Assembly (NCBI RefSeq): GCF_000969985.1
Contig: NZ_CP009526.1
Location: 1,922,001 to 1,986,000 of the forward strand
Reading direction: 5' to 3'
DNA length: 64,000 nt
Source of the DNA: Methanosarcina barkeri str. Wiesmoor
GTDB lineage: Archaea; Halobacteriota; Methanosarcinia; Methanosarcinales; Methanosarcinaceae
The position numbers and the translations under genes are program-made. This document shows, one piece after another, positions 1 through 64,000 of this stretch (within the stretch, counting starts at the first letter, position 1; each line of letters begins with the position of its first letter). The notes under the pieces are model-generated. The model was not told the DNA's origin. It made no database searches and was given only the letters and a program-made list of their open reading frames with translations.

Positions 1-1382
1 TCACTTTCGGTCATGGAGTTTTCAGGGATATACTCAAGTCCTTTTTTCTCGTAGAGGTATTGCATAAGGGCGTCTCTTATATTTTTATTATCAAATAGCC
101 CATGCAGGTAAGTCCCAATTACCAGGCCTGCCTTATCGATTGCACCGTCATTTCCAAAGATATTGCGGCAAGAGTCGGTTATGCCCATATGGATTTCATA
201 TCCTTTTATTTCCTCTCCGTCTATTGGAGCAAGTATCGGGCCGTAAGCACTCACCTTTTTCGTGACCTGGATTGTTCTCTTTTTGTATTCTCCGAACTTT
301 GTCCCTATATCCAGAAGGCCAAGGCCTTCAAATTCGGCTTCGACTCCGTTTTCAACTCCGGAATCATAAATTGTCTTACCGAGCATCTGGTAGCCGCCGC
401 AGATCCCGAAAATCGGGATTTTTCCCTTAAATGCCTGGATTTTCTCGGCCATACCACTTGCTTTAAGGTCGAGAAGGTCATTAACCGTGTTCTTCGTGCC
501 CGGAATCATGATCGCGTCTGGAGTTCCGAGGTCTTCATCAAGTTCTACATAGCGGATTTTAGCAGATCTTTCCAGGGGCTCGAAGTCCGTAAAGTTCGAG
601 ATTCTTGGCAGGCGGATGACTGCGATTTCGATTTCTTTTTCGTTTTTTTCGGCTTCTTTATCCTCAAGTGAAACCGAGTCCTCAGAAGGAATGTTAAGCT
701 TGAAATAAGGAAGTACTCCAAGTACCGGAATGCCGGTTTTTTCTTCAAGCTGTTTCAGGCCTGGCTTCAGAATTTCCAGGTCGCCTCTGAATTTGTTTAT
801 AATAAATCCCTTGACATTTTTCCTCACATCTTCTGGAAGAAGTGCAACTGTGCCGTAGAGGCTTGCAAAAACACCTCCTCTCTCTATGTCTCCAACAAGG
901 ATTATGGGAGCCTGTGTGAGCCTTGCAGTACCAATATTTACAATATCCCTTTCGTAGAGGTTAATCTCGGCAGCCCCTCCAGCTCCTTCCATGACAATGA
1001 TATCATGTTCGTTGCAGAGCCTTTTGAGAGCCCCTTCAAGGACTTCATTCATTTCCGCAATGGATTCGTAGTACTTACCTGCACTCCTGTCGGCATAAGG
1101 TTCTCCCAACAGGATTATCTGGGAAACGCAGTCTCCTTTGGGTTTTAGAAGAACAGGGTTCATATCAGCAGTGGGCTCAGTGCCTGCGGCTTTTGCCTGG
1201 ATTGCCTGAGCAATTCCTATTTCCTTTCCATCCTTTGTAATCCAGGAATTCAGGCTCATGTTCTGAGCCTTGAAGGGGGCAACCCTGTATTCTCTTGAAA
1301 GGATTCTGCATATGGCAGTCACGACTGAACTTTTCCCAACATGGGAAGCAGTTCCCAGGATCAAGACGCTTTTCTTTTCCAT
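1..1382 (-). CDS. cobQ: Cobyric acid synthase (partial, C-terminus outside window)
   Basis: Glutamine-dependent amidation of adenosylcobyrinic acid a,c-diamide side chains in cobalamin synthesis, cytoplasmic. The conceptual translation starts MEKKSVLILGTASHVGKSSV at the ATG complementary to 1380-1382. It contains the P-loop-like GTASHVGKSS, then FKAQNMSLNSW and EPTADMNPVLLKP, all typical of the CobQ dethiobiotin-synthetase-like domain. The C-terminal class I glutamine amidotransferase domain shows the nucleophile in FGICGGYQML and the histidine in GTYLHGLFDN. About 460 residues are visible against a usual ~480-500, so only the last residues and the stop are missing. The low-complexity acidic stretch EDKEAEKNEKEIEI links the two domains. 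Confidence 0.95.
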   Translation of the reverse strand, partial: MEKKSVLILGTASHVGKSSVVTAICRILSREYRVAPFKAQNMSLNSWITKDGKEIGIAQAIQAKAAGTEPTADMNPVLLKPKGDCVSQIILLGEPYADRSAGKYYESIAEMNEVLEGALKRLCNEHDIIVMEGAGGAAEINLYERDIVNIGTARLTQAPIILVGDIERGGVFASLYGTVALLPEDVRKNVKGFIINKFRGDLEILKPGLKQLEEKTGIPVLGVLPYFKLNIPSEDSVSLEDKEAEKNEKEIEIAVIRLPRISNFTDFEPLERSAKIRYVELDEDLGTPDAIMIPGTKNTVNDLLDLKASGMAEKIQAFKGKIPIFGICGGYQMLGKTIYDSGVENGVEAEFEGLGLLDIGTKFGEYKKRTIQVTKKVSAYGPILAPIDGEEIKGYEIHMGITDSCRNIFGNDGAIDKAGLVIGTYLHGLFDNKNIRDALMQYLYEKKGLEYIPENSMTES

Positions 1383-2437
1383 TTTTACCACACCTTCTGC
1401 TCGAACACTTATTTTTTAAACTTACTTATATAATTTTTATAAATTGGCTGTTATTTTTCTCCTGAAGATGAAAGTCAAGTAAACTTGTTTATTTTTAATA
1501 TTTCTTTTCTTATACTTCAACTAAAGAATAAATACTTTCGGATTCACTACAGACTTTGTTTATCTACTTTAAAAAATTGACCGGATTCAGGCTTTTACCT
1601 TTTTAGCTAAACCTGAAAACTGCTCTTTCCTTAGCTACCTTTCTATTAAGTAACATTGACCTAAATCAACCCTATAATCATTAGAATGATTTCTATCTAA
1701 AATGCCCCTCAATAACGTAATCACCATTTTATCTAATTATTTTAAGTAGTTGGTCCCACATTCAGGATAAGTGATACTATATACTGCTTAAAGACAATAA
1801 TAAAGTACAGATCACTTTTCTCCTTCACATTTTTCCATTTTTAAACTATTTCTCAAAATTATTTAATTCAGTAAAAAATGGTAACGCTGTTAAAATTATC
1901 TTTCTCATTAAACATTTCAACGTCAAGCAATATCTCTTTGAATTTAAAAATTAATTCCAGTTAATTATATATCGTTTTTAGCTGATGTTTACATACCGAA
2001 GCATAGCGAACAAAAGCGAACAAAAGCGAACAAAAACCTTGTGCAGAATTCTCATCAACTGATCACTGTATGAGAATTCTATTTTCCTATTTTTCTATTC
2101 TGTATAACTTTTCTATTCTGTATAATTCCAAGTGATTTTTTGATCTTCAACACGGATTCTTGCGGTCTTTTTTAGATACTGATTCTGGCAATATAAAATA
2201 TGTAAAATATTTTATACTTCGTTTGTTCCTGGTAATTTTTCTGTTGCATTTTGGTTGACTTTTAGTTGCTTTTTATTTCATCGTTCCCTTTTAACTTGTT
2301 TATTCTCTTTAATCTCTAAAATAAGCTCCAGGAAAAGGCACCTATAGAGCACATCTATAACATACTTTAATTCCTGAATTATTTTAATTGAATCCCAATA
2401 CAAATATTTATATTGATTGGTAGATATTTTTAATGTA
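1383..2437. other. Long AT-rich intergenic region
   Basis: About 1.05 kb with no convincing reading frame. It holds a short direct repeat (about three copies of an 11-12 nt gcgaacaaaa unit near 2004-2036) and a duplicated tttctattctgtataa motif near 2091-2126. It may contain the divergent promoters for cobQ and the small gene at 2438, but I could not assign a specific TATA box. Confidence 0.6.
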
Positions 2438-2659
2438 ATGGAAAACAGTAGAGAATATCAGCTTTACCTTGAAGCTTTGGATGATGAAAGATCTGCGTGG
2501 GGAAGAAGAACGGCTGTAAAGCGGCTCTGTGACTGTAAAACCGAAGAGTCACTGTACTACCTGAATGAACTTATAGTTGACAAATATTGCATTGTGCCTG
2601 ATTGGCTCAAGAAGATCGCAAGAGAGTATTACGTATCTCTATGCCTCGAATTTCTCTGA
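2438..2659 (+). CDS. Small conserved-looking hypothetical protein (73 aa, HEAT-like)
   Basis: Function unknown. The frame opens with a TTG at 2417, but the ATG at 2438 gives MENSREYQLYLEALDDERSA, a charged amphipathic start. The segment WGRRTAVKRLCDCKTEESLYYLNELIVD resembles one helical pair of a HEAT/PBS-lyase repeat (A-x-x-L ... ALYYLNELI). It continues with a short tail ending in LCLEFL. No signal peptide or membrane segment. It is isolated between long spacers and has no strong Shine-Dalgarno, so expression is uncertain. The HEAT-like assignment is inference from pattern only. Confidence 0.5.
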   Translation: MENSREYQLYLEALDDERSAWGRRTAVKRLCDCKTEESLYYLNELIVDKYCIVPDWLKKIAREYYVSLCLEFL

Positions 2660-3351
2660 TATTAATTTTTTAACGAATTTTGCTTCTTGGGACGACTTCT
2701 GGAAAATACACATATCTATTGAGAACTAGTAACTTAGTTATTGTAAATTAATAATCTGTTGGATATTTTATATGTTTACTGGTAAGGCTCTAAAAATAAT
2801 GCCTGCCACCATGCTAAAAATTATCTCATGTCGCCTTACTAAAAATAACTCTATGCTGCTATACTAAAAATATCGCCGTATTCGTTTACTTTCCTTATTC
2901 GTTTACTTTCCTTATTCGTTTACTTTCCTTATTCGTTTACTTTCCTTATTTGTTTACTTTCCTTATTTGTTTACTTTCCTTATTTGTTTACTTTCCTATT
3001 CGTTTAGTTTCCTTATTCATTTACGTTCCTGTTTTTAGATAATCTATTCTTAGAATCTGAAACTTCCTGTCTATTTGAACTTGAAGGATTGTAATTTCCT
3101 AAGATTTATATGCAATTACTTCAATTCTCTGATAAATCTCAGGAACCATTACGCTTAGCTACAGGTTTACTTTAACATGAGTTCCCACTACTGGTTCCTG
3201 CTACAAAAAAGTTTACTAAAAGAGTTCTTCTTTATTAAAAATTAATTAAATAATTATTTAATACAGATATTTTATAAGCCTTAGACTTTAATTTATAATT
3301 ATTTAACACAGATATTTTAAGCCTTAAACCTTAATTTATAATTATTTCGGG
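2660..3351. repeat. Intergenic region with 17-bp tandem repeat
   Basis: About 690 bp without a gene. Roughly 2880-3030 is a tandem array of a 17-nt unit (attcgtttactttcctt), eight to nine copies with c/t variation. A duplicated ~35-nt segment (acagatattttataagcc / acagatattttaagcc) lies near 3263-3335 just before the next gene. Confidence 0.75.
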
Positions 3352-3579
3352 ATGGATCGGAAAATGGGCAGGGATACTGGAAAAGTTTTAGGGGGCCCGG
3401 CAATAGCTTTGGTGGGCATTGGAGCAGTAATAGATATTATTTTATTTTACTTCATGTTCAAATTTGCTGATGAGGGAAACCTGTTTATGGTTATCTTAAC
3501 CGCGGTGTTGATAGGAATTATCGGACTGGGAGTTGCAAAAGGTCTTGTTTCCCTATCCAGGCGCAACTATGAAAAATAA
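3352..3579 (+). CDS. Small membrane protein, two predicted TM helices (75 aa)
   Basis: Unrecognised protein. After a charged N-terminus (MDRKMGRDTGKVLGG) come two hydrophobic segments, about residues 15-37 and 43-65, separated by a short acidic loop (FADEGN). It ends in a basic cytoplasmic tail (SRRNYEK). This hairpin topology suits a small integral membrane protein; nothing indicates substrate or partner. The ATG at 3352 follows cggg; the internal Met at 3364 is an alternative. It stands alone, with long AT-rich spacers on both sides. Confidence 0.6.
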   Translation: MDRKMGRDTGKVLGGPAIALVGIGAVIDIILFYFMFKFADEGNLFMVILTAVLIGIIGLGVAKGLVSLSRRNYEK

Positions 3580-4216
3580 CTGATAAATGAGTAGCTTTGA
3601 AAATTTAGATGAAATACGACTAAATGGTACTGAGTAATTTTAGATTCTGGGAGTAGAAAATAATATTCCAGTTTAATTTGTTCCCATTAATCTCTATTCT
3701 TTCTTTACTCAAGATCAATGTAAACTATTAAAAAAATTTTTTCAAATTTTTTTGACTTCGTGGAAGAGAATATACAGACAGCTCTGCAAACTTTATAATA
3801 TTCATTTTAATCTCTTTATTCTTCATTTTTTAAAGTTTTTTACAGAATTATATTAAAATAATATGAAGGTCAATATGTTACCTCGGTTTCGTATTTATAA
3901 GGTTCAGCATTTATAAGGTTCAGCATTTATAAGATTCAGCATTTATAAGGTTCAGCATTTATAAGGTTCAGCATTTATAAGATTCAGCATTTATAAGATT
4001 CAGCATTTATAAGATTCAGCATTTATACTCAACACTACAACTTACAACTACAACTTACATTACTACCCACAGTTACTATTAAATCTACCAGATTTTTTCA
4101 GGCTGGACTGTCAGTTTTTTAGATAGGAAAACAAATAGAAATTCTGGATTATAGGGAAACAAATTTCAGCCACAGATTTACACTTATAACAAGAAAGATA
4201 CGTAAGGAGTTTATTC
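3580..4216. repeat. Intergenic region with 16-bp tandem repeat of TATA-like units
   Basis: About 3893-4026 contains eight copies of a 16-nt unit (ttcagcatttataagg/a). Each copy includes tttataag, which resembles an archaeal TATA box. The array ends about 190 bp before the AMP phosphorylase start. No gene is seen in the rest of the spacer. Confidence 0.75.
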
Positions 4217-5737
4217 ATGCAATTGAAGTTAGAACATTTTAACATAAAAATAGGGCAGCACAAGATATTACTAAATATTGCCGATGCAAAGGAACTGGGG
4301 GTTAACCCAGGCGATAGGGTCCGTATTCGTGGGCGTGAAAGTATTTCTGCAATTGCGGATACAACGGATGATATGGTTCCTCCAGGCACGCTGGGCGTTT
4401 TTTCCGAGGTATATGAGCACTTTGTGAACTGGGATAAACCGGTCGAAGTTGTTCCGGCATTCCGTTCTAAATCCGCATCCGTGATCAAGAAAATGATGGA
4501 TAAAAAACCTGTTGTGCAGGAAGAAATTAAAACACTCGTAAACGATATAGTGGAAGAAAATCTCAGTGAAATCGAACTTTCGGCATTTATAACATCTTCT
4601 TATATTCACGGAATGACCGATGATGAGGTCGAATGGCTTACAAGAGCTATGATTGAGAGCGGAGACACGATTGAGTTTGACACTCATCCTATAATGGACA
4701 AACACTCGATAGGAGGAGTGCCCGGAAACAAGATCTCCCTCCTTGTTGTTCCTATTATCGCTGCAAACGGGCTTCTTATTCCGAAGACGAGTTCAAGGGC
4801 GATTACAGGGGCAGGTGGAACTGCTGACCTTATGGAAGTGCTCTGTCCGGTAGAGTTCAGTTCCCAAGAAGTCAAAGAGATAACTGAAAAAGTCGGGGGC
4901 GCTCTTGTCTGGGGCGGAGCCACAAATATAGCGCCTGCCGATGACAAGCTCATAAGGGTTGAATACCCTCTCTCCATTGATCCTTACTACCAGATGCTCG
5001 CCTCGATTATGGCAAAAAAAGGAGCTATCGGGGCCGACAATGTGGTAATGGACATTCCGGTTGGGCCGAGCACAAAAGTTCCAACTGTTCAGGAAGGGCA
5101 AAAACTTGCAAGAGACCTGATTAACCTTGGGCACAGGCTTGGAATGAACGTTGAATGTGCAATCACCTATGGTTCGTCTCCTATTGGAAGAAAAGTAGGA
5201 CCTTCACTGGAAGTCAGGGAAGCTCTGAAGGTACTGGAAAGTATGGAAGGTCCGAACAGCCTTATTGAAAAGAGTGCGGCTCTGGCAGGTATCCTGCTTG
5301 AGATGGGGGGTGCGGCTCCAAGGGACCGTGGAAAAGAGATTGCACTGGAAACACTAAGGAGCGGAAAAGCCCTTGAGAAGATGAAACAGATTATTGAAGC
5401 CCAGGGCGGTGATCCGAAGATTACCTCGGCTGACATCCAGGTAGGGCAATATACTGCCGATATTCTCGCTTCTGCGGACGGATATGTCATCGAGTTTGAC
5501 AATAAGTGGATAATTGAAATTGCCAGGCTGGCAGGAGCTCCTAATGATAAAGGAGCCGGGGTCGCTATTCACAAGAAAATGGGAGAATCCGTTAAGAAGG
5601 GAGATCCTATCCTTACGATCTATGCTGAAAAAGAGTTCAAACTAGAGACCGCATTGGCAACAGCCCAGAGAACAAACCCGATAGTTGTTGAGGGCATGCT
5701 TCTTAAGAGAATTCCCGGAACCTACGGGTTCCAGTAA
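4217..5737 (+). CDS. deoA: AMP phosphorylase (type III RuBisCO / NMP degradation pathway)
   Basis: Phosphorolysis of AMP (and CMP/UMP) to ribose-1,5-bisphosphate plus base; the product is isomerised to ribulose-1,5-bisphosphate for type III RuBisCO. The 506-aa length matches the archaeal family, which has an extra ~80-residue N-terminal domain relative to thymidine phosphorylase. The phosphorylase signature DKHSIGGVPGNK and the glycine-rich SRAITGAGGTADLME are intact, followed by the C-terminal barrel-sandwich region (GVAIHKKMGESVKKGDPI). An aaggag Shine-Dalgarno lies just upstream of ATG 4217. trm56 follows 58 bp downstream in the same direction. The partner isomerase and RuBisCO are not in this window. 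Confidence 0.95.
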   Translation: MQLKLEHFNIKIGQHKILLNIADAKELGVNPGDRVRIRGRESISAIADTTDDMVPPGTLGVFSEVYEHFVNWDKPVEVVPAFRSKSASVIKKMMDKKPVVQEEIKTLVNDIVEENLSEIELSAFITSSYIHGMTDDEVEWLTRAMIESGDTIEFDTHPIMDKHSIGGVPGNKISLLVVPIIAANGLLIPKTSSRAITGAGGTADLMEVLCPVEFSSQEVKEITEKVGGALVWGGATNIAPADDKLIRVEYPLSIDPYYQMLASIMAKKGAIGADNVVMDIPVGPSTKVPTVQEGQKLARDLINLGHRLGMNVECAITYGSSPIGRKVGPSLEVREALKVLESMEGPNSLIEKSAALAGILLEMGGAAPRDRGKEIALETLRSGKALEKMKQIIEAQGGDPKITSADIQVGQYTADILASADGYVIEFDNKWIIEIARLAGAPNDKGAGVAIHKKMGESVKKGDPILTIYAEKEFKLETALATAQRTNPIVVEGMLLKRIPGTYGFQ

Positions 5738-5795
5738 TCTTCTCTTCTTTTTTTCAGTGAAATACTTTAATACCTTGCAGGGTTTTAGCACGAGC

Positions 5796-6329
5796 ATGAA
5801 AAGAATTGTTTTGCTGCGTCTGGGGCATCGCCCTGAGAGGGATAAAAGAATCACAACCCATGTGGGCTTAACCGCCCGGTTGCTCGGTGCAGAAGGTATG
5901 CTCCTCGCCTCAAATGACCCCGGAATAATAGCAACTCTTGAGGATGTTGTCAGCCGTTGGGGCGGAAATTTCTATATTAAGAATAATGTCAATTATAAGC
6001 AGGAAATCAAGGAATGGAAAGCTGCCGGTGGAAAAGTCTGCCATCTTTCAATGTATGGGATCAATCTGCCCGATGTCACGGACGAGCTTAAAAGCTGTGA
6101 TAAGCTTATGATTGTGGTAGGAGCAGAAAAGGTACCTCCGGAAATTTATCAGCTTGCAGACTGGAATGTTGCAGTTGGAAGCCAGCCCCATTCCGAGGTT
6201 GCAGCGGTTGCAATTACTCTGGACAGGATTGCAGACGGCGAGCCACTTAAAAGAGAATTCCAAAATGCTGAGCTGACAATTGTACCAGCAGAAAGGGGTA
6301 AGCAGGTTATAGAAAATCTTAGGGATTAA
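5796..6329 (+). CDS. tRNA (cytidine(56)-2'-O)-methyltransferase
   Basis: Archaeal Trm56-type SPOUT methyltransferase that 2'-O-methylates C56 in the tRNA T-loop. The start chosen is the ATG at 5796, giving MKRIVLLRLGHRPERDKRIT, the family N-terminus; the frame is open further upstream but that part overlaps the spacer after deoA and is not family-like. Further motifs: TTHVGLTARLLGAEGM, VVGAEKVPPEIYQLADWNVA and the knot-region GSQPHSEVAAVAITLDRI. Length 177 aa is normal. It may be co-transcribed with AMP phosphorylase, although a T-rich stretch at 5741-5755 could terminate between them. Confidence 0.92.
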   Translation: MKRIVLLRLGHRPERDKRITTHVGLTARLLGAEGMLLASNDPGIIATLEDVVSRWGGNFYIKNNVNYKQEIKEWKAAGGKVCHLSMYGINLPDVTDELKSCDKLMIVVGAEKVPPEIYQLADWNVAVGSQPHSEVAAVAITLDRIADGEPLKREFQNAELTIVPAERGKQVIENLRD

Positions 6330-6508
6330 GTCTATCCCCCTTAACTTTTCTTCATAATCTTTGTTTTCTATTTTTCAGGACTTTTGCTTTTTCCCTTTAA
6401 TTTTTCTCCATAGCCTTTGTTTTCTATTTTTCAGAATCTTTTACTTTTTTGAGTATCTTGTACCTTTTTGGCTTGAGTTTTTATATTTAGATTTCATCTT
6501 TTTATGTT

Positions 6509-7969
6509 TTAATGAAGGTTCTTATCTTCATAAAGAATCTTCAGGAGCTCAATAATCGAATATGCAGCCCGTGTAATTCCCATGCTGCGCTTGTCAGTAT
6601 CGGTGCCAGCTACATAGAGGTTCCGAACAGGAGTTCGAATCTCTGCAAACTTTCCATTAATTGCGACCGCAGCCTTTTCTGGAATCATTGTTTGTTCGTG
6701 CTGCATATCTATATATTTCTCGATGTTTGGATGGGCACGGAAAATCGTATCATAGGCCTTTTTTGTCTCCTGTTCTTCACTTTTACTTTCATTGATCACA
6801 AAGGAAAAGCCTATAAGCTGCTTATCCTTTGGAGCAAGTGATTGATCGTAATTGCTTATAGGAGATGCCCAGTAGGCGAAATCCTTGAACCAGATCTCTG
6901 AGCCTGTGTAATTAAAATTGGGAAACTCTTTTTCCAGCCCAAGCCAGATGGTCAAGCTTTTACTATGGACAATTCCCTTGAGGTCTTTAACATACTCTGT
7001 AGGAAGATCTTTTATAAGCCTGGGAAGCTCGGTTGCAAAACCCGTGTAGATAACAAGGTCAGAGATATAAATTTCATCGGCTTCCACACCTGAAACCTTT
7101 CCGTCCTGTATAAGAATGGATTTAACTTCACATTCCGTTTTGATCTCAACAGTTTCGGGCAGGGAATAAAGGATGGCGTTGAGCAGGGCTTTTAACCCCT
7201 TTCTGGGATAACCCTGAGAGTCGTTCAAATCATTTGTTGCAAGTCTTTCCAGAGATGTAAACGGCTGAGTAACCCTGGTCATTCTTGCTTGAAGAGAAGC
7301 ATGGAGATGATACGGAAGGATTGAGGCAAGGATAGATTCTGTAGACTGGGGTTTTTTCGGTTCCAGTTTCCCTATCATGGCATCAAACTGTTCCTGGGTA
7401 ATGCTATCCCTGACAAAATTGCTGCCGTACAGGATACGCTGAGCTGAGGTTTCTTTCATAGGTTTCCCAGAAAGGGAAATGGATATTGTGTCCACAAAAT
7501 CGTAGGTATCCTTTGAAAGACTTTTTGGCAGAAACTCATACACTGCCCGATCTGAAAGGTCTATGCCAAATGAGGAAAGAGTAAAAGCTTTAGTGAGAGT
7601 CTGAGAGAGTATAAGCCTGTCTTTTCTTGGAAGTACTTCAAAAGTCACGAAGTCTTTTAGGGTTGAAGGAACTTTGACAAAAGCGTTTTCAGTCCGAATG
7701 TAGTAATGCCCATAGTCCTCAAATACAGGCAAAAAATCAAAGTAGTTATCCATCAACCTCTTCAGAGGTCCTTCAATCAGATGGGTAATCGCGTGTACTC
7801 CTGTATCGACCTGATAGCCATCTACCATGTAACTATTGCAATTTCCTCCAATATGCTGATTTTTTTCAAGAACAAGGACTTTTTTTCCGTGTTTAGAAAG
7901 CGTTAAAGCTGCTAAAAGCCCACTTATGCCTGCCCCGACAACAACTACGTCATACTTTTTCATTTTCAA
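6509..7969 (-). CDS. FAD-dependent oxidoreductase, phytoene desaturase (CrtI)-like
   Basis: Amine-oxidase/CrtI superfamily flavoprotein of 486 aa. The N-terminal Rossmann dinucleotide site is textbook (DVVVVGAGISGLLAALTLSK, then VLVLEKNQHIGGN). The C-terminal FAD-binding segment (IRTPVRNLYVAGTDTDKRSM, followed by GITRAAYS) is also present. Such proteins act in carotenoid, prenyl-lipid or quinone-like desaturation/saturation; the substrate cannot be read from sequence. No prenyl synthase gene sits next to it here. The start is Met1 or Met3 (MKMKKYD). Downstream (6330-6508) is T-rich, consistent with a terminator on either strand. Confidence 0.85.
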   Translation of the reverse strand: MKMKKYDVVVVGAGISGLLAALTLSKHGKKVLVLEKNQHIGGNCNSYMVDGYQVDTGVHAITHLIEGPLKRLMDNYFDFLPVFEDYGHYYIRTENAFVKVPSTLKDFVTFEVLPRKDRLILSQTLTKAFTLSSFGIDLSDRAVYEFLPKSLSKDTYDFVDTISISLSGKPMKETSAQRILYGSNFVRDSITQEQFDAMIGKLEPKKPQSTESILASILPYHLHASLQARMTRVTQPFTSLERLATNDLNDSQGYPRKGLKALLNAILYSLPETVEIKTECEVKSILIQDGKVSGVEADEIYISDLVIYTGFATELPRLIKDLPTEYVKDLKGIVHSKSLTIWLGLEKEFPNFNYTGSEIWFKDFAYWASPISNYDQSLAPKDKQLIGFSFVINESKSEEQETKKAYDTIFRAHPNIEKYIDMQHEQTMIPEKAAVAINGKFAEIRTPVRNLYVAGTDTDKRSMGITRAAYSIIELLKILYEDKNLH

Positions 7970-8366
7970 AACAACCTCTATTTTTACGACCTATGTTTTT
8001 ACGACTGATGTTTTTACGACCTATATTTTTCCTGTGAGGCAAGTTTCTAGCCAGTGTAACTGTTTTAATTGTTACGGCTTAAAACTTGATCATAATTTTA
8101 AAATTTCTCTTTTGAATTTTAACTTTGTGTAGACCTTTAATTAACAAAAATTTTTCCAATACACAGATTTTTCGCTTTTCCGGACATCCTATCCGGTTAT
8201 TTTTATTTACTCTTGCATTATTGGCTAAAAGTAGCTAAAAGTAGCTAAATCAAGCCTATTCTTTAATTAACTCTGTAAACTCCAGTTACAATTTCTTAAC
8301 TTCTCCATATGCTCTGAAAACGAATAAAAGTGCATAAATTAAAATAGTAACAGAAAGTAAGGGTTT
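7970..8366. other. Intergenic region, no gene seen
   Basis: About 400 bp between divergently transcribed genes. It contains a short direct repeat (three copies of ttttacgaccta/g-type 15-nt unit near 7980-8030) and agtagctaaa repeats near 8228-8250. Promoters for both flanking genes should lie here; none was assigned. Confidence 0.5.
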
Positions 8367-8771
8367 GTGACTCTTATGGATTTGACGTATGAAATATATC
8401 TTATAGCTGGAGGTATATCTTTTCTTACAATCCTCCTACTGTTTTTAAATTTATATAAAAACAGTCTTATTTCATATTCTCTCAGGCTTTGCAGTTGGAT
8501 CTGCGGGATGGCAATCAGTTCGGCCAGTCCCTGGGTCAAAATGTTTGTGCTTCATCTTGTGTTTTTCATTCGACTTCTCATGTATCTTGCTATCGTTTCT
8601 CTTGAGCAGGTCGATAAGCTAACTGCCAGAGGACTTTTGAAGCGTTATATCTTAGGTACCAGAATTGTCCTTTCTGAATATACACTCTCTTTCCTTCACT
8701 CTTCAAAAGCGATTGAAAGGCATACTCATAGCCTCGGTGCTGAGTCCATAAACCAAAAAGATCGATATTGA
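8367..8771 (+). CDS. Membrane protein of unknown function (134 aa)
   Basis: Unrecognised protein. Two hydrophobic helices are evident (about residues 8-28, LIAGGISFLTILLLFL, and 57-80, VLHLVFFIRLLMYLAIV), with a cysteine-containing amphipathic stretch between and a soluble C-terminal tail rich in Ser/His. The start is either GTG 8367 (preceded by taaggg, plausible Shine-Dalgarno) or ATG 8376; GTG is kept because its spacing is better. It is isolated, followed by an AT-rich repeat region. No functional residues recognised. Confidence 0.55.
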   Translation: MTLMDLTYEIYLIAGGISFLTILLLFLNLYKNSLISYSLRLCSWICGMAISSASPWVKMFVLHLVFFIRLLMYLAIVSLEQVDKLTARGLLKRYILGTRIVLSEYTLSFLHSSKAIERHTHSLGAESINQKDRY

Positions 8772-9210
8772 GAAAGAATTCTTTCAGAAAATAATCTCTT
8801 TCAGAATCTAGATATTTTAAATTAGTTTTTCTTTTAGAGTTTTAGAGTTTTTTTAGAGTTTTTTTAGAGTTTTAGAGTTTTAGAGTTTTTTTAGAGTTTT
8901 AGAGTTTTAGAGTTTATTTGTTTTCAATTTTTTAACTTCTTTTTGTTATAAGTCTCATTAGCTACACTTCACAGGATCACTACAGGCTGTTTTTTCTACA
9001 ATAATAACATGTACCGAAGAATTCCGGTCCTTTTCTGAAATTTAAAGCAATCGGTTAAATTAATGACTCTTCTAAGATAAAAGGAAACGTTGTACGTTTT
9101 ATATAGCTAGAGAGTATATTTTGTTCGAGTGATTTAAGGCCTAATTGCCCCATGTCGGGAAGCTTCAGGTAATTGGTTCCCTTATTTTCAGAGGTTAGAG
9201 GAGTGTGACA
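8772..9210. repeat. Intergenic region with tttagagtt repeats
   Basis: About 8831-8920 is an irregular tandem repeat of agagtttt/tttagag units. The remainder is AT-rich without a gene. The sequence just upstream of 9211 contains the gaggag Shine-Dalgarno of the kinase gene. Confidence 0.65.
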
Positions 9211-9720
9211 ATGAACATCACATTAATTGGCATGGCAGGAGCAGGAAAAAGTACTATCGGAAGAGCCCTTGCAAAGCGCCTTGGCTATACTTTTATCGAT
9301 GTGGATCACCTGATAAGGGAAAACACCGGAATGCCTCTCCAGACTCTGATTGATAAAGAAGGAGATTCGGCTTTTATCAGGTTTGAAGAAGAAGCCATTC
9401 TCAGTCTCGAGCAGATAGATAGGAGCGTTATTTCACCTGGTGGGAGTGTAATTTATTCCGAAAAAGCCATGAATCATTTGAAAAAAATCTCAAAAATAAT
9501 CTTTCTGGATACTGCTTTTAGAAGCATTGCCAGAAGGCTTCCTAATGCAAGAAAAAGAGGCATAGTAGGACTCAGGGATAGGAGTTTGAAAGAACTTTTT
9601 GAAGAAAGGAAGGGCTTTTATCAGAAATATGCTGATTTTTCAATAAAGCTCAAAGGGAGAGAAAATATTCAGGACATCGCTGAAATGATTGTTGAGATAT
9701 GTTTTGAAGAGAGTAACTGA
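9211..9720 (+). CDS. Shikimate kinase-like P-loop kinase (bacterial AroK type)
   Basis: Small NMP-kinase-fold enzyme; by family, ATP-dependent phosphorylation of shikimate at the 3-OH. Walker A is GMAGAGKST near residue 8, followed by the substrate-site DVDHLIRE motif, the GGS turn (ISPGGSVIYSE) and a lid with RLPNARKRGIVGLRDR. ATG 9211 is preferred over GTG 9205 because the gaggag Shine-Dalgarno at about 9198-9203 is then correctly spaced. Length 169 aa is typical. Most archaea use an unrelated GHMP-type shikimate kinase, so the exact substrate is not certain; it could be a related small-molecule kinase. Confidence 0.8.
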   Translation: MNITLIGMAGAGKSTIGRALAKRLGYTFIDVDHLIRENTGMPLQTLIDKEGDSAFIRFEEEAILSLEQIDRSVISPGGSVIYSEKAMNHLKKISKIIFLDTAFRSIARRLPNARKRGIVGLRDRSLKELFEERKGFYQKYADFSIKLKGRENIQDIAEMIVEICFEESN

Positions 9721-10196
9721 AATTGTGGTTCAAATAGGTTCATTAAGGTTTCCAGTTGTGTTTTAATATAATTGCTTTTTAATATAATTGCTTTTTAATA
9801 TAATTGCTTTTTAATATAATTGCTTTTTAATATAATTGCTTTTTAATATAATTGCTTTTTAATATAATTGCTTTTTAACATAATTACTTTTTCAACATAA
9901 TTACTTTTTCAACATAATTACTTTTTCGGGGTTGGGATTTTTAGAGTTATTAGTTTTAAATTATCTCCCAGGGTCTAAAACTTTAAGAATGGTTTCCTTT
10001 AGGGTCATTTCCATCCAGGAACGGTTTTCTTTAAGAACAATCGGCTTTATGGATGACTTACTTTAAGGACAGTTTACTTTAAAACAGCGGTTCACTTTAT
10101 TAGTAATCAGGTCTTCAATCTGAGCAAAATCTCTCAGTTTATAACATTTGAGCATCGGCCTGCAGGAAAAAAGGTCCGAGCAACAGGAGACATAAA
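9721..10196. repeat. Intergenic region with 16-bp tandem repeat
   Basis: About 9763-9925 is a perfect then decaying tandem array of a 16-nt unit (ttttaatataattgct), around ten copies, with the last ones drifting to ttttcaacataattac. The rest of the spacer has short drifting repeats of a tttact motif (10060-10100). An aggag Shine-Dalgarno at 10184-10188 serves the next gene. Confidence 0.8.
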
Positions 10197-10475
10197 ATGA
10201 CATCAAGTCGTTTCATAATTACGGTTATAGGCAGTGACCGGGTAGGAATTGTTGCCAGAATCACTACTGTGATGGCAAGTTTCAATGTAAATATTGTTGA
10301 TATTACTCAGACTATCATGCAGGGTATATTCACCATGATTATGCTTGCAGAAGCTCCACAGAAGAATTTCGACCTTGCGGCTTTCCAGGAGGCTATGAGT
10401 GCCGAGGGGGAGAGCCTTGGAGTCGAGGTTAAGGTACAGCACGAAGACGCATTCCGCTTCATGCACAGGATCTGA
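10197..10475 (+). CDS. ACT-domain protein (UPF0237 type)
   Basis: Single ACT domain of 92 aa. It starts with the diagnostic IITVIGSDRVGIVARITTVM strand-helix, followed by NVNIVDITQTIMQGIFTM. ACT domains bind amino acids or other small ligands and regulate partner enzymes. ATG 10197 is preceded by caggag. The UPF0210 gene follows 62 bp downstream on the same strand; this pairing recurs in bacteria and archaea, so the ACT protein is inferred to be its regulatory partner. The ligand is unknown. Confidence 0.9.
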   Translation: MTSSRFIITVIGSDRVGIVARITTVMASFNVNIVDITQTIMQGIFTMIMLAEAPQKNFDLAAFQEAMSAEGESLGVEVKVQHEDAFRFMHRI

Positions 10476-10537
10476 TCTGGAGACTATCTGAAAATGATCT
10501 GGAAAATTAGTCTGTCTGAAACGAGAGGTAATTTTTC

Positions 10538-11899
10538 ATGTATATAAACCCAAAAGAAATTCTGGAAACAATCCAGATGGTCAGGATGGAACATCTCGAC
10601 ATCAGAACCGTAACAATGGGTATCAGCCTGAGGGACTGCAGCCATCCTGATATTGAGGTTTTCAATGAGAATATTTATGAAAAGATAACCACCCGTGCAA
10701 AAGAACTTGTGCGTACAACAAATGAAATCCAGAGCCTTTACGGTATTCCGATAATCAATAAACGAATCTCAGTAACTCCAATTGCTGTGGCAGCCGAAAG
10801 TTGCAGGGCTCCTGATTTCGTTTCCATTGCAAAAACCATGGACGAAGCTGCAAAGGATGCACAGGTAGACTTTATAGGAGGTTTCAGTGCCCTTGTCCAC
10901 AAAGGAGCAACTGTCGGGGATCTAAAACTTATCAATTCCATTCCTGAAGCCCTTAAAAGCACTGAAAAGGTCTGTTCGTCGATAAATGTTGCAACCACAA
11001 AAACAGGGATTAATATGGATGCAGTTGGCCTGATGGGCAGTATCATTAAAAAGACCGCGGATTTGACTGCGGATAGAGATGGGATAGGTTGTGCCAAGCT
11101 TGTGGTCTTTGCAAATGCCCCTGAAGACAATCCCTTTATGGCAGGAGCCTTTCACGGAATCGGTGAACCGGAGTGCGTTATCAACGTTGGGGTCAGTGGA
11201 CCTGGTGTTGTGAATGCTGCAATTCGCGAGCTTGAAAACCCAAATCTTACGGAAATTTCGGAGACTATCAAAAAGACAGCCTTTAAAATAACTCGCATGG
11301 GTGAAATGGTTGGTAGGGAAGTTTCGCGAAGGCTTGGAGTCGAATTCGGGATTCTGGACCTTTCCCTGGCTCCGACGCCTGCAATTGGGGATAGTGTTGC
11401 TGCGATTCTTGAGGCAATGGGGCTTGAGCGCTGTGGAGCTCACGGAACGACTGCAGCCCTTGCCCTGCTGAATGATGCCGTAAAAAAAGGCGGAGCAATG
11501 GCTTCCTCCTCAGTAGGAGGCCTTAGTGGAGCTTTTATCCCTGTCAGTGAGGACGCAGGCATGATTGAAGCCGTCAGGGCCGGAGCCCTCAATCTGGAAA
11601 AGCTTGAAGCTATGACCAGCGTCTGCTCGGTCGGCCTTGATATGATCGCAGTTCCTGGTGATACTCCTGCTTCCACCCTTTCAGCTATTATCGCTGACGA
11701 GATGGCCATAGGAGTAATAAATAGAAAAACAACGGCAGTCAGAGTTATCCCAGCTCCTGGAAAAAGAGTTGGAGATTCCGTAGAATTCGGCGGCCTGCTT
11801 GGAAATGCCCCAATTATGCCGTTAAGTAATTTCAGTTCCGAGACTTTCGTAAAACGGGGGGGAAGAATCCCGGCTCCTATACAGTCACTTACAAACTGA
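10538..11899 (+). CDS. UPF0210 (DUF711) family protein
   Basis: 453-aa member of the UPF0210/DUF711 family, whose biochemical role I cannot state. Recognisable blocks are [20 protein letters not shown] at the N-terminus, [29 protein letters not shown] in the centre, and the Gly-rich [17 protein letters not shown] and [13 protein letters not shown] near the C-terminus. The length equals the usual family size (~450). A gagaggt Shine-Dalgarno precedes ATG 10538. It lies in tandem with the ACT-domain gene and is probably in one operon with it. The 3' side carries a 16-nt repeat (agggtgaaccagctaa) in three copies at 11898-11946. Confidence 0.9.
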
Positions 11900-12610
11900 A
11901 GGGTGAACCGGCTAAAGGGTGAACCAGCTAAAGGGTGAACCAGCCGGTAAATCCGGCCACTTGTTTTTTGTTTTTCGGAAGTAAGCCGACACGCCATCAG
12001 GTATTTTTCAATATAGAATTACTGGTTTTTGTCATAGAATAATATATTACAGGGAGAAGATACTATAATTACAGGGATTACAGGGCTATTTTTTCGAAAC
12101 TATTTAGGATTATAATTTTTTGTGCGGAAATAATATTTGCTTGAAAGCAATTTTTTGTATAATTAATTTAAAATAATTTATGCTACTCGTATATTCTGGA
12201 ATAAGGGGATAAACGGGGTATCATCGAATAAAAGAATATCCTGAGGCCGCTGATCCGTCTCTTAGAATCTCTTAGAATAAACGTGTTTGGGGGAGCATAA
12301 TATTTCGAAGAGACTGTATTGGGGATGCAGTAAACGGATTCAGCGTCTCTGGACTTCTTCTTACAATTATTTGCTATTCTTTTGATTTGTTATTTGCTTT
12401 TGATGAAAGTCCTTCATTTTAATATGACGAAAGTTCCCTGTATAACCGAGAAACTACCAAGACATCACTCTGATTTATTGTAACAGGATATCAGATTCAT
12501 TGTAACAGGATATCAGATTCATTGTAACAAAATATCACTAAGATTCATTATAACAAGATACCATCAAGATCTGTTTACCGTTAACTGGTTGTTAACCGGC
12601 TGCTGCAGGG
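11900..12610. repeat. Long intergenic region with two tandem repeats
   Basis: The first 45 bp hold three copies of a 16-nt unit (agggtgaaccagctaa). Around 12468-12560 is a ~22-nt repeat (gattcattgtaacaggatatca) in about four degenerating copies. I see no porA, porC or porD coding remnants in any frame upstream of porB. Confidence 0.65.
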
Positions 12611-12742
12611 ATGGAAGTTGAGGCATTCAATGAAAAGCACTGCAAAGTTATTGAGAAAATGCCAGAGGATTCAAGAATCCAGGATGAAAATTCCGGAGTT
12701 CCGCTTGAAAGCCAGCTCCTGGGCCTTAAGGAGGCATATTAA
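12611..12742 (+). CDS. 43-aa ORF translationally coupled to porB
   Basis: Reading frame [20 protein letters not shown]... ending LLGLKEAY, with its TAA at 12740-12742 sharing the final A with the ATG of porB (TAATG). An in-frame TAA sits 18 nt upstream of the ATG, so the peptide cannot be longer as the sequence stands. The internal aaggagg at 12728-12734 is the Shine-Dalgarno for porB. It could be a genuine leader/coupling peptide, or the eroded 3' end of a once larger upstream gene. It has no recognisable domain. Confidence 0.4.
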
Positions 12743-13632
12743 TGATTAGAACTGCACCGAAAACGTATGTCACATCCGGGCACAGTGCCTGTCCGGGTTG
12801 TTGTGATGCTTTTGCTGCAAAATTTACACTCATGGGAGCAGGCCCTGACAGCATTGTTGTTAACCCTACTGGCTGTCTGGAAGTTACAAGTACGCCTTTT
12901 CCGCTGTCTTCATGGCAGGTTCCATGGATCCACTCCCTCTTTGAAAACGGGGCTGCAGTGGCTTCAGGGATCGACGCTGGCTTAAAAGCCCTTGGCAAAA
13001 AGAAAAATACTAAGATTATAGTTATTGCAGGCGATGGTGCTACTATGGATATAGGCTTTGGGGCTATTTCAGGTGCGTTTGAGCGGGGCCATGACTTTAC
13101 CTATGTCTGTATGGACAACGAAGCCTATATGAACACTGGAGTCCAGCGCAGCAGTGGAACGCCCTATGATGCGAGCACAACGACTACTCCACCCGGAAAA
13201 TTCTCCTTTGGAAACCCGCGTCCTAAGAAGAATATGCCTGCTATCATGGCAGCTCATGGCTCTCCATATGTGGCCACTACCTCTATAGGTTTCCCAAGAG
13301 ACATGATTCGGAAGGTCAAGAAGGCAACTGAAGTCATGGGCCCTACCTACATCCATGCCCATGCTCCGTGTACAACAGGCTGGGGTTTTGATACTTCAAA
13401 GACCCTGGAGATTGCTAAACTTGCAGTTGAAACCTGTCTCTGGCCCATGTATGAAATGGAAAACGGGGAAATTACCCAGGTCAGGAAAATTAAGAACCCA
13501 AGGCCGGTCGAAGAATATCTGAGAGTCCAGAAAAGGTTCAAACACCTGTTCACCATGGTAGGCGGTGAAGACGAAATAAAGAAGATTCAGGCCATGGCGG
13601 ACTGGAATATAAAACATTTCGGACTTCAGTGA
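12742..13632 (+). CDS. porB: Pyruvate:ferredoxin oxidoreductase beta subunit (PorB), stand-alone
   Basis: TPP-binding subunit of pyruvate synthase (acetyl-CoA + CO2 + reduced ferredoxin to pyruvate). The Cys cluster motif GHSACPGC near the N-terminus and [10 protein letters not shown] are present. The thiamine diphosphate motif starts at [11 protein letters not shown] and ends with [10 protein letters not shown], all intact. 296 aa, normal for PorB. Unusually, porA, porC and porD are absent: the upstream side is a long repeat-bearing spacer and a 43-aa ORF, and the downstream gene is convergent. It may be a second paralogue that pairs with subunits encoded elsewhere, or a 2-oxoacid oxidoreductase of different specificity. 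Confidence 0.9.
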
Positions 13633-13675
13633 AGAATAAAGTTCCAGTATCCTGAAGTTCCAGTATCCTGAATTT

Positions 13676-14572
13676 TTATTTTGAATCCACCCAGAGCGCC
13701 CTCATCGTTTCCCTTATTGCTTCTATCTTTTTTATATTAGCTTCATCATTTATGATATCGAGTTCATTGAAGGATTCAAGGGCTATCTTAGCTGCAATTG
13801 AGGCATCGTTCAGATATCTGTTTCCTGAATTGCTCACAATGGTCTGGAGGGCAGAGGCTGCCTGGAGAATCGCACTTTCCATATTTTCGTCCTCAACTTT
13901 TTTCCCAACTTCTTCAATAGAGCTTGCGATATTTATTACCGTATTCTGGAGATTTTCCTTCATGGCTGCGGCAGCCATCTCTTGAAGCATAAGCTCTATT
14001 CCCACTGCAGCTTCTTCGAGATTCTTCTGAGCCGTAAGTTTTCCAATATCCCCAAGGCATGAGATACATATTGCCGCATTTTCCGAAAAATCTGGAACCT
14101 TCACCCCCGCAATAGCTTTTCCGATTTCTCCAAGCCCTATTATAACTGCTATAGTTTCTCTTTCCTTATTAAGGAGAGCTGCCGTATTCCCGCTTCTCCC
14201 GAGAACTGAAGCCGCGAGCTTGGCTGCCATTTCCATCTGCTGTTTGGCAGCTGTTTTTCCTATAGCTCCAAATGAAAGTAGAACCCGGACATTCGTTTCC
14301 TGCATATTCTGCTCCATCGAGCATTGTAGCAGCTTTTCAAGAGCTTGAATAGCATTGACTGCGGCATTCTCCATTCCCTGGCGAGCAGCAGCCTTTCCTA
14401 TTTCCTTTATGGAAACTACTGTTTTTTCAGCTTCTGGCTCTTTTCTCTCGTTCACATAGCCTATGCCGATTTCGGTCAGACAACTGAGGGCCTTGTTTAC
14501 TCCTTCGTCAAACCTCTCTCTAACGGAATTAAAACCCAAGTTTACCATTTTGTCTTCTTTCTTTGAAAACAT
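13676..14572 (-). CDS. Helical-repeat protein with five EIGK-type repeats (298 aa)
   Basis: Function unknown. The protein is made of roughly 42-residue alpha-helical repeats, each with a helix-turn of the form (S/C/G)-x-x-E-I-G-K-x-x-A followed by an Ala-rich helix. They are SIKEIGKAAARQGMENAA, SFGAIGKTAAKQQMEMAA, GLGEIGKAIAG, CLGDIGKLTAQKNLEEAA and SIEEVGKKVEDENMESAI. This suggests an ARM/HEAT-like solenoid for protein-protein contacts. No signal peptide; the N-terminus (MFSKKEDKMVNLG) is basic and soluble. It is convergent with porB (44-bp gap). No catalytic residues seen. Confidence 0.7.
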   Translation of the reverse strand: MFSKKEDKMVNLGFNSVRERFDEGVNKALSCLTEIGIGYVNERKEPEAEKTVVSIKEIGKAAARQGMENAAVNAIQALEKLLQCSMEQNMQETNVRVLLSFGAIGKTAAKQQMEMAAKLAASVLGRSGNTAALLNKERETIAVIIGLGEIGKAIAGVKVPDFSENAAICISCLGDIGKLTAQKNLEEAAVGIELMLQEMAAAAMKENLQNTVINIASSIEEVGKKVEDENMESAILQAASALQTIVSNSGNRYLNDASIAAKIALESFNELDIINDEANIKKIEAIRETMRALWVDSK

Positions 14573-14929
14573 GGCATAAGACTCCTTTTCAGCGGCTAGT
14601 CCTTCTCATAAAAGACTCGCAAGAAGAGTTTCAGTATACACTATTCTCAAAAAGTCTTTTATCCTCATCAATTCCTACTCCGCTTTATTTTTCTCACTTA
14701 TTTTCCAGATACTCTTTATTTATGTTTTCCTGGATTCAAATATTTTCAGGTAATGGTGAGCTTTCAGACGGATTAATAAGTCATTAAACCGATAAACTCG
14801 TTAGATTAAATTGTTAAACTGGCTAGAAAAGGATCTTGTTTCTCTTTATTAAGTATCCGTCAATTCGCACTACCAGCAGGTTATAAAACATGCATTAAGA
14901 AGGCGATTTATCTGACGCAGGAAAGAAAA
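14573..14929. other. Intergenic region upstream of the phosphoribosyltransferase
   Basis: About 360 bp. No independent gene is evident. The phosphoribosyltransferase frame is open back to about 14810 without any ATG, GTG or TTG. An aggaaagaaaa stretch ends at 14929, immediately before the ATT codon proposed as that gene's start. Confidence 0.5.
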
Positions 14930-15625
14930 ATTCAGTCTCAACAATCCCGATGCCAGGCAGAAAAGGACTCATTCAGGTGTGAGCTTATAAGCTTTAATGA
15001 AGTCTTGCGGCTTTCCAGAATTCTTGCCCGAAAAATCAAAACTTCTGGCTATATGCCTGACTTGATTGTTGCCATAGGGAGAGGAGGCTATGTGCCTGGA
15101 AGGCTGGTTTCCGATTTTTTACTCTTCAATGACCTTACCTCAATGAAGATTGAACACTATTCAAGAGCTGCGGATATGCAGGAAGAAGCAAGAATAAAAT
15201 TCCCTATTCCTGTGGATATAACAGGAAAAAAAATCTTGATTATCGATGACGTAACCGATACAGGAGAGACACTTCATCTTGCAGTAGATTACCTTTTAAA
15301 CCTGAAGCCTGAATCTGTCAGGACTGCAGTGCTCCAGCATAAAATCTGCTCGAATTTCACGCCTGATTTTTATGCCCAGAAGGTTCTCAAATGGCGCTGG
15401 ATCATTTACCCCTGGGCCAGGTATGAGGATCTGGCAGGGTTTGCGGAAAAAATTATCCAGAACAGAACCCTTGATATCTCTCAAATTATAGTTGAGTTTA
15501 AGCAGAGGTATGAGCTGGATCTCAAGGAAACCGAACTTCTCAAAATTCTAGACGATCTGACTGAAAGAGGTGAGCTTGAAAGCACAAAACAGGATAAAAG
15601 AAAGTTATGGAGCCTCAAGCAATAG
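14930..15625 (+). CDS. Phosphoribosyltransferase-family protein (probable ATT start)
   Basis: Type I phosphoribosyltransferase fold. The PRPP-binding motif is KKILIIDDVTDTGETLH, and the N-terminal hood has PDLIVAIGRGGYVPGRL. It binds PRPP and a base (purine salvage-like), or has a regulatory role. The only conventional start, TTG 15005, would cut off CELISFNEV, which forms the family's first helix. The frame is open upstream and the ATT at 14930 lies 7 nt after an AGGA sequence (14919-14922), so I place the start there (231 aa). The C-terminal ~55 residues form a helical, possibly winged-helix extension (LDLKETELLKILDDLTERGE). The family call is secure; the start is inferred. Confidence 0.82.
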   Translation: MQSQQSRCQAEKDSFRCELISFNEVLRLSRILARKIKTSGYMPDLIVAIGRGGYVPGRLVSDFLLFNDLTSMKIEHYSRAADMQEEARIKFPIPVDITGKKILIIDDVTDTGETLHLAVDYLLNLKPESVRTAVLQHKICSNFTPDFYAQKVLKWRWIIYPWARYEDLAGFAEKIIQNRTLDISQIIVEFKQRYELDLKETELLKILDDLTERGELESTKQDKRKLWSLKQ

Positions 15626-15659
15626 ACACTTCACGAAAGGGGGTTCAAACCAAAAGATA

Positions 15660-15810
15660 AGATCATAGAACCAGCAGATCGATAGAAATAACGAATCTGT
15701 AGAACTAACAGATCGATAGAATTAACGGATCGATAGAATTAAGAATCGCAGAATTAACGGATCGATAGAATTAAGAATCGCAGAATTAACGGATCGATAG
15801 AACTAAAAAG
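15660..15810. repeat. Tandem repeat downstream of phosphoribosyltransferase
   Basis: Direct repeats built from acggatcgatagaattaa and gaatcgcagaatta blocks (17/32-nt periodicity), about five gatcgatag cores. The gatcgatag motif is itself nearly palindromic. No gene; the spacer continues to the convergent gene ending at 15935. Confidence 0.75.
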
Positions 15811-15934
15811 ACAAAAATTGGCAAAGGTCAGTTTTATCTCTCACTTGAAGAGAGGGTTCTGCGACCTTTTGCACTCCTAAAGTAATGACAGTATGAAATT
15901 CTCTATTAATGAGGATATAATGAATATATCTCAT

Positions 15935-16363
15935 TTAGAGCTTCAAAATCCCCAGATCAAGGCTCAGGGACACCACTATTGCAACAATTGAAAGCACTGA
16001 AATGATAAGGTAATTTGCACGTTCTTTTGATATAGAAAGACTGCACAGCAGATATTCCAGTCCTTCAAGGTCTTTATCCGAAAGGTTCTGCCGATTCCTG
16101 ACTTTTTCCAGCAGGTCCAGGTTTTTGACAACGACAAACCTTCTCTTTGCAATATGATATCTGTGTGTGAAGAACCAGAGGTAACCCACGACTCCAATAT
16201 ACCAGATTGCTTTTCCCCAGAAAACGCTGTAGTGGTCAGCTATAATTATGCTTCTTAACAGGATGGCGGAAATCAACCCTACGTAAAAGTATAACTTGAT
16301 TACAGGCATCCCGTATCTACGGGGAATTTCAAATGTTAGAGTTTCGGATTTTAACTCGTTCAT
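15935..16363 (-). CDS. Membrane protein of unknown function (142 aa)
   Basis: Three to four hydrophobic segments: about residues 22-43 (IKLYFYVGLISAILLRSIII), 48-67 (FWGKAIWYIGVVGYLWFF) and 118-138 (YLIISVLSIVAIVVSLSL), the latter following a soluble loop (KNLDLLEKVRNRQNLSDKDLEG). No family recognised. It lies 82 bp downstream of glnK on the same strand, so it could be a third member of the amtB-glnK transcription unit, but the spacer has A-rich sequence and no clear terminator either way. Confidence 0.6.
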   Translation of the reverse strand: MNELKSETLTFEIPRRYGMPVIKLYFYVGLISAILLRSIIIADHYSVFWGKAIWYIGVVGYLWFFTHRYHIAKRRFVVVKNLDLLEKVRNRQNLSDKDLEGLEYLLCSLSISKERANYLIISVLSIVAIVVSLSLDLGILKL

Positions 16364-16445
16364 AGTTCTTCTACCTGATTCCTAAAATTGTTAAAAAATA
16401 ATTGTAAATGAAGAAAAAGGAGATTGAAGAAAAAGGAGATGCAGT

Positions 16446-16793
16446 TTAGAGAGCATCTCCATTTCTTTCTCCAGTTCTTATTCTAACTACAGTTTCAATG
16501 GGGGTAACAAAGATCTTTCCGTCTCCAATTTCTCCAGTATACGCTGAACTCTGAATAATTTTAATAATCTCTTCAATTTTGTCTTCAGGGGCTGCGATCT
16601 CTATTTTGGTTTTGGGAAGAAGATCCACACAATATTTTTTACCTCTCCACTGCTGTACGATTCCTTTCTGCTGTCCACGTCCTTTGACATCAGTTACTGT
16701 CAGGCTAGGATACCCGGCTTCTTCAAGGGCATCTTTTACCTCATGCAGCTTCATGGGCTTTATTATTGCTTCGATTTTGCACATTTTAGTCAT
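16446..16793 (-). CDS. glnK: Nitrogen regulatory protein P-II
   Basis: PII signal transducer that senses ATP/ADP and 2-oxoglutarate and gates the AmtB channel. 115 aa. The N-terminal MCKIEAIIKPMKLHEVKDAL strand-helix is present, as are the T-loop (GRGQQKGIVQQWRGKKYCVD, with the T-loop Tyr in KKYC) and the C-terminal signature SAYTGEIGDGKIFV. ATG 16793 lies one base after the amtB stop, with its ggaggaa Shine-Dalgarno inside the amtB 3' end, so translation is coupled. The order amtB-glnK is the conserved ammonium-uptake arrangement. Confidence 0.97.
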   Translation of the reverse strand: MTKMCKIEAIIKPMKLHEVKDALEEAGYPSLTVTDVKGRGQQKGIVQQWRGKKYCVDLLPKTKIEIAAPEDKIEEIIKIIQSSAYTGEIGDGKIFVTPIETVVRIRTGERNGDAL

Positions 16794-16794
16794 G

Positions 16795-18204
16795 TTATTC
16801 CTCCCTCATCAGGTATTCGGGATATGCTCTGATTCCGTGTTCACTGATATCAAGGCCCATGATTTCTTCTTCTTCTGATACTCTAAGCCCTATTACGGCA
16901 TCGAGGATTTTGAAGATTATATATGAGATACCAAATCCCCAGACCATGGTTACCAGTACGGATACAAGCTGGATAAGCAGTAAGCTAATTCCTCCACCGT
17001 AGAAGAGTCCTGGTACTGCAGCAGCGTACGTGGCATCTGCAAGAATCCCGTTTCCCATCCCTATGGAAAAGAGCCCAACAGAGATAAGTCCCCAGCTTCC
17101 ACAATATCCATGTACTGCAATTGCACCTACAGGGTCATCCAGCTTCAGTTTGTTTTCATTAAACATGACACCTACATAAATTATTATCCCGGCAACAAGA
17201 CCAATCACCAGGGCTGCCCAGTTTGATATCGATCCACAGGGGGCGGTAACCGCTACAAGCCCGCCGAGAAGCCCGTTTGCAGTGAGGGATGGATCTGGTT
17301 TTCCAGTCTTTACCCAGGTAATAATCATGACCATAAGAGCTCCTGCAGCGGCTGCAAGGAAGGTATTGACTACTACCAGGTTCATATAAGGATCATTTGC
17401 ATTGAGGGTGCTTCCTCCGTTGAATCCCAACCATCCGAGAGCCAGGATAAGAGTTCCCAGGAAGGTAATAGTCAGGTTATGACCTGGAATAGGTATGGGT
17501 TTTCCGTTTTTAAATCTCCCTATCCTTGCGCCCACAAGAATTACACCCGCAAGGGCAGAATATCCTCCTATTGAGTGTACAACTCCAGAACCGGCAAAGT
17601 CATGACTTGCCACTCCAATTGCTTTTACTATTGGGCTATCGGCGCCACTTAAGAGGGCCATATCCGCTCCGCTCCAGACCCAGTGACCGTATATAGGGTA
17701 AATTACGGCTACCATCATGATACAGTAGACAAGATAGGCCTTAAAGTTGGTTCTCTCAGCCATTGCTCCTGAAACTATAGTCGCACCAGTAGCCGCGAAA
17801 ACCATCTGGAAGAACCACGAGTTCCAGGTTGCATTGTCCGCGCCTGCCAGGAAGAATTGATTGGTTCCTATTAGACCTGCGGCATCAGCTCCATACATTA
17901 TGCCCCAGCCAACAGCCCAGTAGACGAGAATACCCAGGACAACAGTCATGAAGTTTTTCATCAGAATGTTGGCGGTATTTTTACTTCTCGTAAGCCCAGT
18001 TTCCACAAGCGAGAAACCTGCATGCATAAAGAATACCAGTCCACTTGCCAGTAACAGCCACATAAACGTTAGTGTAGTCTTTATTTCCTCAATCGACGCG
18101 GCATTTTGATCGGACGTTGCTGCAAGGGCTGGTGAAACCAGTGCTATAAGTAAAATAAACGTAACTATCGATAATTTTTTTAGTCTTTCCATCTTTTTCA
18201 CCAT
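16795..18204 (-). CDS. amtB: Ammonium transporter (Amt/AmtB family)
   Basis: Ammonium channel of the cytoplasmic membrane, 469 aa. An N-terminal signal peptide (KKLSIVTFILLIALVSPALA) precedes 11 hydrophobic helices. Conserved blocks include the Phe-gate/selectivity region FFQMVFAATGATIVSGAMAE and the twin histidines in SHDFAGSGVVHSIGG and AIAVHGYCGSWG. An aggagg Shine-Dalgarno lies ~12 nt upstream of ATG 18204; the second Met (MERLKK) is an alternative start. glnK follows one base later. Expression is presumably induced by nitrogen limitation. Confidence 0.96.
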   Translation of the reverse strand: MVKKMERLKKLSIVTFILLIALVSPALAATSDQNAASIEEIKTTLTFMWLLLASGLVFFMHAGFSLVETGLTRSKNTANILMKNFMTVVLGILVYWAVGWGIMYGADAAGLIGTNQFFLAGADNATWNSWFFQMVFAATGATIVSGAMAERTNFKAYLVYCIMMVAVIYPIYGHWVWSGADMALLSGADSPIVKAIGVASHDFAGSGVVHSIGGYSALAGVILVGARIGRFKNGKPIPIPGHNLTITFLGTLILALGWLGFNGGSTLNANDPYMNLVVVNTFLAAAAGALMVMIITWVKTGKPDPSLTANGLLGGLVAVTAPCGSISNWAALVIGLVAGIIIYVGVMFNENKLKLDDPVGAIAVHGYCGSWGLISVGLFSIGMGNGILADATYAAAVPGLFYGGGISLLLIQLVSVLVTMVWGFGISYIIFKILDAVIGLRVSEEEEIMGLDISEHGIRAYPEYLMREE

Positions 18205-18837
18205 ATTATTTTTTTGCCTCCTTTCTTCACCGGAAACCAGTAACCGGTTGACTACTCTATTGTATATAAAATTTTCGATTACTTGCAGTAAGTATTACAA
18301 TGTATATATAAAGAAATAGTTACAAAGTTCTCTGCTACGCATATCCAGAAATAAGTGAAAGACGTAATTTCTTAGAAACTAATTTCTTGGTTTTGTAGAA
18401 AAACTTTCCGAATCAACTACAAAAAGCTAAAACGTACAAACTTAAATTGTATGCACCTGCGCAAGCCTTAAAGATTGGACACGCTGCCGGAATTCCTGCT
18501 CGATTTCTTAGAAATAGTCAAATTTCCTTTTGCCAGATTCCCTTAATATGAAGACTGAAATTCCAGTTTGGATACATTTTATAGTGGTTTATAAACTAAT
18601 TATATAAGTTCAAGTGGAACATTTATACAGAGTCGATAGTATGAAAGAAATAAAAAACACGTGAAGTTTTGTTTCACTTCTGGCATTAGGGACAGATCTC
18701 ATCACCCTTCGTGCTCTCAAAGTGATTAAAAAAAATAAAAAGGAAAAATGAAAAAGAAAAAAGAATGAAAAAGAATAAAAAAGAATAAAAAAGAATAAAA
18801 GGGAAAGAGGTAGAAATTTTGAAATGTTTAAGGCCTT
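18205..18837. promoter_or_regulatory. amtB-glnK upstream region with TATA-like boxes
   Basis: About 630-bp spacer between two minus-strand genes. Reading the minus strand, TTTATATAC near 18261-18270 and TTTATATATA near 18301-18313 are good archaeal TATA candidates upstream of amtB. I looked for the methanogen NrpR operator pattern GGAA-N6-TTCC and found no clean match. The metallophosphoesterase-proximal part (18720-18800) is an A-rich run of aagaataaaa repeats, a probable terminator-like zone. Confidence 0.45.
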
Positions 18838-19578
18838 TTACATTACTGTTTCAGTAACCAGTTCCCGATCTCCTTTTGAAAAAACTCTGGATACACGGAC
18901 TTTCCAGTCCCCAGCGGGATTCTCTTTGTCAGCCTGGATGAGGTTATAACATTGCTTTGTCTTTCCCCTTGTTTTGGAAGAACAAAAAGTGCCTGCATTT
19001 ACCACAAGCATGTTATTGAGGTTCCAGACCCAGGGAATGTGGCAGTGCCCGCAGAGGACAAGATTCACCTTGCAGCGGTTCAGAAGTTCGAGCACATCGC
19101 CTGCATCCACAAGGACAGTATTCTCCCTGCCTGCCAGTGGTATAGGAACAAGGTGGTGGTGCATGGCAAAAACCTTGAAATTTTCTCCTGAAAAAGCTTC
19201 TTTGATCCAGCCATAGTTTTCCCTGCCCAGATGACCTTCATCAAGATCGGGCTGTGAAGAATCGGCCCCGACAACCGTAACATTCTCAAAATTCCGTGAA
19301 AAGTACCTGTCTGTGAAGAGGTCTTCAAAGTGCACATATCCTGCATTTTTTGAATCATGATTTCCCGGAACAAGAATTTTATTTTTACATTCAATCCTGT
19401 CAATAAACCGCTTTACTCCATCATATTCTGCTGAAAACCCATTCTCGGTCAGGTCACCTGTAATCACGACAAGGTTCGGTTCCAGCTGGTTTATACCGTC
19501 AACCATAGACTCTGCAATCTCAGGAACAAAGTACGCATCTGAATAATGAATATCTGAAAGATGTACAATCTGTATAAT
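18838..19578 (-). CDS. Calcineurin-like metallophosphoesterase (probable ATT start)
   Basis: Binuclear metal phosphoesterase. Motifs in order: HLSDIHYSD (D-x-H), VVITGDLTENG (GD), VPGNHDS (GNHD), a later HHHLVP and CGHCHIP (GHxH). The first in-frame ATG (19506) would start after the essential D-x-H motif. The frame continues upstream with IIQIVHLSDIHYS, and an ATT at 19578 lies 7 nt after GAGG (complement of 19586-19589). No ATG, GTG or TTG is in frame there, so I extend the gene to ATT 19578 (246 aa). Substrate unknown (phosphodiesterase or phosphatase). Family call secure, start inferred. Confidence 0.85.
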   Translation of the reverse strand: MIQIVHLSDIHYSDAYFVPEIAESMVDGINQLEPNLVVITGDLTENGFSAEYDGVKRFIDRIECKNKILVPGNHDSKNAGYVHFEDLFTDRYFSRNFENVTVVGADSSQPDLDEGHLGRENYGWIKEAFSGENFKVFAMHHHLVPIPLAGRENTVLVDAGDVLELLNRCKVNLVLCGHCHIPWVWNLNNMLVVNAGTFCSSKTRGKTKQCYNLIQADKENPAGDWKVRVSRVFSKGDRELVTETVM

Positions 19579-20463
19579 TTTTCTTCCTCTGATTTTCTTA
19601 ATTTTGTAATATATATTGAATCTCTTATATTCAGAGCACAGAACTTCTGTGCCATTATATATAGCTATCTCTCAAAATCTACATATTTACAAATATCTAA
19701 TTATAATTCGTTAAAAAAGACAGTTTCTCTTTCAAAACCTCATTTGAGTACTATAAATATGTACCTAATTATTATTCATGGACAATGTCTATAAAAATTA
19801 TAAACCTAAATTACCCAATTATGTACACAGCTCATTTCAGTCCATTTTCTACCAGTAGTCGGGCGCGCGGCAGACTTCGTTTCATCCATTTGTTGTAAAA
19901 ATACCAAAACGGGTCGGGCAGAAGGACTCTACTTTTAAAATTAGGTGGCTTGCAAAAGCATCGACCTACAATTGCTGGCCTGCAACCGTTGCGCTGGTTG
20001 ATCACGTCTGATAGGGTTTGAGGATAAGGATTTCAAAATCAAAAGTTGCCATGTTTTCGGCTAAACCTTTTTTCAAAAAGGTTGTGATCATGCAGGATAG
20101 GGTTTGAGGATATATTTTTCAAACTCAAACGTTGCCAAGGGTTTTCGGTCAAACCTTTTCACAAAGGGTTTATGTTAAGCCGATTAACGGTTAAATTAGG
20201 TAAATCGCCCCTCCTGAGCAAGTTGAAAATGTAACATTTCTTGTCCTTAAATTAGCTTTATTGACTCAGTTCAGTATCTTCATCATGATTTAGCCCTCTT
20301 GAGCGAACGAAGTGAGCGAAAAGGGCACCGTCCTCCCGAGACGGGACTCGGGTGACGGGACTCGGGCAACAAATAAATTAATAATGAGTTATGACTATTC
20401 ACCTACGTTTCAGCTTCATTCTTACATTTTTCATTTAATTTACTCCATAATCAAGGTGAATTT
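19579..20463. other. Long spacer with a duplicated ~86-bp block and hairpins
   Basis: Two diverged direct copies of an ~86-bp block lie at about 20000-20086 and 20087-20171. Each begins gatcayg..gatagggtttgag and ends in an inverted repeat resembling aaaccttt...aaaggtt. Further on, cccgag...ctcggg (20335-20352) and the agcgaacgaagtgagcg palindrome-like block (20302-20318) can fold. No coding frame seen. The aspS Shine-Dalgarno (aaggtg) is at the right end. Confidence 0.6.
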
Positions 20464-21798
20464 ATGTCATTAGCAAAACTTAGAACACATTATACAGCCG
20501 ATGTTAAACCCGAAAAAGTTGATAACGGTCAGAAAATTACTTTGGCAGGCTGGGTCCATGAGGTAAGAGACCTCGGCGGAATCTGTTTTGTAGTACTTCG
20601 AGACCGGGAAGGAAAGGCTCAGGTCACTCTAGTAAAGAAAAAGATCGATAAAGAGTTGTTTGATGCTGCAAGAAGGCTTGTCCGCGAGTCGGTAATTTCA
20701 GTAACCGGCTCCGTTAAATTCGAAGAGAAAGCTCCGAACGGATACGAGCTGCTTCCTGAGGAAATCACTGTCCTGAATGTTGCAAATTCTCCATTGCCAA
20801 TGGATACTACAGGCAAGGTGGAAGCTGAACTTGATACCAGATTGGACTCACGGTTCATTGACCTCAGGCGGGCCGAGACTACTGCGGTTTTTAAGATAAG
20901 GCATCAGGCTCTCCAGGCTACAAGGGAATACTTTGTACAAAACGGATTTATCGAAACTGCAACCCCAAAGGTAGTAGCAACTGCAACCGAGGGCGGCACT
21001 GCACTTTTCCCAATCACTTACTTTGACAGGGAAGCTTTTTTGAACCAGAGTCCTCAGCTCTTCAAACAAATCCTTATGAGCGGTGGTTTTGACAGGGTCT
21101 TTGAGATTGGCCCCATTTTCAGAGCCGAAGAGCACGATACCCGCAGGCACTTGAACGAAGCTACTTCTATTGATGTCGAGGTCAGCTTTGCAGACCATTT
21201 TGACGTGATGGAAATTCTCGAAAACCTTGTGGCTTACGTTTATGCCCAGGTTATTGAGAAGTGCAAGCCTTCCCTTGAAACGCTAGGTATTGAGCTCAAA
21301 GTCCCAAAAACTCCTTTCCTTAAGCTTACCTATAATGAAGTCATCGAGATCATAAACGCCCGCTCGGAAGAGAAAATGCACTGGGGAGACGACCTAGGCA
21401 CATTCGGAGAGCATATTGTGGGCAATTACGTCTACGAGACTACAGGAGAATCTCACTATTTCATTATTGACTGGCCGACTGAGATTAAACCCTTCTATGC
21501 CATGCCTTATGAGGACAGGCCGGAGTACAGCAAGTCGTTTGATATGATGCACCGCACAATGGAACTCTCCTCAGGAGCTCAGCGTATCCATATTCCGGAT
21601 TTGCTTAAGAGCCGGATAGAATCACAGGGCCTCAACCCTGAAGGCTTTGAGTTCTACCTTAAAGCTTTCGAATATGGCATGCCTCCTCATGCAGGCTGGG
21701 GCATGGGCTGTGAACGTTTTATCATGACCATGCTCGGAACCGAGAATATCAGGGACACTGTACTCTTCCCCAGGGACAGGAGAAGACTTTCTCCCTGA
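20464..21798 (+). CDS. aspS: Aspartyl-tRNA synthetase (archaeal type)
   Basis: Class IIb aminoacyl-tRNA synthetase, 444 aa. The N-terminal OB-fold anticodon-binding domain ([20 protein letters not shown]) is followed by the catalytic domain, with motif 2 [19 protein letters not shown] and motif 3 [15 protein letters not shown]...RDRRRLSP. It lacks the bacterial GAD insertion, as expected for archaea. In organisms relying on amidotransferase-made Asn-tRNA this enzyme is non-discriminating; I cannot settle that here. aaggtg precedes ATG 20464. rpiA follows 107 bp downstream on the same strand. Confidence 0.96.
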
Positions 21799-21905
21799 AA
21801 TCCCTTCTTTTTGGAGTTTAAACACTTCCAGTTTAATCTCCAGTTTAATCTCCAGTTTAGGGATTTCATAATTTTTTCAGGATTCGAACCGGAAGGGAAC
21901 ATAGC

Positions 21906-22604
21906 ATGACAGAAAGAAATATATCTACCGATTCCCCGGAAAAACGTGCGGCTGGCATCGCTGCATCTCGGATGGTAGAATCGGGAATGGTTGTGGGACT
22001 TGGAACGGGCTCAACAGTTGCATATACGATAAAAGAACTCGGCAGGCGGGTCAGGGACGAAGGTCTCGAAATTCTGGGTGTTGTTACCTCATACCAGTCT
22101 GAAACGCTTGCCATCGAAGCCGGCATCCCTCTGACCACCCTTGCCCAGCATTCGGAACTGGACATCGCCATTGATGGAGCAGACCAGGTCGATTCGAAGC
22201 TGCACGCAATCAAAGGTGGGGGAGCTGCCCATACAAGGGAAAAGATAGTATCGGCGTCTGCAAGACGTTTTCTGGTCGTAGCTGACGAATCAAAAACGAG
22301 CACCCAGCTTGATAAACCTATACCGGTTGAGGTTCTTCCCTTTGCAAAAACTCTTGTGATTAAAAAAATAAAGCAATTGGGAGGAAAGCCTGAGCCGAGG
22401 TTAGCTCTGAGAAAAGACGGCCCTGTGATAACTGATAATGGAAACTTTGTACTTGATGCAAATTTCGGCGTAATAAACGATCCAGAAGGTCTGGCCCTTC
22501 AACTATCTTCAATTCCTGGAGTTGTTGAGCATGGAATATTTTCCAATGTGGACGAACTCTATATCGGGAAAAAAGATGGATCAGTGGAGATAGTCAAGAA
22601 GTGA
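21906..22604 (+). CDS. rpiA: Ribose-5-phosphate isomerase A
   Basis: Interconverts ribose-5-phosphate and ribulose-5-phosphate. 232 aa, the usual length. The phosphate-binding [16 protein letters not shown], the active-site AIDGADQVD and the [14 protein letters not shown] block are intact, as is [17 protein letters not shown] near the C-terminus. ATG 21906 lies downstream of a possible ggaaggga Shine-Dalgarno. It sits between aspS and the thermosome gene; the spacings (107 and 235 bp) suggest separate promoters. Confidence 0.96.
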
Positions 22605-22839
22605 AAGTAATCAGGAAACATGAATGTTTCACCTTCTATAATCGGAATATACCCGGTATGTTTTTATAGAAGTATTATCAGTTATTTTCTGATAAAATAC
22701 TGCTTCACACAAGGCAACTGATGAAATCGTATTTTCAGGCTGATCTCGGGCTAAAAGTGACTATAGCCAGGACAACTTCAAATTATCAAGTAGAAAAGCT
22801 TCGATACATAGACTTCATTTTAAGGAGGTTTTGGTTCAG

Positions 22840-24483
22840 ATGGAAAAAGGTGGCCAGCCAATCATAATAATAGATCCTAAAAAAGAAGAGACAAAGGGAA
22901 AAGAAGCGCTCAGCATGAACATCGCGGCTGCAAAGGCAGTGGCCAGTATAGTCAAAAGCACGCTTGGACCGAGGGGAATGGACAAGATGCTTGTCAATCC
23001 TATCGGGGATATCACAATCACAAATGACGGTGCAACCATTTTACATGATATGTCCATTGAGCACCCAGCAGCCAAGATGGTGGCCGAAGTTGCAGAGTCA
23101 CTTGAAAGCTCGGCTGGGGACGGGACTACAAGTGCTGTCGTATTCACAGGCAATCTGCTGGAAAAAGCAGAAGACCTTATTGAGAGTGGAGTCCACCCGA
23201 CAGTTGTTGTCAAGGGGTACAGGCTTGCAGCCGAGAAGGCTGTTGAAATTTTAGAGAGCCTGGCAATCTCAACTGCCGAGAATGAAAAGGAGAAGCTTTT
23301 AGAAGTTGCCAAAACCTCTATTACGGGCAAAGCTTCTGAAAAGTACGGTCGTTTGATTGCGGAGCTCTGCGTGGATGCTGCGCTCTCAATTCGTGAAAGG
23401 GGAGTAGTTGACCTTAAAGACGTTATTCTTTCAAAAGATGTCGGCGGCAAGATAGAAGATACCGAATTTGTTGAAGGCATTGTAATAGACAAGGTCGCTC
23501 TGGATAAAGAATTCCCTCTCAGAATTGAGAACCCTGCAATTGCTTTGATTGATGCCCCTATGGAGATCGCTAAGACCGCAAACAAAGCAAAACTTCAGAT
23601 AAACGCATATGGTGATCTTGAGGATTTTGTAAAACAGGAAGAAGAAGCCTTATTCGAAATGGCAGACTATATCATCAGAGCAGGGGCAAATGCGGTTTTC
23701 TGTTCCAAAGGCATGGATGACAAGATTGCAGCCTACCTGCAAAACCGGGGAATTTATGCAACCCGCAGGGTTAAGAACGAAGACATGCAGCACCTTGTAG
23801 ACGCCACAGGCGGCAGGCCTATCCGCAATATCAAAGAACTGACCCAGAAAGAACTCGGGCACGCCGGGCTTCTTGAACAGGACCGGGACGGCGACCAGGG
23901 CAAGACCTATCTCAGAGAGTGTAAGGGTGCAAAATCCGTATCCATTGTCATCAAGGGCGGTACAGAACACATAGTTGACAACCTTGAACGCGCAATTGAC
24001 GATGCCCTCAGGGTAGTAAAATGTGCCATAGAAGACGGCAGGATAGTTGCAGGTGGCGGGGCTTCTGAGGTTGAAGTCGCACTTGAGCTTCGGGCATATG
24101 CTCCCGGTATAGGTGGGCGTGAACAGATGGCAATCAGGGCTTTTGCAGATGCTCTCGAAGAAATCCCGAGGACAATTGCCAGAAACGCAGGTCTGGACGC
24201 TATCAACACAATAGTGAACCTCAGGGCAAAGCATACCGAAAACAAAAACGCAGGCCTGAACGTCAATACCGGTGCTGCTGAAGATATGCTCAAAAAAGGC
24301 ATTGTTGATCCTCTCAGGGTTAAGGTCAACTCTGTCAAAGCCGGTTCTGAAGCCGCAGTGATGGTGCTTCGTGTGGATGATATGCTTCGCGCACAGCGCG
24401 CCGACATGCAGGACGTAAAACCCGAGCACATGGCAAGCACTTATGATGGCATGTCAGCTCCTGCACTTAATATGCGCAGGTAA
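22840..24483 (+). CDS. Thermosome (group II chaperonin) subunit
   Basis: Archaeal CCT/thermosome ATP-dependent folding chaperone, 547 aa. Equatorial-domain motifs: STLGPRGMDKMLV, ITNDGATIL and the ATP-binding GDGTT at residues 93-97. The apical segment contains FCSKGMDDKIA and the C-terminal equatorial part contains VAGGGASEVEVALEL. The ATG at 22840 is chosen over TTG 22831 because aaggagg (22822-22828) would be too close to the TTG. It ends in NMRR with no Gly-Gly-Met tail. It is one of several subunit types expected in this genus; which one is not clear from sequence alone. Confidence 0.95.
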   Translation: MEKGGQPIIIIDPKKEETKGKEALSMNIAAAKAVASIVKSTLGPRGMDKMLVNPIGDITITNDGATILHDMSIEHPAAKMVAEVAESLESSAGDGTTSAVVFTGNLLEKAEDLIESGVHPTVVVKGYRLAAEKAVEILESLAISTAENEKEKLLEVAKTSITGKASEKYGRLIAELCVDAALSIRERGVVDLKDVILSKDVGGKIEDTEFVEGIVIDKVALDKEFPLRIENPAIALIDAPMEIAKTANKAKLQINAYGDLEDFVKQEEEALFEMADYIIRAGANAVFCSKGMDDKIAAYLQNRGIYATRRVKNEDMQHLVDATGGRPIRNIKELTQKELGHAGLLEQDRDGDQGKTYLRECKGAKSVSIVIKGGTEHIVDNLERAIDDALRVVKCAIEDGRIVAGGGASEVEVALELRAYAPGIGGREQMAIRAFADALEEIPRTIARNAGLDAINTIVNLRAKHTENKNAGLNVNTGAAEDMLKKGIVDPLRVKVNSVKAGSEAAVMVLRVDDMLRAQRADMQDVKPEHMASTYDGMSAPALNMRR

Positions 24484-24711
24484 AAAACCGATTTTATTAA
24501 TAGCTCCTAAAGCACGGTAAGCACAGAAGCTTCTGTGCCCGTCTTTATTTTTGCCTACGTTTTCAGTCTTTTGTATGGTCAATATTATCTTGTGAACTTT
24601 TTTATCTTGTGAACGTTTCTATCTTGTGAACGTTTCTCGTGTCCGTTTTTATGTGAAAATGTTATCTGTTTTATAGAGTCTGCTCTAATTGCTGGTTGCT
24701 GACAGATTGAA

Positions 24712-24793
24712 AGAGAGATTGAAAAGCAGATTGAAAAGCAGATTGAAAAGCAGATTGAAAAGCAGATTGAAAAGCAGATTGAAAAGCAGATTG
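24712..24793. repeat. 12-bp tandem repeat, target of the composite element
   Basis: Seven or so near-perfect copies of a 12-nt unit (gaaaagcagatt) downstream of the thermosome gene. The array stops at 24793 where the IS1-like end begins, and its phase resumes after the other IS copy at 33176 (gcagattgaaaag). It was therefore split by the 8.4-kb insertion. The spacer 24484-24711 holds no gene, only repeated cttgtgaacgttt stretches. Confidence 0.85.
24786..24793. repeat. Left 8-bp target site duplication of composite element
   Basis: GCAGATTG immediately before the left IS end. The same octamer follows the right IS end at 33176-33183. Removing one copy restores the 12-bp array phase exactly. 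The length agrees with IS1-family target duplications (8-10 bp). Confidence 0.8.
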
Positions 24794-25527
24794 GGTATTG
24801 TTAACTAATTATAGCGATTTCTTTATTTCTATGTTTCATCAATAGAAGAACAGAGTACTTTAGCATTTCAATACTCTTCGTATAACATTTTGTCTTTCGT
24901 CTTAACCTTGCCAGAAAGTGCCTCAATATGCCATTATATCCTTCAACTGTATACGTTTTTTGGATTGAGTATGAATATTTTCTGGAAGAAACTCTGCATA
25001 TGCTCTCCAGTGATCTGTCATCACTTCTCCAATCTCTTTCTGCTTTAATTTTTCCCATATTAGTTGTCCAGTTTCCGTTCCTCTGTTGCCAAAAGAGCAG
25101 TGGATGAATTTTCCCAACTCTATCAACAGCAATCCAGATCCAGCAATATTTTTTTTGTTACCGATGTAAGTGTGCATCTCATCCATTTCAACAATAGATA
25201 TCTCATTTTCGCTTTTTAGGTCCTCCAACTCCTGACCAAATTTCTTTATCCATTTTTGGACAGAAACATGACTTACTCCTAAAAATCTTCCTATTGAGCG
25301 AAATCCTAACCCTTCAAGATAGAGTTGCAAAGCCTGTCTCTTAACAGAAGGGGAGATAGAAGTTGATTTTACCTCTACGGTATAGTTATATCCACAATCA
25401 TGGCATTTGTAGCGTTGACGTCCAAAAACTATACCATTCTTTTTGTGAGTGGAACTATTACACCTTGGGCAGTTCATATAGAAATATAGGTTCTCATAAT
25501 ATATATCTATAGTTAACTACCAAAGCC
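24794..25527 (-). mobile_element. IS1-family element, copy 1
   Basis: About 734 bp, delimited by comparison with copy 2. The imperfect terminal inverted repeats begin GGtattg on the left and GGctttgg on the complement of the right end; the terminal 21 nt match at 14 positions. It contains one transposase gene in reverse orientation, interrupted by a frameshift. Confidence 0.85.
24801..25477 (-). pseudogene. IS1-family transposase, frameshifted (copy 1)
   Basis: Single-frame archaeal IS1 transposase. N-terminal zinc finger (NCPRCNSSTHKKNG ... CHDCG), then a helix-turn-helix (YLEGLGFRSIGRFLGVSHVS) and a DDE catalytic core with D in VEMDEMHTYIG, D in MTDHWRAYAEF and E in YTVEGYNGILRHF. Relative to copy 2, a cggc tetranucleotide is missing near 24957-24961. 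The frame shifts after ENIHTQSK and the catalytic E lies in another frame (24801-25058). The intact protein would be about 232 aa. Programmed frameshifting is conceivable for IS1 relatives but does not explain a 4-nt difference between copies. Confidence 0.85.
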
Positions 25528-25542
25528 AACTCAGGTTCTAAA

Positions 25543-26013
25543 ATGGATGAAACAACTCAAGAAGAATACCAAAAAGCACTTGCTAAACAAGAAGCCGAGG
25601 AAACAGCAGAACCTATCGAAACTTCTACATTAGAAGAAACATCGACATCTAAAAAAACTGAAATTTCAACAACCGCGCAGCTGTCTGAAACTAAGAAAAA
25701 TGAATTAATTAAAATAGTAAAAGACTATTATGGCTCTGATGAAGTAGAAGTTATATACATTTCACCAAAAGATCAGTCTTCAACTGGTTTGATAATGGTC
25801 ACCTACTATCTTAAAAACGTCCCTGCTAAAAAGACCTTAGAAAATGATCTAACTGATATAGTTATAGTATCTAAACAAATTGCAGAAGAATCTGGCATTA
25901 TAAACCCGAACGTAAATGTTGCTGCGATGTTAGAGGACGGAACCACGTCGTTAGGGGTAGGGAATTCATCAAATGGAAAAACTGATATCCACGTTGAAAA
26001 TCTCAATGCTTAA
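25543..26013 (+). CDS. Hypothetical Glu/Thr/Ser-rich protein, probably 5'-truncated
   Basis: 156 aa, unrecognised. The first ~50 residues are acidic and low complexity (EETAEPIETSTLEETSTSKK); a folded part follows with alternating beta and alpha pattern (EVEVIYISPKDQSSTGLIMV ... IVIVSKQIAEESGIINPN). The frame stays open to the IS junction (NSGSK just before Met1), only 15 bp from the IS end at 25527. In exported Methanosarcina proteins this acidic stretch usually follows a signal peptide or lipobox, so the present ATG may be secondary and the original N-terminus lost to the IS. Expression is uncertain. Confidence 0.5.
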   Translation: MDETTQEEYQKALAKQEAEETAEPIETSTLEETSTSKKTEISTTAQLSETKKNELIKIVKDYYGSDEVEVIYISPKDQSSTGLIMVTYYLKNVPAKKTLENDLTDIVIVSKQIAEESGIINPNVNVAAMLEDGTTSLGVGNSSNGKTDIHVENLNA

Positions 26014-26147
26014 CATTGTTAGGCCTATTGGTTTAAAGACATGGAGAAGGTAATATCAAAGAGTATATCGAATATGGGATAACCTGCACAACTACAACTA
26101 ACCCTGACAACCGTTTATGTAGATATTTTTTATAAGTCAAAAACAAC

Positions 26148-26327
26148 TCAAGATTGCACAAAACCTTTTTTTGAGTAATACTCTATTCCAGCCACAAACC
26201 AAGGTTTAAATTCAAGGAGTTCTGGAATCGTGTTATTATGAGTGTTTCTTATTCCCCATTGATGGTGCTGTGTCCCAGCAATCCGGCCTAATTCTTGGTT
26301 TATTGCTCCGATTATGTGTTGCGCCTC
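26148..26327 (-). pseudogene. Possible gene fragment (about 60 codons, no start)
   Basis: A start-less open frame on the minus strand reads QHIIGAINQELGRIAGTQHH, then IRNTHNNTIPELLEFKPWFV, and ends GFVQS before a TGA at 26148-26150. The upstream in-frame codon is TAA (26328-26330). The composition looks protein-like rather than random, but I do not recognise the family. It lies in the otherwise empty 26014-26404 spacer of the composite element. Confidence 0.35.
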
Positions 26328-26360
26328 TTATTGTACTTCTATATTATAATAGGTCACTCT

Positions 26361-26381
26361 ACTATATATAATTATGTGACT
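26361..26381. repeat. 21-bp direct repeat, left copy, flanking CCA operon
   Basis: actatatataattatgtgac-t, nearly identical (19 of 21) to the sequence at 28189-28209 on the other side of the three-gene operon 26405-28136. It may be a promoter/operator duplicate or the footprint of an integration. Confidence 0.5.
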
Positions 26382-26404
26382 CCATAACCAAAAAAATATA
26401 TTAA

Positions 26405-26719
26405 TTATATCACATGCACTAAAACAGTAACTTTTTCATTCGAATAAATTTCCCCTTCATGAACTAACTGAGATAAACGCCCTCTGCTTGTGATATTACA
26501 TGTCCAAATTAGAGTATTTTCAGGAACTTCTATGAATGTTTCATTATCCTGGAACGTCCCTAATATCACAGTAGCTTTGAATTTTTCCCATCCCTTTTTA
26601 TTTGTTTGAACATGTCCTCGCTCATCTGTTTCTGTATAGATAACGATATCTTCAGGACGTGTATAGATTTTTAATTTTGATGTTTGAGGCCAAACTTTTG
26701 ATTTTGAATGTCTAGGCAT
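26405..26719 (-). CDS. Hypothetical protein, third gene of CCA operon (104 aa)
   Basis: Unrecognised, predicted soluble and beta-rich (KLKIYTRPEDIVIYTETDE, KATVILGTFQDNETFIEV, LIWTCNITSRGRLS). The N-terminus is basic (MPRHSKSKVWP). It starts 5 bp after the stop of the preceding 65-aa gene, so it is in the same transcription unit as the CCA-adding enzyme. Small basic proteins in such operons are common in plasmids and viruses, but nothing specific can be assigned. Confidence 0.55.
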   Translation of the reverse strand: MPRHSKSKVWPQTSKLKIYTRPEDIVIYTETDERGHVQTNKKGWEKFKATVILGTFQDNETFIEVPENTLIWTCNITSRGRLSQLVHEGEIYSNEKVTVLVHVI

Positions 26720-26724
26720 TGCGA

Positions 26725-26922
26725 TTACACACCTTTATATTCAAACCCTATGCAATCGAGATACAATAACGTATCGCTCTGAACACTAACGTATGGAATC
26801 CCTGATAACACTTTCTTTTCAAATCCAGAAGTTACGACATGATATCCGTTCCTAGTTTCTCTAACGTGGAATACCCTTGCAGTATAGCCTTTACTCTCAA
26901 AATTTAAATTTACAAAACTCAT
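26725..26922 (-). CDS. Hypothetical protein, second gene of CCA operon (65 aa)
   Basis: MSFVNLNFESKGYTARVFHV... ending DCIGFEYKGV. The ATG at 26922 overlaps the TAA of the nucleotidyltransferase gene by one base (TAATG), so I prefer it to the longer open frame reaching 27096. Beta-rich, no membrane segment, no known domain seen. Tight overlap implies translational coupling with the CCA-adding enzyme. Confidence 0.55.
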   Translation of the reverse strand: MSFVNLNFESKGYTARVFHVRETRNGYHVVTSGFEKKVLSGIPYVSVQSDTLLYLDCIGFEYKGV

Positions 26923-28136
26923 TATATCATCTCTACTCTTTTCTGATGTAATACCTTTCCGAAAGCTTCGCCTTTTGGAGTTGTGGCGGGCAAATCGTCT
27001 CCAGAAATAGAGTAAATCTTCGCGTAAGTTGCATGCATTAAAGCAATGTCCCTCATTGTGCCAGGAGTAGGTTTGTCTGCATATAAGACTTTGCAAAAAC
27101 CCTCTAATCCTCTGTTAGACTTATGTATTCTTTCAAGTAGTGATACTCTCTTACCTCTCCTCATTTCTCTGAATCTGTGCCCCCTCATGTGGTCGGCTGC
27201 AAAGACCTTAGCAAAATATTTCCATTCATTTGGAACCCAATCTATTTTATCAATAATCTCCACGCTTCTTGTTTCATGGTCGTGGTGTGCTGGTAAAATT
27301 TCTGTCGGGGTTGTAGCTTTGCCTAAATCATGGGTGAGTGCCGCGAATAAGCAAACCGGATCATCGGTTAATTCTCGACAATCATCAAGCACTCTCATAG
27401 TATGCTCAAAAGCGTCTCCATCGCTATGATGAGCTTGTGGGATTCCTATCAATGAATATATTTCAGGAAATGTAATGTATAGAGCGTGCCCCAAATTTAA
27501 AATGTTAAAATATCTAGATGGTTTTGGAGATGAAAATACCTTTTTTAGTTCGGAAAATTTGTGGTCATCAGATATCAATTTAATTTCATGTACCAGATCT
27601 AACATATACATAATCAACGTTGGTGATGCTCTGAACGTGGGATATTCACACATAAATCTCGCCGCCCTAATAACTCTTACCGGGTCTTCTTTGAATGCGT
27701 CTGATGTTGGAGTTATTATCCCATTTATAAGATCCTCTGCCCCGTTGAACGGATCTACAATCATACCTGTAATTACGTCTATTGCAATTGAATTGATTGT
27801 CAGATCTCTTCTACAAAGATCTTCTTCAATTGTTACAGACGGATCTGAATTAATTTCAAATCCGTTATATCCTGCGCACACCTTTTTTTCAGTACGTGCC
27901 ATAGCAAACTCACAATCGTCTACCACAAAAACAGGAAACTGGTTCCCCTGTTGGCGTGCATCTGGAAACAAGTCTTTAAACGTATCTACTGTCAATCCAC
28001 ATACACAAAAATCAACGTCATGGGGAGTTTGGCACATTAAAAAGCGGCGTACTGCTCCACCTACTATGTATAATGTACCACCTGCATCTTTTATTTTAAG
28101 TGCGTGTGGTCTGAATTTAGTTAATATTTTGTTCAA
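26922..28136 (-). CDS. Class II (bacterial-type) CCA-adding enzyme / polynucleotide nucleotidyltransferase with HD domain
   Basis: 404 aa. Nucleotidyltransferase head: GGAVRR at 26-31 with the metal-binding D40/D42 (HDVDFCV), then the neck motif RRDLTINSIAIDVITG at 109-124 with DPFNGAEDLINGI, and DPVRVIRAARF. A C-terminal HD phosphohydrolase domain follows (H245, HD at 269-270 in ALTHDLGK). By family it adds or repairs the tRNA 3' CCA, or polyadenylates RNA. Archaea normally use the unrelated class I CCA enzyme, so this copy was probably acquired from bacteria or a virus. It heads a three-gene operon with overlapping stops and starts. RNA specificity cannot be read from sequence. Confidence 0.88.
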   Translation of the reverse strand: MNKILTKFRPHALKIKDAGGTLYIVGGAVRRFLMCQTPHDVDFCVCGLTVDTFKDLFPDARQQGNQFPVFVVDDCEFAMARTEKKVCAGYNGFEINSDPSVTIEEDLCRRDLTINSIAIDVITGMIVDPFNGAEDLINGIITPTSDAFKEDPVRVIRAARFMCEYPTFRASPTLIMYMLDLVHEIKLISDDHKFSELKKVFSSPKPSRYFNILNLGHALYITFPEIYSLIGIPQAHHSDGDAFEHTMRVLDDCRELTDDPVCLFAALTHDLGKATTPTEILPAHHDHETRSVEIIDKIDWVPNEWKYFAKVFAADHMRGHRFREMRRGKRVSLLERIHKSNRGLEGFCKVLYADKPTPGTMRDIALMHATYAKIYSISGDDLPATTPKGEAFGKVLHQKRVEMI

Positions 28137-28188
28137 TTTTTCGCTCCTTTGGAATGATACTCATTTAACTAATGTATATACACACATT

Positions 28189-28209
28189 ACTATATGGAAT
28201 TATGTGACT
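28189..28209. repeat. 21-bp direct repeat, right copy, upstream of CCA operon
   Basis: actatatggaattatgtgac-t; matches 26361-26381 at 19 of 21 positions. On the minus strand it lies about 55-75 nt upstream of the operon start and contains a TATA-like catatag, so it may include the promoter. Confidence 0.5.
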
Positions 28210-28403
28210 TTGATATTAAAATCTCTTTGAATTATTTTCACGGTATCTAAGACGTTTTTAGAGCGCCCTGTTTCCAAACATACAGCTATAACTAGGAAAA
28301 TAGAACAGGAAGCCTGAGAATAAGCACGGTATTTGATTTGTGAGTTTAACTCGGAGAAAAAAGAAATGAGGGTTAATATTATTTTATGTGATTAAACATT
28401 GTC

Positions 28404-28856
28404 TTAATACTTGTTCCAGTGGTTACTCGGCAACAAAGAAAAGCAACGAATCCCCTTAGCATAAAAAACAACCTGTTGAGCAGATTCATCATATTTAACG
28501 TCATCAATTGGATAAATCACCATTTTAATAATAATATCATTGGGCTGCGAATATTTACGTATAAGAATCTCTCTAAAATGTTTATGAATATCAATCGAAT
28601 TTAATTCCTTGTCTCCAAAATCATCTTTTATTTCTTCGTAAATTTCATCAGAAGCCAGAACCATAACCGTGTTGTCTTCAATTCTTGAAGCTTCTTCGAG
28701 TAACTCATCATCAATTCTCTTAACAGACCGTGTTATACACAGTTCTATAGCCTTTGAAATATTTAATGGCCGATCACTTATCTTATTATAAAGGATTATT
28801 TTTTCGTGCATCACTCTGGGTATCTCGCCCATAATTCGACTGTATCCTGCTTGCAT
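28404..28856 (-). CDS. Hypothetical protein with ribbon-helix-helix-like N-terminus (150 aa)
   Basis: Residues ~9-45 (GEIPRVMHEKIILYNKI, then RPLNISKAIELCITRSVK) have the strand-helix-helix pattern of small DNA-binding RHH proteins. The C-terminal ~100 residues are mixed alpha/beta (NTVMVLASDEIYEEIKDDFG ... IIIKMVIYPIDDVKY). No membrane segment. It lies 267 bp upstream of the CCA operon, same strand, inside the composite element. It may be a regulator or antitoxin-like protein of the cargo; this is inference from pattern only. No clear Shine-Dalgarno; Met9 (MGEIPRVM) is an alternative start. Confidence 0.5.
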   Translation of the reverse strand: MQAGYSRIMGEIPRVMHEKIILYNKISDRPLNISKAIELCITRSVKRIDDELLEEASRIEDNTVMVLASDEIYEEIKDDFGDKELNSIDIHKHFREILIRKYSQPNDIIIKMVIYPIDDVKYDESAQQVVFYAKGIRCFSLLPSNHWNKY

Positions 28857-29508
28857 TTGCCATTATGTAAGCACCCAATTATAGTTGCCTTAAGTTGTCT
28901 TAAATTGCCTTGATACAGATACTACATACTAACATATGAACTTCACTTATTTATGTATAATATTAACGTTATACTCAATTGTCATATTTTATCTAACATG
29001 TCTATTTTTTGCAGTTGAAACATCAATATCAAAAAATAACATAAAATCTGAAATTTCAATTGTAAATTAGAATCCTAATGTTACATGCAATTAGTAGGAA
29101 AAATAGTACAATTTGTAACACTTACCTTATATATCACCTTAATTTTTACCTTAATTTCCGGTGGAAATAAAAAATTTAGGTAAGCCTTTGAAAATGACAA
29201 ATTAAACTGCGATTTTCAAGGAATTTTGTTTACTCGTCAAAGAAAAACGTCATCGGTTAAACGTGCCTATGTTTTTTGTTCACAAGTCATTCCAAAGACT
29301 ATAGACAGGATTTTAAAAAACGACATCATGAGAATTGATTTTAAGACTCTGGTATTTTTGCCTTCGATGAGTGTATCTTCAACATAAAATATGAGTAAAA
29401 TAATCATAGCCTTATAAAATTAGATAATAATTAGCCAGGTGTATTAATGCAGTTAAATGCGTTAACCATTATTTAGAATAGTTCTATAATATTAATACAT
29501 TTCTCGAA
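28857..29508. other. AT-rich spacer between cargo modules
   Basis: About 650 bp. On the plus strand, around 29219-29300, a short protein-like stretch (KEFCLLVKEKRHRLNVPMFF) is followed by stops, so it may be a decayed gene. Otherwise there are no supported features. Confidence 0.4.
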
Positions 29509-29570
29509 TATTTTGACTTTTGTCCGTTATCCATAGATTTACATGCCTTCTGAGATTTTTTGCAACGGAA
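29509..29570 (-). repeat. 62-bp inverted repeat, left arm, of the RiPP-cassette bracket
   Basis: Near-perfect inverted copy of 32340-32403 (one 2-nt indel). On the minus strand it encodes SVAKNLRRHVNLWITDKSQN in an open frame, so both arms are remnants of one repeated protein-coding element lying in opposite orientations. Confidence 0.75.
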
Positions 29571-29590
29571 CCGATGTTTCTTTATTAATT

Positions 29591-29719
29591 GAGCCTATCC
29601 CAAAACTTATTTTATTCTAAATCATCATGAGTTTTCAGGATCATTTTAGTGATTAAGAATTCAATTGATCGTCCCAATACGAGATTCAAAAATCAAATTT
29701 TGAGTGTCGGGATAGGCTC
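29591..29719. mobile_element. MITE-like element, copy A (129 bp)
   Basis: Terminal inverted repeats GAGCCTATCCC..., flanked by ATT on both sides (possible 3-bp target duplication). No coding capacity. Related in ends and size to the element at 35490-35620. The ends resemble IS5/IS1031-type termini, so it is probably mobilised by such a transposase encoded elsewhere. It overlaps none of the radical SAM coding region and may supply its terminator. Confidence 0.7.
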
Positions 29720-29727
29720 ATTATTAA

Positions 29728-31107
29728 TCATGGATGAGAAAAATTGTTCTGTTCATCATCGATACCAATTCCTCCTATTTCATTACCACCTAAATTTTGT
29801 GTTAGCATCAAAAGTTGAGAATAACCATTGGCAATTGAATTTAAATCTAAATAACGCGTTGTGAGGATAGGAGTTCCGAGGTTGTACTCTTCGGTATCAT
29901 TTGTAAGTAGTTTTATTCCAAGTTTTTCCCTTTGATCCATAAAGCGGGTTCCTGGGAATAACGTTAGCAATGAAGGGATTATCTTCTCCGCACCAATTTC
30001 ATATAACCTTCTTATGAAATTGAACGTCTCCTGAAGTGTTTTTTCTGTTTCGTTAGGATGAGGGAAAACCATGCTTAAAACTGGACTAATCCCTGCTTCT
30101 CGAGACCATATAACGGCATTTTCTATTTGCTTTAAAGTAATTTTTTTGCCAAGCTGATCTAGTAGCTGTTGTGATCCTGACTCCATGCCAAATTGGATAG
30201 TTGTACAACCAGCACTCCTCATGTCTTGCAGTATTTCTGGAGTAACGGCATCAGCACGGGATTCGCAGGTCCACTTAAGATTTCGGGTAATTGATGGAGG
30301 AATTTTTATTTGGCGAAGCCCATCGCAGATATCCATCAAACGCTGTGTATCGTGAGTCATGGTATCATCAACAAAATAAAAAGATGTTATACGGAATTTA
30401 TCTATGCACATTTGCACTTCTGCAATTACATTTTTTGCGCTACGTGCAATATATTTCCTTTCCATTACCACCGGACCAGCACAAAAACCGCAGTTTGAGG
30501 GGCAACCACGACTTGTAAGGATGGTACCTGGTATGTTATAAAGATGTAGAGGCATTAAGTGCCTAGCAGGAAATGGTAATGCATCTAAATTGATTATTCT
30601 TGCTCTTCTTGGCAGAGTTATTATCTCATCTTTAGAACGTACAGCTGTACCTTCAATGTTGAGTGGGAGCTTATTTTCTTTTGCTGCAGCACGGCACAAC
30701 TCTAGAAAAGTAATTTCACCTTCGCCTCGGACTACAATATCTACAAAAGGATAATTTAATGCTTCGTGATAATTAACAGTTACATGTGGCCCACCAAGGC
30801 AGACTATACACGTTGGTAGAAAGTGTTTTACTGTTTTTGCAACTCGCAAGCCGTTTTTAAATGTCAATGTTGTGGTTGAAATTCCCACAACAATGGGAGA
30901 GAACGATTCGAGAATCTGCTGGAGTTCTCTAACATTAACATCTTCAACGTCCATATCTGAAATACGTACTTCAAAACCATCATTTAGCAAAAAAGATGCA
31001 ATATAGCCAAGACCTAGAGGAGGAATTGCAGATGGCTTGGCTACGATACGGTTTTGTGGTCCTGGAGTTGGCGCCTGCAACAATAGAATATGATTTCGAT
31101 CAATCAT
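29728..31107 (-). CDS. B12-binding-domain radical SAM enzyme of putative RiPP cassette
   Basis: 459 aa. Residues 1-140 form a cobalamin-binding domain: PPLGLGYIASFL at 29-40, CLGGPHVTVNYHE at 103-115, IVVRGEGEITFLEL at 124-137. The radical SAM core follows, with the 4Fe-4S motif C202-x3-C206-x2-C209 (SRGCPSNCGFC) and later TTIQFGMESGSQQLL. Cobalamin-dependent radical SAM enzymes typically methylate unactivated carbons; other reactions are known. The ATG at 31107 overlaps the upstream PqqD-like gene by 8 bp, so the two are translationally coupled. That coupling implies action on a peptide presented by the PqqD-like protein. Substrate inferred, not shown. Confidence 0.9.
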   Translation of the reverse strand: MIDRNHILLLQAPTPGPQNRIVAKPSAIPPLGLGYIASFLLNDGFEVRISDMDVEDVNVRELQQILESFSPIVVGISTTTLTFKNGLRVAKTVKHFLPTCIVCLGGPHVTVNYHEALNYPFVDIVVRGEGEITFLELCRAAAKENKLPLNIEGTAVRSKDEIITLPRRARIINLDALPFPARHLMPLHLYNIPGTILTSRGCPSNCGFCAGPVVMERKYIARSAKNVIAEVQMCIDKFRITSFYFVDDTMTHDTQRLMDICDGLRQIKIPPSITRNLKWTCESRADAVTPEILQDMRSAGCTTIQFGMESGSQQLLDQLGKKITLKQIENAVIWSREAGISPVLSMVFPHPNETEKTLQETFNFIRRLYEIGAEKIIPSLLTLFPGTRFMDQREKLGIKLLTNDTEEYNLGTPILTTRYLDLNSIANGYSQLLMLTQNLGGNEIGGIGIDDEQNNFSHP

Positions 31108-31435
31108 CTAATTGAACCTCCTCAAAAAGGGGACGTGAAAGCCATGCAGCTAAACCTATTTTTTCAAGCTGCATTATATAACTGATTGTGTCTTCAAGAA
31201 CTTTACTTTCGTTAACTGGAGCATATTCCCTACATAATTGTTCTACCAACTCTAGAATTGTTCTGCTTCCATCCATTAGTTGCCAGATCCGCAAGGCTGT
31301 TTCCTCAAAGCATACAAGAAACTTATAACCACATACATATATTTCATCATCTTTATATATGTCTCCTAGCCAGCATTCATTTGTACGCCTAGGCACTTTT
31401 TTGAGGAAATTCTCATATTTCTGTGACAACAACAT
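31100..31435 (-). CDS. PqqD-like protein (RiPP recognition element)
   Basis: 111 aa. The central block GYKFLVCFEETALRIWQLMD, followed by GSRTILELVEQLCREY and a helix (KVLEDTISYIMQLEKIGLA), matches the PqqD winged-helix pattern: hydrophobic strand, W/L-x-x-L-x-G-x-x-T and a final helix. PqqD-like domains bind leader peptides and deliver them to a radical SAM maturase. It lies between the Val-rich protein gene (10 bp upstream) and the radical SAM gene (8-bp overlap). No catalytic residues are expected. Confidence 0.85.
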   Translation of the reverse strand: MLLSQKYENFLKKVPRRTNECWLGDIYKDDEIYVCGYKFLVCFEETALRIWQLMDGSRTILELVEQLCREYAPVNESKVLEDTISYIMQLEKIGLAAWLSRPLFEEVQLDD

Positions 31436-31445
31436 CTTAAAGCCT

Positions 31446-31904
31446 TCAAACTAGGAGTTTTTCAACTCTTTCCATCCGACTCATCATATCGCCAGTAGCC
31501 TTTTCATCAAGCCCTAATGTTTCTTTGATTAATTCCGGTTCTTTCTGCACCGTGAGAATAGCATTGTGAAGTGTCTCTCTTTCTACAGGGTTGTAAACAT
31601 CTAGTAACTTTGCTCTAATTATTTCGTCGCTAGCAACACTTGGGCGAGCAGCCACTGCAACACAGACAACCACTACAACTACTGCAACTGCTGCATTTGC
31701 TCGTTCACCGCCATTACCTATATATTCAAAATCTTCCACAGCATTTATTTTGCCTAAAGCAGGTAATTTTCCGAGTTTAGGAAAATCAGATGTTACTCGT
31801 AGTAAATCTTCGTGCCCTGTCAGAATTCTATACAATGGCTCATTCCATTTATCTACTTTTGTTTTAATTTCTAAATTATGAGAATATTTATCAAGTTTTC
31901 CCAT
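31446..31904 (-). CDS. Val-rich protein, candidate RiPP precursor (152 aa)
   Basis: First gene of the cassette. ATG 31904 (MGKLDKYSHN) is chosen; the frame is open to a TTG at 31937. Residues 1-64 form a charged, mostly helical possible leader. NGG (64-66) and ERAN are followed by an extraordinary segment AVAVVVVVVCVAVAA (72-86) with a single Cys81. RPSVASDE and a ~60-residue helical C-terminal region (NPVERETLHNAILTVQKEPE) follow. With a PqqD-like and a B12 radical SAM gene directly downstream, the Val stretch is a plausible modification target. A simple transmembrane helix is the competing explanation. No homologue recognised. Confidence 0.65.
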   Translation of the reverse strand: MGKLDKYSHNLEIKTKVDKWNEPLYRILTGHEDLLRVTSDFPKLGKLPALGKINAVEDFEYIGNGGERANAAVAVVVVVVCVAVAARPSVASDEIIRAKLLDVYNPVERETLHNAILTVQKEPELIKETLGLDEKATGDMMSRMERVEKLLV

Positions 31905-32039
31905 TAATATCATTCCCGCAACTAAATATATCTTCAAATAATTAATAGTCCATTCTATACTATGGTTAATACTTTTCCAAATAGTTTAAAACATCTTCAA
32001 ATATATTTTTAAAATGATAGTTTTATGAAGAGATTAATT

Positions 32040-32435
32040 CAAATTGTTAACCATTTAACAGAACAGTTGAACATTATAACTTTTATCACATAAAAAAGTT
32101 TCTATTTTACAAAGTGAATATTTAATTAATATAATTTTTGGTCGTCCAGTGTTACATGGTTGATATTACCATGGTTAAATATTCAGTACGACAAATAATT
32201 GCGTTTTTATGCAAGGGATGAAAGTCAGCCACAGTTACACTGAGGTTCGTAACAAAAAGGATCTGAAAACTACTTTATGAGCATTTGAGAATAATATCAA
32301 CCAGATAATAGAGGATGACCTAATTTTTACTAAAAATGATTCCGTTGCAAAAAATCTCAGAATAGGCATGTAAATCTATGGATAACGGACAAAAGTCAAA
32401 ATAACAGTTGCTGGTTCGGTAAAGTAGCTGTCACG
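32040..32435 (+). pseudogene. Decayed repeated gene ending at IS copy 2
   Basis: Plus-strand frames read RNKKDLKTTL, stop, AFENNINQIIEDDLIFTKND, then SVAKNLR with a 2-nt insertion, then the block NLWITDKSQN partly out of frame, and CWFGKVAVTN up to the IS junction. This is clearly a once-coding sequence now broken by a stop and a frameshift. The same protein block occurs inverted at 29509-29570. Family not recognised (possibly transposon-encoded). The spacer 31938-32040 shows nothing else. Confidence 0.6.
32340..32403 (+). repeat. 62-bp inverted repeat, right arm
   Basis: Inverted partner of 29509-29570, identical apart from a 2-nt insertion. The two arms bracket the three-gene RiPP-like cassette and the MITE, a 2.9-kb segment nested within the composite element. 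Confidence 0.75.
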
Positions 32436-33175
32436 AATATTGTTAACTAATTATAGCGATCTCTTTATTTCTGTGTTTCATCAATAGAAGAACAGAGTAC
32501 TTTAGCATTTCAATACTCTTCGTATAACATTTTGTCTTTCGTCTCAACCTTGCCAGAAAGTGCCTCAATATGCCATTAAATCCTTCAACTGTATACGTTT
32601 CGGCTTTGGATTGAATATGAATATTTTCTGGAAGAAACTCTGCATATGCTCTCCAGTGATCTGTCATCACTTCTCCAATCTCTTTCTGCTTTAATTTTTC
32701 CCATATTAGTTGTCCAGTTTCCGTTCCTCTGTTCCCAAAAGAGCAGTTGATGAATTTTTTCCCAACTCTATCAACAGCAATCCAGATCCAGCAATATTTT
32801 TTTTGTTACCGATGTAAGTGTGCATCTCATCCATTTCAACAATAGATATCTCATTTTCACTTTTTAGGTCCTCTAACTCCTGACCAAATTTCTTTATCCA
32901 TTTTTGGACAGAAACATGACTTACCCCTAAAAATCGTCCTATTGAGCGAAATCCTAACCCTTCAAGATAGAGTTGCAAAGCCTGTCTCTTAACAGAAGGG
33001 GAGATAGAAGTTGATTTTACCTCTACGGTATAGTTATATCCACAATCATGGCATTTGTAGCGTTGACGTCCAAAAACTATACCATTCTTTTTGTGAGTGG
33101 AACTATTACATCTTGGGCAGTTCATATAGAAATATAGGTTCTCATAATATATAACTATAGTTAACTACCAAAGCC
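32436..33175 (-). mobile_element. IS1-family element, copy 2
   Basis: About 740 bp and nearly identical to copy 1, in the same orientation. Its inner left end reads aatattg where copy 1 has ggtattg, so the GG terminus is altered on the inner side; the outer right end (complement GGctttgg) is intact and abuts the octamer GCAGATTG. Confidence 0.85.
32443..33125 (-). pseudogene. IS1-family transposase, frameshifted (copy 2)
   Basis: Same protein as copy 1. Here the C-terminal part is continuous (TDHWRAYAEFLPENIHIQSK through AETYTVEGFNGILRHF). A run of six T instead of four at about 32755-32760 shifts the frame after LLLIELGK, separating the zinc-finger/HTH/first-Asp part (32706-33125) from the rest. 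The two copies carry different lesions, so recombination between them could restore an intact gene. Confidence 0.85.
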
Positions 33176-33183
33176 GCAGATTG
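33176..33183. repeat. Right 8-bp target site duplication of composite element
   Basis: GCAGATTG directly after IS copy 2, followed by aaaag, i.e. continuation of the 12-bp array found left of copy 1. Partner of 24786-24793. Confidence 0.8.
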
Positions 33184-33188
33184 AAAAG

Positions 33189-34046
33189 TCATGTTTCTCC
33201 GTAAAACTGCAGGTAATCTTCCATTGCCTTCTTCGCCTGAGCAGGATACTCTTTTTTCATATATTCAATGAATTCGTCCCTTGATTGAATTTCCTTTAGA
33301 ACTTCAAGCATGTGGGCGGCAAATTTTCTTGATTCCACACTTCCTTTTCGAAGTTCAAAAGAAAGGCAGAGGGCCTCTTTAGGAAAATACTTTCTTCTAA
33401 CCCAGGGAGAGACCGAACCAAGTAGTACTCCTTCTTTGAGGATGCTGTAAGCAGGCACTCCTATGAGTTCAAGCCTGTTCTTTCCGGCCAGTTTATCTAT
33501 ATTTTCACCGGAATAGGAGTGAAGCTCAATGTAAATTTCAGGCTTTAATTCTTCAATCGCCCTGATGATCTTTTTTCCAGTTTCGGGGTAGTAATGCGGG
33601 TTAAGGGTTGAAATGTACTTTCCGCAGTCTACAAGTGGAATCAGAGCCAGAGAACCAGTTTCAGGAGGTTTGATTCTCTTCAGGAGGCCAGTTGTGTCTT
33701 TCCATTCATCTCCATGAAGGCCTGCAACAAAGAGCCGAACCGGTTTCCCATGACCGTAAATTCTCATTCTGGCATCAGGATACGAATCTGATCGCATTTC
33801 TGTGCATTCGTGCTTGCCGAAAAAAGAATCCTCTGAGTTCTCTTTTCCGTTGGGGTTCCCTTTTCCTTTAGAATTCCCTATTGTTTCAGAACTCTTTATT
33901 GATTTACAATTCTCTGTTGCTTCAGAATTCTTTATTGATTTACAATTCTCTGTTGCTTCAGAATTCTTTATTGCTTCAGAATTCTCTATTCCGCCTGAAT
34001 TCTCTATTCTGTCAGTATTCATCTGTTTTGAGGCCTCAAAACTCAT
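33189..34046 (-). CDS. DUF2119-like putative metallo-carboxypeptidase/deacylase-fold protein
   Basis: Start placed at the ATG at 34046 (MSFEASKQMN), overlapping the methyltransferase stop by 11 bp; the frame is open further upstream but that part lies inside the neighbour. Residues ~10-70 are a low-complexity linker of repeated (A/S)I(K/E)NSEATEN units encoded by ~30-bp tandem DNA repeats. The folded part begins RMRIYGHGKPVRLFVAGLHG, with a HGDEW motif, then PLVDCGKYISTLNPHYYPET and EIYIELHSYSG. The H-x-x-E and later H suggest a zinc-carboxypeptidase/aspartoacylase-like site (inference). I associate it with the methanogen DUF2119 family; function unknown. Confidence 0.7.
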   Translation of the reverse strand: MSFEASKQMNTDRIENSGGIENSEAIKNSEATENCKSIKNSEATENCKSIKSSETIGNSKGKGNPNGKENSEDSFFGKHECTEMRSDSYPDARMRIYGHGKPVRLFVAGLHGDEWKDTTGLLKRIKPPETGSLALIPLVDCGKYISTLNPHYYPETGKKIIRAIEELKPEIYIELHSYSGENIDKLAGKNRLELIGVPAYSILKEGVLLGSVSPWVRRKYFPKEALCLSFELRKGSVESRKFAAHMLEVLKEIQSRDEFIEYMKKEYPAQAKKAMEDYLQFYGET

Positions 34047-34746
34047 TTTTTTCGGGCTGATCTTCTGTAAGCGATTCTTTCTCTTCGGGAAGGGGTTTTC
34101 TTGTGACCACATAAATTTCCTGTTTTTTGGGATTAATAACCTGCTGAATTTCAAGTCCAAGGTTCTCGATTTTACTCAGGATCGGTTTTGGGTTCTTCTT
34201 TTTCGGAATTTTGATAACCTGAAGCAGCTTTCCCCCAGGTTTCAGCAGAGGCAGCACTCTCGAAAGAGCCTTGATTGAGTCCTCAGGTTCGAGGGTCATA
34301 TCCGAAAGAATCACATCCACGGGCTCGTCTGAGAGCAAATTCAGGGGTATGGTGAAGACATCTCCGAATATTACCTCAACATTTTCCTTTTCGTATGCAA
34401 TTTTTCCAAGTTCGCTTCTGAAGTCCTTGCTGAACTCTATGCCTTTTATATGGCCTACAATTTCCGAGGCAAAAAGAAGAAAGCCGCCTGCACTGGAGCC
34501 AAGGTCAAGCACTTCATCTCCAGGCTTAAGAATCCCGCTTTCTTCCTGAATAAGCTTAAGTTTGAAATAGCCCTGAGGCTGATCCAGGCCCTCAGTAACC
34601 TCGATTATATCATCAGTAGACACGTCTCGGGAGGCCTTTGTTATCACCGCGCCGTTTACCTTAACATTTCCGGCAAGGATAGCCTTCTTGGCTCGACCCC
34701 TTGACTTGAAATGGCCCATATCTACAATGTACGCATCCAGTCTCAT
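34036..34746 (-). CDS. S4-domain FtsJ-like (TlyA-type) RNA methyltransferase
   Basis: 236 aa. An N-terminal S4 RNA-binding domain (MRLDAYIVDMGHFKSRGRAK ... KVNGAVITKASRDVSTDD) is fused to a Rossmann SAM-dependent methyltransferase (DEVLDLGSSAGGFLLFASE, then VDVILSDMTLEPEDS and KPGGKLLQVIKIP). The DLGSSAGGF and K-D-K-like residues fit 2'-O-methyltransferases of the FtsJ/TlyA group, acting on rRNA or tRNA. The C-terminus is acidic and overlaps the start of the DUF2119-like gene, so the two are translationally coupled. The exact RNA target is unknown. Confidence 0.85.
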   Translation of the reverse strand: MRLDAYIVDMGHFKSRGRAKKAILAGNVKVNGAVITKASRDVSTDDIIEVTEGLDQPQGYFKLKLIQEESGILKPGDEVLDLGSSAGGFLLFASEIVGHIKGIEFSKDFRSELGKIAYEKENVEVIFGDVFTIPLNLLSDEPVDVILSDMTLEPEDSIKALSRVLPLLKPGGKLLQVIKIPKKKNPKPILSKIENLGLEIQQVINPKKQEIYVVTRKPLPEEKESLTEDQPEKNEF

Positions 34747-34994
34747 GGGGCATTGTATCGGCAGAGCCTGTATATATAGATAGTATAGATAGCACGTCGG
34801 TGAGTGTTGGAATATTCGATTCTGGGGAATCCTGGCAATTGTTCTAATTGTGAACTACGTCTCCCTTAATTCTTCGCCTTTCGGCTCAGTTTCGAGAGAG
34901 AAGCTTCCTGGTTCATTCCTTTCTCTTTTGAGAATAATTCCCAGGCCCTTCCCCGCGTTCTACAGGTGTCAAATAACTATAAGATAGTCGAACT

Positions 34995-35486
34995 TTGAAA
35001 CTCTCTCGTGTTGAAAGGCTCCTTGGTACCGAGATCAGTGCTTCTTACCTGACTGATGATGTTTTAGGGCGAACTCTTGATGAAATATATAAAGCAGATT
35101 CTACTCACCTTTTCATGAAGCTTGCCCTGAAAATGCTGGAAATTGTTAACATCAGGACTCAACTTCTCCAATCTGAAACTACTAATTTTATATTTCATGG
35201 AGACTACAAATATATCGATGACGGGTCTACCATAGAAACCACATATGGTCATGCAAAAGACGGTAGAGATGGCCTGAAACGTTTTGGACTCGGAATGATA
35301 ACGAATCACAGTATGGAATACCATTATTTGCAAAGGCCTACTCTGATAATATCAGACAAAGAAACCAATTGAAGCAATGAAAAAACTTCAAGAAATCATA
35401 ACTTTCCCTGACGATGTTTATTACATAGCTGACAGTGCTTTGTACTCTGCCAATAACGTCAAATCAATGAGGCCTGTTCTCATAAT
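34995..35486 (+). pseudogene. IS1634/DUF4277-type transposase remnant
   Basis: The N-terminal part reads VERLLGTEISASYLTDDVLG, then RTLDEIYKADSTHLFMKLAL, typical of IS1634-family transposases. It then passes through at least two frameshifts: HSMEY against GIPLFAKAYSDN in another frame, then IEAMKKLQEI and VYYIADSALYSANNVK. It is cut off by the MITE-like element at 35490. The full family protein is ~500-600 aa, so most is missing. The spacer 34747-34994 shows no gene. Confidence 0.8.
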
Positions 35487-35489
35487 TTT

Positions 35490-35620
35490 GAGCCTATCCC
35501 AAAAGACACTTTATTAGTAATCGTTGAAAATTTTTCAAAGTTGTTTTCGTGATCTTGAGCTTTATTGATTCTTCGAAATACAAAGCCTAAGAAGCAAATT
35601 TCAAGTTTTGGGATGAACTC
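35490..35620. mobile_element. MITE-like element, copy B (131 bp)
   Basis: Ends GAGCCTATCCCAAAA on the left and an imperfect inverse (ttttgggatgaactc) on the right; TTT on both flanks. It has the same size and end sequence as copy A at 29591-29719, with a diverged interior. Confidence 0.7.
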
Positions 35621-35671
35621 TTTGATAATTATTCTCGGCTCCAGAGAGAAGGAACGGGGTTTTAGTTTCAG

Positions 35672-36149
35672 CCAGGCTCATCCGCTGAAAAAATACAGAG
35701 CTAGCAGAATTCCGGAAAGAGAGAAAGCAATAACCGTGGCTATTTTTTCCTCATCAAGCCCGGAAATGATTTTCTCAAAGAGTTTTCTCCATAACCTCAA
35801 ATTCTTCTTCATCCAGAATTTTCCGGATCTTTTCATAGAACCTCATATCGGCTCAGTATTCGATCTCAACTACCTTTTTTCCTTTATCGGCAAGTTTAAG
35901 CAGGCAGATCTTTCAGTTTTTCTGATAAGCCTTTGTTTTCAGCAGACCTTTTTCCACCATTTTAGAAACCATGTTGCTGGCAGAGGGTTTGCTGACCTCC
36001 ATGGCCTTTGCCAGTTCGGAGATCGTGGGATTGCCCAGGAAATTAATTTTTTTGAGATAGAGGAAGACATTGCAGGTGATATCATTGTATTCCTCTAAGA
36101 ATTCACATTCTTTTAAATTTTTTAAAATAATGATGGTCCATTTTTTCAA
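35672..36149 (-). pseudogene. MarR-family transcriptional regulator, degraded
   Basis: The N-terminal helices and winged-helix recognition helix are readable (NPTISELAKAMEVSKPSASN, MVSKMVEKGLLKTKAY). The frame then stops after KAYQKN, and the expected continuation (LKLADKGKKVVEIEY, then ADMRFYEKIRKILDEEEFEV and MEKTL) appears in a different frame with a further stop and a frameshift. An intact gene would be ~155 aa. It is a different MarR from the one at 51851. Confidence 0.75.
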
Positions 36150-36305
36150 GAAGCCTGGAAATTTCCGTTTTTGCTCCCCATAAGTGGAAAAAGGAGTATA
36201 TAGTTGGGCTAACTAATATTAAAAATTTTCCTTCCGCTAAAAAATATAATTATAATATTCACCTCTGCATTCCAGGATAAGTCTTGCAGGAACAGACGAC
36301 GGAAC

Positions 36306-36521
36306 TCAGGTTTTAGACCTTCTACAGGCAAATGCGAACATAATGACGCCAATAAATATGAAAACCAGTCTGCTGTAGAGGAATTCAGCGGGCAGAATAT
36401 AGGGTAGTGGACGGCAGAATATAGGGTAGTGGATTCTCCATGATCCCCAAATACCAGCACAGAGGCCACGAAAGGAAATTATTCCAAAAGTTGATTCCGG
36501 AACAACGCTTTTAACCGACAC
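36306..36521 (-). pseudogene. Possible membrane-protein C-terminal remnant
   Basis: The frame ends with a hydrophobic helix and basic tail (FLYSRLVFIFIGVIMFAFAC, RRSKT). Upstream, a perfect 20-nt direct duplication (ggcagaatatagggtagtgg) interrupts it at about 36391-36431. It could be the last helix of a transporter once next to the MarR gene. Low confidence. Confidence 0.3.
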
Positions 36522-36715
36522 TATAAGTTCTGCATTTTCTATATCGCTGACGAATTAAGGGAAAATGTTAAGACGTAAACTAGCCCTTCCGACTCAGCCG
36601 TGGTTAATTCTTCTTTAAAAGTATCTCAAAGGCGGTGATATATGAGATCGAGAGCTATTTCAGCCAGAATTAAAGCCTTTGGAAATGTTGATGGTCATCT
36701 ATAAATTAGGAAGCC

Positions 36716-36740
36716 CGTTAAATCTTTAGATTTAACGAGT
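36716..36740. other. Perfect hairpin in intergenic DNA
   Basis: cgttaaatc-ttta-gatttaacg: 9-bp perfect stem with a 4-nt loop, alone in a gene-free stretch (36522-36848). It may be a terminator or operator; no evidence for either. Confidence 0.5.
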
Positions 36741-36848
36741 AGTTCACTCTATTTCTCTTACCATGCTAAGAAACGCGATTTTTCTTGCCTCCTGTACCGG
36801 GATAAGATAGCCGTCGACCTCGTCAATTTTGGGATTTGAGGGGTCTAC

Positions 36849-37223
36849 TCAATATTTTTTAATATAAGCTGCCCTTGCTTCCTCTATTATTGCTAACATT
36901 TCCTGCTCGCTCATTACAACGTCATAATCCACACCTTCTTTCGAACTCTCCGGTGACTCTCCTGTCTCGCTGACAATGACTCTTGAGTTACTTTGAAAAA
37001 CCGTGCCGTCCAGATAATTCGGGAGTTCTCCTCTGGCAAATTTGAGGTCATTTTCCGTAATATCATATTTTTCATACAACTCCTGCAGTTCCTCATCCGT
37101 ATAACTCACATGGCCAAAAAGGACCACATCAGCGGCTGCCTTTACCTGGCTTTCGTAAAATGTACCGAGAATTCCAAAAACACATACGAAAAATACGATT
37201 ATTGCTGCCCAGGTTTTCTTCAT
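36849..37223 (-). CDS. Small secreted or membrane-anchored hypothetical protein (124 aa)
   Basis: An N-terminal hydrophobic segment (MKKTWAAIIVFFVCVFGILG) acts as a signal peptide or anchor. A soluble acidic domain follows, with YTDEELQELYEKYDITENDL and a C-terminal helix (MSEQEMLAIIEEARAAYIKK). No known family recognised. Divergent from the secreted protein at 37502. Nothing suggests an enzymatic site. Confidence 0.6.
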   Translation of the reverse strand: MKKTWAAIIVFFVCVFGILGTFYESQVKAAADVVLFGHVSYTDEELQELYEKYDITENDLKFARGELPNYLDGTVFQSNSRVIVSETGESPESSKEGVDYDVVMSEQEMLAIIEEARAAYIKKY

Positions 37224-37501
37224 AAAAGCTTCTCCACAGACAAGTGTAGAATACAGGAAATCGACGACTTTACAAAATAAGAAATAAATATTAAATCATA
37301 TAACTTTTCTGTGAAAAAACTAATGTGTAAATATTATAAAATATACTAATATAAAATTTAACTTTTTTCATTTAGTTTGATACTATGAAGAAAAAAAGAC
37401 AAATAGATCTAATATTTAAAAAGTGCGGAATCGGGATAAAGTATGCAGAGGAAAAAGAGAACCGAAAAATAAATAACAGAGCATGGCAGGTGATTTGAAA
37501 C

Positions 37502-38002
37502 GTGAAATCAGGAATGGCTGCGCTGGTTATTGCGCTATTGCTGGCTGTTGCCTTCTTTGCGCCTGCTGAGGGCATACAAAAAGTTGCAGATCAAGGGGAA
37601 AGGGAAGAGGAAGGGGAAGAAAACGCAAGTGCGACCTGGTTTGATGAAGGCGACCCCTGGTTCGAAGAAGGTGACGAATTAAACCGGCTCAGCAACGATG
37701 AAATTCACGCCCTTGCCGAACAGAACGAGACGGTAAGGAAAATGCTCGAAGAAGACCAGAAACTTGAGCCCGTCCGGATTGAAAGTCTTGAGGATCTGGA
37801 ACACCTTCCTGAAAACTATCCTGAAGAAATGAAAAGACTGGAGATTGAAGATTATCTCGGGAGACAGAATCTATCGGAACAAGCAACAAATAATTTTGGT
37901 AATGTCTTGGAACCAAAGATTGAAGGAAACGAATCAACAAAGATTGAAGGAAACGAATCAATAAAGATTGAAGGAAACGAATCAATAAAGAGGGGCCTAT
38001 AA
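37502..38002 (+). CDS. Secreted acidic protein with C-terminal 8-residue repeats (166 aa)
   Basis: GTG start at 37502 giving MKSGMAALVIALLLAVAFFA, a clear signal peptide. The mature part is very acidic (REEEGEENASATWFDEGDPW). The C-terminus has four tandem copies of KIEGNES(T/I), encoded by a 24-bp DNA repeat at about 37917-37990, before ending KRGL. There is no membrane anchor at the C-terminus. Family not recognised. The repeat number is likely to vary between strains. Confidence 0.6.
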   Translation: MKSGMAALVIALLLAVAFFAPAEGIQKVADQGEREEEGEENASATWFDEGDPWFEEGDELNRLSNDEIHALAEQNETVRKMLEEDQKLEPVRIESLEDLEHLPENYPEEMKRLEIEDYLGRQNLSEQATNNFGNVLEPKIEGNESTKIEGNESIKIEGNESIKRGL

Positions 38003-38209
38003 GCAGGCTGACTAGATTGCTGAAATGAAAAAATAAGGAAAAGACTAATGTTAAAGGATTATTTTCTACCAGTTTATCTTTCAAACCTGACAATTTTCTG
38101 TCATCAGTTCCGTATTGCAATACATCAGTGTTGCTTATCATTTCTTCATTCCTCCTTCAGGTCAGATCCTGTACACTTCAATTGCGTTCATATCAGTCCC
38201 CCTTCCTTA

Positions 38210-40105
38210 TTATTTCCCCCAGGCTTTCTTCTTTCGGATCCCGTAAACAAGAAACGCAATGCCAACAAGAAGGGCTAGAGGTACGAAGAAAAAAAAGATC
38301 ATAATAGATAGAAAACCAAGTAAACTCCAGGCACAGGTATAAGGATCGATGGCTTTAAGCGAGAGCAAAAGGACACCTGACAAAGCTATCAGCCAGGAAC
38401 CAAGTACAAGGGACTTATTACTGCGATTTCTAAGGAGTAATGCTAGCAGAAGAATCATTCCGACAATAGCAATCGGGGGGAAATAAAAAGTAGCAGAGCT
38501 CTCGAGCCCCCTGGTAAAGAGCAAACCTTCTTCGCCGTGTTCAAAGGAGTACAATATACCTTCAGTTGAAACCAGGTATAGTTTGTCTTTGTAGACCGTT
38601 GGGTCCGATACTGAGGTACCTCTTATTCGGCTACTGGCCCATACAGGTTTTCCTGTATCGGAATTAAACACTCTTATGTTATATGGGCCTGTTGAATATA
38701 CATATTTGTCAGTTATCATGGACGACGCAACCGGAAGTTCGGGATATGGGAGTTCTTTTAAGACTTCTCCGGTGCTTGCATTTAACAGGAAAGATTTGCC
38801 GGTATTAACGAGCATTTTATCATTTTTTACTTCAATAATATCCGCCCACTCACCAGCATTTGTTTTCCAAACCTCTTCGCCAGACTCAACGGACAACGCG
38901 AGAATAGTTCCATTATTCTCAATATAAATCAGGTCTTTGTAAAGGAAGGGGCTGTAAGAGTATGTGCTTAAGTTTGGGTATCTCCATATCTCTTTTCCTG
39001 TATTTGCATCCAGGGAAACTAAACCCTCTTCTACTTCAGGCTCATCAGTCTCTGGTTCTGGCTCATCAGGATCTATTTCGACGGGTTCGGTATAGATGGA
39101 ATGAATGGCAGAATATCTGGACACAAAAGTATTTCCATTCATCAGAGGACCTGACATTTGGTAATAATTGCTTCCACCAGTTTCAAAGGATGTAATATTG
39201 AATTCGTATTTCCATTTCAAAATGCCAGTTTCAGTATCAATAGCAGCCACATACCTGTCGTAAGGCGTGCTGACAAATAATGTATCTCCAAAAATGAGGG
39301 GATTATCCCACTCGATATCAGAATACTCCTTACTCCATAACGGTTTACCGGTCTTTGCATCCAGTGCCTCAACTTTTGAAGAGTGCAACGCAAACAGAAC
39401 TCCATTCTTATACGCCAGACTGGCACTCCATTCCTTACTCCATAGTGTTTCACCTGTTTCTGCATCAACTGCTATAAGACCCTCCTCAAGATCTCCACTA
39501 AGGTAGAGAACCCCGTCCTTAACAAGTGTTTTCACAGCTGGCTTCTCACAAACATATTTCCAGGGCAATTTATAAGTCCAGGCAACTTTTAAAGGTGGCT
39601 CAAGTGTTACAGGTTCAGCTTCGCTTAGATGGAATGAAACGTCATAAAACTCAAAGTCATCGTAGTTACTGCCATTAGCATCACTTCCGGCACTGATTTT
39701 CAGGGTATTGTTTCCTAGATTGAAAAGAGAGGGATGAACCGGAATTGTAATATTCACTGCAACAGAATCCGGAGTTTCTGCCGGAACATAGTCATTAAGG
39801 GAACCTATTTCTATCTCATTGAGATAGACTTTATCTGAAAATTCATCCGTCGGGCCAGGAACAATACTTCTGACCGTCAATGTGAGTTTTGCACTTTCGA
39901 TATTCACTGAAGGGTCCAGGGCAAAATTTGCTGTGTAAACCAGTCCTTCAGGATCGTCTGGATTCAATTCTTCTTTAAAATCGTCACCAAAATGATGGTG
40001 TCCGGTATCGAGAACGATTTCAGCCGCCGAAACATTTGAAATGGAAGCAGCTAAAGCTAGAATAGAAGCAAACAATAACAGTACTATGCACAACAATCTT
40101 TTCAT
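38210..40105 (-). CDS. Exported PQQ-like beta-propeller protein with C-terminal membrane helices (paralogue 2)
   Basis: 631 aa. Signal peptide (LLCIVLLLFASILALAASIS). A beta-sandwich-like domain (~28-155; EIVLDTGHHHFGDDFKEELN) precedes PQQ-enzyme-type propeller repeats of the form ALDAKTGKPLWSKEYS, SLDANTGKEIWRYP and ALSVESGEEVWKTN. Two to three hydrophobic helices near the C-terminus anchor it, with a basic tail (RKKKAWGK). The Trp-docking G-x-x-x-W motifs are intact, but quinone-ligand residues cannot be confirmed; such propellers are often structural or outer-membrane BamB-like. It is a tandem duplicate of the next gene upstream (64-bp gap). Confidence 0.8.
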   Translation of the reverse strand: MKRLLCIVLLLFASILALAASISNVSAAEIVLDTGHHHFGDDFKEELNPDDPEGLVYTANFALDPSVNIESAKLTLTVRSIVPGPTDEFSDKVYLNEIEIGSLNDYVPAETPDSVAVNITIPVHPSLFNLGNNTLKISAGSDANGSNYDDFEFYDVSFHLSEAEPVTLEPPLKVAWTYKLPWKYVCEKPAVKTLVKDGVLYLSGDLEEGLIAVDAETGETLWSKEWSASLAYKNGVLFALHSSKVEALDAKTGKPLWSKEYSDIEWDNPLIFGDTLFVSTPYDRYVAAIDTETGILKWKYEFNITSFETGGSNYYQMSGPLMNGNTFVSRYSAIHSIYTEPVEIDPDEPEPETDEPEVEEGLVSLDANTGKEIWRYPNLSTYSYSPFLYKDLIYIENNGTILALSVESGEEVWKTNAGEWADIIEVKNDKMLVNTGKSFLLNASTGEVLKELPYPELPVASSMITDKYVYSTGPYNIRVFNSDTGKPVWASSRIRGTSVSDPTVYKDKLYLVSTEGILYSFEHGEEGLLFTRGLESSATFYFPPIAIVGMILLLALLLRNRSNKSLVLGSWLIALSGVLLLSLKAIDPYTCAWSLLGFLSIMIFFFFVPLALLVGIAFLVYGIRKKKAWGK

Positions 40106-40169
40106 TATGCTTCTCCGAATTATGTACTCTTTTTATTCATCCAGTAAACTCCAAAGATCTCAATTCTCC

Positions 40170-42092
40170 TCAAGGATGCTTCATCTTCCTGATCCCATAC
40201 CTAAGAAAAGCAATGCCGATTAAAAAGATTACAAACATAAACAAGAAGACAAAAGCAGACATGAATCCGAATACAAACTCTACGGTATAAGGTTCTAAGG
40301 CTTTAAGAGATAGAAAAATAACCCCTGTTAGAGCTATTAGCCAGGAACCAAAGACAAGGGCCCTGTTTTTTACTTTGATCAGAAGTATGACCAGTAGAAT
40401 TAACATTGCAGCAATGGCAATTTGAGGAAAATAATATAATGCAGAACTCTCCAGGCCCTTTGTAACGAACATACCTTCTTCCCCATGCTCAAATGCATAC
40501 AGCGTCCCCTCTGATGAAATCAGGTATAATTTGCCTTTGTGAAGTATGGGCTTCGACACATCATATCCTTTTATTTTGCTGCTGCTCCATATGAGTTCTC
40601 CGGTACTGGAATTAAAAACATGTATATTGTTCCGGTCCGTGGAATATACGAATTTATCGCTGATAACAGCTGAGGAAAAACTTACTTTTGAACCGGGATA
40701 CTCATTCAAGATTTTGCCAGTTTCTGCCTGTAAGATGCCAGGACTTGAAAAATCAACAAATAATTTGCCATTTATTGCTTCAACAACATTTGACCATTTG
40801 CCGTTGTTTGTTTTCCAGACTTCTTCTCCGGATTCAACAGACAATGCGAGAATATTTCTCTCGCTCAGAGTAGTATAAACCAGGTCTCTGTAAAGGAAAG
40901 GTTCGAAATATAAAACCTCGGCTGGATATACATATTCCCAGATCACCTTTCCCGTATGCGCGTTGAGCGCAATTAAACCCTCTTTTACTATGGGTTTTTC
41001 CAGTTCCGGCTCTAACTCTGGATCTTCAGGTATTGCGATGGGTTCAGTATAGATGGAATGAGATGCATAGTATCTGAATACCACGAAATTTCCATTCACC
41101 ACAGGCCCTGACAACCTGTAATAGCTGCTCCCTTCAGTTCCAAAGTCGGTTCTGTTGAATTCATATTCCCATTTAAAAGCTCCGTTTTCCGCATCAATAG
41201 CAGCCACATATCTGTCGTCAGGTGTGCTGATAAACAACGTATTTCCAAAAATAACGGGATTTCCCCACGTGACACTCCGATATTCTTTACTCCACAACAG
41301 TTTTCCGGTTTTTGCGTTCAATGCATCAATATTTGAAGAGTATACGGCAAACAAAACTCCATCCTTATACTCTAGGCTAATACCCTGTTCATCACTCCAT
41401 TCCTTATTCCAGAGTAAGACACCTGTTTCCGCATCCACTGCTATAATAACAGTCTTTCCAAAATCCTCTCTGGCAAGGTAGATGACCCCATCCGCAGCAA
41501 GTGTTACCTCTGGAGGTATCTCATACCCAAGCTCCCAGGGTAGTTCATAAGTCCAGGCAACTTTTAAAGGTGGCTCAAGTGTTACAGGTTCAGTTTCACT
41601 TAGATGGAATGAAACGTCATAAAACTCAAAGTCATCGTAGTTACTGCCAGTAGCATCACTTCCGGCGCTGATTTTCAGGGTATTATTTCCTGGATTGAAA
41701 AGAGAAGGATGAAACGGAATTGTAATATTTACTGCAACATAATTCGGAGTTTCTGCCGGAACATAATCATTAAGGGACCCTATTTTTACCTCATTGAGAT
41801 ATACGTTATCTGAATATTCATCTGTTGGTCCCGGAACAATACTTCTGCCTGTCAATGTGAGTTCTGCACTTTCTATACCCACCGAAGGGTTCAGGGTAAA
41901 ATTTGCTGTGTAAACCAGCCCTTCAGGATCAACCGGGTTCAATTCTTCTTTAAAATCGTCACCAAGATGATGATGTTCAGTATCGAGAACTATTTCGGCC
42001 GCCGAAACGTTTGAAACGGGAATAACTGAAATAACAAGTAATAATAACGCGAGAATGAATGAATTCGTTATCGCAGGACGCATATACCTCAA
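40170..42092 (-). CDS. Exported PQQ-like beta-propeller protein (paralogue 1)
   Basis: 640 aa with the same architecture as the neighbour: signal peptide (ALLLLVISVIPVSNVSA), a beta domain starting EIVLDTEHHHLGDDFKEELN, PQQ-type repeats (AVDAETGVLLWNKEW, ALNAKTGKLLWSKEYR, ALNAHTGKVIWEYV) and C-terminal helices. The first ~170 residues are nearly identical to the paralogue, showing recent duplication or gene conversion; the propeller part is more diverged. It lies 30 bp downstream of the HEAT-repeat gene, so HEAT-PQQ-PQQ probably form one operon on the cell surface. Confidence 0.82.
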   Translation of the reverse strand: MRYMRPAITNSFILALLLLVISVIPVSNVSAAEIVLDTEHHHLGDDFKEELNPVDPEGLVYTANFTLNPSVGIESAELTLTGRSIVPGPTDEYSDNVYLNEVKIGSLNDYVPAETPNYVAVNITIPFHPSLFNPGNNTLKISAGSDATGSNYDDFEFYDVSFHLSETEPVTLEPPLKVAWTYELPWELGYEIPPEVTLAADGVIYLAREDFGKTVIIAVDAETGVLLWNKEWSDEQGISLEYKDGVLFAVYSSNIDALNAKTGKLLWSKEYRSVTWGNPVIFGNTLFISTPDDRYVAAIDAENGAFKWEYEFNRTDFGTEGSSYYRLSGPVVNGNFVVFRYYASHSIYTEPIAIPEDPELEPELEKPIVKEGLIALNAHTGKVIWEYVYPAEVLYFEPFLYRDLVYTTLSERNILALSVESGEEVWKTNNGKWSNVVEAINGKLFVDFSSPGILQAETGKILNEYPGSKVSFSSAVISDKFVYSTDRNNIHVFNSSTGELIWSSSKIKGYDVSKPILHKGKLYLISSEGTLYAFEHGEEGMFVTKGLESSALYYFPQIAIAAMLILLVILLIKVKNRALVFGSWLIALTGVIFLSLKALEPYTVEFVFGFMSAFVFLFMFVIFLIGIAFLRYGIRKMKHP

Positions 42093-42122
42093 CCCATACC
42101 GAAGATTTGAATCACATTTAAA

Positions 42123-43418
42123 TCAGCGCCTGTTTACTATAAGTGCTGAAATCACTAACGCTGAAAAAACAAACATTACCCCGAGTCCTGGAATACTAAC
42201 TGGCAACTGTAAATCTTCCGCCGATTCTTCAGTTTCGTTAGCTTTTTTAGTTCCGTTAATTTCTTCACTGCCCATCAATTCGTTAATTTTTTCATTTTCT
42301 TCAGTTTTTTCTGCCGTCTTTTCTGCCGTCTCCTGTTCAACTCCCAGGTCATCATGACCAAATTCTGCATAGCTAAATATGACAGGCACATCGGCAACTC
42401 CAATCTCTTTTCCCGCCTGGTCAAATATATTGTAAATATCATCAAGAGTTGAATTGTTAACTTCCGAGCCTTCCAGAATTCCTACTCCTATACGGTTTTC
42501 AATGCTCCAGCCATAGCTTATAACCGGACCCTGAGGATAAGTATAAGGTTCCATGGAATTTCCGGAAAGTTTGTAGACTGTATCAAGTTTACTTAACCAT
42601 TCTCGTCTCTGATCTTCAATGTAAAATTCGCGTTCTCTTCCATAAGTTGCAATAAATGTATTTTTCTTTTGAGCTTCGATGCTTTTAAGTCCAATTTTTG
42701 CAAATGTCCTAACAGTCTCATCCTTATCATTCAGGGCATCTGTAAGAGGATCAATCGCGCGTTTATCTCCAAGTCTACCGAGAGCTTCAGCTGCACGCAC
42801 CCGAACTCTGGAGTCTTCATCGTTAAGAGCCTGGATCAAAGGCTCTACAGCAGATTCGCCCATCAGACCAAGGTTATAACCCAGATCTGCATCAAGTTCT
42901 GGTTCTTCTTTCAAGGCCTGAATCATAGGCTGAATTGCTCTTTCATCTTTTATTCCAGCAAGGACTGCAATAACTTTCATCTGTAGAAAAACATCTTCGT
43001 TTTCATCCTGTAAGATCTTAATAAGAGGCTCTGCAGCAGGTTCCCCTATTTCAACAAGAGCATTGGTTGCAGCACTTTCAACTTCCCACTCTTCATCCGT
43101 TAACAATTTGATGAGTGGATCGATAGCTCTTTCATCTTTGATCTTACCAAGAGTAATAGCCGCGTTTTCACGGATTTCCAGGTCTTTGGAATCCAGTGCC
43201 TGTATTAAAGGTCCTACTGCGGGCTTCCCAGCTTCGACCAGAGCTTTTACGGAGTCAGCTTTGACATCTACATCCTGTTCATTGAAATTCTCAATTAAGG
43301 CCTCAATATTTTGCTCATCTGAAGCAGCACTGGCTACATTAATGCCAGAAAACATAGATAACTGGAGAATAACCAATGCAAAAAATATAAGATGAATCTT
43401 TAACTTTTCAATCCCCAT
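42123..43418 (-). CDS. Exported HEAT-repeat protein with C-terminal TM anchor (431 aa)
   Basis: Signal peptide at the N-terminus (FFALVILQLSMFSGINVASA). Seven or so HEAT/PBS-lyase-like repeats follow, of the form VRVRAAEALGRLGDKRAIDP, VESAATNALVEIGEPAAEPL and IRENAAITLGKIKDERAIDP. A beta-rich region (IATYGREREFYIEDQRREWL) and a Glu/Lys-rich linker lead to a final hydrophobic helix (GLGVMFVFSALVISALIVNRR). The repeats form a solenoid for protein binding on the outer face of the membrane. Probably first gene of the operon with the two PQQ-propeller proteins. Confidence 0.85.
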   Translation of the reverse strand: MGIEKLKIHLIFFALVILQLSMFSGINVASAASDEQNIEALIENFNEQDVDVKADSVKALVEAGKPAVGPLIQALDSKDLEIRENAAITLGKIKDERAIDPLIKLLTDEEWEVESAATNALVEIGEPAAEPLIKILQDENEDVFLQMKVIAVLAGIKDERAIQPMIQALKEEPELDADLGYNLGLMGESAVEPLIQALNDEDSRVRVRAAEALGRLGDKRAIDPLTDALNDKDETVRTFAKIGLKSIEAQKKNTFIATYGREREFYIEDQRREWLSKLDTVYKLSGNSMEPYTYPQGPVISYGWSIENRIGVGILEGSEVNNSTLDDIYNIFDQAGKEIGVADVPVIFSYAEFGHDDLGVEQETAEKTAEKTEENEKINELMGSEEINGTKKANETEESAEDLQLPVSIPGLGVMFVFSALVISALIVNRR

Positions 43419-43703
43419 TTAACCACTTGATCCATGTTCATATCTTAGCGCTATCTGGTTGTGATGTTCATAGCAAGTAATTAATTTATAATAAGTAATT
43501 AGTGTTTGTAATATATGCAATAGTTACAACCACGAGTATCTTTGGTATATTTGGTATATAGTCAATAAAGTTTAAGAAAAATATTTAAGAATTAGCTTTA
43601 AGTGACCTTTTAGTCTTTAAACATATAAATTTTTCTTATTTTTTTGGAAAATTTATTTTGTTTAATGATGAAGACAAATTTACTAATTCTAAAAGTATCC
43701 AAA

Positions 43704-43949
43704 TTAATTTAACGTGTATTGAGGATTCCTCAAATATTCCATCACTGTCACTCTTTCAATTTTCATAGCATTTTCAAACCATGATACTCCACTTTTTATT
43801 CTTTGTAATTCCAGTCTAAGAAAAGCTCTTAGTGAGAACTTTATATGTGCTCTTTGTAACTCTTCCTCTCTTGCCTGAAATATTTCGACACCACAGAATT
43901 GCTTTATTCCTCTATGATATTCCTCAATTTTCCATGACTGCTTTTTCAA
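43704..43949 (-). pseudogene. DDE transposase C-terminal fragment (IS4/IS701-like)
   Basis: MKKQSWKIEEYHRGIKQFCG carries the conserved W-x-I-E-x-Y/F-H-R-x-x-K-Q block around the third catalytic acidic residue, followed by QAREEELQRAHIKFSLRAFL. Only ~80 residues remain; the N-terminal and central DDE parts are missing. The spacer 43419-43703 has no gene. Confidence 0.75.
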
Positions 43950-44047
43950 CTTCTCACGTTTTGCTTCATATAGGGTCCTTCCAAATCAGTACTAAAACTA
44001 AGGGCATACAATGCTTATTTTAGATGATAGGTATGCATTTAGGGTTT

Positions 44048-44307
44048 CCCCAATTAAGGTACACTCTAAAAATCAATTTTTTAGATAAACAATTTATAAT
44101 ACTCTTTTAAATCAAGAAAAAATTGAGATAAATACTTTATTCTTTTACAATTTATATTTATTTATAAATAAGGCATCTGATGTCATTTTCATTCATATAA
44201 AATTCAATGTTAAAAGTAAGGAAAAATCAACGTTTAATTTACCAATTAAAGTACTTAAGTCATTTAAACAGCAAATAGATCATTTAATGAATGTACCTTA
44301 ACTGGGA
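44048..44307. mobile_element. Non-coding element with 16-bp inverted ends (260 bp)
   Basis: Left end ccccaattaaggtaca, right end tgtaccttaactggga (inverted, 14 of 16). The AT-rich interior has no frame. Probably a MITE or an internally deleted IS. The rest of 43950-44447 shows nothing. Confidence 0.55.
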
Positions 44308-44447
44308 GAGGACTGACACTACATTATATTTGGCAAATAAGGTTTAATATTCCTTAAAAAACTAATTATTTTTCAAGGGGTTTATTCATAAACTAACGTA
44401 ATAGATTTGATGGAAATGAATGATACTAATTGATCTTTATATGGCAA

Positions 44448-44738
44448 CTAATGTCGTGAGAATCTTTTTTCGGCTTTTTGCATGCGCACTTCATCTGATT
44501 CTTCTAGATGCTTTTCAAGTCCAGATGGTGGATTAAGGCTTAAATCAACTCCGCTGGAGACAAAATGGCCATCTTTTAGTCTGGCATATGTGAATTTTCC
44601 TAGATTTTCATCGTAGATCACGGTGTATCCTTCTTCCGTTTCATAGCGAGCGTAGAACTCATCTCCAAAAACCCTTAGCTTTACCTCAGGACCGTTTTCT
44701 TGATCAAAGCTCAGTAATTCCCCAAATATAGCGGTCAT
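44448..44738 (-). pseudogene. Truncated N-terminal domain of a secreted M6-type metalloprotease-related protein
   Basis: 96 aa: MTAIFGELLSFDQENGPEVK, then VFGDEFYARYETEEGYTVIY and YARLKDGHFVSSGVDLSLNP. This is the N-terminal segment found before the catalytic domain of M6 (immune-inhibitor-A-like) proteases in Methanosarcina and other microbes. The zinc-binding HExxH domain is absent: the frame ends at RFSRH and the downstream DNA is non-coding. A remnant, or a small solo domain. Confidence 0.6.
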
Positions 44739-45009
44739 CTCTTATCCGTCCATGGCATCCCCAAAGTAATAATATATTAATATATTAATTAAAAGTTTTT
44801 ACAAATAAACCTTTTCCATCCCTGCTAATATATGTGTCGCCTGAAATCATTTTCCCTCTTTTTAAATAATATCCAAAAAATATAAAATCGAGATTAATTT
44901 AAATAACTTCAAAATTAATTTTATGATTTAATCTCTTAATAAATGCTACTGTTGATATATTTGCAGTTGCGTACAAAAAATATGGATTATCTATAACCCA
45001 CAAATTTAG

Positions 45010-45061
45010 TGCGAGGGATGGGAGTTCGAAACCACGAAATCCTTCGATACCGGATTTTAAG
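45010..45061 (-). pseudogene. tRNA-Leu 3' fragment
   Basis: Minus-strand sequence runs from the anticodon-loop TTAA through the variable arm, T-arm and acceptor 3' strand (…CCCTCGCA), with several substitutions. The 5' half is absent and replaced by IS-derived DNA. Confidence 0.8.
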
Positions 45062-45062
45062 C

Positions 45063-45170
45063 CTAATATTGGAGCAATTATCCGCTTTATATAGCTGTGA
45101 TCTTGTTCTATAATGTTATATGGTGCTTTTTTTTCTTAACTCTCAGTCAGGCGTTTTAATCCCTTTTTAT
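45063..45170 (-). pseudogene. IS6/IS240-like transposase fragment
   Basis: The minus frame reads KKGLKRLTES, stop, EKKAPYNIIEQDHSYIKRII then APILGLKS. The N-x-I-E-Q-D-H-x-x-I-K-R block is the catalytic Glu region of IS6-family transposases. The frame then runs, still open, into the tRNA-Leu fragment. Confidence 0.7.
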
Positions 45171-46062
45171 CATTAATTCAGGGCAGGAATGGATTTTTCG
45201 AGAGGTGATATTTCACGTTGTGAAAGAATTTGCTTGGTGGATCGTAAATCAAAAACGTTGAATATCTCTGAAAGCAATTTCCATTTGTAATCTTCGTTTA
45301 TTGGGATAAGCGGAGGTTTCATAGACAAATACCAGAAGAGGATTATATGTCTTACTCAATAACTTTTACGCTTTTTAATTAAGTAAAATTAGTTTTTAGG
45401 TAAAAATATGGTGTATTTTTGGAGGAAAAAATTAAAATCAATCCTTTTTTCAAGAATAAAGCATTTATACAACTCGTTATTTCAAACAATTTTTAAGGTC
45501 CCTAAAACTAAAATAAGAAACTAAAAATAAGAAACTAAACTAAAATATGTTTTATCCCAAAATTATTTCTATTTTTTAATTTTTTACTGCAGTTATGTGT
45601 CGTATACGGATGACCCACTATTTCACTTCAACTTCTAATTTGTTTCTTTATAGAATTATTCTACATTATCAAAATGAAGCTTAAATTTACTCAACATTTA
45701 ATCCTTTGCGTCACCTGCTGCTGTGTCATGTATTAGACTTTCAAATAGTTTTGAATCTGCGAAATAATTTCAGGATACAACACCTGCCTGATCTTCTCAA
45801 TAAACTACTTAAAATTTTTTAAGTAAATTATATATAATTTTTTTCATATGTACTGGCCACAAGATTAAAATACAATAAATTAGTTGATAATATCAATAGT
45901 CAGGAATCTAATTGTTGATATTGTCCATATTTTGAGTATATTTTAAGAAAGACTATGCATCGATGGATTTGAATCAGCACAGAGCCTTTGGAAGCAATCG
46001 CTATTTGTAGGTTCATATGTACTTTACAACTATCTCCAAAAAATTAATGAGAGGAATGTGCT

Positions 46063-48411
46063 ATTAAAAGTGTTTTTGAAAAACTTGGAGTATTTGTCCA
46101 TAACAACCGCATGACCATACTTCTGATTTTTTTTCTTCTCATCTTGATATCAATGCAGGGTGCACAGAAAATTACTATGGAATCAGGAACGGAAACCTTT
46201 GTAAGCAAAGATTCGAAACTGTATCAGGACTATGATCACCTTTACTCAAACATCTTTGGAACCAACTCCATTATAGTGATGGTAGAGGGGAACGATGTAG
46301 GGTCTGTGGAGATAATGAAAGCTGTAGATCGGCTTGAACATCAGCTAGAGTCAACAGAAGGGATTGTTGGGATCACAAGTCCGGCTTCTATTATAAAGGA
46401 AACAAATTACCAGAATACAGGGAGGTCCCAGGTTCCCGATACCGACGCGGAGATCAAGGAAATTATTGATGGAAATCCAGCTACATTTGGAACATTAATT
46501 CCTGATCATACACATATGTTGATCTATGTAACGATGGCCGGGTCCAGCACAGATGATAAGCAAAAAGAAATAATAACGGAAACCGAAGAAGCTGTCAAAT
46601 TTTCTGATTTTCCTCCTTCTTACAATCTCATAGTAACAGGTGATCCAGCCTATAAGATTGAAATGAGCAAGGCGATGAGCACCGGTATGGGACCATTGCT
46701 GGGACTCGCTGCCGTTTTTATGGTAATTGTATTAAGTCTTGTTTTCCGGCATGTTCGCTGGTGCCTCCTTCCTTTACCAGTGGTTCTACTAGGCATTGTT
46801 TATACTTTTGGAGCTATGGGCTTTCTGGGAATTCCCCTATCAATGGTTTCCATGTCAGCTTTCCCGGTACTGATAGGGCTTGGTATTGATTATGCTATTC
46901 AGTTCCATAACAGAATTGAAGAAGAGCTGCATAAAGACGGAAACAAGTCAAAGGCCATTATATCAACAATAAAACACACAGGACCTGCTGTACTCATAGC
47001 TCTTACCATGACTGCTTTGGGATTTTTCTCCCTTTTTACGTCTACTGTACCAATGATCCAGGATTTTGGGAAACTTCTCACTATCGGCATATTAATGTGC
47101 TACTTAGCAGCCATGTTTGTCGGGGTAGTCACAGTTTATATTTTTGACGATCTCTCAAAAAATCTCAAGTCGAAAAAAGGAAAAAAAGAACCAAAATCAA
47201 CAGAAACAAACGCAGACCATGTTTCTTCCGGAAAGCCAAAAAACAATCTGGTAAAACACTTTCTTGAAAAGGTTAATAATTTTTCAATAAAGAATAATTT
47301 ATTGATACTGGGGATAGCTACTCTGCTCTGTATCGGAGGTATATATGCCGATGAGTCAGTGGGTGCTCAGACGGATACAACATCTTTTGCTCCCCAGGAT
47401 CTGCCAGCCCTTATGGACCTGAACCATATGAAAGATATTACGGGGGGAACTGATACACTTAACCTCATAATAAAAGTAAAGGATAATGCTGATCCTGAAG
47501 TTCTGGAGTGGATTGACAGGTTCAGCGAACATGAAACTCAAAGGCAGCATATTGAAAGCACTTCAAGCATTGTGCCTCTTATAAAAGAGTATAATGGAGG
47601 TACAATCCCGGAAACCCGAGACGAAATAGAGGCAATATACAATGAAATTCCGGAATCCCAAAAGGACCGATATGTGTATGGCAGAAATATGCTTCTCTTA
47701 AATTTAAACATTGGAAATGCCGTGTCCGACATAGAGACTACAGGGATTGAAGAGTTGACCGGAATAATAGAGAAGGATATCCAGTGGATGCAGGTTCCTC
47801 CAGGCGTCACAGTTACGATCACAGGTAACCCGGTGGTTTACATTGAAGTTCTGGGTGCGCTTACAGATGGAAGAATTCTAATGACCTACCTTGGGCTGTT
47901 CCTTGTTCTGGGAGGACTTCTGGTAGTTTACAGAGACTGGCTAAAAGCTCTCGCTGCTATTATTCCAATGTTTATAGTAACTGGCTGGTCAGGGCTGGTA
48001 ATGAAGTTTCTTGGAATTCTATACACCCCTATGACTGCTACTATGGGGGCACTGATCATTGGAATAGGTTGTGAGTACTCAGTCCTCATGATGGAAAGAT
48101 ATTTTGAAGAAAAGGACCACGGAGCTGATCCTCTGCAAGCTATACACAGGACGAGTGAAAACATCGGTGCTGCACTCCTCGCCTCAGGATCGACGGTTAT
48201 TGGTGGGTTTGCAGCTCTGACGATATCTCCTTTTCCTGTAATAAGTGACTTTGGAACAGTGACAGTTATCGATATCGTACTTGTCCTTATTGCAACCTTC
48301 ATGGTATTTCCGCCTTTTATTGTATTAATGGATACCTGGAGGGAAAAGAGGAGAGGAATACAGGCTCCACAAGCAAAAGCAAATAATGTCAAGGGGGCCG
48401 ATACCCAATGA
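46063..48411 (+). CDS. MMPL/RND-superfamily exporter (probable ATT start)
   Basis: Large membrane protein with two RND halves, each an N-terminal helix, an external domain and a 5-helix bundle. Motifs: GLGIDYAIQFHNRIEEEL in half one and IGIGCEYSVLMMERYFEE in half two. The first ATG (46111) starts inside helix 1's leader; the frame continues upstream as IKSVFEKLGVFVHNNR, which belongs to the family N-terminus. The ATT at 46063 lies 8 nt after gagg (46051-46054), and no ATG/GTG/TTG is in frame, so I extend to it (782 aa). Its ATGA overlap with the next gene indicates an operon. Substrate (lipid, drug or surface component) unknown. Confidence 0.88.
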   Translation: MKSVFEKLGVFVHNNRMTILLIFFLLILISMQGAQKITMESGTETFVSKDSKLYQDYDHLYSNIFGTNSIIVMVEGNDVGSVEIMKAVDRLEHQLESTEGIVGITSPASIIKETNYQNTGRSQVPDTDAEIKEIIDGNPATFGTLIPDHTHMLIYVTMAGSSTDDKQKEIITETEEAVKFSDFPPSYNLIVTGDPAYKIEMSKAMSTGMGPLLGLAAVFMVIVLSLVFRHVRWCLLPLPVVLLGIVYTFGAMGFLGIPLSMVSMSAFPVLIGLGIDYAIQFHNRIEEELHKDGNKSKAIISTIKHTGPAVLIALTMTALGFFSLFTSTVPMIQDFGKLLTIGILMCYLAAMFVGVVTVYIFDDLSKNLKSKKGKKEPKSTETNADHVSSGKPKNNLVKHFLEKVNNFSIKNNLLILGIATLLCIGGIYADESVGAQTDTTSFAPQDLPALMDLNHMKDITGGTDTLNLIIKVKDNADPEVLEWIDRFSEHETQRQHIESTSSIVPLIKEYNGGTIPETRDEIEAIYNEIPESQKDRYVYGRNMLLLNLNIGNAVSDIETTGIEELTGIIEKDIQWMQVPPGVTVTITGNPVVYIEVLGALTDGRILMTYLGLFLVLGGLLVVYRDWLKALAAIIPMFIVTGWSGLVMKFLGILYTPMTATMGALIIGIGCEYSVLMMERYFEEKDHGADPLQAIHRTSENIGAALLASGSTVIGGFAALTISPFPVISDFGTVTVIDIVLVLIATFMVFPPFIVLMDTWREKRRGIQAPQAKANNVKGADTQ

Positions 48412-49544
48412 AGAAACCCCAAAAAAACAGGTTACAGAAGACGATTAACACATTATTTGTAATTGCAGTTCTTCTTTCAGTTTTCTCAGTAACTGTATTC
48501 CCAGCCCTGGGGGAGGATGAAACCAACTTCATCGCTCTAGATCATGGATATACTGTAGATTACTACAAGAGTTACGGATCGCCAGTAATACAGGCGTCAA
48601 TTACAGGAGATCCTGAGTTTGAAAGAGGGGAAACTGCAGATCTGAAGATCAAAATCGCAAATACTGGAGTCATATCCGGTTTTCAAAGGCTGAATGCAAA
48701 CCAGAAAAGGATAAACGACTCCACTGAGGAAACAATTGCACTTGCGGAGTTGGAAGAAGAAAAAGGAGCTACTACTGCAAAAGATATCGAGGCTACCCTT
48801 CAATCGGAAACAAAATACGTTGAAGTAGAGTCCACAGCCAGTCTCCAGAACGTTGAAGAACTTGAAACAGGAAATACAGCAACCCTTAGCTACATCATCA
48901 AAATCGATAGCGATGCACCCGCCGGGAATTATGAACTTCTCCTGCCAGTGACCTATCAATATCCGGCAAATGTCAAAACTGTAACTGCAGATGCAATAAA
49001 TCTGGGGCTTACGGATGTAGAGTTTGCAAAAGAGTACAAAACAAAGACAGAAATGCTCAGAATACCGATCTCTATAAAAGAAGACCCTAAATTCGAAGTA
49101 ACGAAGGTTTCAGGAAGCCTTGTTCAGGGTGAAACTAAAGTTATTGAGGTCACTTATAAAAATACAAGAGAAACCGTAGCAAAAGATGCTTTAGCCCGAA
49201 TTATTGTTATGAGCCCTCTGAGCACAGAGAAATCCATAGTAAGAATAGGAGATATAGGTCCCGGAAAAGAAAAGACTGCCAGTTTCGAAATTTCGGCAGA
49301 TCAGGATGCAATTGTAAAAAAGTACGGGGTTAATAGTGAGATAAAATACGTTGACAAAGATGGAGACACTACTTTGTCAGAAGGTATGAAAGTAGACTTA
49401 CCTCTTAAAGCAACAGAACAAAAATTTAGCATAACAGGAATAGCAATTTTACTGATTATAGTTATCGCCCTTTACCAGATAGTAAGCGTACACCGGAAAA
49501 GAAACCAGAATGACGAGAATGTATCAGGTGATGAAAATGAATAA
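48408..49544 (+). CDS. COG1361-like exported surface protein, operon partner of MMPL exporter (378 aa)
   Basis: Signal peptide (TLFVIAVLLSVFSVTVFPAL). Two beta-sandwich (CARDB/NPCBM-like) domains follow, with the patterns ITGDPEFERGETADLKIKIA and VTYKNTRETVAKDALARII. A TM helix (TGIAILLIIVIALYQIV) leads to a cytoplasmic basic/acidic tail. The ATG overlaps the exporter stop (ATGA). The domains have the look of S-layer-domain-related proteins that present an Ig-like stalk. A paralogue follows. Role inferred: periplasmic-side adaptor or assembly partner of the exporter. Confidence 0.75.
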   Translation: MKKPQKNRLQKTINTLFVIAVLLSVFSVTVFPALGEDETNFIALDHGYTVDYYKSYGSPVIQASITGDPEFERGETADLKIKIANTGVISGFQRLNANQKRINDSTEETIALAELEEEKGATTAKDIEATLQSETKYVEVESTASLQNVEELETGNTATLSYIIKIDSDAPAGNYELLLPVTYQYPANVKTVTADAINLGLTDVEFAKEYKTKTEMLRIPISIKEDPKFEVTKVSGSLVQGETKVIEVTYKNTRETVAKDALARIIVMSPLSTEKSIVRIGDIGPGKEKTASFEISADQDAIVKKYGVNSEIKYVDKDGDTTLSEGMKVDLPLKATEQKFSITGIAILLIIVIALYQIVSVHRKRNQNDENVSGDENE

Positions 49545-50601
49545 AAATGGATTATTTATTACTGTCACAACTCTTCTGATCCTTTGCTGGGCAGTCTTCC
49601 CAGCGCAGGCAGCTGTACCAGAACATTTTGATATTAGTGAAAATTACTACTCAGTATACGGAGGGCCTGACCTTAATGCAACACTTGTTGGGGACAATCA
49701 GTACTCTAGAGGAGATACTGTAACTCTCAATCTAAATATGATGAATAAGGGTGAAATTTCCGGCTTTAAATCTGAAAAAGATGCAGATATTGGAGATTAT
49801 GCAGATGAAATGCTTCAGCAGTCAGAGATGCAGTATGAAGCGCAGGCTACGACGGCAGTAGGCATTCTTGCAACCCTTAGATCTGATAATCCTAACATTA
49901 AAGTTAAGTCTGGACCTCAAGAAGCTGGAACTCTCAAGCAGGGAAAAGAAAGTGTAAGTCCCACAAAGTTTACAATTGAAATTAATAAAGATACTCCTGC
50001 AGGTATATATCCTCTGACCCTCGACCTTTCGTATCAGTACCAGAATAATGTCCAGGTCGGCGGAGATGATTTTGACAGTGTTACAGGCCTCGTAACAAAT
50101 AAGGAAGTAGGTATCTGGTATGAAAATAAGACCCAGACGCAGACCATAAACATCGAAGTCAAGAAGGAACCTTATTTTGAAGTTACAAACGTAACAGGTG
50201 ACCTTTACCCCGATGACGGTGGGATGCTTTATGTTACATATAAAAACACAGGAGAAGAAACCGCAAAAGATGCAACTGTTAGAATTAGCGCATCTGATCC
50301 ATTCAGTACCACTGATGACCAGGCTTATCTTGGAACTCTGAAAACCGGAGACAGTGAAGTTGCTGTTTTCGATATGGGTGTAGATGAAACTGCAACTGCA
50401 AAGCCATACTCTATAAGCAGCGAGATTTTCTACGAAGATTCTGATGGGCATGACCAGACTTCGGATACTATCAAGGTCAATACCGAAGTTCTGGAGGCAA
50501 AAAGCTCTCTTCACTCTCTTCCGGGATTTGAGCTTGGGACAGGCATTACAATGGCTCTAGCTGCATGCTTTGTAATACTCAGGAGAAAAAAACAGGATTG
50601 A
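49537..50601 (+). CDS. COG1361-like surface protein with PGF-CTERM anchor (354 aa)
   Basis: Paralogue of the preceding gene (same domain order; YKNTGEETAKDATVRISASD). The start chosen is ATG 49537, 7 nt after aggtg; ATG 49531 is the alternative. Signal peptide (LFITVTTLLILCWAVFPAQA). The C-terminus has the PGF-CTERM tripartite signal: LPGFELGTG, a hydrophobic helix and RRKKQD. It is therefore predicted to be processed by an archaeosortase and lipid-linked. It overlaps the upstream gene by 8 bp, so it belongs to the exporter operon. Confidence 0.78.
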   Translation: MNKNGLFITVTTLLILCWAVFPAQAAVPEHFDISENYYSVYGGPDLNATLVGDNQYSRGDTVTLNLNMMNKGEISGFKSEKDADIGDYADEMLQQSEMQYEAQATTAVGILATLRSDNPNIKVKSGPQEAGTLKQGKESVSPTKFTIEINKDTPAGIYPLTLDLSYQYQNNVQVGGDDFDSVTGLVTNKEVGIWYENKTQTQTINIEVKKEPYFEVTNVTGDLYPDDGGMLYVTYKNTGEETAKDATVRISASDPFSTTDDQAYLGTLKTGDSEVAVFDMGVDETATAKPYSISSEIFYEDSDGHDQTSDTIKVNTEVLEAKSSLHSLPGFELGTGITMALAACFVILRRKKQD

Positions 50602-50726
50602 AGCAGAAAGGTAAAGAATAGTAAAGTATGCACGTAGCCTTTTTAAAGGCTACAAACTTATTTTTAAATAACTATTTTAATTTTTTCTAATATAATTTTA
50701 TGTATAAAGCAAATGGGGAATAACGT

Positions 50727-51179
50727 ATGGAGAGAGATTTTTACCGAAATATATTGATTGCAACGGACGGATCTGAGAATACACAGAGAGCCATTTCTTA
50801 CGGAATCGAGATTGCAAAAATCAGCGGAGCAGCTGTCTATGCTCTTTATGTTGTAAATACGTCTCCCATAATTTCCGAGTATTGGACTATTGGTAAAAAA
50901 AATGTGTATGAAATAATTAGAAGTGAAGGGGAGAAAGCAGTATTCGAGGTTAAGAAGATCGGAGAGGCATCAGGGGTGGAGGTAAAAGAGGTTGTCTTAG
51001 ATGGTTATCCGAGTAATGCAATTATAGATTTCGCCGAGAATAATAATATTGACTTGATAGTGATGGGTACACTCGGAAAAACAGGACTTGATAAGCTTCT
51101 AATCGGAAGTGTTGCAGAGAAAGTAGTAAGAGGTTCAAAGGTACCAGTTATGGTTGTCCGTGGGGAAGAGCAGAGCTAA
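50727..51179 (+). CDS. Universal stress protein (UspA family, 150 aa)
   Basis: Single UspA domain. The N-terminal strand ILIATDGSENTQRAISYGIE, the central DLIVMGTLGKTGLDKLLIGS and the final SKVPVMVVRG are typical. The ATP-binding pattern G-x2-G-x9-G-S is present (GTLGKTGLDKLLIGS), so it probably binds ATP. ATG 50727 follows gggg. Separate from the upstream operon by a 125-bp AT-rich spacer. Confidence 0.92.
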   Translation: MERDFYRNILIATDGSENTQRAISYGIEIAKISGAAVYALYVVNTSPIISEYWTIGKKNVYEIIRSEGEKAVFEVKKIGEASGVEVKEVVLDGYPSNAIIDFAENNNIDLIVMGTLGKTGLDKLLIGSVAEKVVRGSKVPVMVVRGEEQS

Positions 51180-51850
51180 AATTTTCTATCAAAGAAAATC
51201 TTTTGGGAAAAGAAACAAATCAGGACTTAGAGGCAGAGGTGCAAGTTGGGTATTAAGGCAGGCAGCTTACTAGTGTCATGTCAACAATAAATATCGTATA
51301 AAACCGATTGCAATTATTTGGAATTATTGAATCCCTGATGATTGACTCGACACTAGTGCTTAGATTCAAAATCGATTCCTCACTTCTTGGAAAAATCCGA
51401 GATCGTTGGATTTATTCAAAAGTCAAGTTTTATAAACTTATTTCAGAATCGCAGTACTAGTGCATTGAACCTGTTTGAAAAAAGAGTTATTAAAAGGGGA
51501 AAATAATGGGGAGAAAGCGGTGGGAAAAAGATTCAAATTTTTGGGTGAATGATCTACAAATGTTTCGCATTCTTTATTTTCTAGATATATTTCAGGTGGT
51601 TTACAGTCCTTCCTTTAATTATCTAATCATAAATTACACCACTGCATAATACAGGCGGTATTTGGATTAGTGTCAATTATAAAAATGACAAAATATCCCA
51701 AAACTGATATATAAAATATCCAAAAGTCTTGCATCGGTATATCATATTGTACAAAACTAGAGTGAACCCTCATTATATACCGAAGATGTAATCTTACTGG
51801 ACATTCTTTGTCTGTATCCGCAGTTACACGTTTAACATCCTGGAGGAAGC
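51180..51850. other. Intergenic region with a small inverted-repeat element
   Basis: At 51270-51356 an 87-bp MITE-like element has ends ctagtgtc..gtcaa / ttgac..gacactag (13 of 15). The rest is AT-rich without a gene. The MarR Shine-Dalgarno ggagga lies at 51842-51847. Confidence 0.55.
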
Positions 51851-52339
51851 ATGTCAGATACTAATGAGAGGAGAGAAATGGGGCTATTGATGCTGGAAAG
51901 GGAAGTACTTTTTAACAAATTGGTTGAAAGAAAATACTCTGAAATGATATCCAAAGTCAGATCGAAAGGACCCGAAAAGCTCGGCAGACAACAGTCTAAT
52001 GCTATTCTGATAATTGGCACGATGGGGGAAATGATTCCTTCATACCTTGGTATGTGTATGAATATGGATAGGAGTAGCCTTTCAAGAATGATAGATTCCA
52101 TGGAAAAAAAAGGACTTGTCTATAGAAAGACAGATCTTAAAGATAGAAGAAAAGTTATGATATATTTAACCGAAAAAGGGGAAGAGTACTATGAAATTCT
52201 TAAGGAGAAAGCAGAAGAGATTCAAGATTCTACAACGGATCTTCTTAACGAACAGGATCTCAAAGAATATAAAGCCTGCATAAAAACAGAGATAAGTATT
52301 CTGAAAAAAATCGATTCCAAACTAAATGCAAAAGAATGA
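51851..52339 (+). CDS. MarR-family transcriptional regulator (162 aa)
   Basis: Winged-helix regulator, soluble, DNA-binding as a dimer. Recognition-helix region: SYLGMCMNMDRSSLSRMIDS, then MEKKGLVYRKTDLKDRRKVM with the wing. N- and C-terminal helices form the dimer interface. Well-placed ggagga Shine-Dalgarno. The nearest possible targets are UspA and the S-layer-like gene on either side, but no operator repeat was identified. Ligand unknown. Confidence 0.9.
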   Translation: MSDTNERREMGLLMLEREVLFNKLVERKYSEMISKVRSKGPEKLGRQQSNAILIIGTMGEMIPSYLGMCMNMDRSSLSRMIDSMEKKGLVYRKTDLKDRRKVMIYLTEKGEEYYEILKEKAEEIQDSTTDLLNEQDLKEYKACIKTEISILKKIDSKLNAKE

Positions 52340-52842
52340 ATCTTGTAGAAAAATATCTAAAAAAATAGACGATGTTTTCCAGAAAATCTATAAAATGTAA
52401 GAAGAATGCTTGCAGGAACTTTTGAGTCCGGAGCTGCAAGCACTCTTATGCAGGCACTATTAATATGGCGCTGTCTGGTACGCGATATTAACCAAATTTG
52501 GTAAAAGCGTTAGGTATGCGAGGGATGAAATTCGAAACCACGAAATCCTTCGATACCGGATCTTAAGTCCGGCGCCTTTGACCGGGCTGGGCAACTCTCG
52601 CAAATTGAATTGGTAAATTTCTATTTTTGACTGCTCGTATTTCTTTTACTTTACACTTAGGTTTATTCTACCGTTTTTCACTCCAAATGCTGTTTATTAA
52701 GTCCGTTTTTAGAAATTCTATTTCTAATAGATACATTTAAATTTCTATAAACTGTTTTCTTTGTTAATTGTATTATTTTTATTTATTTTAATAATGTTAC
52801 TAATTCCATAGCGTTAAATAAACTAAAGATTGGAGGGTATTA
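52340..52842. other. Spacer with pseudo-tRNA-Leu
   Basis: About 500 bp upstream of the S-layer-like gene. It contains the degenerate tRNA-Leu (52517-52601). A ggaggg Shine-Dalgarno at about 52832-52837 precedes the gene at 52843. No other gene. Confidence 0.5.
52517..52601 (-). pseudogene. Degenerate tRNA-Leu(UAA)
   Basis: 85 nt, same length and layout as the intact copies. The acceptor stem has one mismatch and the T-stem is broken (GTGGT / TTCAT instead of GTGGG / CCCAC), so it is unlikely to be functional. The anticodon loop CTTAAGA is retained. Confidence 0.8.
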
Positions 52843-55800
52843 ATGGGAACTAATAACAAATTTTATTCAATAGTTTTAGCTTCAACAGCTTGTTTTTTAA
52901 GTTTAATTCTCACTTCATCTATGACTTCAGCTTCTTTCTCTACAGACTATAGTGCTGAGATTCGTGGCCCAGTATACAACGCTTCTGATATTGACAATGT
53001 TATCGATATTCTGGGTAACGGTGAAACTGTTACAATCGACGCCACCCAATTTGCAGGATTTTACTATGACCATAATAATAACGTGGCTACTGAATCTCTT
53101 TCCATTAAAGATGTTGAAGGCACTCAAGGCAATGTTATCGGAGAACATGGTTTAGTCTATCAAACAACGATACAGAATACTAATTACAAGTTTGAAACTT
53201 GGAAAACATATCCTGTTATCGGCTTATTTGGAGAACCATATGTTCCACTTAAGCCTACCGATGCTAGCAAGATTGCCAAACTCGTTCTTGATGACAATGA
53301 AACTTACACACTTAGCATAGGCGATAGTCTTGATTTAGGTCAAGGCTACACTCTTGAAGTCAAGCAGACTGACATTGATGGTGAGAATACATGGCTTGAA
53401 TTTGATAAAGACGGGCAATATGTAGATGATGAGATCATTGAAACCGATGGCGACGGCACCTGGACTTGCAAACTTGATGATATTCAGGGAGAAAATGATG
53501 TTACTGTCCTAAAAGTCCATGTAAAGCAGGTATTTCAAAATGCATCTAATAGTACTACTATGATCGATGGTCTTTGGCTCATTGACTATGCAAACTCTAT
53601 AAATATCCCTGATGAATTAGATAAACTCAATAATGCTTCCGTTGATGGAAAAGTGATTTCCGAGAACGATCTGGAATATAATACTACCATCAAAACTACT
53701 GACTACAACTATTCAGATACAGCAGAAGGCTGGGATAAATATCCCTTTATTTACTTATTTGGAGAAAAATATGTCCCGCTCAAGCCTACCGATGCTAGCA
53801 AACTCGCGAATCTTGTTCTTGATAGTAATGAAACGTACACTATCAACACTGGCGATCTGATTAATTTAGGTCAAGGTTATACTCTCAAAGTCAAGCGGGT
53901 GGATATTGACGGTGAGAAAGTCTGGTTTGAATTTGATAAAGATGGACAATATGTAGACGACGGGATCGTCTCAATTTATTACGAAGTGTATAACACTTGG
54001 ACTGTTGAACTCGATGGTATTCAGGGTGAAAATGACATTGATGTCCTCAAAGTCCATGTCAAGTATTTTCCCCAGGGTTCAATAAATGGGGTTGTTAAGA
54101 TAAATGGTCTTTGGCTTATCGACTATGCAAATGCCGTGGATATCTATAGTTCCAATGAGTTTGGAAAACTCAATGATGTTTCTATCAATGGCTCCACTCT
54201 TAGCATCTCAAATAAATACGCTTTCACTCTAACCAGAAATTCTGAACAGGAGATTGCTAAAGGGATATACTTCAAGGTTGCTGACGTTTCTATCAATGAA
54301 TTAAGGTTCTATATCTTTAAGCAGCTCATAGAGCCAGGAACCTATGAAATAAGAGGACAGGTTGCCAAAGGTGGTAACGATTTTACGTGGGATGCAAGAA
54401 ACTTTGCAGGCTTTTACTGTGACCTCGATAATAATATCATTACAGAATCCCTTAGTGTCTCTGGAGTTGGCGGAAATTTGATTCCTGAGGATAGCCTGGA
54501 ATATAAGACTACTATCAAAAAAATTGCATATAAATATGAAAATGAATACAGTGGTTGGGACACTTATCCTGTTATCGGCTTATTTGGTGAACCATATGTT
54601 CCACTCAATTCTACCGATGCCAGCAAGCTCTGCAAGCTCATTCTTGACAGCAATGACGAGTACATCCTTAGTAATGGAGATATGCTTAGTCTAGGTCAAG
54701 GCTACTCCCTCAAAGTAAAGCAAATCGATGTTGACGGTGAGAAAATGTGGCTTGAATTTAATAAAGACGGGCAATACATAGATGATAGAGTAGTCTCAGT
54801 TGATGGCGGTGGATACAAAACCTGGACCTGCAAACTTGATAACATTCAGGGTGAAAATAATGTTACTGTCCTCAAAGTCCATATAAAGCGGGTCTTCCAA
54901 GGTGATGTCAACAGTACTACTACTATTGATGGTCTCTGGCTTATTGACTATGCAAACCCCATGAGTATCCAGAGTTCAGATGAATTCGGCAGGCTCAACG
55001 ATATTTTTATTAATGGTACTACTCTTAGCATTTCCAATAGGGATGCCTTCACTCTGACCAGGGGTTCTGATCAGGAAATTGGTCAGGGAATATACTTCAA
55101 GGTTGCTAACACATCAGTCGCTGAACTCAGGTACTACCCATTTGTTAAGAGGATTATCGAAAAAAGTAACAGTAAGACGCTTCCTGTACCTGACTTCAGC
55201 ACCAATGTAACAAGTGGTTATGCTCCTCTTGCTGTTCAGTTTACAGACCTTTCTCAAAACTCAATAGGAAGGCTCTGGGACTTCAATGACGACTGGCAGG
55301 GAGATTCGGCTGAGGCAGCTCCTATTTATGTGTTTACAAACACTGGATCCTATAATGTTAACTTGATTGCAATTAATGAAAATGGAACTGCTGCAAAAAC
55401 TGCTACAATTACTGTACTGAAGAAAAGCTCCAGTGGAGGTAGTAGCAGTTCAAGTGGTGGTGGAGGCAGCGGCTCTGGAGGTTCCCCTGAGTCTGCAAGT
55501 AATGTCCAAGTAAAGGAACTTTCACAGGCTTATGTTACAAATGGAAAATCTGTAAAATTTGATTTCGTAAATAATGCAACCTGCGTCGTGTATGTGAGCT
55601 TTGATGCAAATAAAACTCTTGGCAAGACCACAACAGTTGCTGAACAGCTTAAAGGAAAATCTGCTCTGGATTATGGACTACCTTCAGGAGAAGTTTACAA
55701 ATTCTTTAATGTCTGGGTTGGGAATGGAGGTGTTGCAACCTCAAAGAACATAGAAAACCCAGTTGTTTGTTTCAAGGTTGAAAAATCCTGGATAAATGAC

Positions 55801-56133
55801 AAAAAGATCGATAAATCTTCTATTACTCTGAACAGATACAACGATGAAAAATGGGAGCAATTCCCAGTAAATCTTTCAGGAAAAGATGATAAATTTCTGT
55901 ATTTCACAGCCAAAACTTCAGGTTTTTCTTCATTTGCAATAACTGGCATAGTGAAACCATCTGAAGAAACTGTAACGAAAATAGAGGTTGATTACCCTGA
56001 AACAATTAATGAAAACAATACAGAGAATAAAGGACCACAAAATAAACAAAAAGAAGTTTCGAGTATACCATGCTTTGGGATATTTTACGGAATAGCCAGT
56101 CTGTTTGCAGTACTCCTGTATAAAAGAAAGTAA
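52843..56133 (+). CDS. S-layer-family surface protein with PKD and PGF-pre-PGF domains (1096 aa)
   Basis: Signal peptide (1-30). Three tandem copies of the Methanosarcina S-layer duplication domain (TIGR01567/DUF1608 type) follow, each with FGEPYVPL or FGEKYVPL, LGQGYTLxVK, FDKDGQYVDD and LKVHVK motifs (about 38-260, 265-495, 500-765). A PKD domain lies at ~779-865 (LAVQFTDLSQNSIGRLWDFN), then a Ser/Gly linker, then a PGF-pre-PGF domain (~898-1045). The C-terminal anchor is hydrophobic with a basic end (LFAVLLYKRK), preceded by IPCFGI where PGF is usual. It is the only one of the three large surface genes here that keeps its anchor. A ggaggg Shine-Dalgarno precedes the ATG. Confidence 0.88.
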   Translation: MGTNNKFYSIVLASTACFLSLILTSSMTSASFSTDYSAEIRGPVYNASDIDNVIDILGNGETVTIDATQFAGFYYDHNNNVATESLSIKDVEGTQGNVIGEHGLVYQTTIQNTNYKFETWKTYPVIGLFGEPYVPLKPTDASKIAKLVLDDNETYTLSIGDSLDLGQGYTLEVKQTDIDGENTWLEFDKDGQYVDDEIIETDGDGTWTCKLDDIQGENDVTVLKVHVKQVFQNASNSTTMIDGLWLIDYANSINIPDELDKLNNASVDGKVISENDLEYNTTIKTTDYNYSDTAEGWDKYPFIYLFGEKYVPLKPTDASKLANLVLDSNETYTINTGDLINLGQGYTLKVKRVDIDGEKVWFEFDKDGQYVDDGIVSIYYEVYNTWTVELDGIQGENDIDVLKVHVKYFPQGSINGVVKINGLWLIDYANAVDIYSSNEFGKLNDVSINGSTLSISNKYAFTLTRNSEQEIAKGIYFKVADVSINELRFYIFKQLIEPGTYEIRGQVAKGGNDFTWDARNFAGFYCDLDNNIITESLSVSGVGGNLIPEDSLEYKTTIKKIAYKYENEYSGWDTYPVIGLFGEPYVPLNSTDASKLCKLILDSNDEYILSNGDMLSLGQGYSLKVKQIDVDGEKMWLEFNKDGQYIDDRVVSVDGGGYKTWTCKLDNIQGENNVTVLKVHIKRVFQGDVNSTTTIDGLWLIDYANPMSIQSSDEFGRLNDIFINGTTLSISNRDAFTLTRGSDQEIGQGIYFKVANTSVAELRYYPFVKRIIEKSNSKTLPVPDFSTNVTSGYAPLAVQFTDLSQNSIGRLWDFNDDWQGDSAEAAPIYVFTNTGSYNVNLIAINENGTAAKTATITVLKKSSSGGSSSSSGGGGSGSGGSPESASNVQVKELSQAYVTNGKSVKFDFVNNATCVVYVSFDANKTLGKTTTVAEQLKGKSALDYGLPSGEVYKFFNVWVGNGGVATSKNIENPVVCFKVEKSWINDKKIDKSSITLNRYNDEKWEQFPVNLSGKDDKFLYFTAKTSGFSSFAITGIVKPSEETVTKIEVDYPETINENNTENKGPQNKQKEVSSIPCFGIFYGIASLFAVLLYKRK

Positions 56134-56168
56134 TAAGACAAAATCCAAAGTTCGACGTAATAAAATAG

Positions 56169-56253
56169 TGCGAGGAGTGGGATTCGAACCCACGAAATCC
56201 TTCGATACCAGATCTTAAGTCTGGCGCCTTTGGCCTGGCTGGGCAACCCTCGC
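56169..56253 (-). tRNA. tRNA-Leu (anticodon TAA)
   Basis: 85-nt class II tRNA on the minus strand. Acceptor GCGAGGG pairs with TCCTCGC, discriminator A, anticodon stem CCAGA/TCTGG with loop CTTAAGA, T-arm GTGGG-TTCGAAT-CCCAC, and a long variable arm (TATCGAAGGATTTC). All stems pair (one G-U). An AT-rich TATA-like stretch lies about 20-25 nt upstream. It starts 36 bp after the stop of the S-layer-like gene, convergent to it. Confidence 0.93.
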
Positions 56254-56971
56254 ATATTGAAGGTTTTCTTTTTATATTTTCTTCTCTTATATTTCTTTGC
56301 TTTTTTCTTCTTCGCTCGAGATTACCTCAACATGTTTTTTAGTCCGACATGTTGTTTCCCACTTTCCGCAGATGTCTGATAAATTTCACTATTTTTCCCG
56401 ATATCGTTTTTTTTGATATCTCTATTTATTATTTTAAATTGTATTTCTCCGTTTACTCATTCATTTAAACATTATATATTCAGTAAAGGTTTTCCTTCTT
56501 GTTTTTTGGTAGCAACAATTAAGATCCCAGACAATCTCAATACTAAATTTTGGAAATTTCTCCAAAAACGATAGCAAGAAAATTATTCATTTTAAGAGGA
56601 CATCTGCGGAAAGACAGTTGTTTCTTAAGTCCGGCGCCTTTGACCGGGCTGGGCAACCCTCGCACACTGATAAATATATTTTTTATTTTGTTCTTACATT
56701 TCTTTGCTTTTTATCCTTTTGATTGGGTTTACTTCCTGTTTTGTTACTGTGAGAATCTCAACCACTAGTTTGTTTCTCAGTATGCTAGTAAACACACTGA
56801 TGGTACTGACTTTGCTGTATTTTAACGTTATTAGCTTTAAAAATGATATAATTGTGCATATAGATACTTATCTGAAACAAATAATGAAATATATTGAAAC
56901 TAATATTAAGTTTTGCTATATATGAAAATAATAGGAAATATATACTTAATTTTGGGGTCTGGGGGAAATGG
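56254..56971. other. Spacer with inverted repeat and tRNA fragment
   Basis: A 15-bp inverted pair (ctttccgcagatgtc at ~56361, its complement at ~56598) frames a ~240-bp segment that abuts the 5' tRNA-Leu half. The remainder (56664-56971) is AT-rich and leads to the ggggg Shine-Dalgarno of the next gene. Confidence 0.5.
56622..56663 (-). pseudogene. tRNA-Leu 5' half, ending in the anticodon loop
   Basis: Sequence GCGAGGGTTGCCCAGCC through GGACTTAAG is a perfect 5' half. It stops at the CTTAAG of the anticodon loop, after which unrelated sequence begins. Confidence 0.85.
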
Positions 56972-59887
56972 ATGAAAAGTAAGATTTTTTCGACTTCGTT
57001 AGCTTTTGCTTTTTTGTTACTGATCACAACAGTCGCATCAGCTGGACAGGAAATTCAAATTACACCGTATGGCGAGAGAGGTCTTAATCCTGCTATCTAT
57101 GACAATAAAATTGCATGGTTGGACAAGTACATCAATGGAAGTCTCCACTTGCGGGATTTGTCTACAGGTAAAGAGATACAGATAACTGAAGATCCATGGT
57201 ACTCATATCTTGCTGTTTATAACGATAAGATAGTATGGGGACCTGGAGGACAAAACATCTATTTGTACAATATATCTACAAATCATAAAACTTTACTTTC
57301 AATTCCAGAGTCGGAAAATCAAGGGTCAAGGGATTCTTTAACTATATACGGTGACAAAATTGTATGGAGAGATCAAAGCGGTGGGTATCAGGACATCTAC
57401 ATGTATGATCTCTCCACTTATAATAAAACCCGAATTACAACTAACCAATCAACTAAGGATCCCGTTATCTACGGAGACAAAATAGTATGGCAGGAAGATC
57501 CTAGCTTTGGCTTTGGAAGTTCGTACCATGATATTTATGTGTATAATCTATCAACTTCCAATAAAACTCGAGTTACAACCAATAGATCAGCATCGAGCCC
57601 TAATGTCTACGGTGACAGGATTGTGTACATGGAAAGTAACAATATCTACTTTCATAATCTCTCAACTTCTCTAGAGACTCAGATCACATTCAATGGGTCA
57701 CGAAAGGATAAGCTTGCTATCTATGGTGACAGGATAGTGTGGCAGGATGACCGCAACGGAAATTGGGATGTATACGTATATGATCTTTCTGAAGATAAAG
57801 AAATTCAGATTACCAATGACGAATCAGATCAACTTAACCCTGCTATTTACGGTGACAAAATAGTATGGGAAGACTATCGTAATGATCGGGAAAACATGTA
57901 CTATTGCAGCATATACATGTACGATTTCTCAGCTAAACCTACAATGCCTTTTGCTTCTTTTTCTGCTAATATAACATCTAAATCCGGAAATATGCCATTA
58001 ACTGTATTATTTACTTGTAACAGCACGGGTGGAACTCCCACATCCTGGTATTGGGATTTTGGAGATGGTATAAACTCAAAACATGCTCAAACAGCCACAC
58101 ACACATTCAAAAAACCTGGGACTTATGATGTTAGTCTTACAGTAACCAATTTCGCAGGCAATAGTACGCTGAAGAAATCAAATTATATTACTGTCACTCC
58201 TCAACAAGCCCCTATCGCAGACTTCTTTTCTCCAGAAGTATATCATGCTAACACTTATGGAGGGTCAGTTCCCACAAAAACCGTATCATTTGTCGACAAT
58301 AGCACAGGTTCACCTACTTCCTGGCTTTGGGACTTTGGAGACGGTAATACCTCCACAGAGCAAAATCCAACCCATGTATATGATGTAGAAGGAGGATATA
58401 CCGTAAATTTAACTGTTAAGAACGTTGTGGGTAGTAATACAACAAGTAAGTATGGATATGTACTTGTTGGCTTGGGTGATGGATCTGTTGCTCCAGAATA
58501 TTTCTCGTCAAGTGTAACATCCGGAGATGCACCACTGAAAGTAACGTTTCATGGAGGAACCGGATATGCCAATGATTGGACTTTTGGAGATGGCTCTCGA
58601 CAATCCGTTGGTGAGAACCAAACAGTAGAGCATACATATCTGGAGCCTGGACAATATACCGTGAGCTTATCTGAATACAATGTTGGTGGCACAGCTGCAA
58701 TAACAAAATATCATTATATTACTGTAACCGGACTTACAAGACCAGTGGCTTCTTTTACTTCAGAAAAGGTGTCTGTTCCAATGTCACTGACAATAGCATT
58801 CACTGATACGAGTATTGGAAAGCCTACATCCTGGTATTGGGATTTTGGAGATGGAGATTCTTCAACCGAACAGAATCCAACTCACACATATTCTGCAGCG
58901 GGAAACTATACGGTTTCCCTGACAGCAAGTAATGAGAACAGTACAAATTCAACGTTTAGAGTAATCGATGTGTTCAAAACCACAGGACCATTTGCATACG
59001 TTATTAGTGGCAACAATATCTCTGTAATTGATACAGCTACGGATAAAGTTGTAGACACAATAGAGATAGGAAGTGGTTTAGTGGGGGTTGCGGTCAATCC
59101 GACTGGGACAAAGGTATATGTTGCAAACGAAGGCAACAATACTGTCTCTGTAATTGACACAAGTATAAGCAAGGTCATAGCCACAGTTAATGGATTAAAT
59201 TCACCTTATGCAATTGCAATTACTCCAGACGGAAAAAAGGCATATGTTACGAACAACAGCGGCGCTGTCTTTGAAAATGGCACAGTCTATGTTATTGACA
59301 CAGGCACTAGTACTGTTATGAATACGGTTAATGTAGGCAGCGTCCCTCATGGAGTTGCGGTCAGTCTGGATGGAGCAAAGGTATATGTGACAAATTATTA
59401 CGATATCTCTGTAATTGATACGGCAACAAACAAGGTTACAGCTACGCTCAATGTAGGACAGTATCCTGATGGAATTGCAGTTAGTCCGGATGGAACAAAG
59501 ATATATGTGACTAATGGTGGCAGCGACAATGTCTCTGTAATTGATACAGAAACAAATAATGTTACAGCCACGTTACCTGTAGGAGACAATCCTGTTAGAG
59601 TTGCGGTCACTCCAGATGGAACAAAATTATATGTGACGAACTATAAGGGAAATACCATATCTGTAATTAACACAACAACCAATACCGTAACAGCCACGAT
59701 ACCAGGAGATGGTCCTTACGGAGTATCAATCACCCCTGACGGGAAAAAAGTATATGTCACAAACCTAGGTAGCGATCTTTCCGGCAAAACTGTTTCTGTA
59801 ATTGATACAGCAGCAAATACTGTTATAGCTACAGTTAAAGTAGGAAGCTATCCTAGAGAAGTTGCAGTTGCTCCATATGGAAAATGA
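56972..59887 (+). CDS. TolB-like / PKD / YVTN surface protein, no C-terminal anchor (971 aa)
   Basis: Start at ATG 56972 (MKSKIFSTSLAFAFLLLITT), which gives a signal peptide; the frame is open upstream but that is not signal-like. Residues ~25-330 form a TolB-type propeller (IYGDKIVWQDDRNGNWDVYV repeats). PKD domains follow at ~330-680 (TSWYWDFGDG, TSWLWDFGDGN, and others; four copies). YVTN propeller repeats (KVYVTNYYDISVIDTATNKV) run to the end. The last repeat stops at VAVAPYGK, where the pattern normally continues (TPDGKKVYV). No membrane helix or anchor is seen, so it may be released or truncated. Confidence 0.85.
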   Translation: MKSKIFSTSLAFAFLLLITTVASAGQEIQITPYGERGLNPAIYDNKIAWLDKYINGSLHLRDLSTGKEIQITEDPWYSYLAVYNDKIVWGPGGQNIYLYNISTNHKTLLSIPESENQGSRDSLTIYGDKIVWRDQSGGYQDIYMYDLSTYNKTRITTNQSTKDPVIYGDKIVWQEDPSFGFGSSYHDIYVYNLSTSNKTRVTTNRSASSPNVYGDRIVYMESNNIYFHNLSTSLETQITFNGSRKDKLAIYGDRIVWQDDRNGNWDVYVYDLSEDKEIQITNDESDQLNPAIYGDKIVWEDYRNDRENMYYCSIYMYDFSAKPTMPFASFSANITSKSGNMPLTVLFTCNSTGGTPTSWYWDFGDGINSKHAQTATHTFKKPGTYDVSLTVTNFAGNSTLKKSNYITVTPQQAPIADFFSPEVYHANTYGGSVPTKTVSFVDNSTGSPTSWLWDFGDGNTSTEQNPTHVYDVEGGYTVNLTVKNVVGSNTTSKYGYVLVGLGDGSVAPEYFSSSVTSGDAPLKVTFHGGTGYANDWTFGDGSRQSVGENQTVEHTYLEPGQYTVSLSEYNVGGTAAITKYHYITVTGLTRPVASFTSEKVSVPMSLTIAFTDTSIGKPTSWYWDFGDGDSSTEQNPTHTYSAAGNYTVSLTASNENSTNSTFRVIDVFKTTGPFAYVISGNNISVIDTATDKVVDTIEIGSGLVGVAVNPTGTKVYVANEGNNTVSVIDTSISKVIATVNGLNSPYAIAITPDGKKAYVTNNSGAVFENGTVYVIDTGTSTVMNTVNVGSVPHGVAVSLDGAKVYVTNYYDISVIDTATNKVTATLNVGQYPDGIAVSPDGTKIYVTNGGSDNVSVIDTETNNVTATLPVGDNPVRVAVTPDGTKLYVTNYKGNTISVINTTTNTVTATIPGDGPYGVSITPDGKKVYVTNLGSDLSGKTVSVIDTAANTVIATVKVGSYPREVAVAPYGK

Positions 59888-60269
59888 CACTTTCTGCCAT
59901 AAAAACCGTAGTTCTAACTTAACCAGTAAAAATGCTTCTCTTTTAGAAATGAAAAAGTGAAGTTGTGAGATTGAAAAACAACTGACTAATGACGAAAAGA
60001 CAAAATTAAGTAAAAGAAATCCAGGGTTTGAAATAATTTATGGGACAACTGGATTTCTTTATGTGTTTCTATATAATGGAAATAGAAAACAGTAAGTGTT
60101 GGATAAAAATTTTTAATTTAGTGCGAGGGGTGGGATTCGAACCCATGAAATCCTTCGATACTGGATCTTAAATATTAAATATTATTCAGTTTTGAAAATA
60201 GAGGTATAAAGAATATGGGAGTACATTTAATATTAACATAACTTAAGTTTTAGGGGGTATTGGGAATAA
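59888..60269. other. Spacer between surface-protein genes
   Basis: Contains a tRNA-Leu 3' half at 60122-60171. No gene. A gggggt Shine-Dalgarno lies before 60270. Confidence 0.5.
60122..60171 (-). pseudogene. tRNA-Leu 3' half, beginning in the anticodon loop
   Basis: TAAGATCCAG through the variable arm, T-arm and acceptor 3' strand ending CCCTCGCA. It begins at the same anticodon-loop position at which the 5' half at 56622 ends. Confidence 0.82.
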
Positions 60270-62729
60270 ATGAAAGATACGGGAAAGTCGTATTCAATAG
60301 CTTTAGCTTCAGCAACCTTAATTTTTGTATTTTCAATTTTAATGTCATCCGTGGCGTCAGGGTCACAGGTAACGAGAATTGGAAATGGAACTGATCCTAC
60401 TATTTATGGTAACAAGGTAGTATGGACAAGTGGGGGTGTTATTCACCTCTATGATTTAACCTCGAAAACAGACACTACAGTTAGCTCTTCTGCAGCATCT
60501 CATCCAGCTATCTATGGCAATGTAGTAGTGTGGCACGATGAAAGTAATGGAATGCCAAGACTAACAGTTTATGACATTAAAACTGCTGGCAGATCTTACA
60601 TTACTAAAGATGTAGACAACAGGAGCATCCCTGCTATTTACGATAACAGAATCGTTTGGAGTGCTTACAATGAATCAACTCATAATCCCAGCATATATAT
60701 GAGGGATATCTCTAATTCAACACAAACCTGGATAGCAGAAGGAGAAGGATATTCATCGGATATATACGGCACGAAAATAGTGTACTCAGCCGAAGGTAGA
60801 AGTATGAGAGACATCTTTTTGTATGATATAACTACCAAGAAAACCATAACAGTAAGCCCGTATTCAGGTTCTATTCAAATTCCACATATGTATGGCAATA
60901 AAGTAATTTGGGTAGACAATTACATAGGAAGTGGATATATTGGCATGTACGACGTTGTTACTAAAAAAGCAACAAAGGTTACAAGTGACCATACAGTTAA
61001 TACCTTGAATGGATCCGAGGGTCTTGAGACTGGCTGTGATACCGGTACTCATTTTGATATAAATGGGGACAAAATCGTATATTCAAAATCTGCCGATAAC
61101 CAATTTGGTTATGCAGGTGTATACGTTTATGATATTCCTTCAGCAAAAAGTACTCCAGTCTATATTTATCCAAGAGGGGCTGACACAACACCTGATATCT
61201 ACAACGATACTATCGTATGGGGAATAGACGGTGATCATGGTGGATATGGTGGGGTTAATGATACTGGCATCTATATTTGTGATCTTTCTGTCACAAACAC
61301 CTTGCCACCTGTAGCTGAATTTACTGCAAACAGAACCTATGGAGCTGCACCTCTAGTTGTGTTATTCACCGATACCAGCACTGGCGAAGTACCGACTTCC
61401 TGGATTTGGGATTTTGGGGACTGGACTTACTCAAAACATGCCATGAATGCAACCTACACGTTTACAAAACCAGAGAATTATACAATCAGTCTGACTGCAG
61501 GAAATGACGCAGGTAGTAATAAAGTAGTGAAGCCAAATTACATAGTCGTTACTAATCCATTTCTAGTTGCAAACTTCAGTAGCAACGTTACCCATGGTTA
61601 TCCTCTTCTCTCAGTTCAGTTTACTGACCTCTCACAAAATGCAACTGGATGGAACTGGGATTTTGGAGATGGAAGTAATTCTACACAAAGAAGTCCAGTT
61701 CATGAATATGCAGATCCAGGAATCTATTCAGTTAATCTGACAGCAACCAATGAGAACGGTACAGATTCAAAGTTAACTACAATAACAGTAATGCAGCTAG
61801 TCGGTGTAGGTCCATATGCATATATTACGAACTCCGGCGACAACAATATTTCAGTAATTGACACGGCTACTAACAAGGTTACAGCCATGATTCCTGTAGG
61901 AAGTCAACTTGGTGGAGTTGCTATTACACTTGATGGAAAAAAGGTATATGTGACAAATTATTACAATATATCTGTAATTGACGCAACAAAAAACAAAGTT
62001 ACAGCCACAATTCCTGTAGGAAACTATCCTAGTGGAGTTGCAGTTTCTCCTGATGGAAAAAGGATATATGTGCCAAATCCCGATTTTGGAAATCCCAGCA
62101 ACAACACGATCCTCATTATAAACACAGATACCAACGAGGTTGAAGCTACAGTACTTGTAGGCGAATTTCCTTTTGGAGTTGCCGTTACACTGGACGGGAA
62201 AAAGGTGTATGTGACTAATCTCGATGACAAAACTGTCTCTGTAATTGACACTTCAACAAACACTGTTATAGCCACAATTCCTGTAGGAGACTATCCTCGT
62301 GGAGTTGCAATAAGTCCGGATGGGAAAAGGGTATATGTGACTAATAGTGGCAGCAATAGCGTTTCTATAATTAACACTGACGCAAACACTGTTACAGCCA
62401 CTGTGCCTGTTGGAAACTGGCCAAAAAGTATTGCAGTCACTCCAGATGGAAAAAAGGTATATGTGGCGAACTATGGCAGCATTAGTACTCCTGATGATAC
62501 TGTTTCTGTAATTGATATAGCTACTAACATGGTTACAGCTACGGTACATGTAGGAAGTTATCCTTCTGGAGTTGCAGTCACACCGGATGGATCAAGGGTA
62601 TATGTGGCTAATCAGCGCAGTGATAATGTCTCTATAATTGACACCGCAACAAACAAAGTTACAGCAACTATGAATGTAGGACGTGGTCCTAATTCCTTTG
62701 GGCAGTTTATAGGTTCTCTTCAAGCATAA
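60270..62729 (+). CDS. TolB-like / PKD / YVTN surface protein, truncated by in-frame TAA (819 aa)
   Basis: Signal peptide (SATLIFVFSILMSSVASG). A TolB-like propeller (~30-340), two PKD domains (WIWDFGDWTYSKHAMNATY; WNWDFGDGSNSTQRSPVHEY) and about eight YVTN repeats follow. The frame ends GQFIGSLQA, then TAA at 62727-62729. Immediately downstream, in the same frame, comes PVFSVADFNSNVIKGYAPM, the start of another PKD domain. A nonsense change thus truncated a longer protein that would have carried a PKD, a PGF-pre-PGF domain and an anchor. The encoded secreted portion may still be made. Confidence 0.83.
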   Translation: MKDTGKSYSIALASATLIFVFSILMSSVASGSQVTRIGNGTDPTIYGNKVVWTSGGVIHLYDLTSKTDTTVSSSAASHPAIYGNVVVWHDESNGMPRLTVYDIKTAGRSYITKDVDNRSIPAIYDNRIVWSAYNESTHNPSIYMRDISNSTQTWIAEGEGYSSDIYGTKIVYSAEGRSMRDIFLYDITTKKTITVSPYSGSIQIPHMYGNKVIWVDNYIGSGYIGMYDVVTKKATKVTSDHTVNTLNGSEGLETGCDTGTHFDINGDKIVYSKSADNQFGYAGVYVYDIPSAKSTPVYIYPRGADTTPDIYNDTIVWGIDGDHGGYGGVNDTGIYICDLSVTNTLPPVAEFTANRTYGAAPLVVLFTDTSTGEVPTSWIWDFGDWTYSKHAMNATYTFTKPENYTISLTAGNDAGSNKVVKPNYIVVTNPFLVANFSSNVTHGYPLLSVQFTDLSQNATGWNWDFGDGSNSTQRSPVHEYADPGIYSVNLTATNENGTDSKLTTITVMQLVGVGPYAYITNSGDNNISVIDTATNKVTAMIPVGSQLGGVAITLDGKKVYVTNYYNISVIDATKNKVTATIPVGNYPSGVAVSPDGKRIYVPNPDFGNPSNNTILIINTDTNEVEATVLVGEFPFGVAVTLDGKKVYVTNLDDKTVSVIDTSTNTVIATIPVGDYPRGVAISPDGKRVYVTNSGSNSVSIINTDANTVTATVPVGNWPKSIAVTPDGKKVYVANYGSISTPDDTVSVIDIATNMVTATVHVGSYPSGVAVTPDGSRVYVANQRSDNVSIIDTATNKVTATMNVGRGPNSFGQFIGSLQA

Positions 62730-63068
62730 CCAGTATTCTCTGTTGCAGACTTCAATAGCAATGTTATAAAGGGGTATGCTCCCATGACAGAAAATTGCTG
62801 CGATAACTATGTTAAAGAAAGCGGCTCGAGCAGTGGGCAGTAGTGGGGGAAATAGCCACAGCAACAGTGGAGGAGGTGGAGGTGATTCCCCTGAACTTAA
62901 GGTAGTGTCCAAGTAAAGGAACTTTCACAAGCTACTGTTATAAATGGGAACCTGTAAAGTTTGATTTCTAAAGAATACAACCTGTGTTGTGTATCCAAGT
63001 ACACTAGGTATTGGGATATATTACGGAATAGCCAGCCTGCTTGTAGTACCCCTGTATAAAAGAAAGTA
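62730..63068 (+). pseudogene. Decayed C-terminal PKD / PGF-pre-PGF / anchor region
   Basis: It continues the frame of the previous gene (PVFSVADFNSN), then shows frameshifts and stops through SSGSGG-like, SVQVKELSQATVINGN and GIGIYYGIASLLVVPLYKRK segments. These correspond in order to the same domains of the intact gene at 52843-56133. Much of the PGF-pre-PGF core is deleted. Confidence 0.8.
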
Positions 63069-63104
63069 AAAAGGAAAAAATCAAAGTCCTATGTAAAAAG
63101 TCAG

Positions 63105-63189
63105 TGCGAGGGGTGGGATTCGAACCCACGAAATCCTTCGATACCGGATCTTAAGTCCGGCGCCTTTGACCGTGCTGGGCAACCCTCGC
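63105..63189 (-). tRNA. tRNA-Leu (anticodon TAA)
   Basis: 85 nt on the minus strand. Acceptor GCGAGGG/CCCTCGC perfect, discriminator A, anticodon stem CCGGA/TCCGG with loop CTTAAGA, intact T-arm and variable arm. It differs from the 56169 copy at a few stem pairs (compensated) and in the D-loop (AGCACGG). It lies 36 bp after the decayed surface-gene anchor, the same context as the other intact copy. Confidence 0.93.
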
Positions 63190-63285
63190 TCTTTGAAAAA
63201 AAGCAAGTTTTTTTGAGCCGCAAAGATTCGTTATGCGGACATGCTTTAAATAAAGTTAAATTATTTAAAGTTTATTCTTTAGCTC

Positions 63286-64000
63286 ATGGAAATTACATTT
63301 CTTGGCACTGGAGTTGCAATCCCTCAGAAAAATAGGGTACAGTCCGGAATTCTTGTAAGGCTAGAAGAAAAGCCATTGCTTATTGATTGCGGAAGCGGCG
63401 TATTGAACCGGTTTCCTGAGGCTGGGGTTTCTCACACTGAGGTGGACACAGTGTTGCTTTCTCACCTTCACCTTGACCACGTAGCTGACCTACACCCTCT
63501 TATCAAGGCAAACTGGCTCCGCGGAAACACGAGTATGAAGGTCTACGGGCCTGAAGGGACCGAAGAATGGTTTTCAAAAGTGATTGACGCTTATGAATAT
63601 CTTCAGGAAGAAGTGGACGTAGACGTTATTGAGCTCACTCCCGGAAAAGAATTTACTCCCGAGGGATTCGATTGTGAGATCAGCTGCACGGCAGCCTCTC
63701 ACAGCGTTCCGACACTGGCTTACCGCGTGACTGGAGAGGACGGAGAATTCGTTTACTCCGCAGACACCGAGCCTTCCAGGGATGTAATGGACCTTGCAGC
63801 CGGGGCCGACCTCTTGATCCACGAATGTTCGTTTCCATCAGACATGAATGTCACAAATCATACCACTCCCAGCTCACTTGCCGACATCCTGGAGGAATAT
63901 AATAACGAAATCGGAAGCATCTGCCTTACACATTTCTATCCGGAAATGCGGGGACACGAAAGAGAAGCAGTGCACCGCCTGAAAGGGTATTTTGAAGGAG
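63286..64000 (+). CDS. Metallo-beta-lactamase-fold hydrolase, RNase Z-like (partial)
   Basis: MEITFLGTGVAIPQKNRVQS starts an MBL-fold protein. It contains the zinc motif SHLHLDHVADLHPL (H-x-H-x-D-H), a later TAASHSVPTLAYRV, YSADTEPSRDVMDL and LTHFYPEM near the end of the window. This order matches the RNase Z/ElaC-like branch of the superfamily, but a phosphodiesterase or lactonase-type role is equally possible. The ATG at 63286 has no obvious strong Shine-Dalgarno. About 238 residues are visible; the C-terminus lies beyond position 64000. Confidence 0.85.
   Translation, partial: MEITFLGTGVAIPQKNRVQSGILVRLEEKPLLIDCGSGVLNRFPEAGVSHTEVDTVLLSHLHLDHVADLHPLIKANWLRGNTSMKVYGPEGTEEWFSKVIDAYEYLQEEVDVDVIELTPGKEFTPEGFDCEISCTAASHSVPTLAYRVTGEDGEFVYSADTEPSRDVMDLAAGADLLIHECSFPSDMNVTNHTTPSSLADILEEYNNEIGSICLTHFYPEMRGHEREAVHRLKGYFEG

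What the first reader, a model, noticed from the sequence alone, without database searches (positions are those of the whole stretch)
29728..31937. Putative archaeal RiPP pathway: Val-rich precursor, PqqD-like protein, B12 radical SAM enzyme
Seen: three minus-strand genes in order, with 10-bp spacing and an 8-bp overlap. They are a 152-aa protein with AVAVVVVVVCVAVAA after an NGG, a PqqD-like domain, and a B12-binding-domain radical SAM enzyme with CxxxCxxC. Known: PqqD-like domains present leader peptides to radical SAM maturases, and cobalamin-dependent radical SAM enzymes methylate unactivated carbons, as in polytheonamide-type proteusins, whose cores are rich in Val. Inference: the Val-rich segment is C-methylated or otherwise modified; the single Cys may be crosslinked. 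The precursor is unlike families I recognise: the hydrophobic run is internal, with a 60-residue follower, and no protease or exporter is adjacent.
Basis: partly seen in the sequence, partly recalled or inferred. Interest (0 to 1): 0.85.

Follow-up and report, generated by a model that had tools for sequence, protein, structure and literature searches.

The report
Valine-rich peptide with radical modifying enzyme
A three-gene mobile cassette in a methane-producing archaeon appears to make a valine-rich small protein, hold it with a docking protein and chemically modify it with a vitamin-B12 radical enzyme, and two distant relatives, one on a bacterial-virus contig, show that the three genes form a real, previously unlisted peptide-modification system.

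Summary
Three minus-strand genes sit in tandem: a 152-aa protein with AAVAVVVVVVCVAVAA, a discrete PqqD domain, and a B12-binding radical SAM enzyme with CxxxCxxC. Spacing is 10 bp, overlap 8 bp. The precursor matches no family library. Searching with the enzymes found two distant copies of the whole trio. One is in another archaeal family (rSAM 43% identical, precursor gene moved behind the enzymes). The other is at the end of a prophage-like contig, probably bacterial (rSAM about 68%). Both carry a short protein with an Ala/Val run and the same C-terminal follower. So precursor and enzymes co-occur in 3 of 3 cases; no copy was found without them. The leader has a [WY]xxPL motif resembling PqqD-bound leaders; the follower is the best-conserved part. 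Only the composition of the core is conserved: the Cys and the GG are not. Best reading: an RRE-dependent RiPP whose Val/Ala run is modified, most likely C-methylated, by the rSAM. It is not a proteusin by the tests made. The trio lies in an 8.7-kb IS-bracketed insertion absent from a close relative. Chemistry, cleavage, export and biological role are not shown.

The parts
31446..31904 (-). Precursor protein (152 aa): leader 1-70, Val/Ala core 71-86, helical follower about 90-152
   Evidence: no match in Pfam, NCBIfam, PHROGs
31647..31694 (-). Val/Ala core AAVAVVVVVVCVAVAA (residues 71-86)
   Evidence: sequence and codon reading
31821..31850 (-). Leader motif KWNEPLYRIL, residues 19-28 of the 152-aa form; probable PqqD-docking segment
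   Evidence: shared with L041 (EWKQPLLRIL) and L035 (EYVKPLAGML); also seen in Cys-rich precursors beside PqqD/SPASM rSAM in L125 and L128. Role inferred.
31449..31637 (-). Conserved follower (about 63 aa, predicted helical)
   Evidence: 41% identity to L041 follower, E 2.6e-14; HMM of these two ranks the L035 precursor first of 238 ORFs, E 3.5e-4; predicted helices, pLDDT about 80
31100..31435 (-). Discrete PqqD-like RiPP recognition protein (111 aa)
   Evidence: PF05402 E 1.4e-10; 51% identical to L041, about 30% to L035
29728..31107 (-). B12-binding-domain radical SAM enzyme (459 aa), Cx3Cx2C at C202/C206/C209
24484..33176 (.). 8.7-kb IS-bracketed insertion that holds the trio; absent in a close relative
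   Evidence: In L096 (G152) the flanking bases are 154 bp apart; G+C 35% against 45-49% for the two neighbouring genes measured
24796..25484 (.). IS1-like element, copy 1
32438..33131 (.). IS1-like element, copy 2 (97% identical; its transposase reading frame is split)
29509..29570 (.). Inverted-repeat arm on one side of the trio
   Evidence: 89-100% complementary to 32340-32403 (bases read)
32340..32403 (.). Inverted-repeat arm on the other side of the trio

Best explanation
A mobile, RRE-dependent RiPP cassette. The precursor is made with an N-terminal leader, an internal 13-25 residue Ala/Val run and a folded helical follower. The discrete PqqD protein binds the leader at a [WY]xxPL segment (possibly also the follower) and brings the chain to the B12-rSAM enzyme. 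That enzyme cleaves SAM to a 5'-deoxyadenosyl radical, takes a hydrogen from an unactivated side-chain carbon in the Val/Ala run and, most likely, transfers a methyl group from methylcobalamin; several residues may be modified in turn. A host protease would then release a very hydrophobic peptide. Shown here: the trio, its co-conservation in three distant settings, the follower homology, the conserved core composition, and the mobile setting. Inferred: binding, the site and type of chemistry, cleavage, export, and the product's role. My estimates: RiPP-type modification of this precursor about 0.85; Val/Ala run as the site about 0.7; C-methylation as the chemistry about 0.5.
For: Trio in tandem. 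Full trio also in L035 (PqqD 9527-9180, rSAM 9183-7798, precursor 7826-7503) and L041 (precursor 5260-5652, PqqD 5649-6002, rSAM 5986-7323); the different gene order in L035 argues for functional linkage rather than one inherited block. rSAM 43% and about 68% identical. Follower-only similarity: 41%, E 2.6e-14 (window/L041), and first of 238 ORFs for L035, E 3.5e-4, with the low-complexity core left out. Leader similarity window/L041 E 1.3e-4. A leader model built only from unrelated Cys-rich PqqD-associated precursors ranks the Val-rich precursor first of 794 window ORFs and first of 174 in L088, though single E-values (0.57, 0.078) are weak and L035 is not found. Discrete PqqD-like proteins bind leaders and scaffold enzymes (RRE-Finder paper PMC7470986). 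B12-rSAM relatives by sequence include the MCR glutamine C-methylase model TIGR04014 (96 bits) and its structure 9ccb, a protein C-methylase of methanogens. PoyC, another B12-rSAM, methylates Val C-beta on a peptide (review PMC5682303).
Against: Only three members are known. B12-rSAMs also do non-methylating chemistry (ortho-tyrosine cross-linking in the pbs cluster, PMC12257519; OxsB ring contraction). The best model scores are to HpnJ and BchE, not to peptide methylases, and every curated cut-off is missed. No peptidase or transporter is adjacent in any of the three. The follower is better conserved than the leader, which a simple leader-driven RiPP would not predict. The 13-16 residue runs could simply be membrane or protein-core segments.
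Confidence: 0.72

Rival explanations
1. The trio is an RRE-dependent radical SAM system, but the enzyme does something other than methylate: C-C cross-linking, desaturation, cyclopropane formation or epimerisation of Val/Ala residues, or modification of a leader/follower residue, with the Val run serving only as a hydrophobic guide.
For: B12-rSAM enzymes in RiPP clusters can cross-link. A different radical SAM enzyme, TvgB, turns Val into cyclopropylglycine (PMC9062424). The closest curated models are HpnJ and BchE and the best structural matches include AprD4 and OxsB, none of them peptide methylases.
Against: The conserved item in the precursor apart from leader and follower is Val/Ala composition, with no conserved aromatic, Cys or polar residue in the run to cross-link. 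Protein C-methylase MgmA is among the nearest solved relatives.
Confidence: 0.33
2. The 152-aa protein is an ordinary single-pass membrane protein or small folded protein, and its position beside PqqD and rSAM is accidental; the pair acts on something else.
For: The run is hydrophobic and predicted as one helix of 19 residues (low confidence). No adjacent exporter or peptidase.
Against: All three homologues found are next to the same pair, with the gene order changed once. No copy without the pair in 186 genomes of the order, the plasmid set or the viral contigs. Run length varies from about 13 to 25 and is broken by QP in L041, unusual for one membrane span. Leader motif resembles PqqD-bound leaders.
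Confidence: 0.1
3. A decayed or silent cassette carried by insertion elements, without function in this host.
For: Lies in an IS-bracketed insertion seen in one of 31 genomes of the genus; a MITE-like repeat of about 40 copies abuts the rSAM stop codon.
Against: All three reading frames are intact and the catalytic cysteines are present.
Confidence: 0.15

Closest known systems
Proteusins (polytheonamide pathway, PoyB/PoyC)
   Same: Val-rich core; B12-dependent radical SAM enzyme; reported Val C-beta methylation on peptide (PMC5682303)
   Different: No proteusin-type leader match, Cx3Cx2C not Cx7Cx2C, discrete PqqD rather than the C-terminally fused RRE reported for proteusins (PMC7470986), long conserved follower, no epimerase beside it
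MgmA/TIGR04014, methyl-coenzyme M reductase glutamine C-methyltransferase
   Same: B12-rSAM of methanogens that methylates a protein carbon; second-best PDB sequence match (9ccb, E 1.8e-17)
   Different: Substrate is McrA, no PqqD or dedicated precursor; window enzyme scores 96 bits against a cut-off of 360
Lasso-peptide precursors and their discrete RRE (B1)
   Same: Discrete PqqD-like protein; leader motif YxxPxL (PMC10368454) resembles WNEPLY, WKQPLL, YVKPLA
   Different: No leader peptidase or asparagine-synthetase-like cyclase; radical SAM enzyme instead; much longer precursor with follower
TvgA/TvgB (poly-cyclopropylglycine RiPP)
   Same: Radical SAM enzyme modifying repeated Val residues of a precursor (PMC9062424)
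   Different: TvgB was picked from rSAM subfamily IPR023867 and the paper's text does not mention cobalamin; TVGG repeats; no Val run
pbs/biphenomycin-type B12-rSAM RiPP clusters
   Same: RRE protein and B12-rSAM acting on a ribosomal peptide (PMC12257519)
   Different: Aromatic core, MNIO and arginase partners; cross-linking chemistry

Membership tests
RRE-dependent RiPP gene cluster | Dedicated precursor gene beside the modifying genes | tested here: met
   Three of three trios carry an Ala/Val-run precursor with a homologous follower
RRE-dependent RiPP gene cluster | RiPP recognition element (PqqD-like) | tested here: met
   PF05402 above cut-off in all three
RRE-dependent RiPP gene cluster | Enzyme able to modify peptide side chains | tested here: inconclusive
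   B12-binding plus Radical_SAM domains and Cx3Cx2C are present; activity on a peptide was not tested
RRE-dependent RiPP gene cluster | Precursor is actually modified and a core released | not testable with these tools
   Needs expression and mass spectrometry
Cobalamin-dependent radical SAM superfamily | N-terminal B12-binding domain and radical SAM core | tested here: met
   PF02310 and PF04055 above cut-off; model aligns with TsrM, OxsB, MgmA, AprD4 at Z 15-16, but rmsd 6-7 and low-confidence model
PoyB/PoyC-type RiPP C-methyltransferase (TIGR03975) | Score above the curated cut-off | tested here: not met
   108.9 bits against 281.85
PoyB/PoyC-type RiPP C-methyltransferase (TIGR03975) | Cx7Cx2C cluster motif | tested here: not met
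   Cx3Cx2C; motif of PoyB/PoyC from PMC5682303
Proteusin | Nitrile-hydratase-like or Nif11-like leader | tested here: not met
   No match of the window precursor to any Pfam or NCBIfam model
Proteusin | Val-rich core modified by B12-rSAM | tested here: inconclusive
   Val-rich core and B12-rSAM present; modification not tested
Lasso peptide | Leader peptidase B2 and lasso cyclase | tested here: not met
   None among the genes of the insertion

The most novel reading that the evidence does not exclude
A new RiPP class, shared by archaea and bacteria and moved by mobile elements, in which a protein-sized precursor with a folded conserved follower presents an internal Ala/Val run to a PqqD plus B12-rSAM pair that modifies several unactivated aliphatic side chains in turn, giving an extremely hydrophobic, probably membrane-active peptide made by a methanogen.
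Probability: 0.35. Interest if true: 0.8.

Novelty: new variant of a known kind. Interest (0 to 1): 0.62.

Why it matters
In the open-access literature searched, RiPP work on archaea was sparse and nothing on radical-SAM RiPPs of methanogens turned up. A compact three-gene cassette that may functionalise plain Val/Ala side chains would be a tractable test case for protein C-methylation chemistry, for how a PqqD protein handles a precursor with a large conserved follower, and for exchange of peptide systems between methanogens and anaerobic bacteria. The three homologues give directly testable substrate-enzyme pairs.

Tried and rejected
Plasmid and phage rSAM hits (Rhizobium, Solidesulfovibrio, Sinorhizobium, Burkholderia, Mesorhizobium) have no PqqD or Val-rich gene that matched ours. 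About 30 of the best-scoring rSAM relatives in the phylum likewise lack the other two genes. Forty discrete-PqqD loci of the phylum have no Val-rich precursor and no close B12-rSAM beside the PqqD. Fold search of the precursor model gave no significant match (best E 0.25). The two-sequence rSAM model is poor (mean pLDDT 57), so its active site was not interpreted. Paper searches for a Val-rich/PqqD/B12-rSAM family found none, but only open-licence papers are held. Rejected: slippage artefact (mixed codons); Cys-crosslink and GG-cleavage as general features (not conserved).

Full report
Observation. The precursor begins at ATG 31904 (152 aa; the ORF list extends it to a TTG at 31937) and stops at 31446; PqqD is 31435-31100; the rSAM is 31107-29728. 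The gap is 10 bp and the overlap 8 bp. Pfam assigns PqqD, Radical_SAM and B12-binding above their cut-offs and nothing to the precursor; NCBIfam and PHROGs also have nothing for it. The Val/Ala run is written with mixed synonymous codons and so is held at protein level.

Setting. The genome is a 4.9-Mb member of a genus with 31 species genomes here; I infer Methanosarcina from gene content and relatives (not named by the tool). The trio lies in an insertion: in relative G152 the bases matching window 24483 and 33176 are only 154 bp apart. The insertion is bracketed by two IS1-like copies, 97% identical over 681 bases, and its G+C is 35% against 45-49% for the two neighbouring genes measured. 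Inside it the trio is again flanked by a pair of about 60-base inverted repeats (29509-29570, 32340-32403), and a 140-base repeat with about 40 genomic copies abuts the rSAM stop. None of the other 185 genomes of the order has the precursor by direct search. So the cassette was very probably acquired.

Family. Precursor searches failed, but searching for PqqD domains in the order and then matching the rSAM found L035, in a different family of the same order (I infer Methanoperedenaceae). It has PqqD, an rSAM 43% identical and, overlapping the end of the rSAM gene, a 107-aa ORF with PAAVAVAVAIVIVLW followed by a tail like ours. A viral-contig scan with the two rSAMs found L041/L088, with precursor, PqqD and rSAM in the same order as the window and an rSAM about 68% identical. 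That contig carries terminase-, portal- and amidase-like genes (named from my reading of the translations) and an integrase fragment (Pfam Phage_integrase) just before the trio, so it is the edge of a prophage or the host DNA next to it; I infer an anaerobic Firmicute-like host from gene style only.

Is the precursor homology real? With the low-complexity core removed, the followers of window and L041 match at 41%, E 2.6e-14, the leaders at E 1.3e-4; an HMM of those two followers ranks the L035 protein first of 238 ORFs at E 3.5e-4. The core keeps only its composition: AAVAVVVVVVCVAVAA, IPVAVVAVAVSVAIAV(QPAVVAAA), AAVAVAVAIVIV. The Cys and the NGG are not conserved. Conservation is thus follower first, leader second, core by composition.

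Leader. The three leaders share [WY]xxPL: KWNEPLYRIL, EWKQPLLRIL, EYVKPLAGML. While screening 40 discrete-PqqD loci of the phylum I found short Cys-rich ORFs beside PqqD and SPASM-like rSAM genes with the same start: TWTEPLLTIL, AWNKPVLTVL, LWNKPVLTVL, TWKRPVLTIL (L128, L125). A model from those four ranks our precursor first of 794 window ORFs and first of 174 in L088, but with weak E-values and not in L035, and the comparison was made after seeing the likeness; it is suggestive only. Lasso precursors read by discrete PqqD-like proteins have YxxPxL (PMC10368454).

Mechanism. Discrete PqqD-like proteins bind leaders and recruit enzymes (PMC7470986). B12-rSAMs move a methyl from SAM through cobalamin to unactivated carbon; PoyC does so on a peptide Val (PMC5682303) and MgmA on a protein Gln (9ccb). 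By sequence the window enzyme sits between several such groups and passes no curated cut-off. C-methylation of the Val/Ala run is the likeliest single chemistry, but cross-linking (PMC12257519) or other radical chemistry is open. Binding, chemistry, cleavage and export are all untested, and no peptidase or exporter is adjacent in any of the three loci.

Structure. The precursor model from three sequences (mean pLDDT 65.6) shows the run as one helix and the follower as a small helical bundle with pLDDT near 80; no solved structure resembles it significantly. The rSAM model is low confidence, and its matches only confirm the superfamily.

Verdict. A real, co-conserved, mobile RiPP-type trio with an undescribed precursor family; a new variant of a known kind. 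The proteusin membership tests made were not met, but the likeness in working (Val run plus B12-rSAM) stands as an analogy.

Noticed in passing
L125 4083-5408 (minus) and L128 4096-4281 (minus): Short Cys-rich ORFs with a shared W..P[LV]LT[IV]L leader beside PqqD and SPASM-like radical SAM genes in other archaea of the phylum; no Pfam or NCBIfam match. Look like another unlisted archaeal RiPP precursor family.
   Followed up: partly
29584-29728: About 140-base repeat with terminal GAGCCTATCCC, roughly 40 copies in the genome (MITE-like), directly against the rSAM stop codon.
   Followed up: partly
29509-29570 and 32340-32403: Inverted pair of about 60-base arms that frame exactly the trio; a third, weaker copy elsewhere in the genome.
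   Followed up: partly
26922-28136 (minus): PolyA_pol head plus HD-domain protein (CCA-adding or poly(A) polymerase type) inside the acquired insertion.
   Followed up: no
24691-24805: 12-base tandem repeat (CAGATTGAAAAG) beside the first IS copy.
   Followed up: no
52516, 56168, 63104: Three tRNA-Leu genes with the same TAA anticodon within about 11 kb, all minus strand, amid large secreted repeat proteins.
   Followed up: no
33871-34060: Internal repeats (IENSEAIKNSEATENCKS) near the N-terminus of the 323-aa ORF at 33189-34160; the stretch gives several overlapping matches in relatives.
   Followed up: no
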